Source: a virus
Direction: 5' to 3' (one strand)
Virus record (IMG/VR): IMGVR_UViG_3300032118_000020
Span: 1 to 40,716 of that record
Length of the DNA: 40,716 nt
Position numbers and translations under genes: made by a program. The number at the start of each line of letters is the position of its first letter. Within the stretch, counting starts at the first letter, position 1. Below, piece after piece: positions 1 through 40,716 of this stretch. The notes under the pieces were generated by a model. That model was not told where the DNA came from. It saw only the letters and a program-made list of their open reading frames with translations, and searched no databases.

Positions 1-1
1 T

Positions 2-664
2 GGAGGTGGTGCTCAGCCAGTAGGTAAACAGGCTCCTCAGAGAACACAAGACACACAAGCTCCGAAGCCTCCGAAGAAAGGAATGACAGACAATCAACAG
101 CCAGCTCCTGCTCAAGATAAACCAGGGGGATTTCCATCTGGGATGCCTGGGAACTTCGGTGCTCCACAGGTAGAAGCTATTCTCACCAAGGATCAGATAA
201 TAAGATTGCTGGTGGATAAGAGAGTTCTGCCGGAATATCTTATCAACGATGACCGTGTCAGTGTGTACGACAGTGAAGTTCATTTGAGGAAAGAGAATCC
301 GGAAGATGATGCCAGGTTTGTTTGGAAGTCTGGTGTTCTGAAAGAAGTTCGTCTTCCTCCTATTATAATATACTCTCACAATTTGCCACTAGATCCTGGT
401 GGTTCCATAATTTCAGATGCTTTGGAAATCCAGCCTTCCGATGGCGAGAAAGCGGTCATGGAATACCTGAAGCAGAAGGAGGGAGAGGTGTTTGCAGCCT
501 CCAGGGATATCCAGGGACGTCCTATCAACGAGGAAGAGGTAGTACGTGGCGCTAGAGTGACTCAAAATACAATTAGAGATGAAATTGCTAGGTGGAAAGC
601 ACACCCAATATTATCTAAGTATGTTCCGACCGATGAAGAAATCCAAAAACTGTTAGGAGGATAA
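2..664 (+). CDS. C-terminal part of a phage head-region protein (5' end outside window)
   Basis: The reading frame is open from base 2, so only the C-terminus of a longer protein is visible. The first ATG (83) lacks a properly spaced ribosome-binding site, and the residues before it have the same Gln/Pro/Lys-rich low-complexity character as those after it. I therefore treat ATG 83 as internal. After a disordered linker of about 55 residues comes a compact alpha/beta region with an ILTKDQIIRLL helix and a C-terminal helical tail ending in TDEEIQKLLGG. I do not recognise a family. The position, two genes before a minor head protein and upstream of the prohead protease and capsid genes, is where a portal protein often sits, so a portal C-terminus is a guess from context only. 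The next gene starts 1 nt after the stop, and its AGGAGG lies within the end of this gene. Confidence 0.6.
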   Translation, partial: GGGAQPVGKQAPQRTQDTQAPKPPKKGMTDNQQPAPAQDKPGGFPSGMPGNFGAPQVEAILTKDQIIRLLVDKRVLPEYLINDDRVSVYDSEVHLRKENPEDDARFVWKSGVLKEVRLPPIIIYSHNLPLDPGGSIISDALEIQPSDGEKAVMEYLKQKEGEVFAASRDIQGRPINEEEVVRGARVTQNTIRDEIARWKAHPILSKYVPTDEEIQKLLGG

Positions 665-665
665 T

Positions 666-1025
666 ATGCCATCTGCATCAGAAGAGTATCTGGAAAGAAT
701 ATGGATTATAATCAAGGACTTGCAAACCAAAGTCGGCAATGTTGGTGGAATGAGAATTCAATATCTCGGTGGGCAGAGATTGCTTCTCAATGGTGCCGCG
801 ATGTTGGCAACTATACCTGCTGGTACTGACATTGTGGAGATTCGTGCTGAGACAGCGGACGTCTTCTTCGAAATAGATGGAGCTACTGCCAATGCGAACT
901 CCAGTGGTTATGTCGCTACTGGTGGAGTGGAAGTCATCGGTGTGATTTCCAATCTCTGGCGCATTTCTCTCTATGCTGCTGCCAACGGAATTGCTCATCT
1001 CATCTATTTCAAAAGTGTGCCGTAA
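666..1025 (+). CDS. small beta-rich virion-module protein, function unknown
   Basis: This 119-residue protein starts at an ATG preceded by GGAGGATAAT, an excellent Shine-Dalgarno site. Residues 1-25 look helical (SEEYLERIWIIIKDLQ). The rest alternates short hydrophobic strands with Gly/Ala-rich turns, as in small beta-sandwich capsid decoration or fibre-base proteins. There is no signal peptide, no membrane segment and no Cys. The stop codon overlaps the start of the following LamG-SGNH gene (TAATG), which suggests translational coupling and a shared virion role. The assignment to the virion rests on position only. Confidence 0.6.
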   Translation: MPSASEEYLERIWIIIKDLQTKVGNVGGMRIQYLGGQRLLLNGAAMLATIPAGTDIVEIRAETADVFFEIDGATANANSSGYVATGGVEVIGVISNLWRISLYAAANGIAHLIYFKSVP

Positions 1026-2362
1026 TGAGATCTACATTTCGTGGTACTAAATGGGATATCAATCGATATCTCAATCAGATATTAGGTGGTCCAACATATC
1101 AACCTGCTCTTCCTATGGATCTCCTGACAAATCTGGTGTTTGCCTATGATTTCCATGAGCCAGCTGGCGACTTTCAAGACTTGAACGGTGGTTCATATCC
1201 CTTGTCTCGTAATGTTGTAGAACAAATAGATGGCGTCTATGGTAAAGCGGTAAATGGCACAAAGTCGCCATTCGCTGCTACTGATCAGTTTGTATCAGGT
1301 GGTACTAACGCAATCTTTGCGCATACACATGCTCAATCTTATACATTTGCTGCAGTAGTTGGTTACAGAAACTATCTGCATGGTGGAAGCACCCTTGCGT
1401 TCTGGAAGGGATGGGGGAATCAGTGGGACTATGAACTATCTAGTGATGGTGATCAGATAAAATTCGGTATTGGCGACGGTATTACTGAAACGGGACCGTT
1501 TACCCCTGTTATTGTTGGATGGTATGGCTGGACAAAACTGATTGTATGCTATTACGATGCAGTCAATCATAAAATAGGCATTTCTGGTGAGGGAAGCAAC
1601 TTCGTCGAAACAGATGTGACCGGCATTACGCCTCCACTGCATGCTGGTTCGAAATTCTGCATATTCACTAAGTGGGATATGAATGCTTTCAATGCAGCTA
1701 TTACTATGCATTCTATTGCACGATGGAATCGTTTATTGACCCAAGCCGAAGTCACATATCTGTATAACAGTGGCAAGTATCTTCCATATCCATTTATACC
1801 AGAGATGGTGGATAATAGTTATAAATTGATATTTGATGGTGACAGTTTCGTTGCTAGGAAGACTTTTGCTTTACGCACTCTTGAGTTGTGTGGTCGAGGT
1901 CATCGTATCAATGATTCTCTAGGAGTTAGTGGTGATACTATGACTAATGTATTAGCTAGGACTGCTGCTACAGATGCTGCATACGATGCAACATGCGCAA
2001 AGAATATTCTTATCTTTGTTGCTGGTTCTAATGATGTAAAAGCAGGAAGAACTGCAGCAGATACATATGCTGATATGGTCACTTATGTTGCAGGAAGACA
2101 TGCGAAAGGGTTCAAAGTCATTGTCTCTACTGTGTGTCCTCGTGTTGATTATAATGCTGGAATGGAAATTGTTAGGTTGGCATTGAATGTTCTCATATTA
2201 GCGAATGCTGCTGGAGCTGATGCAGTAATGGATCCTGGTGGTAGTGCAACATTGTCTAATCCTTCTGACGATGTCTATTATTGCGAAGATAAAATTCATT
2301 TGGCACCAATTGGTGATTTATACATGGCTGATCTTGCGTACGCAGCAATACTCACGGTGTAA
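1025..2362 (+). CDS. LamG-like lectin domain fused to SGNH/GDSL hydrolase
   Basis: Two domains are visible in 445 residues. Residues about 35-255 form a concanavalin A/LamG-type jelly roll, ending in the typical IARWNRLLTQAEVTYLYNSG signature. Residues about 265-445 are an SGNH hydrolase: block I GDSF with nucleophile Ser274, block II around Gly303 (VSGDT), block III GSND with Asn336, and block V DKIH with Asp422 and His425. All four catalytic blocks are intact. SGNH enzymes of this type remove O-acetyl or other acyl groups from polysaccharides. A lectin plus esterase in a phage suggests a virion enzyme that binds and deacylates host capsule or O-antigen. Its place among head genes rather than in a tail-fibre cluster is unusual. 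No signal peptide is seen. It overlaps the next gene by 1 nt (TAATG). Confidence 0.85.
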   Translation: MRSTFRGTKWDINRYLNQILGGPTYQPALPMDLLTNLVFAYDFHEPAGDFQDLNGGSYPLSRNVVEQIDGVYGKAVNGTKSPFAATDQFVSGGTNAIFAHTHAQSYTFAAVVGYRNYLHGGSTLAFWKGWGNQWDYELSSDGDQIKFGIGDGITETGPFTPVIVGWYGWTKLIVCYYDAVNHKIGISGEGSNFVETDVTGITPPLHAGSKFCIFTKWDMNAFNAAITMHSIARWNRLLTQAEVTYLYNSGKYLPYPFIPEMVDNSYKLIFDGDSFVARKTFALRTLELCGRGHRINDSLGVSGDTMTNVLARTAATDAAYDATCAKNILIFVAGSNDVKAGRTAADTYADMVTYVAGRHAKGFKVIVSTVCPRVDYNAGMEIVRLALNVLILANAAGADAVMDPGGSATLSNPSDDVYYCEDKIHLAPIGDLYMADLAYAAILTV

Positions 2363-3006
2363 TGATGGAAATGATTGCTGAGAAACAACTTCAGATAAAC
2401 GACGCTTCTAAGCAAGCACTCTTAGAGGTTCGCACGAGTCTCTTCTACGATGATGTAGAAGCATTGGCTGAGAGAATGTTCATAGGAGAATTGTCCATCG
2501 GTCAATGGGAAGAAGATATGAAGAGAATGATTCGTGAGTTCTATGCTTCTGTGGCGTCTATTGCCAAGGGTGGTTGGAACAATATGACATTCCAGGATTG
2601 GGGTCGTCTTGGTCCAATTTTGAAGGATCAATATCGTTATCTTCATGGTTATGCGGAATATGTCTTAGATAATAAAGACACCATTTCCATTGATTATCTG
2701 CGCAATCGCTCCCGCATGTACGCAAGACCATCTGGTCAAATCTATGCTATGATGGTCGCCGGCATAGAACTATCTCATGCCCTGCCATGGTTACCAGGAG
2801 ATATGTCAACTGAATGCGATGGCAACTGCAAGTGCTATTGGGATTTGGAAATCTATGATACAGTAGATAACGTGAATTACATCAGAGCAACATGGAATCT
2901 TACTCCTGCCGAACACTGTGATACATGTATTGGTAGAGATGGTTATTCCATGACCATCGAGTTAGATTCAGCAATACCTATTCCTATGAAGATAGGAAAC
3001 TCGTAA
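2362..3006 (+). CDS. Mu gpF / SPP1 gp7-like minor head protein
   Basis: The 214-residue protein has a helical N-terminal half with the usual stretch of residues between helices, for example WEEDMKRMIREFYAS. It also has the diagnostic C-terminal Cys/His zinc-knuckle region. C152, C156 and C158 (ECDGNCKCYWDLEI) are followed by AEHCDTCIGRDG with H185, C186 and C189. This arrangement after a W..L strand is typical of MuF-family minor head proteins, which sit inside the procapsid near the portal and act in morphogenesis or DNA injection. It is short for the family, keeping the core and lacking a C-terminal effector domain. The separate tag-family proteins that follow may supply such extra functions in trans. 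The start overlaps the SGNH gene stop. ATG 2362 and ATG 2365 are both possible starts. Confidence 0.65.
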   Translation: MMEMIAEKQLQINDASKQALLEVRTSLFYDDVEALAERMFIGELSIGQWEEDMKRMIREFYASVASIAKGGWNNMTFQDWGRLGPILKDQYRYLHGYAEYVLDNKDTISIDYLRNRSRMYARPSGQIYAMMVAGIELSHALPWLPGDMSTECDGNCKCYWDLEIYDTVDNVNYIRATWNLTPAEHCDTCIGRDGYSMTIELDSAIPIPMKIGNS

Positions 3007-3023
3007 GTTTAGTAGTATATAGG
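3005..3023 (+). promoter_or_regulatory. AAGTTTAG element 1, upstream of the tag-family cluster
   Basis: The sequence AAGTTTAGTAGTATATAGG lies at a gene junction directly before the first tag-family gene. It is one of five intergenic copies of the consensus AAGTTTAGTT-TATAGG in the window (the others begin at 11363, 20805, 35980 and 39730). The final AGG doubles as part of the AGGAGG ribosome-binding site. It may be a phage promoter or an mRNA processing site, and I cannot tell which. Confidence 0.35.
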
Positions 3024-3031
3024 AGGTCTAT

Positions 3032-3577
3032 ATGAAAATGAAACTCGTACTCGTACACAAAGGTGGAAGTGGTTCAGGAGATTATGGTCATTCAGGCAGA
3101 CCAGGAGAAGTCGGTGGATCGTCTGGCGGACACGGTGGCACTCAGCATCCTTTGCGTGATGAACATGGAATGCGTATTCGTGGGAAATTGAACAATCCTG
3201 GTTCTGCAAAGATGCTAACCGATGATGAAATTGACGAGGCTGTCTATGGCACTGGTTTCAATAACAAGACCAAAGGACTGAAAGCATATGCCAGACAGGG
3301 GTTTGAACATCCTAGCATAAAAGCAATCAGAGAGAAATATTCCAAGATCATTCCGAAGAAGCATCTTACAGCATTTGCTGCCTACATCACGAATGCTAAA
3401 GCTAATGGGGCATTAGCCACAATGGTTTGGGCACAAAATGGTTCAGAAGCATGGGATAAACTTATGTCAAATATAGAAGTAGGACGCACTGTATATCGTC
3501 ATATGAGACCTGCGACATTAGATAATTGGTCTGATGCCATTGGCGATATAGACCATTTCAATAGAAGGTCTATATGA
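3032..3577 (+). CDS. tag-family protein 1 (N-terminal KGGxGSGDxGHxGRPGxxGGS tag)
   Basis: This is the first of five neighbouring proteins sharing an N-terminal tag of about 33 residues. The consensus is MKLxLVxKGG, then GSGDFGHxGRPGKVGGS. Here the tag is MKMKLVLVHKGG then GSGDYGHSGRPGEVGGSSGG at residues 1-33. The C-terminal 130 residues are mainly helical (about 60-181), have no Cys and are unlike the C-termini of the other members. I recognise no enzymatic motif. Constant N-terminus plus variable body between the minor head gene and the prohead protease gene suggests an internal head protein carried by a shared capsid-targeting or processing signal. That is inference. The start has AGGAGG 7 nt upstream. 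The stop overlaps the next gene by 4 nt (ATGA). Confidence 0.8.
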   Translation: MKMKLVLVHKGGSGSGDYGHSGRPGEVGGSSGGHGGTQHPLRDEHGMRIRGKLNNPGSAKMLTDDEIDEAVYGTGFNNKTKGLKAYARQGFEHPSIKAIREKYSKIIPKKHLTAFAAYITNAKANGALATMVWAQNGSEAWDKLMSNIEVGRTVYRHMRPATLDNWSDAIGDIDHFNRRSI

Positions 3578-4017
3578 AACTAATCCTCGTCACCAAAGGT
3601 GGTGCTGGATCCGGAGACTTCGGTCATGCTGGAAGACATGGTAAGCGAGGAGGTTCTGCAAAAGGACGTGGTGGGTCTAACTGGACTGATGAGTACACGA
3701 TGAGGCATCGTGGAACATCTCCGGAATCAGTTCCCAACAGTGGTCCACTAGAGATTCCTACACAGGATTCATTCTCTAAAGGTGGAAATGTTCCTGATGG
3801 TTGGCATCGTGTTGGTCATAATTCTGTTAGGACTGCCAGGTCAATGAAGAATGGTGATACGATGAAGATTCGTATCGGATATTGGAGCAAACAGGTGGCT
3901 GAATTCTTTGCTGAAAGAGTTCATCTTGGAAAAGTGTTAGGACTGCCTATCTACAATGGTGAATTAGTGAGATGGGATAGTTTAGCTAATAGGATAAAGA
4001 AATTGCTGGAGGAATGA
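3574..4017 (+). CDS. tag-family protein 2
   Basis: The tag at residues 1-33 reads MKLILVTKGG then GSGDFGHAGRHGKRGGSAKG. A disordered Ser/Pro/Asn segment follows (about 40-70), then a domain opening with VPDGWHRVGH and ending in a helix (RIKKLLEE). The opening of that domain resembles tag-family protein 3 (IPKGWTKFSH), so 2 and 3 probably share a C-terminal fold as well as the tag. No catalytic motif is evident. The ATGA overlap with gene 1 and the 4-nt overlap with gene 3 indicate a translationally coupled run. Confidence 0.8.
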   Translation: MKLILVTKGGAGSGDFGHAGRHGKRGGSAKGRGGSNWTDEYTMRHRGTSPESVPNSGPLEIPTQDSFSKGGNVPDGWHRVGHNSVRTARSMKNGDTMKIRIGYWSKQVAEFFAERVHLGKVLGLPIYNGELVRWDSLANRIKKLLEE

Positions 4018-4493
4018 TGAGACTGCTTCTCGTAACCAAAGGTGGCAAAGGCTCTGGCGATGCTGGTCATTCAGGCAGACCTGGCAAGGTTGGTGGGTCT
4101 TTACCTGGTAAGGGAAAGCATGAGCATCATCACGAGCACAGGAAGAAGAGGTCATATCATTTCCATCACCACCATCATGACGAGAAGAAGGTAGAAGAGA
4201 AGAAGCCGAAGCAATTATCATTCTTACCGAAGCCAGAGAAGCCGAAGAAGGTAGAAGAGCCTGGTTTCACGGACGATGAGATTCCCAAAGGATGGACAAA
4301 GTTCTCACATGAGGCTATCAGTCGTGGTGATGCAGTAAAGAAAGTATTCATTGTGAGGAGTCCTGGTGGCAAGTTCTCTATGCAGAGAAGGTATCTTGGA
4401 TCAGCATTGTTAGAAGAGTATCATAGAGAAGCTCCGTCGTTCAGTTCGTTGGATAAAGCAATCAGAGAAGCAGAAAAATGGTTAGGAGAATGA
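4014..4493 (+). CDS. tag-family protein 3 with His-rich linker
   Basis: The tag at residues 1-34 reads MMRLLLVTKGG then GSGDAGHSGRPGKVGGSLPG. A striking linker rich in His, Lys and Glu follows (about 35-85) and includes the run HFHHHHHDEKK. It could bind metal or simply be a charged spacer. The C-terminal domain (about 90-159) starts IPKGWTKFSHEAISRGDAV and ends in a helix with Trp (REAEKWLGE). It resembles the end of tag-family protein 2. The His run is encoded by mixed CAT/CAC codons inside a phage operon and is not a cloning tag. One base separates its stop from the next member's start. Confidence 0.78.
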   Translation: MMRLLLVTKGGKGSGDAGHSGRPGKVGGSLPGKGKHEHHHEHRKKRSYHFHHHHHDEKKVEEKKPKQLSFLPKPEKPKKVEEPGFTDDEIPKGWTKFSHEAISRGDAVKKVFIVRSPGGKFSMQRRYLGSALLEEYHREAPSFSSLDKAIREAEKWLGE

Positions 4494-4494
4494 T

Positions 4495-4965
4495 ATGAAA
4501 CTGATAATAGTGAAGAAAGGTGGATTCGGATCTGGCTTTCGTGGACACAGAGGAATTCCTAGTCACCAAGGTGGTTCTCTTCCTGGAAAAGGTAGTTTCA
4601 TAGATGCTTCTGAAGAAACTGGTTTACAAAAAGAGCCAAGGATTAGACTGCATCACGAGGATAGAGCAGCACTTAGAACTATGGCTACGAATGATTATCA
4701 GCATCGTGCAGGACGACGATATCCTGACTCAGGTGTTCCTGACAACATGGATGTCTATGAGAATAAACAATATAATACAATTACCATTTCTGCTAGTTTC
4801 AAAAGCACCACTGCTCAGGAAGCTGCCGAGTGGATGGTGAGTCATCTAAGTAGATTCGGTGTCAGAATGGAGGACATATATGTGAATCATATGGCAGGAG
4901 ATTATCCAAACGATTGGACTGAGGCTTGGGTGCCATTCAAGACGAAAGGAAGAAGTGGAAAGTGA
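4495..4965 (+). CDS. tag-family protein 4 (divergent tag)
   Basis: This is the most divergent tag of the set: MKLIIVKKGG then GSGFRGHRGIPSHQGGSLPG. The GRPGKV core has become GIPSHQ, but the flanking KGGxGSG and GGSLPGKG strings are kept. The body (about 45-156) contains a plausible alpha/beta domain with strand YNTITISASFKS, helix TAQEAAEWMVSHLSRFG and a Trp-rich end. It resembles a small ferredoxin-like fold, but I recognise no named family. It starts 1 nt after the stop of member 3 with GTTAGGAGAATGAT upstream. Its stop overlaps a GTG start of the glycosyltransferase downstream. Confidence 0.75.
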   Translation: MKLIIVKKGGFGSGFRGHRGIPSHQGGSLPGKGSFIDASEETGLQKEPRIRLHHEDRAALRTMATNDYQHRAGRRYPDSGVPDNMDVYENKQYNTITISASFKSTTAQEAAEWMVSHLSRFGVRMEDIYVNHMAGDYPNDWTEAWVPFKTKGRSGK

Positions 4966-5711
4966 TTGCTGCATACTGTATTCTTCACTATGGCAAGGAA
5001 TGGCTCCAGTGGTCTGTGAGATCTGTCATTGATTACGTTGACGAGTTCCACATCTTCTACACTCCTTATCCGTCACACGGCTTCTCTACAACACTGCATA
5101 ATCCAGAGACCAGAGAGCAGTTGATGTTGGAAATAATAGGATTCATTATTGGTGACAAGAGTAAGCTCTATTGGCATGACTGCGGAAGATTCCAGCACGA
5201 GGGATATCATCGGGAGTTCGCTGTTCAGACTTGTGTTGACCGTGGTGCTGATATGGTCTTAGTGGTTGATGCCGATGAGATATGGGCTCCTGATGTCTTA
5301 GAAAATGCTCTGACGATTGCTGCTAGCACTGTCTCTCATTCGTTTAGAATCGGAATGAGACACTTCTGGAGAAGTCTGAAATGGATATGTGATGACCCAG
5401 CTGCTCCGACACGGATAATAAGACCGAATATCTCAATGCCAATCGAGGCATATGTACCAGGAAAAGTATTTCATATGGGATATGCTCAGAGCCCAGCAAT
5501 CATCAATTATAAGATGTCAATTCATGGTCACAGCAACGAAATAAGAAAAGATTGGTTCCGTGAGAAATTCATGGAATGGAAACCTGGTGATAAGGATGTT
5601 CATCCTACATGCAGTGATAACTTCTGGGAGCCAAAGCCATATGTTGATGATGGCACACTGAAGAGATTGGTCGGAGATCATATCTATTGGGATAAGGAGA
5701 TAATAACATGA
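4962..5711 (+). CDS. GT-A fold glycosyltransferase (family 2-like)
   Basis: From GTG 4962 the protein opens directly with the family's first strand (VIAAYCILHYGKEWLQWSVR). It has the nucleotide-sugar/metal motif VVDADEIW and a downstream H/W-rich acceptor region. This resembles the Glyco_tranf_2-like group that glycosylates proteins or glycans using UDP- or GDP-sugars. A TTG at 4926 would add 12 residues, but they have no family counterpart. GTG 4962 gives a GTGA overlap with the upstream stop and has purine-rich AAGGAAGAAG upstream, so I prefer it. It is wedged between tag-family members 4 and 5, so its target may be a head protein. The target is unknown. Confidence 0.75.
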   Translation: MIAAYCILHYGKEWLQWSVRSVIDYVDEFHIFYTPYPSHGFSTTLHNPETREQLMLEIIGFIIGDKSKLYWHDCGRFQHEGYHREFAVQTCVDRGADMVLVVDADEIWAPDVLENALTIAASTVSHSFRIGMRHFWRSLKWICDDPAAPTRIIRPNISMPIEAYVPGKVFHMGYAQSPAIINYKMSIHGHSNEIRKDWFREKFMEWKPGDKDVHPTCSDNFWEPKPYVDDGTLKRLVGDHIYWDKEIIT

Positions 5712-6328
5712 AAATGAAACTCATTCTAGTTCACAAAGGTGGTGCTGGTTCTGGAGACTTCGGTCATTCAGGACGACCAGGAAAGGTCGGAGGTTCGTCT
5801 GGTGGGAATGAGCTCTATCCCGCATATGGTGGAAAATATCATGCGGGAGGGAAAGGTCCACATGGTCGTCGTATGACTGATGTTGGTGGCGGGAAACTTC
5901 AAGAAGAACCTGCACCAGGAGAAGGATTTGGGGAAGAAGGTGGATCTTCTTCTGCTCCTGGGAGAACGTTCACACATGGCATAGATGCCAAGAAGCCGAC
6001 ACGGAAAGTCTATGGTGGAGATTTGTATGCTGTTGTTGGTGAAGTGAGTAGACCGTCTATGGGAGTTCATGGTGGTAATTATAGACTCACGAAGAGAGGT
6101 AGAAAAGTTGTTGAGTGGGGATTAGAACATCGTGATGCTATGCATGCGAAAGCATTAGAGATGGATGGTGGCAATAGTATGTGGGGTAAATTTGTCAGTG
6201 CTGTCAGAAGTGTGTTCGGCTTCTATCATCCATTGGAATACGAAGGTCAAGAGGACTATGGCATATCTATGGCTGCTCACGAAATGGATATGTTTGATGA
6301 TTTCGCTGAAGTGTACAACAGAATGTAG
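5708..6328 (+). CDS. tag-family protein 5
   Basis: The tag at residues 1-33 reads MKMKLILVHKGG then GSGDFGHSGRPGKVGGSSGG. It is the closest match to member 1 in both protein and DNA, so the two are probably recent duplicates. A second Gly-rich disordered stretch follows (about 34-85). A helical C-terminal domain (about 95-206) contains the segment KRGRKVVEWGLEHRDAMHAKA and ends in FDDFAEVYNRM. No catalytic motif is recognised. It overlaps the glycosyltransferase upstream by 4 nt (ATGA) and has AAGGAG 7-8 nt before the start. The gene between member 4 and this one is a glycosyltransferase, so the tag cluster has been interrupted by or has co-evolved with it. Confidence 0.8.
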   Translation: MKMKLILVHKGGAGSGDFGHSGRPGKVGGSSGGNELYPAYGGKYHAGGKGPHGRRMTDVGGGKLQEEPAPGEGFGEEGGSSSAPGRTFTHGIDAKKPTRKVYGGDLYAVVGEVSRPSMGVHGGNYRLTKRGRKVVEWGLEHRDAMHAKALEMDGGNSMWGKFVSAVRSVFGFYHPLEYEGQEDYGISMAAHEMDMFDDFAEVYNRM

Positions 6329-6350
6329 TTTGTCTAAAGGAGAGTACAAA

Positions 6351-6929
6351 ATGTTAGACCCATTTGGTATCCGAGATGTCTGTAATAAGGTGAATACCAC
6401 TGCGCCTCCTCTTGCTAGGTATGCTCAGTGGTATGTCAAGTATTATGGATTTCTCTATTATGTCATGAAGGAATTCGGGTTCCGTGTTGCTCTGGAGTGC
6501 GGTGTTTATTCGGGAATCGCGACAGAGCACATGATAGAATCAAATCCTGGCAGTTTCGTCATCGGTATAGACATAGATTTCCAACCTCAGTATCTGGAGG
6601 TCTATACTCGTCATCCTGACAATGTCGTGTTCGTTTGTGCTGATACGACCAATGAATCAACATTCAACAGGGTTGGCGAGTTGTTGGAAGGCAGGACAGT
6701 GGACTTATTGTTCATAGATTCTGAGCATGATGGTGTAACTCCCATGAAGGAGTTTCAGTTGTATTCCCAATATCTTTCGCCACATGCGTTGGTCTGTTGT
6801 GATGACATAAACGATCCTCGTATGAAGGCATTTTGGGAATGGCTTCCTGGCACGAAGATCAGAGTCGATGACATGCATATGGTTGGTAATCAATCTGTAG
6901 GATTTGGGGTGAGTATATGTCACAAATAA
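6351..6929 (+). CDS. class I SAM-dependent methyltransferase (CmcI / Methyltransf_24-like)
   Basis: The start at ATG 6351 is set by AAAGGAGAG 7 nt upstream. A longer in-frame reading back to 6165 runs through tag protein 5 and is not credible. The Rossmann motif I is RVALECGVYSGIATEHM (E49, G51, G55). Motif II is FVIGIDIDF with Asp74/Asp76, and FIDSEHDG at 121-128 is the typical acidic/His post-motif of this family. The length of 192 residues is normal. Such enzymes often methylate sugars or small substrates in glycan pathways, which fits a row of glycosyltransferases. The acceptor is unknown. It overlaps the next gene by 13 nt. Confidence 0.75.
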   Translation: MLDPFGIRDVCNKVNTTAPPLARYAQWYVKYYGFLYYVMKEFGFRVALECGVYSGIATEHMIESNPGSFVIGIDIDFQPQYLEVYTRHPDNVVFVCADTTNESTFNRVGELLEGRTVDLLFIDSEHDGVTPMKEFQLYSQYLSPHALVCCDDINDPRMKAFWEWLPGTKIRVDDMHMVGNQSVGFGVSICHK

Positions 6930-7534
6930 GTATTATCATCCCTCATAAGAGAATGCCTGAGAATGATAGGGCATTGAAACTAAATATTGATATGATTCTT
7001 GGGAACACGAAGAACGATTTCGAATTGTTGATCGACACGGAATCTCCCAAAGATCCATATCATGTGTACAACAAACTTGCATTCAAAGCTAGAGCTGACA
7101 TTCTGGTATTTTGTAACAGTGACACGCTTATGGCACCCGGATGGGACATTCCATTCATCACGCATATGCAGGATAATGCGATATTGACTGGCTATTTGGT
7201 TGAGGCTGGCAATGTTGGAGTTGCCAGTGTCAATATACCAGGAGATTACGGAAAGACTCCTGAGATATTCAACAGATCTGGATTCGAGAACTTTGCTATT
7301 GCTATTTCTAATAGAGTTCCATCAGTCATTGAACAGCGTGCCTGGTATATGCCTTGTGCCATGCGAAGAGATTGGTTCATCAGTACTGGTGGGTTTGATC
7401 TATCACATGGAGGATTTCCAGCTCCTGTAGATATAGAATTTTGGAACCATTGTAGGGACACTTATGGAACGACGTTCTTGAGAGTCAATAGTGTGGCGTA
7501 CCACTTTCAGGCACTTACACATCGGGGGTGGTAG
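6917..7534 (+). CDS. GT-A fold glycosyltransferase, family 2
   Basis: The N-terminus QISIIIPHKRMPENDRALK is the nucleotide-binding strand-loop-helix of GT2 enzymes. DILVFCNSDTLMAPGWD contains the metal-binding NSD that replaces DxD. The region after about 140 (WYMPCAMRRDWFISTGGFD) is the family's acceptor-side motif with G-G-F-D. At 205 residues it is a minimal but complete GT2 catalytic domain with no membrane segment, so it is presumably cytosolic. It overlaps the methyltransferase and is followed 1 nt later by another candidate transferase. The three genes look like one unit. Confidence 0.8.
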   Translation: MSQISIIIPHKRMPENDRALKLNIDMILGNTKNDFELLIDTESPKDPYHVYNKLAFKARADILVFCNSDTLMAPGWDIPFITHMQDNAILTGYLVEAGNVGVASVNIPGDYGKTPEIFNRSGFENFAIAISNRVPSVIEQRAWYMPCAMRRDWFISTGGFDLSHGGFPAPVDIEFWNHCRDTYGTTFLRVNSVAYHFQALTHRGW

Positions 7535-7535
7535 T

Positions 7536-8321
7536 ATGTTAGGAATGGCTCTCTATATAGATAATCTAGAGAGGTTGAAATACGATATTCCTCTCATCAT
7601 CAGGAATTGGAGAGCCGATAGAATAGTTCTATTCTCTGGTGGTGATGTGACAACGAGCATTCTGCAAAATCATGTCAGTGAGAATGACAAGTTATCCATT
7701 ATTCAGATTGACAAGTCTATAAATCGTCCCACCGACATCCCGATTGCATTCAATCATTGCATAGATTATTGTTATGATGTGTTGGGATTTGATTCACTCA
7801 TATTCTCGCATGCAGATGTGTATATTACCAAGGCTGGCATGGATTTTCTTGCAGAAGGTCATGATAATGACAAATATATATCTCTTGAATATGACCATGT
7901 GCAGTTGTATTCTCACATGTGGGCTTCTTGGTCGGCTGTCATACTGTCATACAAAGATAGAAGAGTTCATTGGGATTTGACCGACGATGGCTCAAGGATC
8001 ATCGGTCCTGGTAAACTCGGTGACAAGTATGTTCATGACTGGTATAATCCTGATTTTGTTCTCGATGTCGGATATTTGACAGTCCAGGCTTACATCAATA
8101 AGATGAAGAATCATAATTTCATCTGGCCAGATGCATACAAGGTTGTGGTTGCATTGGCTCTTGAGTTCGATAAGGCTGCTGGATTGCAGATGGCTTATAA
8201 TATGATAAAGAGTTATTGTCCTCTTGTCCCGATTGAGGAAAGTAGATATGGTGAATTGTTCGATTATTTCCAATGTTGGGACGAGTATCGTATGTGCGTG
8301 GATCTCATGAAGAATTTGTGA
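7536..8321 (+). CDS. probable GT-A-like glycosyltransferase
   Basis: The start at ATG 7536 is supported by GGGGGTGG just upstream. The longer frame from 7491 overlaps the preceding gene without a site of its own. In 261 residues the protein has an alternating alpha/beta N-terminal half (RADRIVLFSGGDVTTSILQ) and the segment GFDSLIFSHADVYITKAGMD. The latter aligns in position and context with the metal-binding strand of GT-A enzymes, with HAD in place of DxD. The C-terminal 60 residues are helical. The call relies on this pattern and on two neighbouring transferases. A non-catalytic GT-like protein is possible because a clear DxD is lacking. Confidence 0.5.
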   Translation: MLGMALYIDNLERLKYDIPLIIRNWRADRIVLFSGGDVTTSILQNHVSENDKLSIIQIDKSINRPTDIPIAFNHCIDYCYDVLGFDSLIFSHADVYITKAGMDFLAEGHDNDKYISLEYDHVQLYSHMWASWSAVILSYKDRRVHWDLTDDGSRIIGPGKLGDKYVHDWYNPDFVLDVGYLTVQAYINKMKNHNFIWPDAYKVVVALALEFDKAAGLQMAYNMIKSYCPLVPIEESRYGELFDYFQCWDEYRMCVDLMKNL

Positions 8322-8357
8322 ATTTGTGATTGCTAAGTATATATGATAGGAGCAGAT

Positions 8358-9791
8358 ATGCCGTATTCATCCATTTCAGAAGCCAGAATAAAAGAACTTG
8401 ATGGAACACCATTGACATTGTCACAGATAAATGGCATTGCTGCGATGGCTGATGCTATTGGTGACAATGGATGGCCAATTGCAATCAACAAGTTCAAGAA
8501 GACTCATCACAAAGAGGGTGGGAAGTGGGTCAAGAGTGGTGGTGAAGAGAAAGAATATTCCGATGTGATTGTTTCCAAAGACAATGGCAAGTGGAAGATT
8601 ATCGCTATATCTACTGCTGCTTTCAAAGATCAAGATGATGAAACATTCACGACTACCGCTATAGATTATGATCTGAAAGCTGCAGAACATTTCCAATCTT
8701 ATCCTGAGTTCAGGATGTTTCATAAGAAAGGACTTGCATTTGGCAGGGTCTCTAAAATGCAGAGAGTTGGTCCTTTTGCTGTGGATTCTGGTTACGCTTA
8801 CGACGACCCATTCTCTCAGCAGGTTGCGGAGAAGATTCTCTCACAGAATGATGGTACGTGGAGAGTAAGCAGAGGATTCTATGTTCATGAAATTTCAGGC
8901 GGATGTCCGGAGTGCGGGACTAAGTTGTTGCTTCGAAAGGAGCACATGTCTTTCGGCTTTCGGTGTCCTGTCTGTAAATCTATTCATTTGAAGAAGGGAG
9001 TGCTGAAAGATCGGCGCTTTCTCAAAGCCAGAACTTTCGACATAACGGTCACAGACATCCCCTGTGTGCCGTACACGGGAGTCGGCGCATACAAAGAAAA
9101 TATTATGATGGAGGACTTTGTTATGGATAAGAAAGAGTTACGCAAAAAGTTGATTGATGCCGGTCTCGACGAGAAAGATGTCGATGAAAGGTTGGCAACT
9201 GTCACGGAGAAGCAATTGAAAGACTTCACCGATCTTCCCGATGCCGAAGTATTCAAGCAATTGGATATTGAGGACGAGGACGAAGAAACTGAAGAGAAGG
9301 ATAAGGACAATGAGCAGACCTTTGTCTTGGACGAGGAAGTGCTCAAATCCTTCGATGTTATCGTCCGGAAGTCTGTGCGTGAAGAGGTTGCCTCCCAATT
9401 GAAAGACTTGGAAATCCAGGTCGCCGACTTGGATGGGTTTGATATTGATCTCAAGGAGTTACCACAGATTGCCGAGCTCCTGAAAGAGGTCAAGGATCTG
9501 AACGCCAAGTTTGACAAACTGATGGAATCTGATAAGGAGCGTGTCACGAAGATGCTGACTGATCTGCCTCGTGCCGGCAAGCTCCGAATTCGTCGGTTCA
9601 AGGAAGCTCCGAAGGATGACGAAGAAGACCAGGAAGATGATGGGGACATGGGAGATGAGGAAGAGATTCCCGAGGAGATGAAGAAACAAAAAGTAACAGT
9701 CAAGCAAATTCAGGAAGGTGTCCCGGTCGATGGCAGTGGCAAGGCATATGGCACCATGACTGACATGATCTTCGGTGGTGGAGGTAAATAA
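8358..9791 (+). CDS. prohead serine protease fused to scaffold domain
   Basis: ATG 8358 is chosen because AGGAG ends 5 nt upstream; ATG 8343 lacks a site. Residues 1-60 are a ChaB-like helical module (SEARIKELDG...GWPIAINKFKKTHHKEG...WVKSG) seen at the front of phage head proteins. Residues about 75-245 are a herpesvirus/phage-type prohead protease. His122 (FRMFHKKG, then GRV) and Ser171 (WRVSRGF) are the catalytic pair, and TVTDIPCVPYTGVGAYKE is the closing motif. A zinc ribbon (C183, C186, C203, C206) is inserted between the Ser strand and the closing motif. Residues 255-477 are coiled coil and strongly acidic, typical of an internal scaffold. Protease-scaffold fusion directly upstream of the capsid gene is a common head layout. 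The protease may also mature the tag-family proteins. Confidence 0.8.
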   Translation: MPYSSISEARIKELDGTPLTLSQINGIAAMADAIGDNGWPIAINKFKKTHHKEGGKWVKSGGEEKEYSDVIVSKDNGKWKIIAISTAAFKDQDDETFTTTAIDYDLKAAEHFQSYPEFRMFHKKGLAFGRVSKMQRVGPFAVDSGYAYDDPFSQQVAEKILSQNDGTWRVSRGFYVHEISGGCPECGTKLLLRKEHMSFGFRCPVCKSIHLKKGVLKDRRFLKARTFDITVTDIPCVPYTGVGAYKENIMMEDFVMDKKELRKKLIDAGLDEKDVDERLATVTEKQLKDFTDLPDAEVFKQLDIEDEDEETEEKDKDNEQTFVLDEEVLKSFDVIVRKSVREEVASQLKDLEIQVADLDGFDIDLKELPQIAELLKEVKDLNAKFDKLMESDKERVTKMLTDLPRAGKLRIRRFKEAPKDDEEDQEDDGDMGDEEEIPEEMKKQKVTVKQIQEGVPVDGSGKAYGTMTDMIFGGGGK

Positions 9792-9793
9792 CT

Positions 9794-11299
9794 ATGAAGA
9801 CTCGTTTTGATGTAACAAGGTCAAAGAAATCCAACATGGAGGTCTTAGGACAACAGATTGGGTTGTCCATGGCTCAAGCCATGTCAGGTTTCCAAAATGC
9901 CCAGAGACCAGGAGCCTTTTCTCCTATGTATAAGGAGACAACGATCACACATACCAATGTGAGTATCTACGGTCGGAATTCTATCTTCGATTGTTGTTCT
10001 CCTGGGGATGTGTTTGGTTTGCAAGTTCAGACCAATGGTCTTATGGCATGGCTCGGATGGCGACCCAATTCGTACTATCGTCGCCGAGTTGATTTCATCA
10101 CCTGGATTGGTCCACAAGGTACACACGATAATGCTCCAGTTACTGGAGCAACTGATCCTTGTGATGATCCTCACACGTGGGAATATGGCAAATGCGGATA
10201 CGATCTCTGCCATATCTCATGGTATTCTATCGCAAGCGAAGGTCTCGATCCGCACACGGTCGCGCAAGATCGTTGTGAAACTTCGCCTCGTTTCCGCTTG
10301 AATGGTGTCATGATCGCCGATGATGTTGAGTGGCAGATGAACGGTATCATGCAGGTTCAGGCACAGCAGATCCGCCGAGCTCAGATTCATGGCTCACATG
10401 ATAACGCCAATGAGATGAATGGTCTCGAGAGCCTCATCCGTACTGGTTACACCAATGATGACAATACTCTCTGCCCGTTCATTGATTCATCTATCGTCAA
10501 TTGGCAACATGATGATCTAGATGGTCTTGGCAATGGACTTGGAAATTTCTTCGATTACCTTGACGAATGGGTCACAGAAGTTGAATATCGTGCCCAGGGA
10601 ATCGGATCTATTGCCGAGATTGACATGATACTGTTGACTTCTCGGTTCATGGCAACCTGCCTGTTGGATGCATACGCTTGCTACACGACCTGCGGTCTCA
10701 CCAATGCGTACGATGTCACCGATCAAGCACTGCGTGCTCAACAGCGTGCTGCTCGTATGGCTCTGAATGGTGGTCCACTGTACGACGGAACTCGTGCTGT
10801 TGGATATCTGAACCTGAAGAGTGGTCGCCGACTGCCCATCATCGTCGAAGACGCTCTGGACATTACTCGTCCAGGAGCTAACTACTGCACCGATGTCTAT
10901 GTCTTAGTACGCAGGATTGGTTCGATTGACGTTCTCTACGGAGAATATCTTGATCTGCGTGTCTATGAGAATCGTGTGAAGAAACAGTTCCCGAACTTCT
11001 CTGTCCGTACCGATGTTGCTGGTCGGTTCGCTATCAAGGGCAAGGAAGACAACTTCTGCTTGAGCATCGAGATGGGAACGTCTCCAGAGATCTATCTGTC
11101 TGCGCCATGGGCTCAGATTCGTATTCAGGATGTATGCTGCAGTCGAGCTCGCAAGCCGATTGTTGGTGATCCGTTCCAGCAACAATACATGCCTGGTCTG
11201 CCTCTGCATAAAGCAACTCGTGAACCTGGTTGTGACGAGTGCTACGAGGGAGAAGGATCTGTTGGTGCTGTTGGGGATCAGCACTTCGCATACCGCTAA
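9794..11299 (+). CDS. major capsid protein (probable, HK97-type)
   Basis: This 501-residue protein follows the protease/scaffold gene by 2 nt and is followed at once by a strong terminator, the standard position of the major capsid gene. Codon choice is the most biased in the left half of the window (CGT/CGC for Arg, frequent NNC), as expected for the most abundant virion protein. It starts with a basic N-terminal segment. It then has a long middle domain with a helix (VEWQMNGIMQVQAQQIRRAQI) like the HK97 spine helix, and a C-terminal beta-rich region. It is unusually rich in Cys for a capsid protein, with several CC or CxxC pairs, including near the C-terminus (DVCCSRARKP; PGCDECYEG). Assignment is by context plus composition, not by a signature motif. 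Confidence 0.75.
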   Translation: MKTRFDVTRSKKSNMEVLGQQIGLSMAQAMSGFQNAQRPGAFSPMYKETTITHTNVSIYGRNSIFDCCSPGDVFGLQVQTNGLMAWLGWRPNSYYRRRVDFITWIGPQGTHDNAPVTGATDPCDDPHTWEYGKCGYDLCHISWYSIASEGLDPHTVAQDRCETSPRFRLNGVMIADDVEWQMNGIMQVQAQQIRRAQIHGSHDNANEMNGLESLIRTGYTNDDNTLCPFIDSSIVNWQHDDLDGLGNGLGNFFDYLDEWVTEVEYRAQGIGSIAEIDMILLTSRFMATCLLDAYACYTTCGLTNAYDVTDQALRAQQRAARMALNGGPLYDGTRAVGYLNLKSGRRLPIIVEDALDITRPGANYCTDVYVLVRRIGSIDVLYGEYLDLRVYENRVKKQFPNFSVRTDVAGRFAIKGKEDNFCLSIEMGTSPEIYLSAPWAQIRIQDVCCSRARKPIVGDPFQQQYMPGLPLHKATREPGCDECYEGEGSVGAVGDQHFAYR

Positions 11300-11320
11300 A
11301 ATATATCTCTCATATCCACA

Positions 11321-11362
11321 TACAGGGAGGGAGGAAAATCTCCCTCCCTGTATTTGTTTGTC
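11321..11362 (+). terminator. rho-independent terminator after the capsid gene
   Basis: A perfect 12-bp stem TACAGGGAGGGA / TCCCTCCCTGTA (11321-11332 and 11341-11352) encloses GGAAAATC. Two further pairs can close an AAAA tetraloop. A TTTGTTTGTC tract follows. It lies 21 nt after the capsid stop and would isolate the abundant head transcript from the glycosyltransferase region. Confidence 0.88.
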
Positions 11363-11380
11363 AAGTTTAGTTAATTATGG
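11363..11380 (+). promoter_or_regulatory. AAGTTTAG element 2, after the capsid terminator
   Basis: AAGTTTAGTTAATTATGG begins 10 nt after the terminator stem and runs into the start codon of the next gene (ATG 11377). The placement between a terminator and the next operon supports a transcription-start role. The downstream gene has no ordinary ribosome-binding site, so its message may be nearly leaderless. Confidence 0.38.
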
Positions 11381-12216
11381 ACATTATTTTCGTAAGAACT
11401 CGATACATCTACGATTCCTATGTGGACTACTGGAAACTGATAGAGTTATCAGGATTTCCAACATGTTATACAGATGAAGTCGACATCAGCAAGGATGTGG
11501 TCTACATCGTGTCTCCTTATAACGGGGAATGGGTGCCACAAATAGATTCCCAGAAGTTTAGCAGAGAATTCAAAGCAAAATTGTTCATGTTGAATCTAGA
11601 GAGACCTGGTGGCAGTGGTTCTCTACATAAATATATCGAGGATAATAGAGCACACATAGATCTAGGATTCCTTGACAATGTATTCGTTGCGGATAAGAAA
11701 TTGTCTGAATTGACAGGATTTCCGTATTTTATGCTGGGAGGACACGAAAATTTTTGCGATATAGAAGATACATATGAAAAGAATTATGATTTGATTGCTC
11801 TATGTTGTTACAGTCTTCATAGAGCATGGATGTTTCAGACACCAGAGATGCTTCGTCCTATACTTGGTGGTATGAGTATTGCTACTAATGCTCCTCCAAC
11901 AAGTCCTGTTAGAGATGCATTATTGAAGACAACAAAAGCCATGCTGAATATTCATCAAGATGATTTTCATTTCTGTGAACCTCTTAGAATGATTATAGCT
12001 GTTATGTATGGTATGCCTATATTCAGCGAGGAATGTGACAATCCATATAATGCACACACATTTGGTGAGTTTAGTGAATATTCACATGTAATAAAGGATC
12101 TATTGTATCATAATTACAATAGATTGTACGATGAGGCAATACAGACTAGATATTTGTTCACACATGAGTATTCCTTCAGGAATTGCGCATTGAAGGCAAT
12201 AAATGATGCAAACTAA
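11377..12216 (+). CDS. putative GT-B-like glycosyltransferase
   Basis: The 279-residue protein has the two-lobe alpha/beta pattern of CgeB/group-1-like transferases. The N-terminal lobe (1-110) contains the strand DVVYIVSPYNGEW. The C-terminal lobe contains CEPLRMIIAVMYGMPIFSEECDNPY, similar to the nucleotide-binding Glu-x7-Glu-like stretch of GT-B enzymes in the GT4 style (E.....A...G.P....). It ends in a helix. Gene context (followed by a fused GT2/GT-B gene) supports the call. It is shorter than most GT4 enzymes. No Shine-Dalgarno site is visible before ATG 11377. It overlaps the GIY-YIG gene by 14 nt. Confidence 0.5.
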   Translation: MDIIFVRTRYIYDSYVDYWKLIELSGFPTCYTDEVDISKDVVYIVSPYNGEWVPQIDSQKFSREFKAKLFMLNLERPGGSGSLHKYIEDNRAHIDLGFLDNVFVADKKLSELTGFPYFMLGGHENFCDIEDTYEKNYDLIALCCYSLHRAWMFQTPEMLRPILGGMSIATNAPPTSPVRDALLKTTKAMLNIHQDDFHFCEPLRMIIAVMYGMPIFSEECDNPYNAHTFGEFSEYSHVIKDLLYHNYNRLYDEAIQTRYLFTHEYSFRNCALKAINDAN

Positions 12217-12676
12217 ATCTGGCATTTATTGGATAAGAAATAAGATAAACAACAATATCTATATTGGCTCTTCTATAAATATTAGACAGAGAATAGGTAA
12301 TCATAGAAGAGAATTGAAACATAATATATCTCCTCATAGATTGTTACAGAATGCTGTGAATGAATATGGATTGAAGAATTTCTCTTATAGAGTATTGATT
12401 ACTTGTCATCCTGATATGTTATTCTGGTATGAACAACAATTTATTGACCAGTGGCATCCTGAATACAACACATGGACTAAGGCTGATAGTAGCACAGGGT
12501 TTAGATTCTCTGAAGAGTCTAAGAAGAAAATGTCTTCTTCGCAACTAGGGAATAAAAATGGTATTGGAAATCAGAATTTCAAGGGACACAAACATTCTGA
12601 AGAAGCGAAGAAGAAAATGTCTGAATCGCAAAAGAGAAGGCGGGAATTGAGGAGGGTAAATGAATCCACTCATTAG
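12203..12676 (+). CDS. GIY-YIG homing endonuclease with NUMOD3 repeats
   Basis: The catalytic domain shows GIYWIRNKINNNIYIG (GIY at 7-9, YIG at 20-22), then NIRQRIGNHRREL with the conserved Arg, and Glu77 in the WYEQQFID helix. These are the family's active-site residues. The C-terminal 55 residues carry two NUMOD3-type DNA-binding repeats (SEESKKKMSSSQLGNKN and SEEAKKKMSESQK), the typical I-TevI/SegA-like arrangement. It is a free-standing homing nuclease wedged with overlaps on both sides between two glycosyltransferase genes. No intron is visible around it, so it probably acts as a Seg-type intergenic mobile gene. ATG 12203 and ATG 12206 are equivalent starts. Base use is more AT-rich than the neighbouring capsid gene. 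Confidence 0.9.
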   Translation: MMQTKSGIYWIRNKINNNIYIGSSINIRQRIGNHRRELKHNISPHRLLQNAVNEYGLKNFSYRVLITCHPDMLFWYEQQFIDQWHPEYNTWTKADSSTGFRFSEESKKKMSSSQLGNKNGIGNQNFKGHKHSEEAKKKMSESQKRRRELRRVNESTH

Positions 12677-14363
12677 TGTTGTATCTGGGACATACAATAG
12701 ATTAGAATATCTGAAGGATATGGTACTATCTGTGCGGAGAAGTGTGTTGAATCTCCCATATGAAATTGTGTTGTGTGACGGAGGTAGTACAGATGGCACG
12801 ATAGATTGGTGTAAGTCTCAACCAGATATAAGACTGATTCAGCATGGCAAATTGTTAGGTGCGGTAAAAGCATTCAATGATTCTGCCAGGGATGCTATTG
12901 GAAAATATGTTATCTTAGCCAATGATGACATAGAATTCATAGATGAGAGTTTGTTATCTGCTTATTCATTTATGGAAGACAATCCTAAGATTGGCATAGG
13001 TTGCTTTTGGCAGGACAGATACACAAATTATTGGCATGTGGATAAGATGTCAGCAGTGAATCCTGATGGGTCTCACGTAATGGTATATTATGGTCAGGTG
13101 TGTATAGTACCAAAAGAATTGGGAGATAAGGTCGGTTGGTGGGGAGATTATCTCAGGACTTATGGAGGAGATAACGAATTATCTTGTAATATGTTAGAAG
13201 CAGGATACGATATCCAACCTGTGCCATGCGCATGCATACACGACACTAAGTTGCCAGACGACGAATTGCGCAAGATAAATAATCCTCCTGGTGTAGATAA
13301 TCCTGATTCTGTAAAATGGAAGAATAAATGGACTAGGAATGGAAAATTGGGACCATATCTTCCATCATCGTGGAAAGACAGGGATTACAGCAGAGAGCTA
13401 AGGATAGTATATGCTCCGATATACGAGAAGAATTGTCCGATACAAAAGATTCAGAAGCATGGTCTTAGAGATGCATTGTCTAAGGTATCCTCTGTCATAG
13501 AGGTAGATTATGTGCATAATTCTCTAGATTATGCGTACGATGTAGGATTATATTTCAGACCTGATATATTCTTGTTGCAATTACATAATCCTTCTCATGC
13601 GGACACAATAATAGCTATAAGAAAAGAATTTCCAAATTCTCTCATTGTCAATTGGAATGGTGACTATCATCCAGAAGTATTATATAACAGAGACTACATG
13701 AGATATCTCAAGATGTTCGATTTGACTGGGTTGGTCACAACATCTGTCGCATCATTATACACTATGAATGAGATAAAGAGTTTCTATTGGCAGATAGGTT
13801 ATGAAGATTCTGATGCTATGCCAGATAAGAGTACTCCTGAATTTGATGTGTTATTCATGGGTAATGCATACTCTAAAGAGCGTGTAGAGTTTGGAAAATT
13901 TCTGAGATCTTTGCCATGCAAGGTCGGCATGTTCGGATATTGGGCAAAAGAGTTGAAACCAGATGGATATACACTATATGACTTCGATGAAGGAGCAAAG
14001 TTGTATAGAAATTGTAAGATAGCAGTCAGTGATAGCCAGTGGCCAGATGCAACTGGATTCGTGTCTAATAGATTGTTTCAAGCAATGTCTGCTGGTGCGT
14101 TCTTGCTTCAGCAACATTTCGATGGATTGACTGAGTTATTAGGATTACAGGATGGATATCATTTGTCTGTTTGGAGCACGAAAGATGATCTTAGAGACAG
14201 GATAGATTTCTTCCTCAAGCATCCGCTTGAGAGGAATCATATGGCTAAGAATGGCATGAAGTTTATCAGGAATAATCATTCATTTGATATGAGAGTGAGA
14301 GAATTGTTGGATGAACTCAAGAAATGTGGCAGTGATTATACCGGTGTATATAAGCACGGATGA
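12660..14363 (+). CDS. two-domain glycosyltransferase: GT2 plus CgeB-like GT-B
   Basis: Residues 1-225 are a complete GT-A/GT2 domain. It has ISVVSGTYNRLEYLKD, DGGSTDGT (40-47), VILANDDIEF with the metal site N88-D90, and the acceptor-side motif VGWWGDYLRTYGGDNELS. Residues about 245-567 are a GT-B domain of the CgeB / glycosyl-transferases-group-1 kind. Its sugar-nucleotide site lies in CKIAVSDSQWPDATGFVSNRLFQAMSAGAFLL, split here as CKIAVSDSQWP and SNRLFQAMSAGAFLL. A helical C-terminus follows. Two catalytic domains in one chain suggest successive sugar additions to the same acceptor. GGAGGG lies 5-8 nt before ATG 12660. It overlaps the nuclease gene by 17 nt and the next transferase by 53 nt. 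Confidence 0.85.
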   Translation: MNPLISVVSGTYNRLEYLKDMVLSVRRSVLNLPYEIVLCDGGSTDGTIDWCKSQPDIRLIQHGKLLGAVKAFNDSARDAIGKYVILANDDIEFIDESLLSAYSFMEDNPKIGIGCFWQDRYTNYWHVDKMSAVNPDGSHVMVYYGQVCIVPKELGDKVGWWGDYLRTYGGDNELSCNMLEAGYDIQPVPCACIHDTKLPDDELRKINNPPGVDNPDSVKWKNKWTRNGKLGPYLPSSWKDRDYSRELRIVYAPIYEKNCPIQKIQKHGLRDALSKVSSVIEVDYVHNSLDYAYDVGLYFRPDIFLLQLHNPSHADTIIAIRKEFPNSLIVNWNGDYHPEVLYNRDYMRYLKMFDLTGLVTTSVASLYTMNEIKSFYWQIGYEDSDAMPDKSTPEFDVLFMGNAYSKERVEFGKFLRSLPCKVGMFGYWAKELKPDGYTLYDFDEGAKLYRNCKIAVSDSQWPDATGFVSNRLFQAMSAGAFLLQQHFDGLTELLGLQDGYHLSVWSTKDDLRDRIDFFLKHPLERNHMAKNGMKFIRNNHSFDMRVRELLDELKKCGSDYTGVYKHG

Positions 14364-15612
14364 ACAATTAGGATGGTTAGATGAATGCCTTGCGAGCATC
14401 GCTGACCAGAATTGTATTATATCCTTACATGATGATGGTTCTGTCATCGATATTGGAAATGTTGTAAGTAAATATAATATAACACATTATTCTCGTGCAG
14501 AGCATGTTGGAGTTTCTCATGCCAGAAATGAAGCAGTATCTAAGATTCCTGATAACAGCTTGATATTCCCTCTAGATTGTGACGATACTATCAAGCCAAG
14601 GACGATCGAAAGGTTGGCGAGTTTATGGGAAGGTGTGCCAATTTATCCAGATGTAGAGAAGTTCGGAGACGAGATTGTACCTCACTACGTCTTAATGGAA
14701 TGGGATTGTTCTCATCTGTACAACTTTGTAGGATTTACATCAGTAAATGTCCTGCATTCAAAAGAGCAATGGAAATCTATCGGAGGTTGGGATGCAACTC
14801 TTGACTTCTATGAAGATGGCGAATATAATGCTAGATTGTTCGGAAACTTTTGTGGTCGCAGATTCCCAGAACCTCTTGTCAATTACAGAATGCATCATGG
14901 TCAGCGCACCAAACAATATGCTGGCAAATCAAGATACTATGCAAATTTGATTCTAGAAAAAGTAAGGAGGTATGAATTTATGTGTTCAGGTTGTGGTGGT
15001 AAACGCAGAAGTGGTAATCAAGCACAGAAATCTGCTTCAGGAGGAGCTATGTCTCAAATTTCAGGAACGAGAGGAGAAAATATCATGGTGGACAATGCTA
15101 ATCTGCCCATATCATTCGAGGGCAAAGTGCTTGCCAGATACGAAGGTGGCAGAGGAAAAGGCAAGCATTATTATCAAGGAATCGGATCTCTCTCATATTA
15201 CAAGAATATCCAATATGGAGATCTTGTGTATGCTGATCCGAGAGATGCTAGGTCGATCAGTGACACAGGAAGTACGTCCAGGTTGATCCGTGTAGAAAGG
15301 TCGTCTGCTGCACCGATTGCCGCTCCAAAACCTGCGCCTGTTCAGGTCACGAATGTGACGAATGTCTCCGAGCCTATAAAGACTCCCAAGCTGGAAGTCG
15401 CGAAGGAACCTGTGGCTCCTGAGGTAGAGGCAGTTGCAGAGGTAGGAGAAGGAGAGATGGTTGCCTTTGAGGATATTTCCAAGATCGGTCTCAAAGATAT
15501 CAAGAAACTTGACATCTCGTGCGAAGATGCAATTGAGTTGATCAAGATTGAAGAAACTGGAGCCAATAGACCGAATGTTGTCAAGTATCTGAACAGCCTA
15601 TGTTCAGAATAG
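14311..15612 (+). CDS. GT2 glycosyltransferase in-frame fused to a downstream virion protein
   Basis: Residues 1-223 form a GT2 domain: VAVIIPVYISTDEQLGWLDECL, DDGS (41-44), FPLDCDDTIKP with metal site D89-D92, and GGWDATLDFYEDGEYNARL, split here as GGWDATL and FYEDGEYNARL. Without any stop codon the frame runs on into a second module. That module starts at an internal ATG (14980) with its own consensus ribosome-binding site and is listed separately. The full chain would be 433 residues. It may be a genuine fusion, or a transferase whose stop was lost so that it reads into its neighbour. Whether the fused product accumulates cannot be told from sequence. The start overlaps the previous gene by 53 nt; a GTG a few codons in is an alternative. 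Confidence 0.7.
   Translation: MNSRNVAVIIPVYISTDEQLGWLDECLASIADQNCIISLHDDGSVIDIGNVVSKYNITHYSRAEHVGVSHARNEAVSKIPDNSLIFPLDCDDTIKPRTIERLASLWEGVPIYPDVEKFGDEIVPHYVLMEWDCSHLYNFVGFTSVNVLHSKEQWKSIGGWDATLDFYEDGEYNARLFGNFCGRRFPEPLVNYRMHHGQRTKQYAGKSRYYANLILEKVRRYEFMCSGCGGKRRSGNQAQKSASGGAMSQISGTRGENIMVDNANLPISFEGKVLARYEGGRGKGKHYYQGIGSLSYYKNIQYGDLVYADPRDARSISDTGSTSRLIRVERSSAAPIAAPKPAPVQVTNVTNVSEPIKTPKLEVAKEPVAPEVEAVAEVGEGEMVAFEDISKIGLKDIKKLDISCEDAIELIKIEETGANRPNVVKYLNSLCSE
14980..15612 (+). CDS. nested in-frame gene: MCSGCGGKRR-type small virion protein with C-terminal helical tail
   Basis: AAGGAGG at 14964-14970 is a near-perfect ribosome-binding site 9 nt before ATG 14980, in frame with the upstream transferase. 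The product (210 residues) starts MCSGCGGKRR. It has a small beta domain (KVLARYEGG..KGKHYYQGIGSLSYYKNIQYGDLVYADPRDAR, best read as three short strands). From memory this resembles small Cys-started proteins found downstream of capsid genes in many phages. A Pro/Ala/Val-rich linker (about 110-165) leads to a helical tail (EDISKIGLKDIKKLDISCEDAIELIKIE) like a short helix-extended-loop-helix module. I take it to be a head or neck accessory protein made independently by internal initiation. A competing ATG at 14972 is in another frame. Confidence 0.6.
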   Translation: MCSGCGGKRRSGNQAQKSASGGAMSQISGTRGENIMVDNANLPISFEGKVLARYEGGRGKGKHYYQGIGSLSYYKNIQYGDLVYADPRDARSISDTGSTSRLIRVERSSAAPIAAPKPAPVQVTNVTNVSEPIKTPKLEVAKEPVAPEVEAVAEVGEGEMVAFEDISKIGLKDIKKLDISCEDAIELIKIEETGANRPNVVKYLNSLCSE

Positions 15613-15926
15613 GAGATTTCTTTGTCATAGCATTTGCTGTATTTGCTATAACAGTACTTGCTAAAGACACTGCTGGTCCATTCAACATATTCTTGAAAGT
15701 GAGAGATTGGCTGGTTGGATCAGATGAGATGCATCCTAGAATGTTCTTCATGGATTTGCTGGCTTGTCCATGGTGTATGGCAACTTGGATATCTGTTGTC
15801 GTGAATCTTGTGTATCTATTTGTCAGCCACTGTTCAGTGTTCGTGTTCTTTGTATATTGGCTGGGAACGATAGGAGTCACAGGATTTCTGTACGCTATAT
15901 TGTATTCAGTACTTGGTGATGATTAG
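15600..15926 (+). CDS. DUF1360-like membrane protein
   Basis: This is a 108-residue integral membrane protein. A hydrophobic helix lies at 6-21 (DFFVIAFAVFAITVLA) and two more at about 62-78 and 80-103. CPWCMATW at 56-63 carries the CxxC that marks the DUF1360 family found in phages and Gram-positive bacteria. Its molecular role is not known. It is expected in the host inner membrane. It overlaps the nested virion gene by 13 nt and has no independent promoter in sight. Confidence 0.7.
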   Translation: MFRIGDFFVIAFAVFAITVLAKDTAGPFNIFLKVRDWLVGSDEMHPRMFFMDLLACPWCMATWISVVVNLVYLFVSHCSVFVFFVYWLGTIGVTGFLYAILYSVLGDD

Positions 15927-15932
15927 GATATA

Positions 15933-16157
15933 ATGGAGAGTATAAATATGGAATCGGAAGAATTGAAATTCAGAATTAATTTATGTAAGTTTTGTATCAA
16001 GACATTAGAGGAAGTTGCTGACGATGAGCCATTGAAGAAAGATGCATTGGAACATTATCGTAAACAATTGGCTACATTGGAAAGCAGACTTCCTAAGCCT
16101 CCACCAACTGTGATCGGGTTGAAGACAGCAGTTTTATCTGCTGTAATTCTTAAATAA
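15933..16157 (+). CDS. small helical protein, function unknown
   Basis: The product is 74 residues from ATG 15933 (AGGA 5 nt upstream), or 69 from ATG 15948 (GGAGAG upstream). Both sites are reasonable. Residues 8-50 form an amphipathic helix with EELKFRINLCKFCIKTLEEV, and the C-terminus is hydrophobic (TVIGLKTAVLSAVILK) and could lie against a membrane. No family is recognised. It sits between a membrane protein and a structural protein. Confidence 0.6.
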   Translation: MESINMESEELKFRINLCKFCIKTLEEVADDEPLKKDALEHYRKQLATLESRLPKPPPTVIGLKTAVLSAVILK

Positions 16158-16167
16158 GGAGAATGAT

Positions 16168-16593
16168 ATGGCTGAGGGTGATGCTACTATAATGAATAAT
16201 TTCAAAGAGCAATTGCTCCTGAAGATAATAGATTGTGATAGCGACACATTCAAGATGGCGTTATATTCTGTCGCATTAGCGAGTCCTGATGGAGCCCCAG
16301 CATATTCTGTCACTAACGAGATTGCTCCAGGCGGTTCTTACTCTGCCGGTGGTCAATCTATCGGCACGCCTGTGGTAACTCAGGATGACACGAACAACTG
16401 GGCAAAGTGGGATGATGACGGCACAGATGTAACGTGGGCAGCACTTCCGACAGCGACAATTCTTGCTGCTAGGTTGTATGACGATACGACCACTCCCAAG
16501 CATGTGTGTATCGAATGGGAAATTGCCACAAACAGCAATGGTGGTGATTACACTTTGCAATTTGGTACCAATGGTATTATGACATTGGTATGA
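16168..16593 (+). CDS. virion structural protein (decoration or tail-associated type)
   Basis: The opening MAEGDATIMNNFKEQLLLK followed by DSDTFKMALYS is characteristic of a widespread small phage structural protein: an N-terminal helix (FKEQLL), then a beta strand of the form D-xx-K-x-AL. The rest is beta-rich with Gly/Asn/Asp turns, lacks Cys apart from two residues, and ends in a Gly-rich strand. AAGGAG lies 7 nt before the ATG. The stop overlaps the next gene (ATGA). I cannot decide between head decoration and tail roles. Confidence 0.6.
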   Translation: MAEGDATIMNNFKEQLLLKIIDCDSDTFKMALYSVALASPDGAPAYSVTNEIAPGGSYSAGGQSIGTPVVTQDDTNNWAKWDDDGTDVTWAALPTATILAARLYDDTTTPKHVCIEWEIATNSNGGDYTLQFGTNGIMTLV

Positions 16594-17270
16594 ACAAAAC
16601 TATCTACACGCTGAATGTAGATAATTATAGTCCTGAGATAACAGAATTAACATATCCTTTGCTGAAAAGATATGCGGAAAAGATAGAAGCAGAATTCTAC
16701 ATTATCTCAGAACGTAATTATCCTTCTTATGCTCCAGTCTATGAGAAGTTGCAGATATACGATTTACAACTTCATAGGAAAGACGATTGGAGCATTTATA
16801 TCGATAGTGATGCACTTGTTCATCCAGACTTGTTTGATCCCACTGAATTCATACATAAAGACACGATCATGCACAATGGTATGGATATGGCTAATAATCG
16901 ATGGAGGTACGATAGGTTCTTCCGCAGAGATGGAAGACATATAGGTTCGTGTAACTGGTTCACGATTGCGTCAGATTGGTGCAGAGAACTATGGCATCCA
17001 TTAGACGATATCACGTATGAAGAAGCATTGGAAAATATATTCCCTATCCAAGCAGAGTTGAATACTGTCATTACCAGAGAGCATTTGATAGATGATTACA
17101 CACTTTCTCGCAATATTGCTAAGTATGGATTACATGTAAAGACTCTGATGGAGCTTCAGAAAGATATAGGTGATGTCGGCAACTATCTTTGGCATCAGTA
17201 CACAATTTCCATTGATGATAAAATCACTCAGATGAAAGCGATAATTGAAGGATGGGGCACTGATGGGTAG
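16590..17270 (+). CDS. GT-A fold glycosyltransferase (galactosyltransferase-like)
   Basis: The 226-residue protein has an N-terminal strand KTIYTLNVDNYSPEI, the helix YPLLKRYAEKIEAEFYIIS, and the conserved block YEKLQIYDLQ followed by WSIYIDSDALVHPDLFD. The DSD is the metal-binding DxD. This order (a K-x-x-L helix, then the IDSDA strand) is that of the GMA12/MNN10 and GT8-like superfamily that moves galactose or glucose. The C-terminal region includes HQYTISIDDK. It lies between two virion genes (ATGA overlap upstream, 8-nt overlap downstream), so a virion protein such as the adhesin is a plausible acceptor. That is inference. Confidence 0.72.
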   Translation: MNKTIYTLNVDNYSPEITELTYPLLKRYAEKIEAEFYIISERNYPSYAPVYEKLQIYDLQLHRKDDWSIYIDSDALVHPDLFDPTEFIHKDTIMHNGMDMANNRWRYDRFFRRDGRHIGSCNWFTIASDWCRELWHPLDDITYEEALENIFPIQAELNTVITREHLIDDYTLSRNIAKYGLHVKTLMELQKDIGDVGNYLWHQYTISIDDKITQMKAIIEGWGTDG

Positions 17271-19191
17271 CAATAACCAGAATGTAGCTGGCAGTTATAA
17301 CTGGACTTGTCCTGCCAATGTTTCAAGCGCGACCATAGAAATTTGGGGTGCTGGTGGCGGTGGAGGCGGGTCTAATGTCAACACGACTACTGGTGGGTCT
17401 GGTGGTGGCGGTGGTGGTGCATATGCACGCATCTATGTCACTGGACTTATTCCTGGCAACTTATATCCATTTGTCGTCGGAGCAGGAGGAGCAGGAGGTC
17501 CTGCAGGAAACAATAATGGATCTCCTGGTACTTCATCTACATTCAACAATAACTCAGGTGGAAATACTTCTACAATTTTAGGTGCTAATGGTGGTCTTGG
17601 TGGTATCAATGCAGCCAACACAGGAAATAAGTCTGGTCTTGGTGGTGCTGCTAATGGTTCTGGTGGTGGTATCACTTCTTACAAAGGTGGTAATGGTGCC
17701 AATGCTGGTGGTTCTCGTCTAGGTGGTGGTGCAGGTGCAGGTGCTGGAAATGCTAATGCCGGAGCAGATACTGCAGTTCAAACCGGTGCAACCGGAGCAA
17801 ACGGTGGTGGTTCTGGTGGTAACGGTGGAGCTCGAAATGCGAACGGCAACAATTTCCGGACTGAATCAGGTGCTGGTGGTGGTGGAGCAGGACAATCAAA
17901 TGGTACTGCTCGTGCTGGTGGGTATGGTGGGAATGGTAGAGTATATATCGCATGGGTAGAGCCAACTAGCATCTTGTTAGATACTGCTGTCTCGACTACT
18001 ACAGGTCAAGTGCTGACAGTTCAAAGTGTAGTTCCTCCAACGACTATTGTTCTTGATACAGCAGTCTTGACAGCGAATGGTAGAGCAATAACAATTTCCA
18101 AAGGAGCTGTATCTGTACAATTAGATACAGCTGTCTTGACTGCATCTGGTAAATCTATAACAATTTCTAAAGGAGCTGTATCTGTACAATTAGATACAGC
18201 TATCCTGACAGCGAACGGCATAACAATAACGATTTCTAAAGGAGCTGTATCTGTACAATTAGATACAGCTGTCTTGACTGCATCTGGTCAAGTATTGACT
18301 GTAGAAGCAATAACCAATATTCTTTTGGATACAGCAATCTTGACCGCATCTGGTCAGAAGATAACAGTTTCGTCTGTTACTCCTGGAATTGTGATTACAC
18401 TTGATACCGCTGTGCTTACAGCTAGTGGACAAATATTGGATATAATTCCTGGAGCAGTGTCTAAATTGCTAGATACTGCTGTGCTTACTGCGTCAGGACA
18501 GTCTCTTGATGTTGTTCCTGGTGCTAGATCTATTGTGTTAGATACAGCAATCTTGACTGCATCAGGACAAATTATCGATATAGTTCCAGGAGCTAGAACA
18601 CTTGTTCTAGCTACAGCAATTGTAACAGCAATTGGGCAATCTATAATTGTCGATGCTGGAATACCACCAATAGTGATTGTGTTAGATACAGCAATTGTAA
18701 CAGCAACAGGACGTGTTCTAGATGTAATACCAGGTTCAAGAACAATTCTTTTGGATACAGCAATCTTGACTGCTACAGGTATTCATCTGACAGTCAGCAT
18801 AGGATTAATAGTACATCTGGATACTGCTGTTCTTACAGCAAATGGTGTGGTACTTGATGTTGTTCCTGGAACAAAGACGGTTCTATTAGATACAGCAATC
18901 TTGACCACATCTGGACAAATTATTGATGTAGTTCCAGGTGCTAGAACAAGTGTTCTAGACACAGCAATCTTGACCTCGTCAGGACAGTCTCTTGATGTTG
19001 TTCCTGGAACAAAGACGGTTCTATTAGATACAGCAATCTTGACCGCATCTGGGCAAGATATAAGTGTGTTTGCCAATGTGTTAATTTTATTGGCTACAGC
19101 AATCATAACAGCCAATGGGCAGAGATTGTCTGTAAGTTCTGGTGCAGACATCGATAAATTGTTCAAAGGAATGTTCAAAGGAATGAGGTAA
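17263..19191 (+). CDS. Gly-rich adhesin / tail-fibre-type protein with 17 tandem repeats
   Basis: ATG 17263 has AAGGATGGGG upstream and is preferred over the TTG at 17245. Residues 1-235 form a polyglycine-rich domain that opens with a W-T-C-P-A-NV strand and contains many GGGG runs and GGAGG blocks. Such Gly-rich sandwiches occur in phage receptor-binding adhesins. Residues about 237-628 are 17 units of about 23 residues around LDTAILTASGQ-LDVVPGA (listed as a repeat). The C-terminus (DKLFKGMFKGMR) is short and basic. The polypeptide would be a long beta-structured extracellular fibre. A glycosyltransferase gene lies directly upstream and an appendage-type protein directly downstream. No trimerisation domain or chaperone is recognised. 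Confidence 0.75.
   Translation: MGSNNQNVAGSYNWTCPANVSSATIEIWGAGGGGGGSNVNTTTGGSGGGGGGAYARIYVTGLIPGNLYPFVVGAGGAGGPAGNNNGSPGTSSTFNNNSGGNTSTILGANGGLGGINAANTGNKSGLGGAANGSGGGITSYKGGNGANAGGSRLGGGAGAGAGNANAGADTAVQTGATGANGGGSGGNGGARNANGNNFRTESGAGGGGAGQSNGTARAGGYGGNGRVYIAWVEPTSILLDTAVSTTTGQVLTVQSVVPPTTIVLDTAVLTANGRAITISKGAVSVQLDTAVLTASGKSITISKGAVSVQLDTAILTANGITITISKGAVSVQLDTAVLTASGQVLTVEAITNILLDTAILTASGQKITVSSVTPGIVITLDTAVLTASGQILDIIPGAVSKLLDTAVLTASGQSLDVVPGARSIVLDTAILTASGQIIDIVPGARTLVLATAIVTAIGQSIIVDAGIPPIVIVLDTAIVTATGRVLDVIPGSRTILLDTAILTATGIHLTVSIGLIVHLDTAVLTANGVVLDVVPGTKTVLLDTAILTTSGQIIDVVPGARTSVLDTAILTSSGQSLDVVPGTKTVLLDTAILTASGQDISVFANVLILLATAIITANGQRLSVSSGADIDKLFKGMFKGMR
17971..19145 (+). repeat. 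17 tandem ~69-bp repeats encoding LDTAxLTASGQ units
   Basis: Seventeen in-frame units of 63-75 bp encode LDTA(V/I)LTA(S/N)GQ followed by a variable strand (TISKGAVS, DVVPGA, DIIPGA). Some neighbours are almost identical in DNA. The stretch around GTATCTGTACAATTAGATAC recurs before units 3, 4 and 5, and GGAACAAAGACGGTTCTATT before units 14 and 16. This points to recent duplication and likely copy-number variation. Two units have lost the Asp (LATA). Confidence 0.92.
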
Positions 19192-19193
19192 TT

Positions 19194-19727
19194 ATGATAT
19201 ACGAATATTGGGTGCCGAATCAACAGAATCTTATCACTTTTATCATGATAGATGCTGGAGGAAATGAAGTCTCTGGACTTGGGGCAGGATTGACTATGAC
19301 TATTTCCAAGAATGGTGGAGCTCCTGTTCCATGTGCTGGTGTTCAGGCTGAGATGAGTAATGGGTGGTACAGTTATATATCTACAGCAGGAGAAGCAGAT
19401 ACTATCGGAACAATATCTATCATAGTCACCGGTGTTGGTTGCAGACAGCAAAATCTTGAATATGTGGTAGAACATCGCAATTTCAATTGTATTTCATTTA
19501 CTTATACAGTTACAGATGTTGCATTGAATCCATTGGAAGATGTAGAATGTTGTTTTAGTATAGATACTGCTGGAGTACATATTGTATGGAAAGGTTATAC
19601 AGATATATTTGGTGTTGCTCGTGATAGTGTTGGAAATCTTCCGTGCCTTGATGCTGGAACATACTACATTAGACGTAAGAAGACTGGATATACATTTGTC
19701 GACCCTGATATGGAGGTGGTGTCATGA
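19194..19727 (+). CDS. two-domain beta-sandwich virion appendage protein
   Basis: Residues 1-95 contain LTMTISKNGGAPVPCAG, then MSNGWYSYISTAGEADTIGTI. This is the strand pattern of a small beta-sandwich common in phage base-plate or fibre proteins (skdGga ... GWYs ... Dt-G). Residues about 98-177 resemble a transthyretin/carboxypeptidase-regulatory-like Ig fold: FTYTVTDVALNPLEDVECCF, TDIFGVARDSVGNLP, AGTYYIRRKKTGY. It is probably an adaptor between the repeat fibre upstream and the neck or tail. The stop overlaps the next start (4 nt). Confidence 0.6.
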   Translation: MIYEYWVPNQQNLITFIMIDAGGNEVSGLGAGLTMTISKNGGAPVPCAGVQAEMSNGWYSYISTAGEADTIGTISIIVTGVGCRQQNLEYVVEHRNFNCISFTYTVTDVALNPLEDVECCFSIDTAGVHIVWKGYTDIFGVARDSVGNLPCLDAGTYYIRRKKTGYTFVDPDMEVVS

Positions 19728-20794
19728 GTCCTGATACTGGTTCTGGAATTGGAACTCCTGTTGTATTAGTGCCATGTGTTGGTGGTCCGTGCGATACTGA
19801 TATACTGAATAGTGTTCAACTTGGTCTGACACTTGACAGATATCAAGAGATTATGCGTCTTGCTCCTGCTGCATTCAATGGTCTGAATAAACCTGATGAA
19901 GCTGGATGTTATGATTGTGCTGCGATATGGAAACAGACCGATCGTGATGGCATGGCATTGGCTATTGCTCAGGCTGAGGAGATGCGAGAGCGTGAGTTGG
20001 GTTATCATGTCGCTCCTAAATACGATTTGGAGATACATGATTACGATTCTAGTTGTATGTATTTCCTGAATTGGAAATATCTAGTCAAGATAGGCACATA
20101 TGCTTCTTCAGATATTTCTATCGGTGTTCCTATTATACTGAATCCTTTGTCAGATCCTGTTGTGTTTGCTGTGGCAACTACAGTTACAGATCCTAGTGAG
20201 ATTTGTGTATTTTATCCTGGGACTATAATCAGAATCAATCCATCTAAGATTACTATCAGTGGAGGTACAGCAACTATTTGTATTCCTAGACCAAGGTTGC
20301 GATTATTGTCTGTAGACACTAATTGTGATCCTGCTCCAGATTACTATGACGACAATAATTTCGAGACATCTGTAGATGTGAAACGTTGTTATATTGACAC
20401 GACAGATGGAGTAGATATCACGTGTATGAACTATTGTGATTGCACTACTTCTGTGGTAACTGATTGGTGCGAGACTGTAAGAAACTACAAGCTGTCTGTC
20501 ATAAAAGTATTTCCAATATCGTGTACGAGCTCGTGTTGTCATCGTAAGACTGCTACGATTCCTTATTGGTCAGGAATATATCCCTCTATCTATACAGAAA
20601 TGACGACTGCTTCTCTTGCTCATTCTGTATTGAAAGATATCATACCTGCAATGGTAGATCTGTGTAATTGTTGGAAAGCAGATATGGTTGTGGAAGATAA
20701 TGCTGTATGGAATCCTTATGGCATCACAAATGGTGCTATCAAAGCATGGTTGGCAGACAGTAGAGCAAGAGCTGGCGGTGGAGGGAAGTTCTAA
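19724..20794 (+). CDS. Cys-rich virion connector/neck candidate
   Basis: In 356 residues, the N-terminal 100 hold the helix-rich segment LTLDRYQEIMRLAPAAFNG, then ADRD-like AIAQAEEMRERELGYHVAPKY, split here as AIAQAEEMRERELGY and HVAPKY. Helical modules of this kind occur in head-tail connector proteins. The remaining 250 residues are beta-rich and contain about 20 Cys, including CYDC, CMNYCDC and CTSSCC. This is extreme for a phage structural protein and suggests disulphides or metal clusters. It ends in a Gly-rich tail. The closest role I can support is a virion connector or neck protein. It is the last gene before the replication module. Confidence 0.5.
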   Translation: MSPDTGSGIGTPVVLVPCVGGPCDTDILNSVQLGLTLDRYQEIMRLAPAAFNGLNKPDEAGCYDCAAIWKQTDRDGMALAIAQAEEMRERELGYHVAPKYDLEIHDYDSSCMYFLNWKYLVKIGTYASSDISIGVPIILNPLSDPVVFAVATTVTDPSEICVFYPGTIIRINPSKITISGGTATICIPRPRLRLLSVDTNCDPAPDYYDDNNFETSVDVKRCYIDTTDGVDITCMNYCDCTTSVVTDWCETVRNYKLSVIKVFPISCTSSCCHRKTATIPYWSGIYPSIYTEMTTASLAHSVLKDIIPAMVDLCNCWKADMVVEDNAVWNPYGITNGAIKAWLADSRARAGGGGKF

Positions 20795-20804
20795 GGACAT
20801 TCAC

Positions 20805-20821
20805 AAGTTTAGTTGTATAGG
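20805..20821 (+). promoter_or_regulatory. AAGTTTAG element 3, upstream of the replication module
   Basis: AAGTTTAGTTGTATAGG lies 10 nt after the last virion gene stop and just before the structured leader of the helicase gene. It is the cleanest match to the element consensus, and a transcript starting near 20820 would contain the whole leader. Confidence 0.4.
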
Positions 20822-20968
20822 CAGTTAGTATCCGATTCACCATCTAAGAAAGAGAGAAAGCTGCCGAATTGAATCCTGAGTTGCTGAGAATAGATAACCA
20901 GACTACGCACCCGTATCGTTCTGGAACAGAAATGACTCGGCAACTCGGGATTATCTCAGGATTATCTA
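20822..20968 (+). promoter_or_regulatory. structured leader RNA of the helicase gene
   Basis: This 147-nt non-coding stretch contains a long hairpin. AATCCTGAGTTGCTGAG (20872-20888) pairs along all 17 positions with CTCGGCAACTCGGGATT (20936-20952), with two G-U pairs. Inside are CCAGA/TCTGG (20898-20902 / 20920-20924) and TACG/CGTA. GGATTATCT is repeated at 20948 and 20959, just before the start codon, and both copies can compete for AGATAA on the left side of the loop. GGCAG/CTGCC offers another 5' stem. No ORF or tRNA is present. It looks like a regulatory 5' UTR. Confidence 0.5.
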
Positions 20969-22315
20969 ATGAGAATACAGGTCGGCGATATCTATTCTAA
21001 GATTCTTAATCCAATCAATTACGAAGGATTGTCAATAATTCGTGAGATATGCAGGGCTAGACCATCTGGATATGTGTTCATGAAGAAATACAAGATGGGG
21101 GTGTGGGATGGTTACATAAGTCTGATGGGCAGCTTTTCCAAATTTCCGACAGGATTACTTCATAGAGTAAAAGATGCGTTGCGTGCGAAGAACATCAAAT
21201 GTGAATTCATAGACGAGCCTGAATTCAGAGGGTGGACTGTATGTACTGACGAATTAGATGGTGTTATTCTGAGAGATTATCAGATATATGCTGCCGAAAC
21301 ATTGCTGAAAGCCACAAGGGGAGTTGCCAAGATGGCGACGAATTCTGGTAAGACAGAAGTTATCGCTGCAATTATAAAGAAACTGAATAAGAAATCTGTT
21401 GTGCTGGTACATCGTAAGGAATTATTGTATCAGACTGCAGAGAGGATTTCCAATAGGCTAAATTGTAAAGTTGGCATGATTGGTGATGGTATCTGGACCA
21501 TGGAAGATATAACTGTGGCTATGGTCCAGACTCTGAGTTCTAGAGGGGTGCAGGACTTTTCCAATAATGAAGTTGTTATCATAGATGAATGTCATCATAC
21601 TTCGTCAGATCAGACCATGGATGTGTTGTTCCATTTGCCTGGTATGTATAGATATGGTTTCTCAGGAACTCCGTTGAAACGTGATGTGTTGTCTGATTTG
21701 AAATTGATTTCTCTCACTGGCGAAGTCATTGTTGATGTATCTAACAAGGAGATGATAGAATCAGGATACAGTGCAAAGCCACAAGTCAACATAGTATCAG
21801 TAGAGAGCACTAGCATAGAAGAATGGGAAGATTCATACAGTAACGCATACGATGTACAGATAGTACATAATGTTCACAGGAATTTGATTATTTCCAAGAT
21901 TGCTAAGAATTCTATAGGTACGATTCTTATTCTTGTAGAGAGAATCGAACATGGCAAGATATTGCACGACTTGATTCCTGGTTCCTTGTTCGTGAATGGT
22001 TCGTTCGATTCTGAGTATAGACGAGGCATTCTGAAAGCTATGAAGAAGGGAGGTGTATATATCGCGACTCCGATATTCGATGAAGGAATTGATGTTCCTT
22101 CTATTAGTACACTAATAATTGCATGTGGTGGAAATTCTAGCAACAAGTTGTTACAGAGATTGGGTCGTGGTCTTCGGAAGAAGACATATGATAATGTCGT
22201 CAAGGTGTACGATTTCATAGACGACACAAATATATATCTGTTCAAGCATTCTGAAAATAGAATTGACACTTTCATAAACGAAGGATTCGAGGTCATGAAA
22301 TATGCCGAGGAATGA
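20969..22315 (+). CDS. uvsW: UvsW-like SF2 DNA helicase
   Basis: All SF2 motifs are visible in 448 residues: a Q-like LRDYQ (101-105), Walker A ATNSGKTE (123-130), motif Ia LVHRKEL, motif II DECHH (206-210), motif III FSGTP (231-235), motif IV LILVER, motif V ATPIFDEGIDVPS and motif VI QRLGRGLRKK (396-405). The N-terminal 95 residues (PSGYVFMKKYKMGVWDG...FPTGLL) are the small domain typical of T4 UvsW, which unwinds R-loops and branched DNA and drives fork regression. The length fits. A structured leader precedes it, AGGA lies 8 nt before the ATG, and it overlaps the next gene by 14 nt. It opens the replication cluster. Confidence 0.88.
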   Translation: MRIQVGDIYSKILNPINYEGLSIIREICRARPSGYVFMKKYKMGVWDGYISLMGSFSKFPTGLLHRVKDALRAKNIKCEFIDEPEFRGWTVCTDELDGVILRDYQIYAAETLLKATRGVAKMATNSGKTEVIAAIIKKLNKKSVVLVHRKELLYQTAERISNRLNCKVGMIGDGIWTMEDITVAMVQTLSSRGVQDFSNNEVVIIDECHHTSSDQTMDVLFHLPGMYRYGFSGTPLKRDVLSDLKLISLTGEVIVDVSNKEMIESGYSAKPQVNIVSVESTSIEEWEDSYSNAYDVQIVHNVHRNLIISKIAKNSIGTILILVERIEHGKILHDLIPGSLFVNGSFDSEYRRGILKAMKKGGVYIATPIFDEGIDVPSISTLIIACGGNSSNKLLQRLGRGLRKKTYDNVVKVYDFIDDTNIYLFKHSENRIDTFINEGFEVMKYAEE

Positions 22316-22883
22316 TTACCCACAAGCTGTGTTTCATTATCAGACTGCCACAAAGAAGATATATGGCAAGAATGTCTGGGTTCCGACATTAGAATTTCCA
22401 AGATTTAGAGTGTTGGAAGATGATTTGCGTGAGATAGGAGCGTCGTCTAAAGATTACGCTTATACAGTATTGGAAGTGCTTAGAGCATGGACTGAAGAGC
22501 ATCATATGGATCATGTGCCGACAAGAATGTTCTGTGGCAAATTTGCCATGAAGAAATTCTTGAAGGTTTGGAAATCAGAAACTGTGTCTATAGAAGATAC
22601 CAGTGCTGATGAACTAAAACATGATGAAAGATTGGTTGCAGAATTGTATCTATCAGGGCGACTGAAGAGTATGAATGTTACGTTAGATAATGCTGTGTCT
22701 GACATCAGACCATTGTTATCAAAGAAATGGTTGGAAATGTATGACAATAAGAAATACAGACCTTGTTTAGGAGATGTCATTGATGAATTGTGTGCTGAAT
22801 TTGGCATTAGTTATGCTAGAGACTACGATGATCTTGCTACAAGGATAGCAGTGAAGAATGGGAAATCAATACGAGTTCGATAA
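22302..22883 (+). CDS. unknown protein between two helicase genes
   Basis: This 193-residue, mainly helical protein overlaps the UvsW-like gene by 14 nt and the DnaB-like gene by 26 nt, so it is translationally linked to both. A central segment (SKDYAYTVLEVLRAWTEEH) and a C-terminal helix pair (WLEMYDNKKYRPCLGDVIDELC) can be seen, but no nucleotide-binding motif. Position alone would allow a helicase loader or assembly factor. There is no sequence support for that. Confidence 0.65.
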   Translation: MPRNDYPQAVFHYQTATKKIYGKNVWVPTLEFPRFRVLEDDLREIGASSKDYAYTVLEVLRAWTEEHHMDHVPTRMFCGKFAMKKFLKVWKSETVSIEDTSADELKHDERLVAELYLSGRLKSMNVTLDNAVSDIRPLLSKKWLEMYDNKKYRPCLGDVIDELCAEFGISYARDYDDLATRIAVKNGKSIRVR

Positions 22884-24156
22884 GAATTTCAGACTGAAAA
22901 TCTTGGCTTGTATGCTGGACCCAGATTGGTATGCTACTCATGGTGGCATAGTCAAGCCCGAGCATTTTCCTACAGATGAAGAATCTGAATTCGTTTCTCT
23001 AGTAGATGATTTTCATGAGAAATATTCTAGATTACCATCCGACCCATTTGATCTAGAGGCACTTACCAGTAGTGAGAACACTGTTGTGCTTATACATGAG
23101 GTATTCGGCATTGAAGAAGAGTATGATTTGGGATTGGCTGGCGATAAAGCTGTAGAATTTGCCAAGCAACAGGCTGTGAAACTTGCGATATTACAGTCTG
23201 TTGACGACATAAATAATGGAGATCTTTCCAACATTGTAGATAGGATGAAGGATGCGCTATCTGTTGGTTCTGATATTGGTGCTCTTGGCATAGATCCGTA
23301 TGTAGACACTGATAAATGGTTATACGATTATTGGAAGGACAAAGTCAGGACTGGTTGGACTCACATAGATAGAGTTCTAGAAGGAGGATTGTCTCCTCAG
23401 GAATTGGGTGTCATGTTAGGACCACAACATCGTGGTAAGAGCATGTCTCTCATCAACATAGGATTCGGTGCTGCATCGATAGGTTCTGGCAAGAATGTTG
23501 TTCACTTTACTCACGAAATGAGCGTTGCTCAAGTTGCTAAACGTTATGCTGCCAGGACAATGTTCAGATTTCCAACAATTGATGAAGATCTTGATAAGTA
23601 CAGTAGTGAATTGTACGATGCTGCTCGGCGACTTGTCAGTGGCAGGATAAAGATATTGGGTTCACGCGATGTAAAGAAGGCTGTCAGTACGATGACGATT
23701 GCCGATTTGAGAACAAAACTTTACCAACTTCAAGACAGTGGATTTAGGATAGATCTCGTAGTAGATGATTATGCAGATTTGATAAGACCGTCGAGGAAAT
23801 ATTCAGAGAGAAGATTCGAACTGAAAGATATCTACGATGGTATGAAGAATATAGCTGATGAATTCAATTGTCCGTTCTGGACGGCTTCACAGTCTAGACG
23901 TTCATCACACTCTAAAGAAATAGTATCTATGGACGATGTCGCTGAAGACATAAATAAAGTATCTATTGCTGATGTCGTCATTTCCATTTGTCAAACGAAA
24001 GAAGAGAAGGATTCAGACAGATGCCGACTGTTCACTGCGAAGGTGAGAGATGGGACAAGTGGGATGACATTCTCTGCCAAGTATTATGGTAAGAAACAGG
24101 CAATAATCACAACAGGTTTTGGTGGTCATGTCGATACTGAGGAATCAGATGTTTAG
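22858..24156 (+). CDS. dnaB: DnaB-like replicative helicase
   Basis: In 432 residues the RecA-like helicase core covers about 165-420. It contains a Walker A variant GPQHRGKS (188-195), HFTHEMS with catalytic-type Glu220, Walker B LVVDDYADLI (300-309) and motif ASQSRR with Gln345. A Lys-Arg element (AKVRDG) lies near 400. The N-terminal 160 residues are helical and shorter than in bacterial DnaB, as in T4 gp41-like and other phage replicative helicases. It acts as a hexamer unwinding the fork with the primase encoded next. It overlaps the primase gene by 8 nt. Confidence 0.88.
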   Translation: MGNQYEFDKNFRLKILACMLDPDWYATHGGIVKPEHFPTDEESEFVSLVDDFHEKYSRLPSDPFDLEALTSSENTVVLIHEVFGIEEEYDLGLAGDKAVEFAKQQAVKLAILQSVDDINNGDLSNIVDRMKDALSVGSDIGALGIDPYVDTDKWLYDYWKDKVRTGWTHIDRVLEGGLSPQELGVMLGPQHRGKSMSLINIGFGAASIGSGKNVVHFTHEMSVAQVAKRYAARTMFRFPTIDEDLDKYSSELYDAARRLVSGRIKILGSRDVKKAVSTMTIADLRTKLYQLQDSGFRIDLVVDDYADLIRPSRKYSERRFELKDIYDGMKNIADEFNCPFWTASQSRRSSHSKEIVSMDDVAEDINKVSIADVVISICQTKEEKDSDRCRLFTAKVRDGTSGMTFSAKYYGKKQAIITTGFGGHVDTEESDV

Positions 24157-25051
24157 AATAGAAGGATTTATTCATCGTTATTTTCCAGATGCTACACCAT
24201 ATGGTAATGATGGTACAGATATGTCTGTAGATTGCCCATTCTGTGGGGACACTAAGCATCATCTTACAATAAGTCTTGAGAAGGAAGTGTGCCATTGTTA
24301 CAGGTGTGACTATAAGTCATCGTGGATGACTTTGGTCATGAATGTGACAGGATTCAATTATTACAAGGCTATCAACGAACTCTATTATCAACCAAGACTT
24401 TCTGATGCTGAATCTATCATAGCGAAATTTCATGGAAATCCAGCTCCTCTAGAGAAGAGAGGATCTGTTGCCGAGTTGCCTAGAGATTTCAAATTGATGG
24501 TTCATGCGCAAGCAGAGAACATTCAACTGTATAAGAGATATCTAATCTATAGAGGATTTGACAGATACTATTGGGAGAAATACAATCTAGGAATGTCTCG
24601 TTCTTATCCTATGAGAATTATAATCCCGATAGAAGAAGGCTATTGGCAGGGTAGATCTATCGTCAATTGGCAAGAGCCGAAATACGTCAATCCAAAGGCT
24701 GACTCTGGTTCAGTGATATTCAATTCCGAAGCTCTGAAATTGTACGATGAAGTCGTGGTTTGTGAGGGAGCATTCAGTGCTATGGCTGTCGGAGGTAATG
24801 CGATCGCACTTATTGGAAAAGAAGTGACGCCTGTAAAGTTGGAGAGAATTGTAAATTCTCAGGTCAAGAAGATAGTAATTGCTCTAGAACCTGGAGCGTT
24901 TGACAGTATGAAGATGTTGATGGAGGCAGCATTCGTCAATGGAAAAGAAGTGGATGTGTGGCGATACAATGTGGGAGACCCAGCCGATTCAACGGACTTT
25001 GATGTCTTACATTACAATCTATCGACGAGAGTTCTATTGAGCTTTAGATAA
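24149..25051 (+). CDS. dnaG: DnaG-like primase with degenerate TOPRIM
   Basis: ATG 24149 (AGGA 6 nt upstream) is preferred over upstream TTG/ATG codons because the family's zinc domain then starts at the usual distance. The zinc-binding motif is CPFCGD (C29, C32) with CHCYRC (C50, C53). The TOPRIM domain includes VVVCEGAFSAMAVGGNAIALIG with Glu206-Gly207 and KKIVIALEPGAF (from 240). The second acidic motif normally reads DxD/DPDA, and here it is LEPGA, so one metal ligand seems altered. No C-terminal helicase-interaction domain is present (300 residues). It primes lagging-strand synthesis with the DnaB-like helicase upstream. Confidence 0.82.
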   Translation: MFRIEGFIHRYFPDATPYGNDGTDMSVDCPFCGDTKHHLTISLEKEVCHCYRCDYKSSWMTLVMNVTGFNYYKAINELYYQPRLSDAESIIAKFHGNPAPLEKRGSVAELPRDFKLMVHAQAENIQLYKRYLIYRGFDRYYWEKYNLGMSRSYPMRIIIPIEEGYWQGRSIVNWQEPKYVNPKADSGSVIFNSEALKLYDEVVVCEGAFSAMAVGGNAIALIGKEVTPVKLERIVNSQVKKIVIALEPGAFDSMKMLMEAAFVNGKEVDVWRYNVGDPADSTDFDVLHYNLSTRVLLSFR

Positions 25052-25054
25052 TGC

Positions 25055-25083
25055 TTTACAAATTTGTGATTTCATAGTACAAT
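25055..25083 (+). promoter_or_regulatory. sigma70-type promoter P1
   Basis: A -35 TTTACA (25055-25060), exactly 17 nt of spacer and a -10 TACAAT (25078-25083) lie in the gap after the primase gene. An A-rich stretch follows, and a ribosome-binding site lies 17 nt downstream. It matches P2 in both boxes, spacer length and following A-rich tract, which supports host-RNAP early transcription of the accessory block. Confidence 0.6.
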
Positions 25084-25111
25084 CAAAATAAAAATGGTGC
25101 GGAGGCTAATT

Positions 25112-25348
25112 GTGATATATACCGATGGTGTTCATCTAGTTTCTACAGATCTAGAAGAGCTTCATGTGTTCGCAAAGAAGATTGGTCTGAAGAGATGTTG
25201 GTTTCAAGGAACTCGTAGACATAGATTTCCACATTATGATCTCACTACGCCTCATAAATCAGAGGTCGCTATACAAAGCGGAGCGGTATTCGTGACCTCG
25301 CGACAGCTAGTCTCTGTGCTTATGAGGACTAAAATACCGCTAAAATAG
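25112..25348 (+). CDS. DUF4031 protein
   Basis: GTG 25112 is chosen because GGAGGCTAATT precedes it, matching the leader shared by the following genes. The ATG at 25094 lies upstream of that ribosome-binding site. The product of 78 residues contains DLEELHVFAKKIGLKRCWFQ, RFPHYDLT and VAIQSGAVFVT. These are the E-L-x-x-F-A, H-Y-D and A-x-x-x-GA elements of DUF4031, a small family common in phages with no established biochemical role. It is the first gene behind promoter P1. Confidence 0.7.
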   Translation: MIYTDGVHLVSTDLEELHVFAKKIGLKRCWFQGTRRHRFPHYDLTTPHKSEVAIQSGAVFVTSRQLVSVLMRTKIPLK

Positions 25349-25413
25349 GTAGCAGCCTGGGTCCCTACATATAATACGTTATAAACCCGATAAAAACTAG
25401 TATTCCATAGACC

Positions 25414-25442
25414 TTTACTTTCCAGCGATTCCATAATACAAT
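25414..25442 (+). promoter_or_regulatory. sigma70-type promoter P2
   Basis: TTTACT (25414-25419), 17 nt, then TACAAT (25437-25442) and AAATAAAAACGACTGACTC before AGGAGG. It is a near copy of P1 in a 124-nt gap that otherwise holds no ORF and no convincing terminator. A TATAAT at 25370 in the same gap lacks a -35 box. Confidence 0.6.
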
Positions 25443-25472
25443 AAATAAAAACGACTGACTCAGGAGGCTAAA

Positions 25473-25880
25473 ATGACTAAAAGACTACTCAAGAAGGTAA
25501 AGAAAATAAAGAAGACCAAGAAGACCAGGAAGGTTGCTCCTCCTGTCATTCACAAAATCTTTGATGTCAAAGATTCGCTGTGCAGAAAATGCTATCAGTG
25601 CTGGGAAGGCGAATGTAGAGCGTACTCATTCCCTCACTCTGCGGAGGAGCGTGCTCAACGGGAGGTCAATCCTACGGGATTGTGTCAGGTCAAGAATGCT
25701 GTCGCTCACAAAGTCGCCAGGGAAACTTGTGCCACTAAGCGCCAAGTCAATAAGTTTCTAGAGAAGAACGGTGTGTATCTCAAAGCTGGGATTCTCTGGC
25801 GAACCGCCGATCATACGATGGTCACTGGCTATGTTGAGAAAGTACCATCGGGCGTTTATCATGTTTCAATCCATGTATAG
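25473..25880 (+). CDS. basic Cys-containing small protein, unknown
   Basis: This 135-residue protein has a strongly Lys-rich N-terminus (residues 1-22, repeated KK and TKKTRK), suited to nucleic-acid binding. A Cys cluster follows: CRKCYQCWEGECRAY at 37-51, plus later single Cys (GLCQVKN; ETCATKR). The cluster could bind zinc. The C-terminal half is an alpha/beta unit. The start has the shared AGGAGGCTAAA leader directly after promoter P2. Its TAG stop is embedded in the next gene's ribosome-binding site. Confidence 0.65.
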   Translation: MTKRLLKKVKKIKKTKKTRKVAPPVIHKIFDVKDSLCRKCYQCWEGECRAYSFPHSAEERAQREVNPTGLCQVKNAVAHKVARETCATKRQVNKFLEKNGVYLKAGILWRTADHTMVTGYVEKVPSGVYHVSIHV

Positions 25881-25889
25881 GAGGCTGAA

Positions 25890-26090
25890 ATGGAAAAGTT
25901 CTACATCCACCCAATCAATATGGACGAAGGCTATGTTGACGAAAAGCCAACGAGGGATCTCAAGTTCGCTCTGGCTCCTCAGCCAGATACGATTGGTCCC
26001 TTCTCATCTCGTGAGGAAGTTGCAAAGTGGGTCGCTGGTCGCCCTGCTCGCGGATATCGCTCACTCACGATAATCGTAAGGAAAAGCTAG
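25890..26090 (+). CDS. small protein, unknown (66 aa)
   Basis: It is supported by the shared leader TAGGAGGCTGAAATG at 25878-25892 and by tight packing. There are no recognised motifs. It has a mixed alpha/beta composition with SSREEVAKWVAGRPARGYR as the clearest helix, followed by a strand (SLTIIVRKS). Its stop TAG forms part of the next leader. Confidence 0.6.
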   Translation: MEKFYIHPINMDEGYVDEKPTRDLKFALAPQPDTIGPFSSREEVAKWVAGRPARGYRSLTIIVRKS

Positions 26091-26099
26091 GAGGCTGAA

Positions 26100-26387
26100 A
26101 TGGCTGGTAAAATAGAAAGTCACTGGCAAGAAGATTACTATGTCGACGATATCTATGGCGACGATCCCTGTGGTGACGAGGAAGAAATGGAAATTGCGCA
26201 GGAGGTAGTGTTCGGTCGTGTCGAAAGTAGTCCTGATAAGAAAGTCGGCGACGATGTATGGTGTAGTGCTGCCGCTCCCGGATGCGGTCATTGTGTGTAT
26301 CACATCACGAGGATTGAGGACGGTATCATCTACGCTGTCGTCACCGAGGATAACATGCGGGTGATGTCGCCAGAGGAGTGTGAATAA
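26100..26387 (+). CDS. small acidic protein, unknown (95 aa)
   Basis: It starts at the shared leader (26088-26102). The N-terminal half is acidic and Tyr/Asp-rich. The C-terminal half (GDDVWCSAAAPGCGHCVYHITRIEDGIIYAVV) is a small beta barrel-like stretch with CxxxxxxCxxC, possibly metal-binding. That description covers two segments, DDVWCSAAAPGCGHC and YHITRIEDGIIYAVV. The next gene starts immediately after the TAA. Confidence 0.6.
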   Translation: MAGKIESHWQEDYYVDDIYGDDPCGDEEEMEIAQEVVFGRVESSPDKKVGDDVWCSAAAPGCGHCVYHITRIEDGIIYAVVTEDNMRVMSPEECE

Positions 26388-26597
26388 ATGTGTGTCAACG
26401 TATCTCTAAAATGTTTGGATGATGTGCTTCAGAAGATCTTGGAGTGCAGCGAGGCGGTAGTCCCTGCTGATTCTAAGCAGGAGTATATTGCGCATTGCGA
26501 ATCGTACGGTGTGGCAGTGCGTATCGTGCAGAATCCTCACCAGTCAGATACCGTGGTGTTGGTCTTTGATACAGAGAGTTCTGCTTTTCCATTATAG
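26388..26597 (+). CDS. small protein, unknown (69 aa)
   Basis: It begins directly at the base after the preceding stop (TAAATG), with GGAG 11-14 nt upstream inside the previous gene. It lacks the shared leader, so it depends on its neighbour for translation. The pattern is helix-helix-strand: CLDDVLQKILECSEAVV, EYIAHCESYGVAVRIVQ, TVVLVFDTE. No family is recognised. Confidence 0.55.
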   Translation: MCVNVSLKCLDDVLQKILECSEAVVPADSKQEYIAHCESYGVAVRIVQNPHQSDTVVLVFDTESSAFPL

Positions 26598-26606
26598 GAG
26601 GCTGAA

Positions 26607-26891
26607 ATGAGTGACGATTATGGTTTCGAAAGTTTCATTCCGGAAATTCCTGATGATAAGGATTTCGACGATCTGGCTGAGGAAACTCAGTCGGATTGTA
26701 AGCATCCGGAAATCACTGTTCAACTTGTAGGAGAGGATGGAAATGCTTTCTCTATCCTCGGTGCTGTATCTGGTGCGATGCGTCGCGCTGGCGTATCGAA
26801 AGAAGAGCGGGATCAGTTCATGTCTGAGGCTATGTCCGGCGACTACGATCATCTGCTTGTAACGTGCATGAAGTGGGTCAATGTTCTGTAA
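26607..26891 (+). CDS. conserved phage protein of the LVGEDGNAF type, unknown function
   Basis: This 94-residue protein has an acidic N-terminus and the block VQLVGEDGNAFSILGAVSG..MRRAGVSKEE..QFMSEAMSGDYDHLLVTCMKW, quoted in pieces: VQLVGEDGNAFSILG, MRRAGVSKEE and MSGDYDHLLVTCMKW. From memory this pattern is very widespread in phages and bacteria as a small hypothetical protein. The function is not established. It carries the shared leader at 26595-26609. Confidence 0.72.
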   Translation: MSDDYGFESFIPEIPDDKDFDDLAEETQSDCKHPEITVQLVGEDGNAFSILGAVSGAMRRAGVSKEERDQFMSEAMSGDYDHLLVTCMKWVNVL

Positions 26892-26918
26892 GATTGTGTG
26901 AGAGCTAGGAGGCTGAAA

Positions 26919-28148
26919 ATGAAGATCAGAGGTAAGTCTGCAGAAGTCAAGGAGCAATTCATCCTGCGTGTGCGCAGGAACTCAGAACTTGATGGTGTTC
27001 TGGGACTGGTTGCGGATGGTAATTATCATAACGAAAATGAGATACGTGCTGCTGGCGGAAAGGATCGTTCTGGCTGGCTGTTGCGTATGCTCGGTCGGCA
27101 GTTCGATAATGTTACCATCAAGACTAAGAATCGCGACCGCAGCATTGGTCGCTCTAGGGAAACTCGCATCAATTATGTGGACGTGTTTCCCGAGGTTCCG
27201 GTATCTATCGGCATGGACGTTCATGTTGATGGCGAGGATATCGGTGCTGCTATCGTCGGTGCTGCCGAGCCAGAAAGTCGTGTCTCACCTGCTCGTGTGC
27301 AGTGGCCGCAGATGCCGCCTGTCATCGAATCAATGGGCGATATCTTCAAGGAGCCAAAGTGGTTCACTGATATGGAAAGAATGACCGAGGCTGGTCGTCA
27401 TATCAGTCTGGCTGGTCCTCCTGGTGTTGGAAAAGATACCGCTGTTCAGGAGCTCGCTGCTCAGGAAGGTAAGATCTTGGTGACCATTGGTGGCGATGCT
27501 GGTTTCCGTCGTCGCGACCTGGTCGGCTCTCAACAGATTTCCAACGGTCGCAGCTACTTCGAAGTCGCGGAGTATGCTGCTGCTGTCGTGAACGGGTGGT
27601 GGGCTCTGATATCGGAAGTGAATGCTGCTGATGCTGATGCGCTGCTGTTCATCAATACGCAGCTTGCTCCGCCCTACATTATCAACATCGCGGGCAAGTC
27701 GTATGCTGTTCATCCGAACTTCAGATTGTTTGTCACGTACAATGCTGGTCTGGTCGGGACGAAGCCACTTCCTCAATCTTTCAAAGATAGATTCTTTTCC
27801 ATTAAGATCCCGTTCTGGTCTAAGGACGGTCTTCGTGGTTTGCTTCAAGCTCACGGGATGCCAGAAGGTGAAGAGTACGATCGTCTCGTGAACTTCGCAA
27901 TGCTAATGTGGGATGCTCACGAGCGTGGGACTATCAGATATCAAATCACTTCACGTCGTCTCATGGATGCCGTTGAGTTGATGAAGAACGGTACTCACGA
28001 TGCTGAGGACGCTCTGAAACTCGCTGTGCTGGCTTCAATAGACAGTCCTTTGGAAGTCGGCACTGCGAAGTCACTAATCGAACAATCAAAGTACCATGTC
28101 ATCGGTGTTGACATGGCTCAAAATGTATCTCAGAATGTAAATGGATAG
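26919..28148 (+). CDS. MoxR/CobS-like AAA+ ATPase
   Basis: ATG 26919 follows the shared leader CTAGGAGGCTGAAA; the longer frame from 26898 would place that leader inside the gene. In 409 residues, an N-terminal 130-residue region precedes the AAA+ core. The core has Walker A GPPGVGKD (166-173), a Walker B variant ALISEVN (229-235), sensor I Asn275 (FVTYNAG) and arginine finger Arg291 (FKDRFF). The absence of DE in Walker B except as SE is typical of the CobS/NirQ/MoxR clade. These ATPases work with VWA-domain partners as chaperones or chelatases, and such a partner is encoded next. No CobN-type large subunit is present in the window, so metal chelation is not supported. Confidence 0.8.
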   Translation: MKIRGKSAEVKEQFILRVRRNSELDGVLGLVADGNYHNENEIRAAGGKDRSGWLLRMLGRQFDNVTIKTKNRDRSIGRSRETRINYVDVFPEVPVSIGMDVHVDGEDIGAAIVGAAEPESRVSPARVQWPQMPPVIESMGDIFKEPKWFTDMERMTEAGRHISLAGPPGVGKDTAVQELAAQEGKILVTIGGDAGFRRRDLVGSQQISNGRSYFEVAEYAAAVVNGWWALISEVNAADADALLFINTQLAPPYIINIAGKSYAVHPNFRLFVTYNAGLVGTKPLPQSFKDRFFSIKIPFWSKDGLRGLLQAHGMPEGEEYDRLVNFAMLMWDAHERGTIRYQITSRRLMDAVELMKNGTHDAEDALKLAVLASIDSPLEVGTAKSLIEQSKYHVIGVDMAQNVSQNVNG

Positions 28149-28158
28149 GAGGCTGAAT

Positions 28159-29448
28159 ATGTGTCCGCAAGGTGATGTCAAAAGTCATGTAAGTCATGGC
28201 AGTGGTCGTGGTCATTATGGTGGCAGTGTACGTTCCTATGACGATCACGGTCGTGGTGATTCCAAGAATATCTGGGATTGGTTCCACGATACTTGGGAAT
28301 CAGAAGGTTGTGTGCGCAGTTGGCTCATGACTAGGACTGATAGGGAGTACTATACTCTCTTCACGAAGAGCATGGAACGGTTCGGTGTAATGGATATCGC
28401 ATACGGTTCTGCTCCTGGATATTTCCCTGGTCGCGATACTCGTGCGCATAAGATGGTGGTCAATCATCAGGACGAGGATGCGTGGACTGAGTTCTACAAG
28501 CTGCTCATCGAGGGCTACAATCGGTTTCATGCTGCTCAGCAACAGCAAAGGCAGATTGAAGCTGAAGAATGGCAAGGCAAGATGGAGGCTCAACGTCGCC
28601 AGCGGGAGGCGGAGGCTGCTCGTGTAGATCGTGAGGACTTTGGAAATGTCATTCCGCTGATTGAAGCAACCACTGGTACGATTCACTCAGATCTTGCCGA
28701 GACTACCTTCGTACAGAAGGATGTGGTTCGCGATTATGGCGATGCTATCGAGGATGTCGTTGATGCGTACAGTGGTCGCGGTGGGTTCATGGATATCGAG
28801 CAGAAAGCCACTGAAACCAAGTTGCAGATAACTGTGTCTCTAGATCTCAGCAACAGTATGTACTATAACAATGTCCATCAGGTTGCTGCCGAAGCGTTCA
28901 TGATGATAGGTATGTCGCTTGATCTTATCAAGAAGGAATATCCCGACGATATCTTTGTCGCGTACTTCACGTTCTCAGAGAACTGCTGGCGAGGACATGG
29001 CAAGGGAGTAGAACGTATAGAGCCAAATCAGAATAACGAAAAGTCTTTGTTCAAAGAATTCGAGTTCGTCAAACCATCTGCCATAAAGAATTGGTATGGA
29101 TACTATGGTGGAGGGTGCGGTATCTTCACTGGCGAGGATACGTACATCGCTCCTCTCTTATCGGCAATCAGAAATTGGGAAGTAGATAGCAGTGACCCAG
29201 GAGCGGTGAAGTTGGATATCGTAATCACTGATGCGGTGTTCGAGCATCCTCGTGATATCAAGGAATCTGATGTTGTTCAGGAGATGCGCAATGGTCGTCT
29301 TCAGACAGTGTTCCTAAACTTCATGGATGAAAAGAATTGGCTGGGGTCAACATTGCCGAAACGATGTACGATGGCGAAGGTTGGAAAAGATAATCTCGGT
29401 GGGATTCTGCGCAATCTCGTCGCGGAGTTCTTGGGCGCGAATTTGTAA
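28159..29448 (+). CDS. VWA-domain protein, partner of the AAA+ ATPase (CobT/CoxE-like)
   Basis: ATG 28159 follows the shared leader; an in-frame ATG at 28141 lies upstream of it. In 429 residues, the N-terminus (1-35) is Gly/His-rich. A Gln/Glu/Arg-rich coiled segment covers about 125-158. A von Willebrand A domain fills about 222-429 with the MIDAS motif DLSNS (229-233), the later Thr in GEDTYIAPLL, and Asp in VITDAVFE. All metal-coordinating positions are therefore present. VWA plus MoxR/CobS AAA+ is a classic two-gene remodelling unit. A stop TAG of the ATPase forms part of this gene's ribosome-binding site, ensuring paired expression. The target complex is unknown. Confidence 0.78.
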   Translation: MCPQGDVKSHVSHGSGRGHYGGSVRSYDDHGRGDSKNIWDWFHDTWESEGCVRSWLMTRTDREYYTLFTKSMERFGVMDIAYGSAPGYFPGRDTRAHKMVVNHQDEDAWTEFYKLLIEGYNRFHAAQQQQRQIEAEEWQGKMEAQRRQREAEAARVDREDFGNVIPLIEATTGTIHSDLAETTFVQKDVVRDYGDAIEDVVDAYSGRGGFMDIEQKATETKLQITVSLDLSNSMYYNNVHQVAAEAFMMIGMSLDLIKKEYPDDIFVAYFTFSENCWRGHGKGVERIEPNQNNEKSLFKEFEFVKPSAIKNWYGYYGGGCGIFTGEDTYIAPLLSAIRNWEVDSSDPGAVKLDIVITDAVFEHPRDIKESDVVQEMRNGRLQTVFLNFMDEKNWLGSTLPKRCTMAKVGKDNLGGILRNLVAEFLGANL

Positions 29449-29454
29449 TTCGCG
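29436..29454 (+). other. perfect 8-bp inverted repeat overlapping the VWA stop codon
   Basis: CGCGAATT TGT AATTCGCG forms a perfect 8-bp stem with a 3-nt loop spanning the last codons and the stop of the VWA gene. A TATAAT follows 2 nt later (29456-29461), with no good -35. There is no U-tract, so it is not a terminator. An operator or an RNA processing site are possible. Confidence 0.5.
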
Positions 29455-29478
29455 GTATAATTCAATAGGAGGCTGAAA

Positions 29479-29655
29479 ATGGCTAAGACTGTCTTGGAAA
29501 ATGTTAGAGTAATTACGATTGAAGGTGTGCCGAAAGAAACCATTGAACTGAAATTGTTCAAGGCTAGCAATATCATCGAGAGCATTGTGTTCACGAAAGA
29601 TATTCCTGTCATGGTCATAGTTGTAACGGAGGCTGAAAATGGAAACAAATTGTAG
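29479..29655 (+). CDS. small protein, unknown (58 aa)
   Basis: ATG 29479 carries the shared leader ATAGGAGGCTGAAA and an open frame of 58 codons, ending TAG at 29655 within the next gene. The product is a small strand-helix-strand protein (TVLENVRVITIEGV, TIELKLFKASNIIESIVF, IPVMVIVVT). No family is recognised. The leader and the absence of any other gene here make it real. Confidence 0.6.
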   Translation: MAKTVLENVRVITIEGVPKETIELKLFKASNIIESIVFTKDIPVMVIVVTEAENGNKL

Positions 29656-30127
29656 ACATAAAGTATGTGCGGATGTCCATGCGAACGGAACTCCTATCAT
29701 GGTGCTCTGCGGAACATCATGGGCTGGGGAAATCAAACTTTGTACTCCTTGTACAAAGAAGTATCTCAAGCAGTATCCGCAAGGTTGGAAATATTATCCA
29801 GGAGATACGTGCCGACATGGTGTGTATGTTGGTGGCATTGGTGCCGATTACATGTGCTCGTATTGTGAGAGCGGCGAAGAACCTGAGAAGGACTCGCATG
29901 GGTTCGAGGGTTATATGCCTGAAGATGATGGATATGTTGAAGATGACCGTAGTGAGTTCCACGATCCAGGTGGCAGGTCGGCACTGCGAGCTGGTGACAG
30001 GACTGAGCCTTGTCCGACTTGCGGTGGGAAGAATAAACTCACAAAGAAAGATGTTGAATTAGGTTACGCATGTGATGCGTGCGCAGATGCCTTGGAAGGC
30101 AATCCGCATAATCCTTGGGAATACTAG
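29639..30127 (+). CDS. zinc-finger protein with three CxxC knuckles, unknown
   Basis: This 162-residue protein shows CTPCTKKYL, MCSYCESG, CPTCGG and CDACADA, in addition to NCRHKVC at the start. This is enough for two or three treble-clef or ribbon zinc sites. The middle section is acidic. Proteins of this sort occur in phages next to DNA and RNA metabolism genes, possibly as host-protein adaptors, but none is characterised to my knowledge. It carries the shared leader (29626-29641) and overlaps the preceding 58-codon gene by 17 nt. Confidence 0.7.
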   Translation: METNCRHKVCADVHANGTPIMVLCGTSWAGEIKLCTPCTKKYLKQYPQGWKYYPGDTCRHGVYVGGIGADYMCSYCESGEEPEKDSHGFEGYMPEDDGYVEDDRSEFHDPGGRSALRAGDRTEPCPTCGGKNKLTKKDVELGYACDACADALEGNPHNPWEY

Positions 30128-30137
30128 GAGGCTGACA

Positions 30138-30752
30138 ATGGGTAAGAGGATAAAGAAGTTTAGTGATATGGACGATGTATTGTTTGCTGAACTGCAAGGA
30201 TTGATAAACTGGTTTGCGTACAGGAATCGTTCAGAGAACATCATGATGGGATTCGATGATATCAAACAGGAATTGGAAATAGAACTCGTCAAAGGAATTC
30301 GGTATTATCGTGACAAGCCTGTTGACGAGCGGAAGAAACTTCTGAAGACTATGCTGGACCATCGTGTCCAGGAAATGAAGAGCATGTTCTATAACACGCA
30401 TAGAGTTCTCGGCAATGACTATGAAAATATAGACGAGTTAGAGGTAGTCTCCGAGGTGTCACCTACAGAGGCGGATAGTAGGGTATTCATAGATGACTTG
30501 AAAGCACGTCTATCGCCTACGTCCAAGGAAGTCTTGGACGTTATATTAGTCCCCAACGATAATATAGCTAACGTTCTATCAATGGCGTATGTCAGAGCCT
30601 GCAAGAAACGTCCTAAGAAGAGAGTTCGCAAACCATGGTATATCATCAGACCTTGGCATGTATCAGAAGCAACAGGTCTTGACTTGAAGACCTGCAGAAT
30701 GTGTTTCAGAGAAATAAAGAAAGTATATCACGCAACGATGGAGGTTGAATAA
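30138..30752 (+). CDS. sigma-factor-like protein
   Basis: ATG 30138 follows the leader CTAGGAGGCTGACA. In 204 residues, positions 12-60 (LFAELQGLINWFAYRN..MGFDDIKQELEIELVKGIRYY) resemble sigma-70 region 2: a helix, then an acidic D-I-x-Q-E helix of the kind that binds the RNA-polymerase clamp. Residues 118-200 resemble region 4: DDLKARLSPTSKEVLDVIL, then WHVSEATGLDLKTCRMCFRE, split here as WHVSEATGL and TCRMCFREIKKV, which fits a helix-turn-helix. A basic linker lies between (KKRPKKRVRKPW). A divergent phage sigma factor for middle or late genes is the best reading. It is encoded among zinc-finger genes and overlaps the next by 1 nt. Confidence 0.55.
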   Translation: MGKRIKKFSDMDDVLFAELQGLINWFAYRNRSENIMMGFDDIKQELEIELVKGIRYYRDKPVDERKKLLKTMLDHRVQEMKSMFYNTHRVLGNDYENIDELEVVSEVSPTEADSRVFIDDLKARLSPTSKEVLDVILVPNDNIANVLSMAYVRACKKRPKKRVRKPWYIIRPWHVSEATGLDLKTCRMCFREIKKVYHATMEVE

Positions 30753-31285
30753 TGGAAACTGTGACGAAGTTCAAATGTACGAGTTGCGAGCAGTTCTTCG
30801 ATGAAGAAGAGCTGGTCACGATGTATCAATGTAACAACTGTGGTACAGTCTTTTCGAAAGATAACAGTGCCGATGGGGTGTCTCACAGATGTCCCGACTG
30901 TAATAAATTCGCTGCGAAACTTCACGACCATGGGTGTCCCGACGGGTGTGAAGTTGAGGAAGAATGCGACGAAGTTCAGGCTGCAGAAAATGATGATGGC
31001 GATTGGGAAGAAGTCATTGACGATAAGCCAACTGTTGTACCTGTAACGGCTGAGCATTTCCATTTCAAATTCACTGACAAAGATGATACCGTAGTTGTCA
31101 ATGAAGAATCTGGGTTCTCGTCTGAGGATGCCGCTCGTGAATATGTAGAGAACCCGACACTGGCTCTGACAAAGCAATCAGATGGGTCATATGTTCCTGG
31201 AAAAGATTATCCACTTCCCAATCGTGCGAAAGTCGAGGTAGTGAAATGCGATAAGAAGCACGATAAGTTTAGGTTGGTAAGGTGA
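30752..31285 (+). CDS. zinc-ribbon protein, unknown
   Basis: This 177-residue protein carries four CxxC-type pairs in the first 70 residues: CTSCEQFF, CNNCGTVFS, CPDCNKFA and CPDGC. They are arranged like tandem zinc ribbons. An acidic linker follows (EEECDEVQAAENDDGDWEE). A C-terminal beta domain (about 95-177) shows no known motif. It could be a transcription-associated ribbon protein given the sigma-like gene it overlaps (TAATG). That link is inference. Confidence 0.65.
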   Translation: METVTKFKCTSCEQFFDEEELVTMYQCNNCGTVFSKDNSADGVSHRCPDCNKFAAKLHDHGCPDGCEVEEECDEVQAAENDDGDWEEVIDDKPTVVPVTAEHFHFKFTDKDDTVVVNEESGFSSEDAAREYVENPTLALTKQSDGSYVPGKDYPLPNRAKVEVVKCDKKHDKFRLVR

Positions 31286-31289
31286 TTAT

Positions 31290-31766
31290 ATGGCTACTCA
31301 ACCAATGCTGACTGACCTGGAAATGATTCGGCTGTTCTCTAAGGAAGAGATCTTAGATGTGGCTAAGGAATTGGAAATTGCTGTAGATATATCTATTCCC
31401 TACTCTAAGATATTCAATCTCATCATGAACGACATTGTGGACAAGGGCGTCCCGGAGATTGACGAAAATGTATCTGACCTGCTGGCGAGTTTCCTATGCA
31501 GTGTTGGTTTCATAAATGAAGATGGTAGTCTAGTCGATAGAGATAATAGAAAGGAGGAGGATAAACCGAAGCCACCGTGCTGGTCATTCTTTAGCGAGTT
31601 CGACCCCAGTTGCCAGGGATGTGGTGTCAAGCATCCGTGCAGTAAGGCAAGGGTCATGAATCGCCCAGAATGCTTCGGACGATACGAACAAAACGACGAT
31701 AATTGTAAGCAATGTCTTGAATTGAGCGAATGTAGTAAACAATCCAAAATCAGATCTAACAAATAA
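31290..31766 (+). CDS. Cys-rich metal-binding protein, unknown
   Basis: Residues 1-85 of 158 are helical (TDLEMIRLFSKEEILDVAKE) and resemble small SAP/HeH-type modules. The C-terminal 65 residues contain PCWSFFSEFDPSCQGCGVK, HPCSKA, PECFGRYE, NCKCL-like CKQCLELSECSK, where Cys occurs in C-x-x-C and single spacing. From memory, the PECFG-x-C-x-x-C-C pattern recurs in phage proteins and probably holds zinc or a cluster. The start is 4 nt after the previous stop, with TAAGG as a weak site. Confidence 0.62.
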   Translation: MATQPMLTDLEMIRLFSKEEILDVAKELEIAVDISIPYSKIFNLIMNDIVDKGVPEIDENVSDLLASFLCSVGFINEDGSLVDRDNRKEEDKPKPPCWSFFSEFDPSCQGCGVKHPCSKARVMNRPECFGRYEQNDDNCKQCLELSECSKQSKIRSNK

Positions 31767-31779
31767 GGAGAGTATTGAA

Positions 31780-32520
31780 ATGGCACATAATAACATCAAG
31801 CGTCGCCTAGTGCGGCGCAAACCCGTCGAAGAGGAAGAGGAAATCGAGGAACCCGTCGAAGAGGAAGAGGTTGAGGACGAGGAAATCGAGGAGTCCGACG
31901 AGGAAGAGGAAGAAGAGGACGAGGAGTCCGACGAGGAAGAGGAAGAAGAGGAAGTGAAGCCTCGTCGTGGCATCAAGCCTTCCAAGAAGGTCGTCCCGGA
32001 ACCGAAGAAGATCAAGTCTGTCAAGCCGGTCAAGAAAGCCAAGGAGCCTGAGCCTGAGCCTGAGGACGAAGAGGTCGAGGAAGAAGAGGAAGAAGAAGTT
32101 CCTGCCAAGAAGATCAAAGTCCAGAAAGTCGAAACTGTCGTCCTGGGATCTATCGTCGCCGAGGCAATGAACCAGCTCGCTGATGGAAAAGTGATCGTCG
32201 TGAAGAGCATTGGTCATGATAAGTTCGCGATCAGTTATGACGATGCTGCTCCTGCTGTGAAGGAGAAATTGCGTGGTCGTGCGTATTGGGATATCGTTGA
32301 GAATCCCGACTACCGTAAATGGACGCACGAGTGGCATCAGAAGTCCTATGAACAGAAGGTCGCCTTCGCCGAGAAGAAAAAGATCCAGTGGGATCGGCAG
32401 AAGAACCCGAAGGTGGATGTTATCCACCTGACGGAAGCTGTTCGCCGGGCATTGGGTGTCGAGAAGTACCTGCCAGAATATCGCAGTCGATCCGCTCGTA
32501 TGAAAATTCGTGGTGGATAA
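31780..32520 (+). CDS. acidic low-complexity protein with a C-terminal globular domain
   Basis: Residues 15-62 of 246 are almost pure Glu/Asp. A Pro/Lys/Glu-rich spacer follows (about 63-115). Only residues 118-246 look folded (VVLGSIVAEAMNQLADGKVIVV, seen as strand-helix-strand, and WHQKSYEQKVAFAEKKKIQW). Codon use (CGT/CGC Arg, NNC) signals high expression. An acidic tract with a small domain could mimic DNA or act as a scaffold, but no family is recognised. It is followed at 25 nt by a hairpin terminator candidate, so it closes the accessory operon. Confidence 0.65.
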   Translation: MAHNNIKRRLVRRKPVEEEEEIEEPVEEEEVEDEEIEESDEEEEEEDEESDEEEEEEEVKPRRGIKPSKKVVPEPKKIKSVKPVKKAKEPEPEPEDEEVEEEEEEEVPAKKIKVQKVETVVLGSIVAEAMNQLADGKVIVVKSIGHDKFAISYDDAAPAVKEKLRGRAYWDIVENPDYRKWTHEWHQKSYEQKVAFAEKKKIQWDRQKNPKVDVIHLTEAVRRALGVEKYLPEYRSRSARMKIRGG

Positions 32521-32544
32521 AGTTCTAGAATTACATCATGTAGT

Positions 32545-32568
32545 TGGGGCACTAGAAATAGTGCCCCA
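32545..32568 (+). terminator. hairpin terminator candidate after the acidic-protein gene
   Basis: A 10-bp perfect stem TGGGGCACTA / TAGTGCCCCA encloses a GAAA tetraloop. Only a weak T-rich tail follows (GTCCGTTTATC). The position in the 69-nt gap between two gene blocks supports termination or an RNA-stabilising end. Confidence 0.6.
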
Positions 32569-32589
32569 GTCCGTTTATCTGGAGGAAGT

Positions 32590-33582
32590 ATGATAGCCCT
32601 GTTCTACAATGCCTTCAGGAATCCAAATGGCACGATTACCATTACAAACCACATAGCCATGATGTTTAGAGCAATGGGGGAAGAAGTCCGCATCTACAGG
32701 ATGGTCGGGAAACCAGGTAAATCTAAACCACTTACGACAGTTGGTGGTCCACTTGCCAGAGAGATAACATTAGATACAGCAATAGAGATAGTGAATCATA
32801 CACCATCGTTGATGGTTCATTACATGCACGATGGTAGCGACAAGCAGGAATATGCTGTAGAGCTGGTACGCAGAACAGGATTACCATTTATCATTCATGA
32901 CCACCGAGGATTGAAGCCAGAGATGCTAGATGCTGCTAAACATTACAATGCTAGGATTGTATTCATCCGTGATCCTCTCCGCAAGAGATTCAACGAAGAA
33001 AGCAATATCCATTATGATACTATCTTTCTAAAGCATCCTTACATCAGGCACGAAGATGTAGATTGTAAGATAAAGTACAATGCTGTATCATTGGGAAGAG
33101 TTGCTAGGGAAAAGAAGATCGAGATGGTGTGCGAGGCTAACAGATTGCTGCACGGTGATAAGATAATGATTGCTGGTGCAGAGACTGATAGAATCTATTC
33201 ACACTTCACATTAGATAAGAACTATCCAGAATGGAAAAATTATCGTATCAAAGAACCTGGCACAGACCAATATGCTCTTTGCTGCTCCACCAAGTTTAGT
33301 ATAGATATGACCGAGTTCAAAGGAGATGGTGGAGGTACACAGTACACTTTCCTAGAAGCGATGGATGCCGGTAGTGAGCTAGTGCTGAACAGCAGTTGGA
33401 TGAAATTTAGAAATTCCGAGATGCAGGATGGATATAATTGTGTGTCTGTAGGAAGTCCTATAGAATTGGCTGGTGTTGTCATGAAACAACCAAGACCACT
33501 AGAAGGCTACGAGACTACGTTGCGTGCACATTCTGTGGAGGCAGTAGGAGAGGCATGGCTAAATGTTTGTTATGAAAGATAA
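32590..33582 (+). CDS. GT-B glycosyltransferase (family 4-like)
   Basis: In 330 residues, the N-terminal lobe (1-150) opens with IALFYNAFRNPNGTITITNH and contains SLMVHYMHD and PFIIHDHRGL. The C-terminal lobe opens with AVSLGRVAREKKIEMVCEAN, the standard entrance of GT4 enzymes (xxGRl...KG). It has the donor-site-like DGGGTQYTFLEAMDAGSELVL, given here as DGGGTQYTFLEAMDAG. The same motif recurs in the gene at 34025, so the two are paralogues (identical GDGGGTQY). GGAGGAAG lies 4-9 nt before the ATG. It flanks, with that paralogue, a phosphatase gene and a base-modification gene, so sugars may be added to modified DNA bases. This is inference. Confidence 0.75.
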   Translation: MIALFYNAFRNPNGTITITNHIAMMFRAMGEEVRIYRMVGKPGKSKPLTTVGGPLAREITLDTAIEIVNHTPSLMVHYMHDGSDKQEYAVELVRRTGLPFIIHDHRGLKPEMLDAAKHYNARIVFIRDPLRKRFNEESNIHYDTIFLKHPYIRHEDVDCKIKYNAVSLGRVAREKKIEMVCEANRLLHGDKIMIAGAETDRIYSHFTLDKNYPEWKNYRIKEPGTDQYALCCSTKFSIDMTEFKGDGGGTQYTFLEAMDAGSELVLNSSWMKFRNSEMQDGYNCVSVGSPIELAGVVMKQPRPLEGYETTLRAHSVEAVGEAWLNVCYER

Positions 33583-33585
33583 CCT

Positions 33586-34023
33586 ATGAGAATCTACGAG
33601 ATAATACCTAACAAGTTGTATGTCAGTAGAAAAACAAACGATGTTCCGATTGAAAAGAAATTGCCCCAGCTGGAAGAACTTGGTATCGATGTTATTGTAA
33701 ATATGTGTTGCGAGAAAGACGAGGATTTGGTTTATGAGATGTATGAATACATAAGTTTCTATCAGCCAGATGGAAAAAGTCCGAATGTGGAAGCATATGA
33801 TAGGATGGCGCAGTATCTGGTTGGCAAGATAGAAGTTGGTCATGTAGTCTTGGTTCATTGTAAGCACGGAAGGAATAGGTCTGGCTTCCTTGCTGGTGTT
33901 GTGGTCATGTATCTGAAGAATATCAGTGGCAAGAAAGCCAGGATGTTGGTTCAGGAGAAGAGACCGAAGTCAATACACAGCGTATATATGTATCGTGCGT
34001 TGGACGAACTGGAGTTGGAGTGA
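33586..34023 (+). CDS. dual-specificity / tyrosine phosphatase-like protein
   Basis: The P-loop VHCKHGRNRSG has nucleophile Cys92 and Arg98 and matches HCxxGxxRS exactly. Upstream, IIPNKLYVSRKTNDVP and LEELGIDVIVNM are typical of small DSP-fold enzymes. A general-acid Asp is plausible in QPDGKSP. At 145 residues it is a minimal single-domain phosphatase. Such enzymes remove phosphate from Tyr/Ser/Thr, RNA 5' ends, phosphoinositides or sugars. In this cassette, flanked by two transferases and followed by a hydroxymethyluracil-kinase-family protein, removal of phosphate from a modified base or sugar is attractive but unproven. Confidence 0.85.
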   Translation: MRIYEIIPNKLYVSRKTNDVPIEKKLPQLEELGIDVIVNMCCEKDEDLVYEMYEYISFYQPDGKSPNVEAYDRMAQYLVGKIEVGHVVLVHCKHGRNRSGFLAGVVVMYLKNISGKKARMLVQEKRPKSIHSVYMYRALDELELE

Positions 34024-34024
34024 T

Positions 34025-35074
34025 ATGAAAATCTCATTGTTCTATATGTCAAAGGTAGGATTCGGTGGATTCGTGAAATACACATCTGAATTGTACAAAG
34101 CATTTCAGAGGATGGGTCATGATGTCAACCTGTACAAGATACGTTCCAGATGGGAGAATAAACTGAGGGACTTCAACGAGGGAGTTCAGAGTAGGAACAT
34201 TTCCATCATCGATGCTGAAGAGATAATTGCTAAGTCCGATGCTGCCATAGTTACAGCGACATGGTGGAAAGGTTGGTATGAAAATGTGCAGGCATTGATT
34301 GAGATGGGAGCCGAAGTGGTAATCCATGACCACACCGAATACAACAAAGACTTTCTAAATTTTCTAGACAATTATCAGGTCAGACCAATTGTCATTCGCA
34401 AGGCAAGTGAGCGGCATTTGCAAGAAGAGGGATTAGACCCAGTGTTCATTCCGCATCCTTACATTCCTTTCATGAGCCATGAGTTCAGGATTTCCAACAA
34501 GCCAAGACCATTGCATGCTATCAGTGTTTGTCGCTTGGACTTTGATAAGCGTACGCATATGCTCATAGAAGCAAACGAGTTGTTGCCATTCAATAAGCGC
34601 ATACATCTTTGGGGAGCACATGTCAGGATGTATATGTACAACAAGATTGTGCATAAGTATAAAGGTTGGGACGATGATAAGCATTACACTGGTCCGTGCT
34701 ATCTTCGTGCTCAGCAGAATTTCAGTAAGGAATTAGGATATGCTGTAGAATTGAATGGTCGTGCGGAGTTCTCAGTTGATATGTCAGCGATTGTTGGCGA
34801 TGGTGGAGGTACACAGTACAGCTTTCTTCAGGCTATGGATGCTGGGGCTGTTGTGGTCGTGAATTCAGATTGGGTTTATGGATACACAGACGAGATGCAG
34901 CATGCGGAAAATTGTATTGCTGTCGAGGATGTCGACGATTTGGTGTCTTTGTTAAAACATAATACAAGGCAAGATGTTATTGGTCATGTTTATGGTGCTG
35001 AGGAGATATTGGAAAATCATAGACCGAAGAAGATTGTTCCTCAGTACATAAAGTTCTTGAGAGGTGAGATATGA
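34025..35074 (+). CDS. GT-B glycosyltransferase (family 4-like), paralogue of the 32590 gene
   Basis: ATG 34025 (GGAGTTGGAGTGAT upstream) is used; the frame extends back through the phosphatase gene without support. The 349-residue protein has KISLFYMSKVGFGGFVKYTS at the N-terminal Gly loop, EVVIHDHTEY, AISVCRLDFDKRTHMLIEAN at the start of the second lobe, and GDGGGTQYSFLQAMDAGAVVVV in the donor region, quoted as GDGGGTQYSFLQAMDAG. The layout parallels the transferase at 32590, so a duplication enclosing the phosphatase gene is likely. It overlaps the following base-modification gene by 4 nt (ATGA). Confidence 0.75.
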   Translation: MKISLFYMSKVGFGGFVKYTSELYKAFQRMGHDVNLYKIRSRWENKLRDFNEGVQSRNISIIDAEEIIAKSDAAIVTATWWKGWYENVQALIEMGAEVVIHDHTEYNKDFLNFLDNYQVRPIVIRKASERHLQEEGLDPVFIPHPYIPFMSHEFRISNKPRPLHAISVCRLDFDKRTHMLIEANELLPFNKRIHLWGAHVRMYMYNKIVHKYKGWDDDKHYTGPCYLRAQQNFSKELGYAVELNGRAEFSVDMSAIVGDGGGTQYSFLQAMDAGAVVVVNSDWVYGYTDEMQHAENCIAVEDVDDLVSLLKHNTRQDVIGHVYGAEEILENHRPKKIVPQYIKFLRGEI

Positions 35075-35982
35075 AGACATTCAAGAAAGATATGTTGGGA
35101 TGGTATTGGCATTTCATCAATGAACGACACGCTATCTATGTGCGAAGGAGTAGAGGAGATTCGTGGCCGTGGACTGAAGATGAGATACTTATGACATACA
35201 AGTTTACCAATGTCTTCAGAGAGTTGGATACTGGCACAATATGGTGTCGTGAAAATATTCGTGAGCCGTATGCTATGCATCCCGAACTGTTCTTCAACAT
35301 CGCGATGTATCGTCTGTATAATTATTGGCCATCTGCTCAAGAGATAATGGATAAGATTGGTTTTGTAGAGAAGTTGAGCCAGTTGAATAAGGTTGCTGGA
35401 TTGATGTATAAAAGACAGGCACGAGGAGAACGTGTATTCACTGGCGCACATATGATAACTGGCACATTGGGTGGAAATAAAATTCATCAGGTGTTTGAAT
35501 TGTGTCTGGGAGATTTGTGGAATAATCGTAAGGAATTAGAACCACATCCAGAAGACAATCTTCAGTTAGCATTCAATCGTCTGAATAAGAATTGTCCTGG
35601 CTATGGTCCGTTCATCAGCTATGAAGTCATAACAGATTTGCGACATACCAGATATCTAGAGAAAGCCAGCGATGTTTACATCTGGGCTAATCCAGGTCCT
35701 GGCGCGAAGAGAGGTGTGTGTAGGCTACTCGGTCTGAAGGTAAGTACTGCAGAGGGTGGAAAAGCCTCCAGGGACGTCCAGGCGGAATACCCGAATGATT
35801 TAGGGTATATTACTTATATGCAGGAGCTGGTAAAAACGCAGGATGATAGGAAGGCTAGATATGTGCCGAGGATGGAAATGCGTGATGTGGAACATTCTCT
35901 GTGTGAATGGGACAAATATGAAAGAGCTAGGAACGGTGAAGGAAGACCAAGGAGTAGATATACACCACCACATCTTCGGTAG
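35071..35982 (+). CDS. 5-hmdU DNA kinase helical-domain / aGPT-PPLase-like base-modification enzyme
   Basis: In 303 residues the hallmark is WYWHFINERHAIYVRRSRGD (from 11), then WPWTEDEIL (32-40) and YKFTNVFRELD (43-53). A helix-hairpin-helix-like CPGYGPFISYEVITDLRH (175-192) and NPGPGAKRG (207-215) follow. This order defines, from memory, the family variously named 5-hmdU DNA kinase helical domain or alpha-glutamyl/putrescinyl thymine pyrophosphorylase clade. It is a DNA-glycosylase-fold group found in phages with hypermodified thymine. Members act on 5-hydroxymethyluracil or its pyrophosphate ester in phage DNA. The kinase P-loop partner is not visible here. Its ATGA overlap with the transferase upstream argues for a joint pathway. 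Confidence 0.78.
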   Translation: MKTFKKDMLGWYWHFINERHAIYVRRSRGDSWPWTEDEILMTYKFTNVFRELDTGTIWCRENIREPYAMHPELFFNIAMYRLYNYWPSAQEIMDKIGFVEKLSQLNKVAGLMYKRQARGERVFTGAHMITGTLGGNKIHQVFELCLGDLWNNRKELEPHPEDNLQLAFNRLNKNCPGYGPFISYEVITDLRHTRYLEKASDVYIWANPGPGAKRGVCRLLGLKVSTAEGGKASRDVQAEYPNDLGYITYMQELVKTQDDRKARYVPRMEMRDVEHSLCEWDKYERARNGEGRPRSRYTPPHLR

Positions 35983-35998
35983 TTTAGTTGTATAGGAG
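35980..35998 (+). promoter_or_regulatory. AAGTTTAG element 4
   Basis: TAGTTTAGTTGTATAGGAG lies at the stop of the base-modification gene and merges into the shared leader TAGGAGGCTGATATG of the next gene. It is identical to element 3 from AGTTTAG through TATAGG. Confidence 0.35.
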
Positions 35999-36004
35999 GC
36001 TGAT

Positions 36005-36319
36005 ATGAAAGGAAGAATGTACTACTATAAGGATATGTTCAAGCTGAAGGACAGAGATCGGTGTAGGATCACCGAGAAGGTAGTCGTTATTCTCAAGAAG
36101 AAATTCAGCAAGACGATGGGGTATCCTGCCGAAGAAATCCATGCTAGGAGAGAGGAAGTGGCGAAAGATGCCAGGGAATTGGTGGTCAGAGTTTCAAATG
36201 GAATACCTCCTGGTCATGTGATAATGTATCCTGTGATAATCAGATCCGCAAGAATCTATAATAAGGAGAGGGAACCATGGCACCGAAAAGAGTCGAAGTC
36301 ACCAAAGAAGCATTCCTGA
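36005..36319 (+). CDS. small basic protein, unknown
   Basis: This 104-residue Lys/Arg-rich protein carries the shared leader (35993-36007). Predicted features are an N-terminal basic helix, a central helix (EEIHARREEVAKDARELVV), a strand (HVIMYPVIIRSARI) and a basic C-terminal tail rich in Lys, Ser and Pro. It could bind nucleic acid. No family is recognised. It overlaps the Nmad1 gene by 43 nt. Confidence 0.6.
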   Translation: MKGRMYYYKDMFKLKDRDRCRITEKVVVILKKKFSKTMGYPAEEIHARREEVAKDARELVVRVSNGIPPGHVIMYPVIIRSARIYNKEREPWHRKESKSPKKHS

Positions 36320-36693
36320 GAACGTTGATAAACGCTTGTATCGCCTCAGACGATACATTATCTCACTTGATTGTAGAGATTACCAACCTGGTCTATGATA
36401 AGAATCAGGATTACGGAGATGCTTGGCAGCGGTATGGTATCTTCACGCCACTGATAAGAATCAATGACAAGATCCTGCGTGTGGAAACATTATCTGACGG
36501 TCGCATTGCGCTTGTGGCATCAGAGGGTATTGCCGAAACATTGAAAGATATAATCGGCTATGCAACTCTTGCGCTGATGTATCTTGACAATGACGAAGTG
36601 AAAGCAATGCTTCCTAAGAAACAACCAGTGGCTATGCCTGGGCAAATGTTATTTCCGTTCATGATGAATGACGATGAAACCGAGCCAGAATAA
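36277..36693 (+). CDS. Nmad1 / DUF1599 nucleotide-modification-associated protein
   Basis: The 138-residue protein shows LVYDKNQDYGDAWQRYG (DYGDAW at 45-50), RINDKILRVETL (61-72) and AETLKDIIGYATLAL (86-100). These are the K-N-x-D-Y-G, R-x-x-D-K-x-x-R and D-x-x-x-YA elements of DUF1599, renamed nucleotide modification associated domain 1 because of its repeated association with phage base-modification genes. MazG-like helical bundles share such a layout, so nucleotide hydrolysis is a possible activity. AGGAGAGGGAACC precedes the ATG. It overlaps the polymerase gene by 26 nt. Confidence 0.78.
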   Translation: MAPKRVEVTKEAFLRTLINACIASDDTLSHLIVEITNLVYDKNQDYGDAWQRYGIFTPLIRINDKILRVETLSDGRIALVASEGIAETLKDIIGYATLALMYLDNDEVKAMLPKKQPVAMPGQMLFPFMMNDDETEPE

Positions 36694-39244
36694 TCCCGTA
36701 TGCAAAGAATGCGGACTTTGGAAATCCTGTAAATCTCCGTTCATGAAGCCAGGAAACTCCTCTTCGTTTATCACGAAACTGTTGGTGATAGGAGAGGCTC
36801 CTGGTGAGGATGAAGATGAGAAGGGAGTTCCATTTGTTGGCAGATCTGGCACACTGTTGCGTGCTGCAATAGAGGGTGTAGGCTTCAATAAAGATGATGT
36901 GGTGTACACGAATGTTGTTAGGTGTAGACCAAAAGATAACAAGATTTCCAAGGATGCGATAGCAAGCTGCAAGCAATTCGCAATTGACGAAATAGAGCAC
37001 TACAAGCCTGACATAACATTATTGATGGGGAATAGTCCGTTAGAAGGAGTTCTGAACCAGACAGGCATCACTAATTGGCATGGTGTTATTATAGACAGGG
37101 ACGGAAAGAAGTACATGCCTTTGTATCATCCTGCATATATTCTGAGGAATCAGTCAGCGATGGATGAATGGCTCAAGGCTATGGATTCTATCAATGAAAA
37201 GATATACGGTGAAGAGGATGGAAATGAGAGATATGATGTAGATATTCCTAAGACAATCCAGGAACTCGAGGCAATGCGTGAGGAATTGAACTTCTATGAG
37301 TTCATCGCATTTGACACTGAAGTATCAGCACTGAATCCTTATTCACGCAAATGCAAATTGCTTGCTGTATCGTTTGGGGTTCCAGGATTTGTGTATGCTA
37401 TCCCAATAGACCATAAGGATAGCTGGTTCCTTGGAAATAAATTAGCTAAAGAGATAGTTGCTGGAGTTCTTGAGGATCACTATGAGGGTGTGATAGGTCA
37501 CAATCTGAAGTTCGACCAGATGCACGCATACAAGCATCTTGATGTGAAGTTCGAAGGTCATGGCGACACGATGCTTATCAGCAATATTCTTGACAGTCGA
37601 CCAGGTGCTCATGGTTTGAAGAGATTGGCTGGCATATATTGTAATATGTTCGATTATGATGCTGAGTTACAGAGATTTGTGGCAACTCATCCTGAAGCGA
37701 ATTATAAGAAGGGTGGGAACTATGGTAACATACCTTTGGAAATCTTGTTGCCATATGCTGGTCAAGATGCTGAAGCGACAGTGAAATTGTACATGCGATT
37801 GTATCCTGAACTGACGGATATACAGAAGACACTGCATGATGAAATGGTGATGCGGTTCAGTGATATGCTGTGTGATGTACAGGCGACCGGAATGGTGTTA
37901 GATAAGAACATGACTTCTGATTATCACGATCTGTACAGCATGATGCGCGAGCGTATGTATAACGAGCTTCTTGAGAATAAGAAAGTGCGAATGTTGGAAA
38001 AGATAATGTTAGAGACAAAGAAGAATTTCAAATTCAATCCGAATTCTTCTGTTCAGTTGCGATTCTTGTATTATGATATCTGTAACATGCCTATCATCGC
38101 TCACACTAAGGGTGGCAAAGCCACGACGAGTTCGAAGATTTTGAGGAAGTTGGAAGATAGATTTCCAATATTGTTTGATATCAGGCAACATAGATTGTTG
38201 GGAGGAATGCTATCAAAGTATCTTGGTCCAGCAAATGATGGCAAATGGTTATCTGAAGATGGAAGAGTTCGTTCTACTTACAATCTCAATGGTGCCAGGA
38301 CAGGACGCATATCTAGCACCAATCCTAATCTTCAGAATGTCCCAACTCCCGAGAAGGAGCCAGGAACTTTGCTTGAATACAAACCTATCAAGAACATATT
38401 CACACATTCTTATGTGTATCATGATGGTAAAGACTATGTTCGTAAGTATTGTAATGGTGTACTGTTATCAGCAGATCAATCTGGTATGGAGTTGCGAGTG
38501 TTCGCAAGTTTAGCTAGATGTATGCCGATGATAGAAATTCATAAGTCGGGAAAGGATTTCCATTCTTGCATCGCAATCAGGTCTATGACTCATAAGCCAG
38601 TCAAAGATATAACATTTGATGAGATAAAGGCTCTGCCGAAACCAGTAAGATACAAGTATAAGTGGACTAACTGGACATTGTTATATGGTGGCAGTGCTGG
38701 AACACTGGTGTCGCTGTATGATATGACTGAGCAAGATGCCAAAGATATGGTGGATGATTATTATCGTATGTTTCCAGAAGTCCTAGAGTTGAGAAAGGAA
38801 TCTATAGACTTCACAATGGCTCATGGATATATAGAGAGCCCATTTGGTAGAAGAGAATATCTGCCAGATATAAGCAGTCCTGATGCGAAGCGTAGTGCCA
38901 GAGCGGCACGAGAGGCTATAAATATGCCAACTCAATCAGCATCTTCGGACTTGACACTTTGTTCAGCTTATGTGATATATGATGCGTTGAAGAATGGAAA
39001 ATTCGATTCTAAGATAGTGAATACAGTTCACGACAGCGTTCTGTTAGATGTGCCGAAAGATGAAATAAGGGATGTGGCTGGCATATGTAAGGATGCTATG
39101 GAAAATATAAAGGTTCACAAAGAGAAGTATTTTCCTCATGTAGATTTCGATTGGCTTATCTGTCCTCTAAAGGCAGATATTGAAATCGGCACGCATTATG
39201 GTGTCGAAATAGGATTAGAAGAATGGATGGCACTATATGGGTAG
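36668..39244 (+). CDS. polA: family-4 uracil-DNA glycosylase fused to family-A DNA polymerase
   Basis: In 858 residues, positions 1-175 are a complete family-4 UDG: Fe-S cysteines C12, C15, C86 and C101 (CKEC ... CRP ... C), motif 1 GEAPGEDED (42-50), PFVGRSG, and motif 2 LYHPA (152-156). Residues about 205-400 are a 3'-5' exonuclease with FDTEVSAL (Exo I), GHNLKFDQMHAY (Exo II) and YAGQDAEA (Exo III). Residues about 410-858 are the polymerase with motif A SADQSGMELRV, the R-x-K-x-K...LLYGG motif B region and motif C NTVHDSVLLDV. Motif A has DQSGMELR where Pol I has DYSxIELR, and HDS replaces HDE. It is the replicative polymerase. UDG fusion suggests uracil or a related base is read and excised during synthesis. 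ATG 36674 is an alternative start. Confidence 0.9.
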   Translation: MTMKPSQNNPVCKECGLWKSCKSPFMKPGNSSSFITKLLVIGEAPGEDEDEKGVPFVGRSGTLLRAAIEGVGFNKDDVVYTNVVRCRPKDNKISKDAIASCKQFAIDEIEHYKPDITLLMGNSPLEGVLNQTGITNWHGVIIDRDGKKYMPLYHPAYILRNQSAMDEWLKAMDSINEKIYGEEDGNERYDVDIPKTIQELEAMREELNFYEFIAFDTEVSALNPYSRKCKLLAVSFGVPGFVYAIPIDHKDSWFLGNKLAKEIVAGVLEDHYEGVIGHNLKFDQMHAYKHLDVKFEGHGDTMLISNILDSRPGAHGLKRLAGIYCNMFDYDAELQRFVATHPEANYKKGGNYGNIPLEILLPYAGQDAEATVKLYMRLYPELTDIQKTLHDEMVMRFSDMLCDVQATGMVLDKNMTSDYHDLYSMMRERMYNELLENKKVRMLEKIMLETKKNFKFNPNSSVQLRFLYYDICNMPIIAHTKGGKATTSSKILRKLEDRFPILFDIRQHRLLGGMLSKYLGPANDGKWLSEDGRVRSTYNLNGARTGRISSTNPNLQNVPTPEKEPGTLLEYKPIKNIFTHSYVYHDGKDYVRKYCNGVLLSADQSGMELRVFASLARCMPMIEIHKSGKDFHSCIAIRSMTHKPVKDITFDEIKALPKPVRYKYKWTNWTLLYGGSAGTLVSLYDMTEQDAKDMVDDYYRMFPEVLELRKESIDFTMAHGYIESPFGRREYLPDISSPDAKRSARAAREAINMPTQSASSDLTLCSAYVIYDALKNGKFDSKIVNTVHDSVLLDVPKDEIRDVAGICKDAMENIKVHKEKYFPHVDFDWLICPLKADIEIGTHYGVEIGLEEWMALYG

Positions 39245-39737
39245 AAAAATTGAATTGATCATGCCTCACAGTGATAAGGAGATAATAGATCTCGATGAGT
39301 TGTTCAATATTGACGAGACTAATCTCACCAAGGAGTATGCCAAGCAAGCGTCTTTATACGCTTATTATGGCACACTATACAATCAAGCAGATCGCTCATT
39401 GATGGAACATGAAGCAAAGAAAGATTCTACATATGCTGAGTTGGATCTGTCATATCGTGATGAACTCAAGGATGAGAAGACGACCGAGGGAAGAATAAAA
39501 TCTATGGTTCTGACTGATAATGGATATAAGAAAGAACTTATTAGATTAGAATATGCCACATATCGTAAGAATGTTTTGCGCACTATCATGGATGCTCTGA
39601 AGATGCGAGCTGATATGATGATTTCTATGGGTGCTCATCTGCGTGCTGAATATGATCAGACTGGCATGAACGTGCGGTATGATTCCAGCATGGATAAGGC
39701 GAAGGAGATCCTGCACAAAGCAAAGCCGAAAGTTTAG
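39237..39737 (+). CDS. coiled-coil protein, UvsY-like recombination mediator candidate
   Basis: This 166-residue all-helical protein has LTKEYAKQASLYAYYGTLYN, an acidic/basic coil (HEAKKDSTYAELDLSYRDEL), VLTDNGYKKELIRLEYATY and LRTIMDALKMRADMMISMGA. T4 UvsY has the same plan: an N-terminal helix with L-Y, a basic coil, and a C-terminal helix with an alternation of I, R and G. Placement directly before a gp32-like gene and after the polymerase fits a mediator that loads recombinase onto gp32-coated ssDNA. No recombinase is visible in the window, and sequence similarity to UvsY is only at pattern level. It overlaps the polymerase gene by 8 nt. Confidence 0.4.
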   Translation: MGRKIELIMPHSDKEIIDLDELFNIDETNLTKEYAKQASLYAYYGTLYNQADRSLMEHEAKKDSTYAELDLSYRDELKDEKTTEGRIKSMVLTDNGYKKELIRLEYATYRKNVLRTIMDALKMRADMMISMGAHLRAEYDQTGMNVRYDSSMDKAKEILHKAKPKV

Positions 39738-39750
39738 TATTAATATATGA
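39730..39750 (+). promoter_or_regulatory. AAGTTTAG element 5
   Basis: AAGTTTAGTATTAATATATGA overlaps the stop codon of the coiled-coil gene and directly precedes the structured leader of the gp32-like gene. It shares AAGTTTAGT and the AT-rich downstream half with the other elements, but lacks TATAGG. Confidence 0.35.
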
Positions 39751-39824
39751 GCCAGCTGGTGCACCCTGCGATCAGCCTCCTGGGGAGGGCACTGTTCTCA
39801 AGTGGTTCGACTCCACGGCTGGCA
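39751..39824 (+). ncRNA. tRNA-like structured element in the gp32-like gene leader
   Basis: The 74-nt segment has a 7-bp acceptor-like stem GCCAGCT (39751-39757) / GGCTGGC (39817-39823), followed by A and CC. It also has a T-arm-like hairpin GTGG TTCGACT CCAC (39802-39816) with a canonical TTCGAxT loop. The centre does not give a D-arm or a 7-nt anticodon loop. Instead GTGC (39759-39762) pairs with GCAC (39789-39792), and CCTCC pairs with GGAGG. I therefore do not call it a tRNA. It is more likely a regulatory fold of the downstream mRNA, or a decayed tRNA. Confidence 0.45.
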
Positions 39825-39830
39825 CCTGAG

Positions 39831-39849
39831 TATCTGCGTAGTGCAGATA
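39831..39849 (+). promoter_or_regulatory. hairpin before the gp32-like ribosome-binding site
   Basis: TATCTGC GTAGT GCAGATA forms a perfect 7-bp stem with a 5-nt loop. It is followed by an unstructured purine-rich run, AGAAAGGAAAGGAATGG, then AAATAAA and the start codon 24 nt after the hairpin. The stable fold plus open A/G-rich initiation region parallels the autoregulated leader of T4 gene 32. Confidence 0.5.
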
Positions 39850-39873
39850 AGAAAGGAAAGGAATGGAAATAAA

Positions 39874-40716
39874 ATGGCTACGAAAAGTCCCACCAAGCAT
39901 ACAGATCTAAAGAAGTTGCGAGAACGCTTGTCCAAAATTGATACCGGAATGGGATCCGGGTTCTTCGGACCGAAAGAAGGTCGCAACCTCATCCGAATCC
40001 TGCCACCTGTGGGCAATATGGAATACTTCTTTCAGCCAGTCGGGCGGCACTTCATGCCTCCTGATGGAAAGAAGAATGTGTATTGTCCTAGCTTTACATC
40101 AGATGGTGATCTTCCTTGCCCAGTGTGCGAATTGGCAAATGAACTGAAAGCAGCTGGCGAGAAGAAGATGGCTGATGAGCTGCGTGTCCGTAGGTCATTC
40201 TGGATGAATGTCGTGAATCGCGATGATATGAAGTCGGGTGTGAAGATCTTTACTCCCGGCATAATCGTGTTCGGCGAGTTATCCTCCCTGATAGGAGATC
40301 CAGACTATGGTGATATCACTGATGTACTAAATGGATATGATATCACCATAGAGAAATCAGGCAGAGGTCGTGACACCGAATATCATGTGAAACCTCGTCC
40401 GAAAGTTGTTCCTCTGGTAGAAGACGATGATGAGTTGCAGAAATTGCTAGCATCTGCACAGGACTTGTCATTCGTAGAGGCAACTGATGACCCCGATGAA
40501 GATAAGGAAATACAGAAAGGTCATGCCCTGTTCGTCCTTCCGTATGATCGTATCGCCAAAGAATTCAATCTTGAAGATATCATTGAAGGCGAAGAGGAAG
40601 AGACCGAAGAAGACGAGGAAGAGGATGAAAAGCCTGCTCCTAAGAAACGTCATGCTAAGGTAACTGAAGAATATGAAAAAGTGGGGACCGCTGAAGATGA
40701 CGATGAAGACGAAGAC
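39874..40716 (+). CDS. T4 gp32-like ssDNA-binding protein (3' end outside window)
   Basis: The frame is open from ATG 39874 to the last base (281 codons), so the C-terminus is missing. Zinc ligands H59, C71, C82 and C85 (H-x11-C-x10-C-x2-C) are almost superimposable on T4 gp32 (H-x12-C-x9-C-x2-C). They lie in a region with RNLIRILPPVGN, RRSFWMNVVN and FTPGIIVFG that fits the gp32 OB fold. The N-terminus (residues 1-20) is basic, as needed for cooperative self-binding. From about residue 240 the chain becomes a long Glu/Asp tail, as in gp32's acidic protein-interaction domain. It covers ssDNA during replication and recombination. It is preceded by a structured leader that may mediate autoregulation. 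Confidence 0.85.
   Translation, partial: MATKSPTKHTDLKKLRERLSKIDTGMGSGFFGPKEGRNLIRILPPVGNMEYFFQPVGRHFMPPDGKKNVYCPSFTSDGDLPCPVCELANELKAAGEKKMADELRVRRSFWMNVVNRDDMKSGVKIFTPGIIVFGELSSLIGDPDYGDITDVLNGYDITIEKSGRGRDTEYHVKPRPKVVPLVEDDDELQKLLASAQDLSFVEATDDPDEDKEIQKGHALFVLPYDRIAKEFNLEDIIEGEEEETEEDEEEDEKPAPKKRHAKVTEEYEKVGTAEDDDEDED

Follow-up and report, generated by a model that had tools for sequence, protein, structure and literature searches.

The locus at positions 32,590 to 39,244 of the viral DNA analysed here (the window, 40.7 kb) raises the question of what a phage does to its DNA with two glycosyltransferases (GTs) that flank a phosphatase and stand next to a protein of the HMUDK_hel family. 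The best reading is a direct glycosylation of a 5-hydroxymethylpyrimidine within DNA, with HMUDK_hel as retained partner; we assign it a probability of about 0.6. Its observed basis consists of gene content, the replacement of genes at one slot, mutual exclusion, co-occurrence with thymidylate-synthase-like (TS-like) genes and protein folds. The window is a fragment, roughly half a genome; collinear relatives reach 70–75 kb.

Gene content of the locus

Seven ORFs were confirmed, all on the + strand and all intact. GT1 (32590..33582), a GT4-like GT-B glycosyltransferase according to profile and alignment, is followed by a small dual-specificity-type phosphatase (DSP, 33586..34023; motif HCKHGRNRS, Pfam DSPc 1.5e-12) and by GT2 (34025..35074), again a GT4-like GT-B enzyme as judged by profile and fold comparison, which starts at ATG 34025 and not with a longer GTG ORF. 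HMUDK_hel (PF18723; 35071..35982), a homologue of ORF055 of phage M6, comes next. A small basic protein conserved across the nearest relatives (36005..36319), Nmad1/DUF1599, the nucleotide modification associated domain 1 (36277..36693; Pfam 2.7e-10), and a DNA polymerase A with N-terminal UDG and 3'-5' exonuclease (UDG-exo-PolA, 36668..39244) complete the locus. Pfam found all three domains in the latter product, whose full-length matches among isolates are headed by SPO1-like and related phages.

By Pfam, profile and fold, the gene identities of the original prediction mostly hold (GT-B, DSP, second GT-B, HMUDK_hel, Nmad1, UDG-PolA), including that of the 35071 product, which matches HMUDK_hel with E=8e-48, far over the cut-off. 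The several ATGA overlaps described earlier reduce to a single true 4-base overlap at the GT2/HMUDK_hel junction (35071–35074); the remaining junctions show overlaps of 43, 26 or 8 bases, or short gaps. Since independent relatives have the genes of the downstream half in the same order, the cluster is more than chance. A role of the locus in DNA base (pyrimidine) hypermodification, as had been proposed, is strongly supported; we read it as a cassette of a tailed phage.

The hydroxymethylase and the identity of the base

A TS-like hydroxymethylase is encoded in 29 of the 31 records with a GT cassette, the window fragment and one other being those without. It is present in the collinear relatives G001 and G034, and G001 (75.7 kb) carries both the TS-like hydroxymethylase and the dUTPase-like enzyme which had been expected outside the window. 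In gp42 of phage T4, an Asp at the TS position sets dCMP specificity (PMC6400193). The enzyme of G001 has Asp at this dCMP-selecting position, the EcTS-177 position, therefore the base could be cytosine. One would then expect a T4-style route, in which a dCMP hydroxymethylase provides 5-hydroxymethylcytosine (hmC), the GTs add one or two sugars and HMUDK_hel acts on hmC. The TS-like enzyme of phage Zepp, which combines TAGT with HMUDK_hel, likewise has Asp, and T6 makes diglucosyl-hmC with two transferases (PMC13390438). However, the G001 enzyme is overall nearest to dUMP-type enzymes, and the whole GT/HMUDK_hel set (33 TS-like enzymes) has the dUMP-type residue Asn, as has the kinase-type relative G034. 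We consider the hmC route unlikely, if worth keeping in mind, and the TS residue was rejected as proof of hmC because it rests on one relative, G001. 5-Hydroxymethyluracil (hmU) is the favoured candidate for the modified base.

GTs in the slots of kinase and ADDT

In the nearest collinear relatives (L117, L118 and L123), the slot that holds GT1, DSP, GT2 and HMUDK_hel in the window is occupied by ADDT, DSP, a 5-hmdU DNA kinase and HMUDK_hel; the flanking genes are mostly 50–72% identical between the window and these relatives. GT1 is located in the ADDT slot and GT2 in the kinase slot. A P-loop 5-hmdU DNA kinase was found neither in the 40.7 kb of the window nor in the syntenic slot. As PF18748 misses the kinase of phiW-14, this absence was retested with the kinase of a relative as query, which detects the kinases of M6, of phiW-14 and of the kinase-type relatives and gave no match in 19 GT-type records. 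ADDT (PF18724) is likewise missing from the window and, apart from one sub-threshold match, from all 31 GT-cassette records (0/31 above cut-off), while M6 and phiW-14 were positive. Conversely, none of four HMUDK_hel-bearing relatives without GT cassette (G033–G036) yielded a GT. A step of base phosphorylation and displacement, as in the original prediction, is not supported: both of its enzymes went undetected in the window, and GTs fill both slots.

These comparisons suggest that the cassette arose by a swap of the base-phosphorylating and the amino-acid-attaching enzymes for two GTs at the same genomic place. As to direction, a kinase-type ancestor would have exchanged its kinase for GT2 and its ADDT for GT1, and would have kept DSP and HMUDK_hel. 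What speaks against direct glycosylation is that a kinase or ADDT may lie in the part of the genome beyond the fragment. An amino-acid pathway might then act first: a kinase and a transferase encoded elsewhere would put a hydroxyl amino acid on 5-phosphomethyl-dU, the GTs would add sugar to its side chain, and DSP would clear unused phosphates. HMUDK_hel and DSP are both typical of kinase-type cassettes, and the window is an incomplete genome, which fits such a scheme. Yet none of the GT-type records searched, some of them 60–77 kb long, gave a detectable kinase or ADDT, and GTs are absent from kinase-type records, which makes this order of events rather improbable.

The phosphatase itself has its catalytic HCX5RS motif and an upstream Asp conserved; its CX5R signature and the general-acid Asp (PD) align with the Thermococcus PTP 5z59. 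The possibility that it is unique to the window was rejected, as homologues are present elsewhere, solely in the kinase-type cassettes of L117, L118 and L123. A phosphatase together with two GTs had been taken as a sign of novelty, but in the nearest relatives this gene is part of the kinase-type cassettes, from which it looks to have been inherited, judged by its homologues. It counts against direct glycosylation that this scheme gives DSP no role.

The two glycosyltransferases

Pfam gave no assignment above cut-off for GT1 or GT2. Their assignment as GT4-like GT-B enzymes comes from a profile of 53 members and from an AlphaFold model (pLDDT 94.4). The model, compared with T4 alpha-glucosyltransferase (AGT), has the GT-B fold with the nucleotide-sugar domain; AGT, including its hmU-DNA complexes, is among the top matches of GT2 (Z 25.0, rmsd 3.5, 328 residues aligned), a score that is tied with those of many GT4 enzymes not acting on DNA. 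With 29% identity and a place in separate subclades of their family, GT1 and GT2 are paralogues of old standing; the recent duplication implied earlier is not borne out. Among 50,697 isolate phage genomes there were no relatives of GT2 at E 1e-3 and for GT1 a single weak match (E 0.04). GT2 as single protein found no match in IMG/VR; the relatives there were found with the GT1/GT2 alignment as query. A sequence search of the PDB with the profiles of the GTs and of HMUDK_hel gave no match. Another, weakly GT-like gene is located in the structural region of the window.

At residue 269, within the C-terminal motif, GT2 carries Gln, whereas 52 of 53 family members keep Glu there; the activity of GT2 is therefore uncertain. 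One could imagine a decaying cassette with an impaired GT2 and DSP as a relic, in a phage with 5-hmdU only or a simple monosaccharide. The Gln is indeed unique to GT2, and DSP stands without its usual kinase partner, but the ORFs are all intact, GT1 retains the conserved Glu and DSP its catalytic residues; we hold decay to be improbable.

Distribution of the GT family

The GT family search yielded 73 loci including the window (72 others). HMUDK_hel is present in 36 of them (35 of the 72 others) and directly adjacent in 25, whereas a TET/JBP oxygenase is present in 24 and adjacent in 23; the two never occur together (0/73). In the TET-type loci ParB-like genes also lie alongside the GTs (24 loci) and TS-like genes are missing, and no TET/JBP homologue was found among the cassette genes of the window or in the HMUDK_hel-type GT loci. 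The association with HMUDK_hel/TS or TET spans very diverse viruses. In a scan of genome contigs, the sole matches were one actinobacterial TET/GT island and thaumarchaeal MAG homologues, and no host for the window phage emerged.

Many GT4 enzymes glycosylate proteins or surface glycans. That the GTs act on virion proteins or host surface glycans, their position being incidental, would agree with enzymes of that kind among the fold matches and with the weakly GT-like gene in the structural region, but is very improbable given the close adjacency to HMUDK_hel/TS or TET in such diverse viruses and the presence of the GTs at one fixed slot in place of kinase and ADDT.

HMUDK_hel and a possible pathway

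HMUDK_hel of the window is 37% identical to M6 ORF055, and its fold is helical and HhH-GPD/PUGT-like, resembling PUGT (Z 12.0), Qng1 and DNA glycosylases. That it is itself the kinase was rejected, as the P-loop kinase is a separate gene in M6 and in L117, L118 and L123; proteins of Kuttervirus and phiW-14 match HMUDK_hel alone and no P-loop family. The phosphate-displacing transferase family is carried in M6 by another gene, gp51/ADDT. HMUDK_hel is not indispensable, since G002 has the GT pair without it. We propose that it is a retained DNA- or base-handling partner.

For direct glycosylation, we infer substrate, sugar, chemistry and the role of HMUDK_hel as follows. A TS-like hydroxymethylase encoded outside the fragment would make a 5-hydroxymethylpyrimidine nucleotide, most likely hmdUMP, which the phage polymerase would bring into DNA. 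Once the DNA is replicated, GT1, GT2 or both would transfer a sugar straight onto the hydroxymethyl group; two transferases may mean a second sugar, or two donors. HMUDK_hel would recognize the modified base or offer it to the transferase, and it may do likewise with the 5-hmdU kinase of M6-type phages. The earlier idea of a sugar on a modified base is supported, as a prediction. More tentatively, and at somewhat less than even odds, HMUDK_hel may be, instead of a kinase domain, a portable reader of 5-hydroxymethylpyrimidines in DNA, working with kinase and ADDT in one lineage and with GT-B or TAGT enzymes in others, and the window phage a natural pathway swap towards mono- or diglycosylated hmU, which would give bacterial viruses an equivalent of base J that needs no TET/JBP.

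If true, uncultured viruses hold a widespread DNA glycosyltransferase family tied to hmU, and hmU-linked sugar modification is, to our knowledge, a class hardly described in phages. One genomic slot would be recombined between amino-acid and sugar chemistry, the role of HMUDK_hel would become testable, hmU in DNA could be labelled with new enzymes, and more ways for phages to hide DNA from restriction and CRISPR would be known.

Relation to known systems

Pseudomonas phage M6 encodes ADDT (gp51), a PLP enzyme (gp52), a radical SAM protein (gp53), 5-hmdU kinase (gp54), HMUDK_hel (gp55) and a TS-like enzyme (gp58). As in M6, the HMUDK_hel homologue of the window shares its gene block with a PolA gene, and relatives of the window have a TS-like gene; unlike M6, the cassette has two GT-B genes and neither kinase nor ADDT. 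The match of GT2 to T4 AGT (Z 25) recalls the glucosylation of hmC in T4/T6 by AGT, BGT and TAGT, where one syntenic slot can hold different transferases and two sugars may be added (PMC13390438). The GT profile gave no sequence match to T4 BGT, HMUDK_hel sets the window apart from T4/T6, and most partner hydroxymethylases are dUMP-type. Phage TET/JBP-glycosyltransferase cassettes (24 loci) share the GT family, there beside TET/JBP and ParB-like genes; in the window type, HMUDK_hel replaces TET/ParB, and we propose that a TS-like enzyme supplies the hydroxymethyl group on the nucleotide, in place of oxidation in DNA.

Sugars on hypermodified thymine already have precedents, the glucosylated, phosphoglucuronated dihydroxypentyluracil of Bacillus phage SP-15 and base J of kinetoplastids (PMC5977210, PMC10057400), which the claim that no such pathway had been described overlooks. 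Base chemistry and genes differ from those of the window, SP-15 having a teichuronic-acid-like set. Brevibacterium phage LuckyBarnes (gp38–gp41) and Microbacterium phage Zepp also bring together a TS-like gene, two GTs and HMUDK_hel. Their GTs, members of the TAGT family (PF20691), have no sequence relationship with those of the window, and the cultured LuckyBarnes, with the order TS-GT-GT-HMUDK_hel, is an independent parallel to the window type.

The cassette and its glycosyltransferase family

All seven genes of the original prediction were recovered in the window, which is one complete IMG/VR virus record (40,716 bases) and a genome fragment: GT1 (32590-33582), a DSP phosphatase (33586-34023), GT2 (34025-35074, the start being 34025), HMUDK_hel (35071-35982), a small basic protein (36005-36319), Nmad1 (36277-36693) and a UDG-exonuclease-PolA fusion (36668-39244). 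Pfam bears out the phosphatase, HMUDK_hel, Nmad1 and the fusion protein; GT1 and GT2 gave no Pfam match above cut-off. These two are 29% identical, form one family and have the motif GDGGGTQY[ST]FL[EQ]AMDAG in common. Instead of several ATGA overlaps, the cassette contains a single one, at the GT2/HMUDK_hel junction. The cassette is real and its theme, base modification, was correctly recognized.

A search with the GT1+GT2 alignment yielded 79 IMG/VR loci with GT relatives. Among isolate phages no GT2 relative was found at E 1e-3, and GT1 had just one, weak match. Clustering and annotation of the neighbouring ORFs gave thymidylate-synthase-like (TS-like), radical SAM/SPASM, Tet_JBP, YfbR-like HD and ParB_N proteins. 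In the 73 loci with a called GT frame (including the window; several are near-copies, hence counts are partly non-independent), HMUDK_hel is present in 36, directly adjoining a GT in 25, and TET/JBP in 24, adjoining in 23; none of the 73 has both. For comparison, a homologue of the window HMUDK_hel is detectable in 224 of 50,697 isolate genomes. Every TS-like gene of these loci is either accompanied by HMUDK_hel or lies in a truncated locus, and whole-record search found such a gene in 29 of 31 GT-cassette records, the exceptions being the window and G002, a relative. In the GT tree (66 distinct rows) about two changes separate the HMUDK_hel and TET/JBP contexts. The GT family is thus tied to base modification. 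Burke 2021 reportedly covers phage TET-GT systems acting on cytosine, and Lee 2018 and 2021 are said to treat amino-acid pathways; we know of no description of HMUDK_hel with GTs in these works.

Several loci deserve mention. L030 (9992-16276) holds a hybrid cassette in which GT and HMUDK_hel are combined with a TS-like gene, two PLP-enzyme genes and an extended M6-type radical SAM protein (857 aa). A cytidylyltransferase fused to a mannose-6-phosphate-isomerase-like cupin (L026:14411-15235; cluster c25, 7 loci) is encoded close to GT cassettes and may serve nucleotide-sugar supply. The chromosome of the actinobacterium Actinomadura rayongensis (contig L134, 2036-7930) carries a GT/TET/ParB/radical-SAM island, probably a prophage remnant. 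GT homologues also occur in Nitrososphaerales/Nitrososphaeraceae archaeal MAG contigs (L135-L141), with neighbours lacking HMUDK_hel, TS and TET.

Kinase/ADDT and GT genes replace each other

Searching with HMUDK_hel revealed the nearer relatives L117, L118 and L123 (72%, 65% and 52% HMUDK_hel identity to the window), with the same flanking genes and a largely similar downstream order. Their interval from the 31780-type gene to HMUDK_hel is occupied by an ADDT (PF18724, 34-55 bits, cut-off 26), a DSP homologous to that of the window and a 5-hmdU-kinase-type P-loop kinase. This slot holds GT1, DSP and GT2 in the window, two GTs plus a radical SAM gene in the 75.7-kb relative G001, and a radical SAM gene plus two GTs in G002. 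No 5-hmdU kinase was found in 19 GT-type records, with a query that does detect M6, phiW-14 and the kinase-type relatives; ADDT is above cut-off in none of 31 GT-cassette records, and no GT was detected in any of the four GT-less relatives, G033-G036. Therefore, kinase/ADDT and GT replace each other; the direction we infer. The phosphorylate-and-displace mechanism considered originally is, with kinase and ADDT undetected in the GT-type records searched, probably wrong.

The pathway from hmdU via kinase to transferase is summarized in PMC6449724. Sugars on modified thymine have precedents in SP-15 (PMC5977210) and base J; T4 BGT and TAGT interchange at one slot, and T6 adds a second glucose (PMC13390438).

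The window DSP has intact catalytic residues. Its homologues in this set occur only in kinase-type cassettes, and it diverges fast (22-42% identity versus 50-72% for HMUDK_hel and Pol); it looks inherited. Our guess at its substrate is the phosphate of 5-phosphomethyl-dU or of a small phosphorylated donor. In L117 (6811-9998) a viral myo-inositol-1-phosphate synthase gene lies directly upstream of ADDT, DSP and kinase, suggesting an inositol-derived thymidine modification there; because of this adjacency an inositol-phosphate substrate is conceivable for the L117 DSP.

Predicted functions of HMUDK_hel and the GTs

In M6, ADDT (gp51), kinase (gp54) and HMUDK_hel (gp55) are three separate genes. 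HMUDK_hel also occurs in phiW-14, a Kuttervirus and the GT-B phages of the window's set. LuckyBarnes and Zepp resemble the latter in having HMUDK_hel and a TS-like gene, but their GTs belong to the TAGT family. The HMUDK_hel model (pLDDT 92.8) resembles PUGT, the 5-phosphomethyl-dU glycinyltransferase (Z 12.0, rmsd 4.0, 223 aligned), Qng1 and HhH DNA glycosylases; for a helical protein, a PUGT likeness at this Z is only suggestive. All top fold matches handle nucleobases and most bind DNA. The invariant polar residues R81, K137, D189, R214, E279 and K282 point to a putative active or binding site. HMUDK_hel would serve base recognition or presentation, a role common to kinase and GT systems, and may have a catalytic role of its own.

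GT2 is modelled as a GT4-like GT-B enzyme. Its best fold matches include T4 alpha-glucosyltransferase, known from crystals with hmU DNA, which gives the longest alignment but is tied in score with PimA, HepE, BshA and others. Residue 269 is Gln in the window GT2 alone and a near-invariant Glu elsewhere in the family; since GT1 has Glu, the principal transferase may be GT1, or else GT2 may be tuned or impaired.

The modified base and the unseen part of the genome

G001, which contains locus L003, is collinear with the window across structural, replication and modification genes. Its region missing from the window carries a dCTP-deaminase/dUTPase-like gene, a dCMP deaminase and a TS-like gene; hence, the hydroxymethylase and dUTPase listed originally as not in the window are, judged from this relative, most likely present in the unseen part. 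The TS-like protein of G001 has Asp at the E. coli TS 177 equivalent; in T4 gp42 this residue confers dCMP specificity (PMC6400193), which makes hmC a serious rival for the window base. Against hmC, Asn stands at this position in each of the 33 TS-like proteins from the GT/HMUDK_hel set and in that of the kinase-type G034, indicating dUMP as substrate. For the window hmU is favoured.

Just upstream of the cassette (26898-29448) a 416-aa protein matching a CobS/porphyrin-biosynthesis-type ATPase phrog is followed by a conserved partner gene; the pair is also found in G001, G002 and L117. At 3032-6328 a Gly-rich motif of 25-30 residues (GGSGSGHFDHAGRPGEQGGSLPG-like) is repeated in several structural-region proteins, likewise in G001 and G002.
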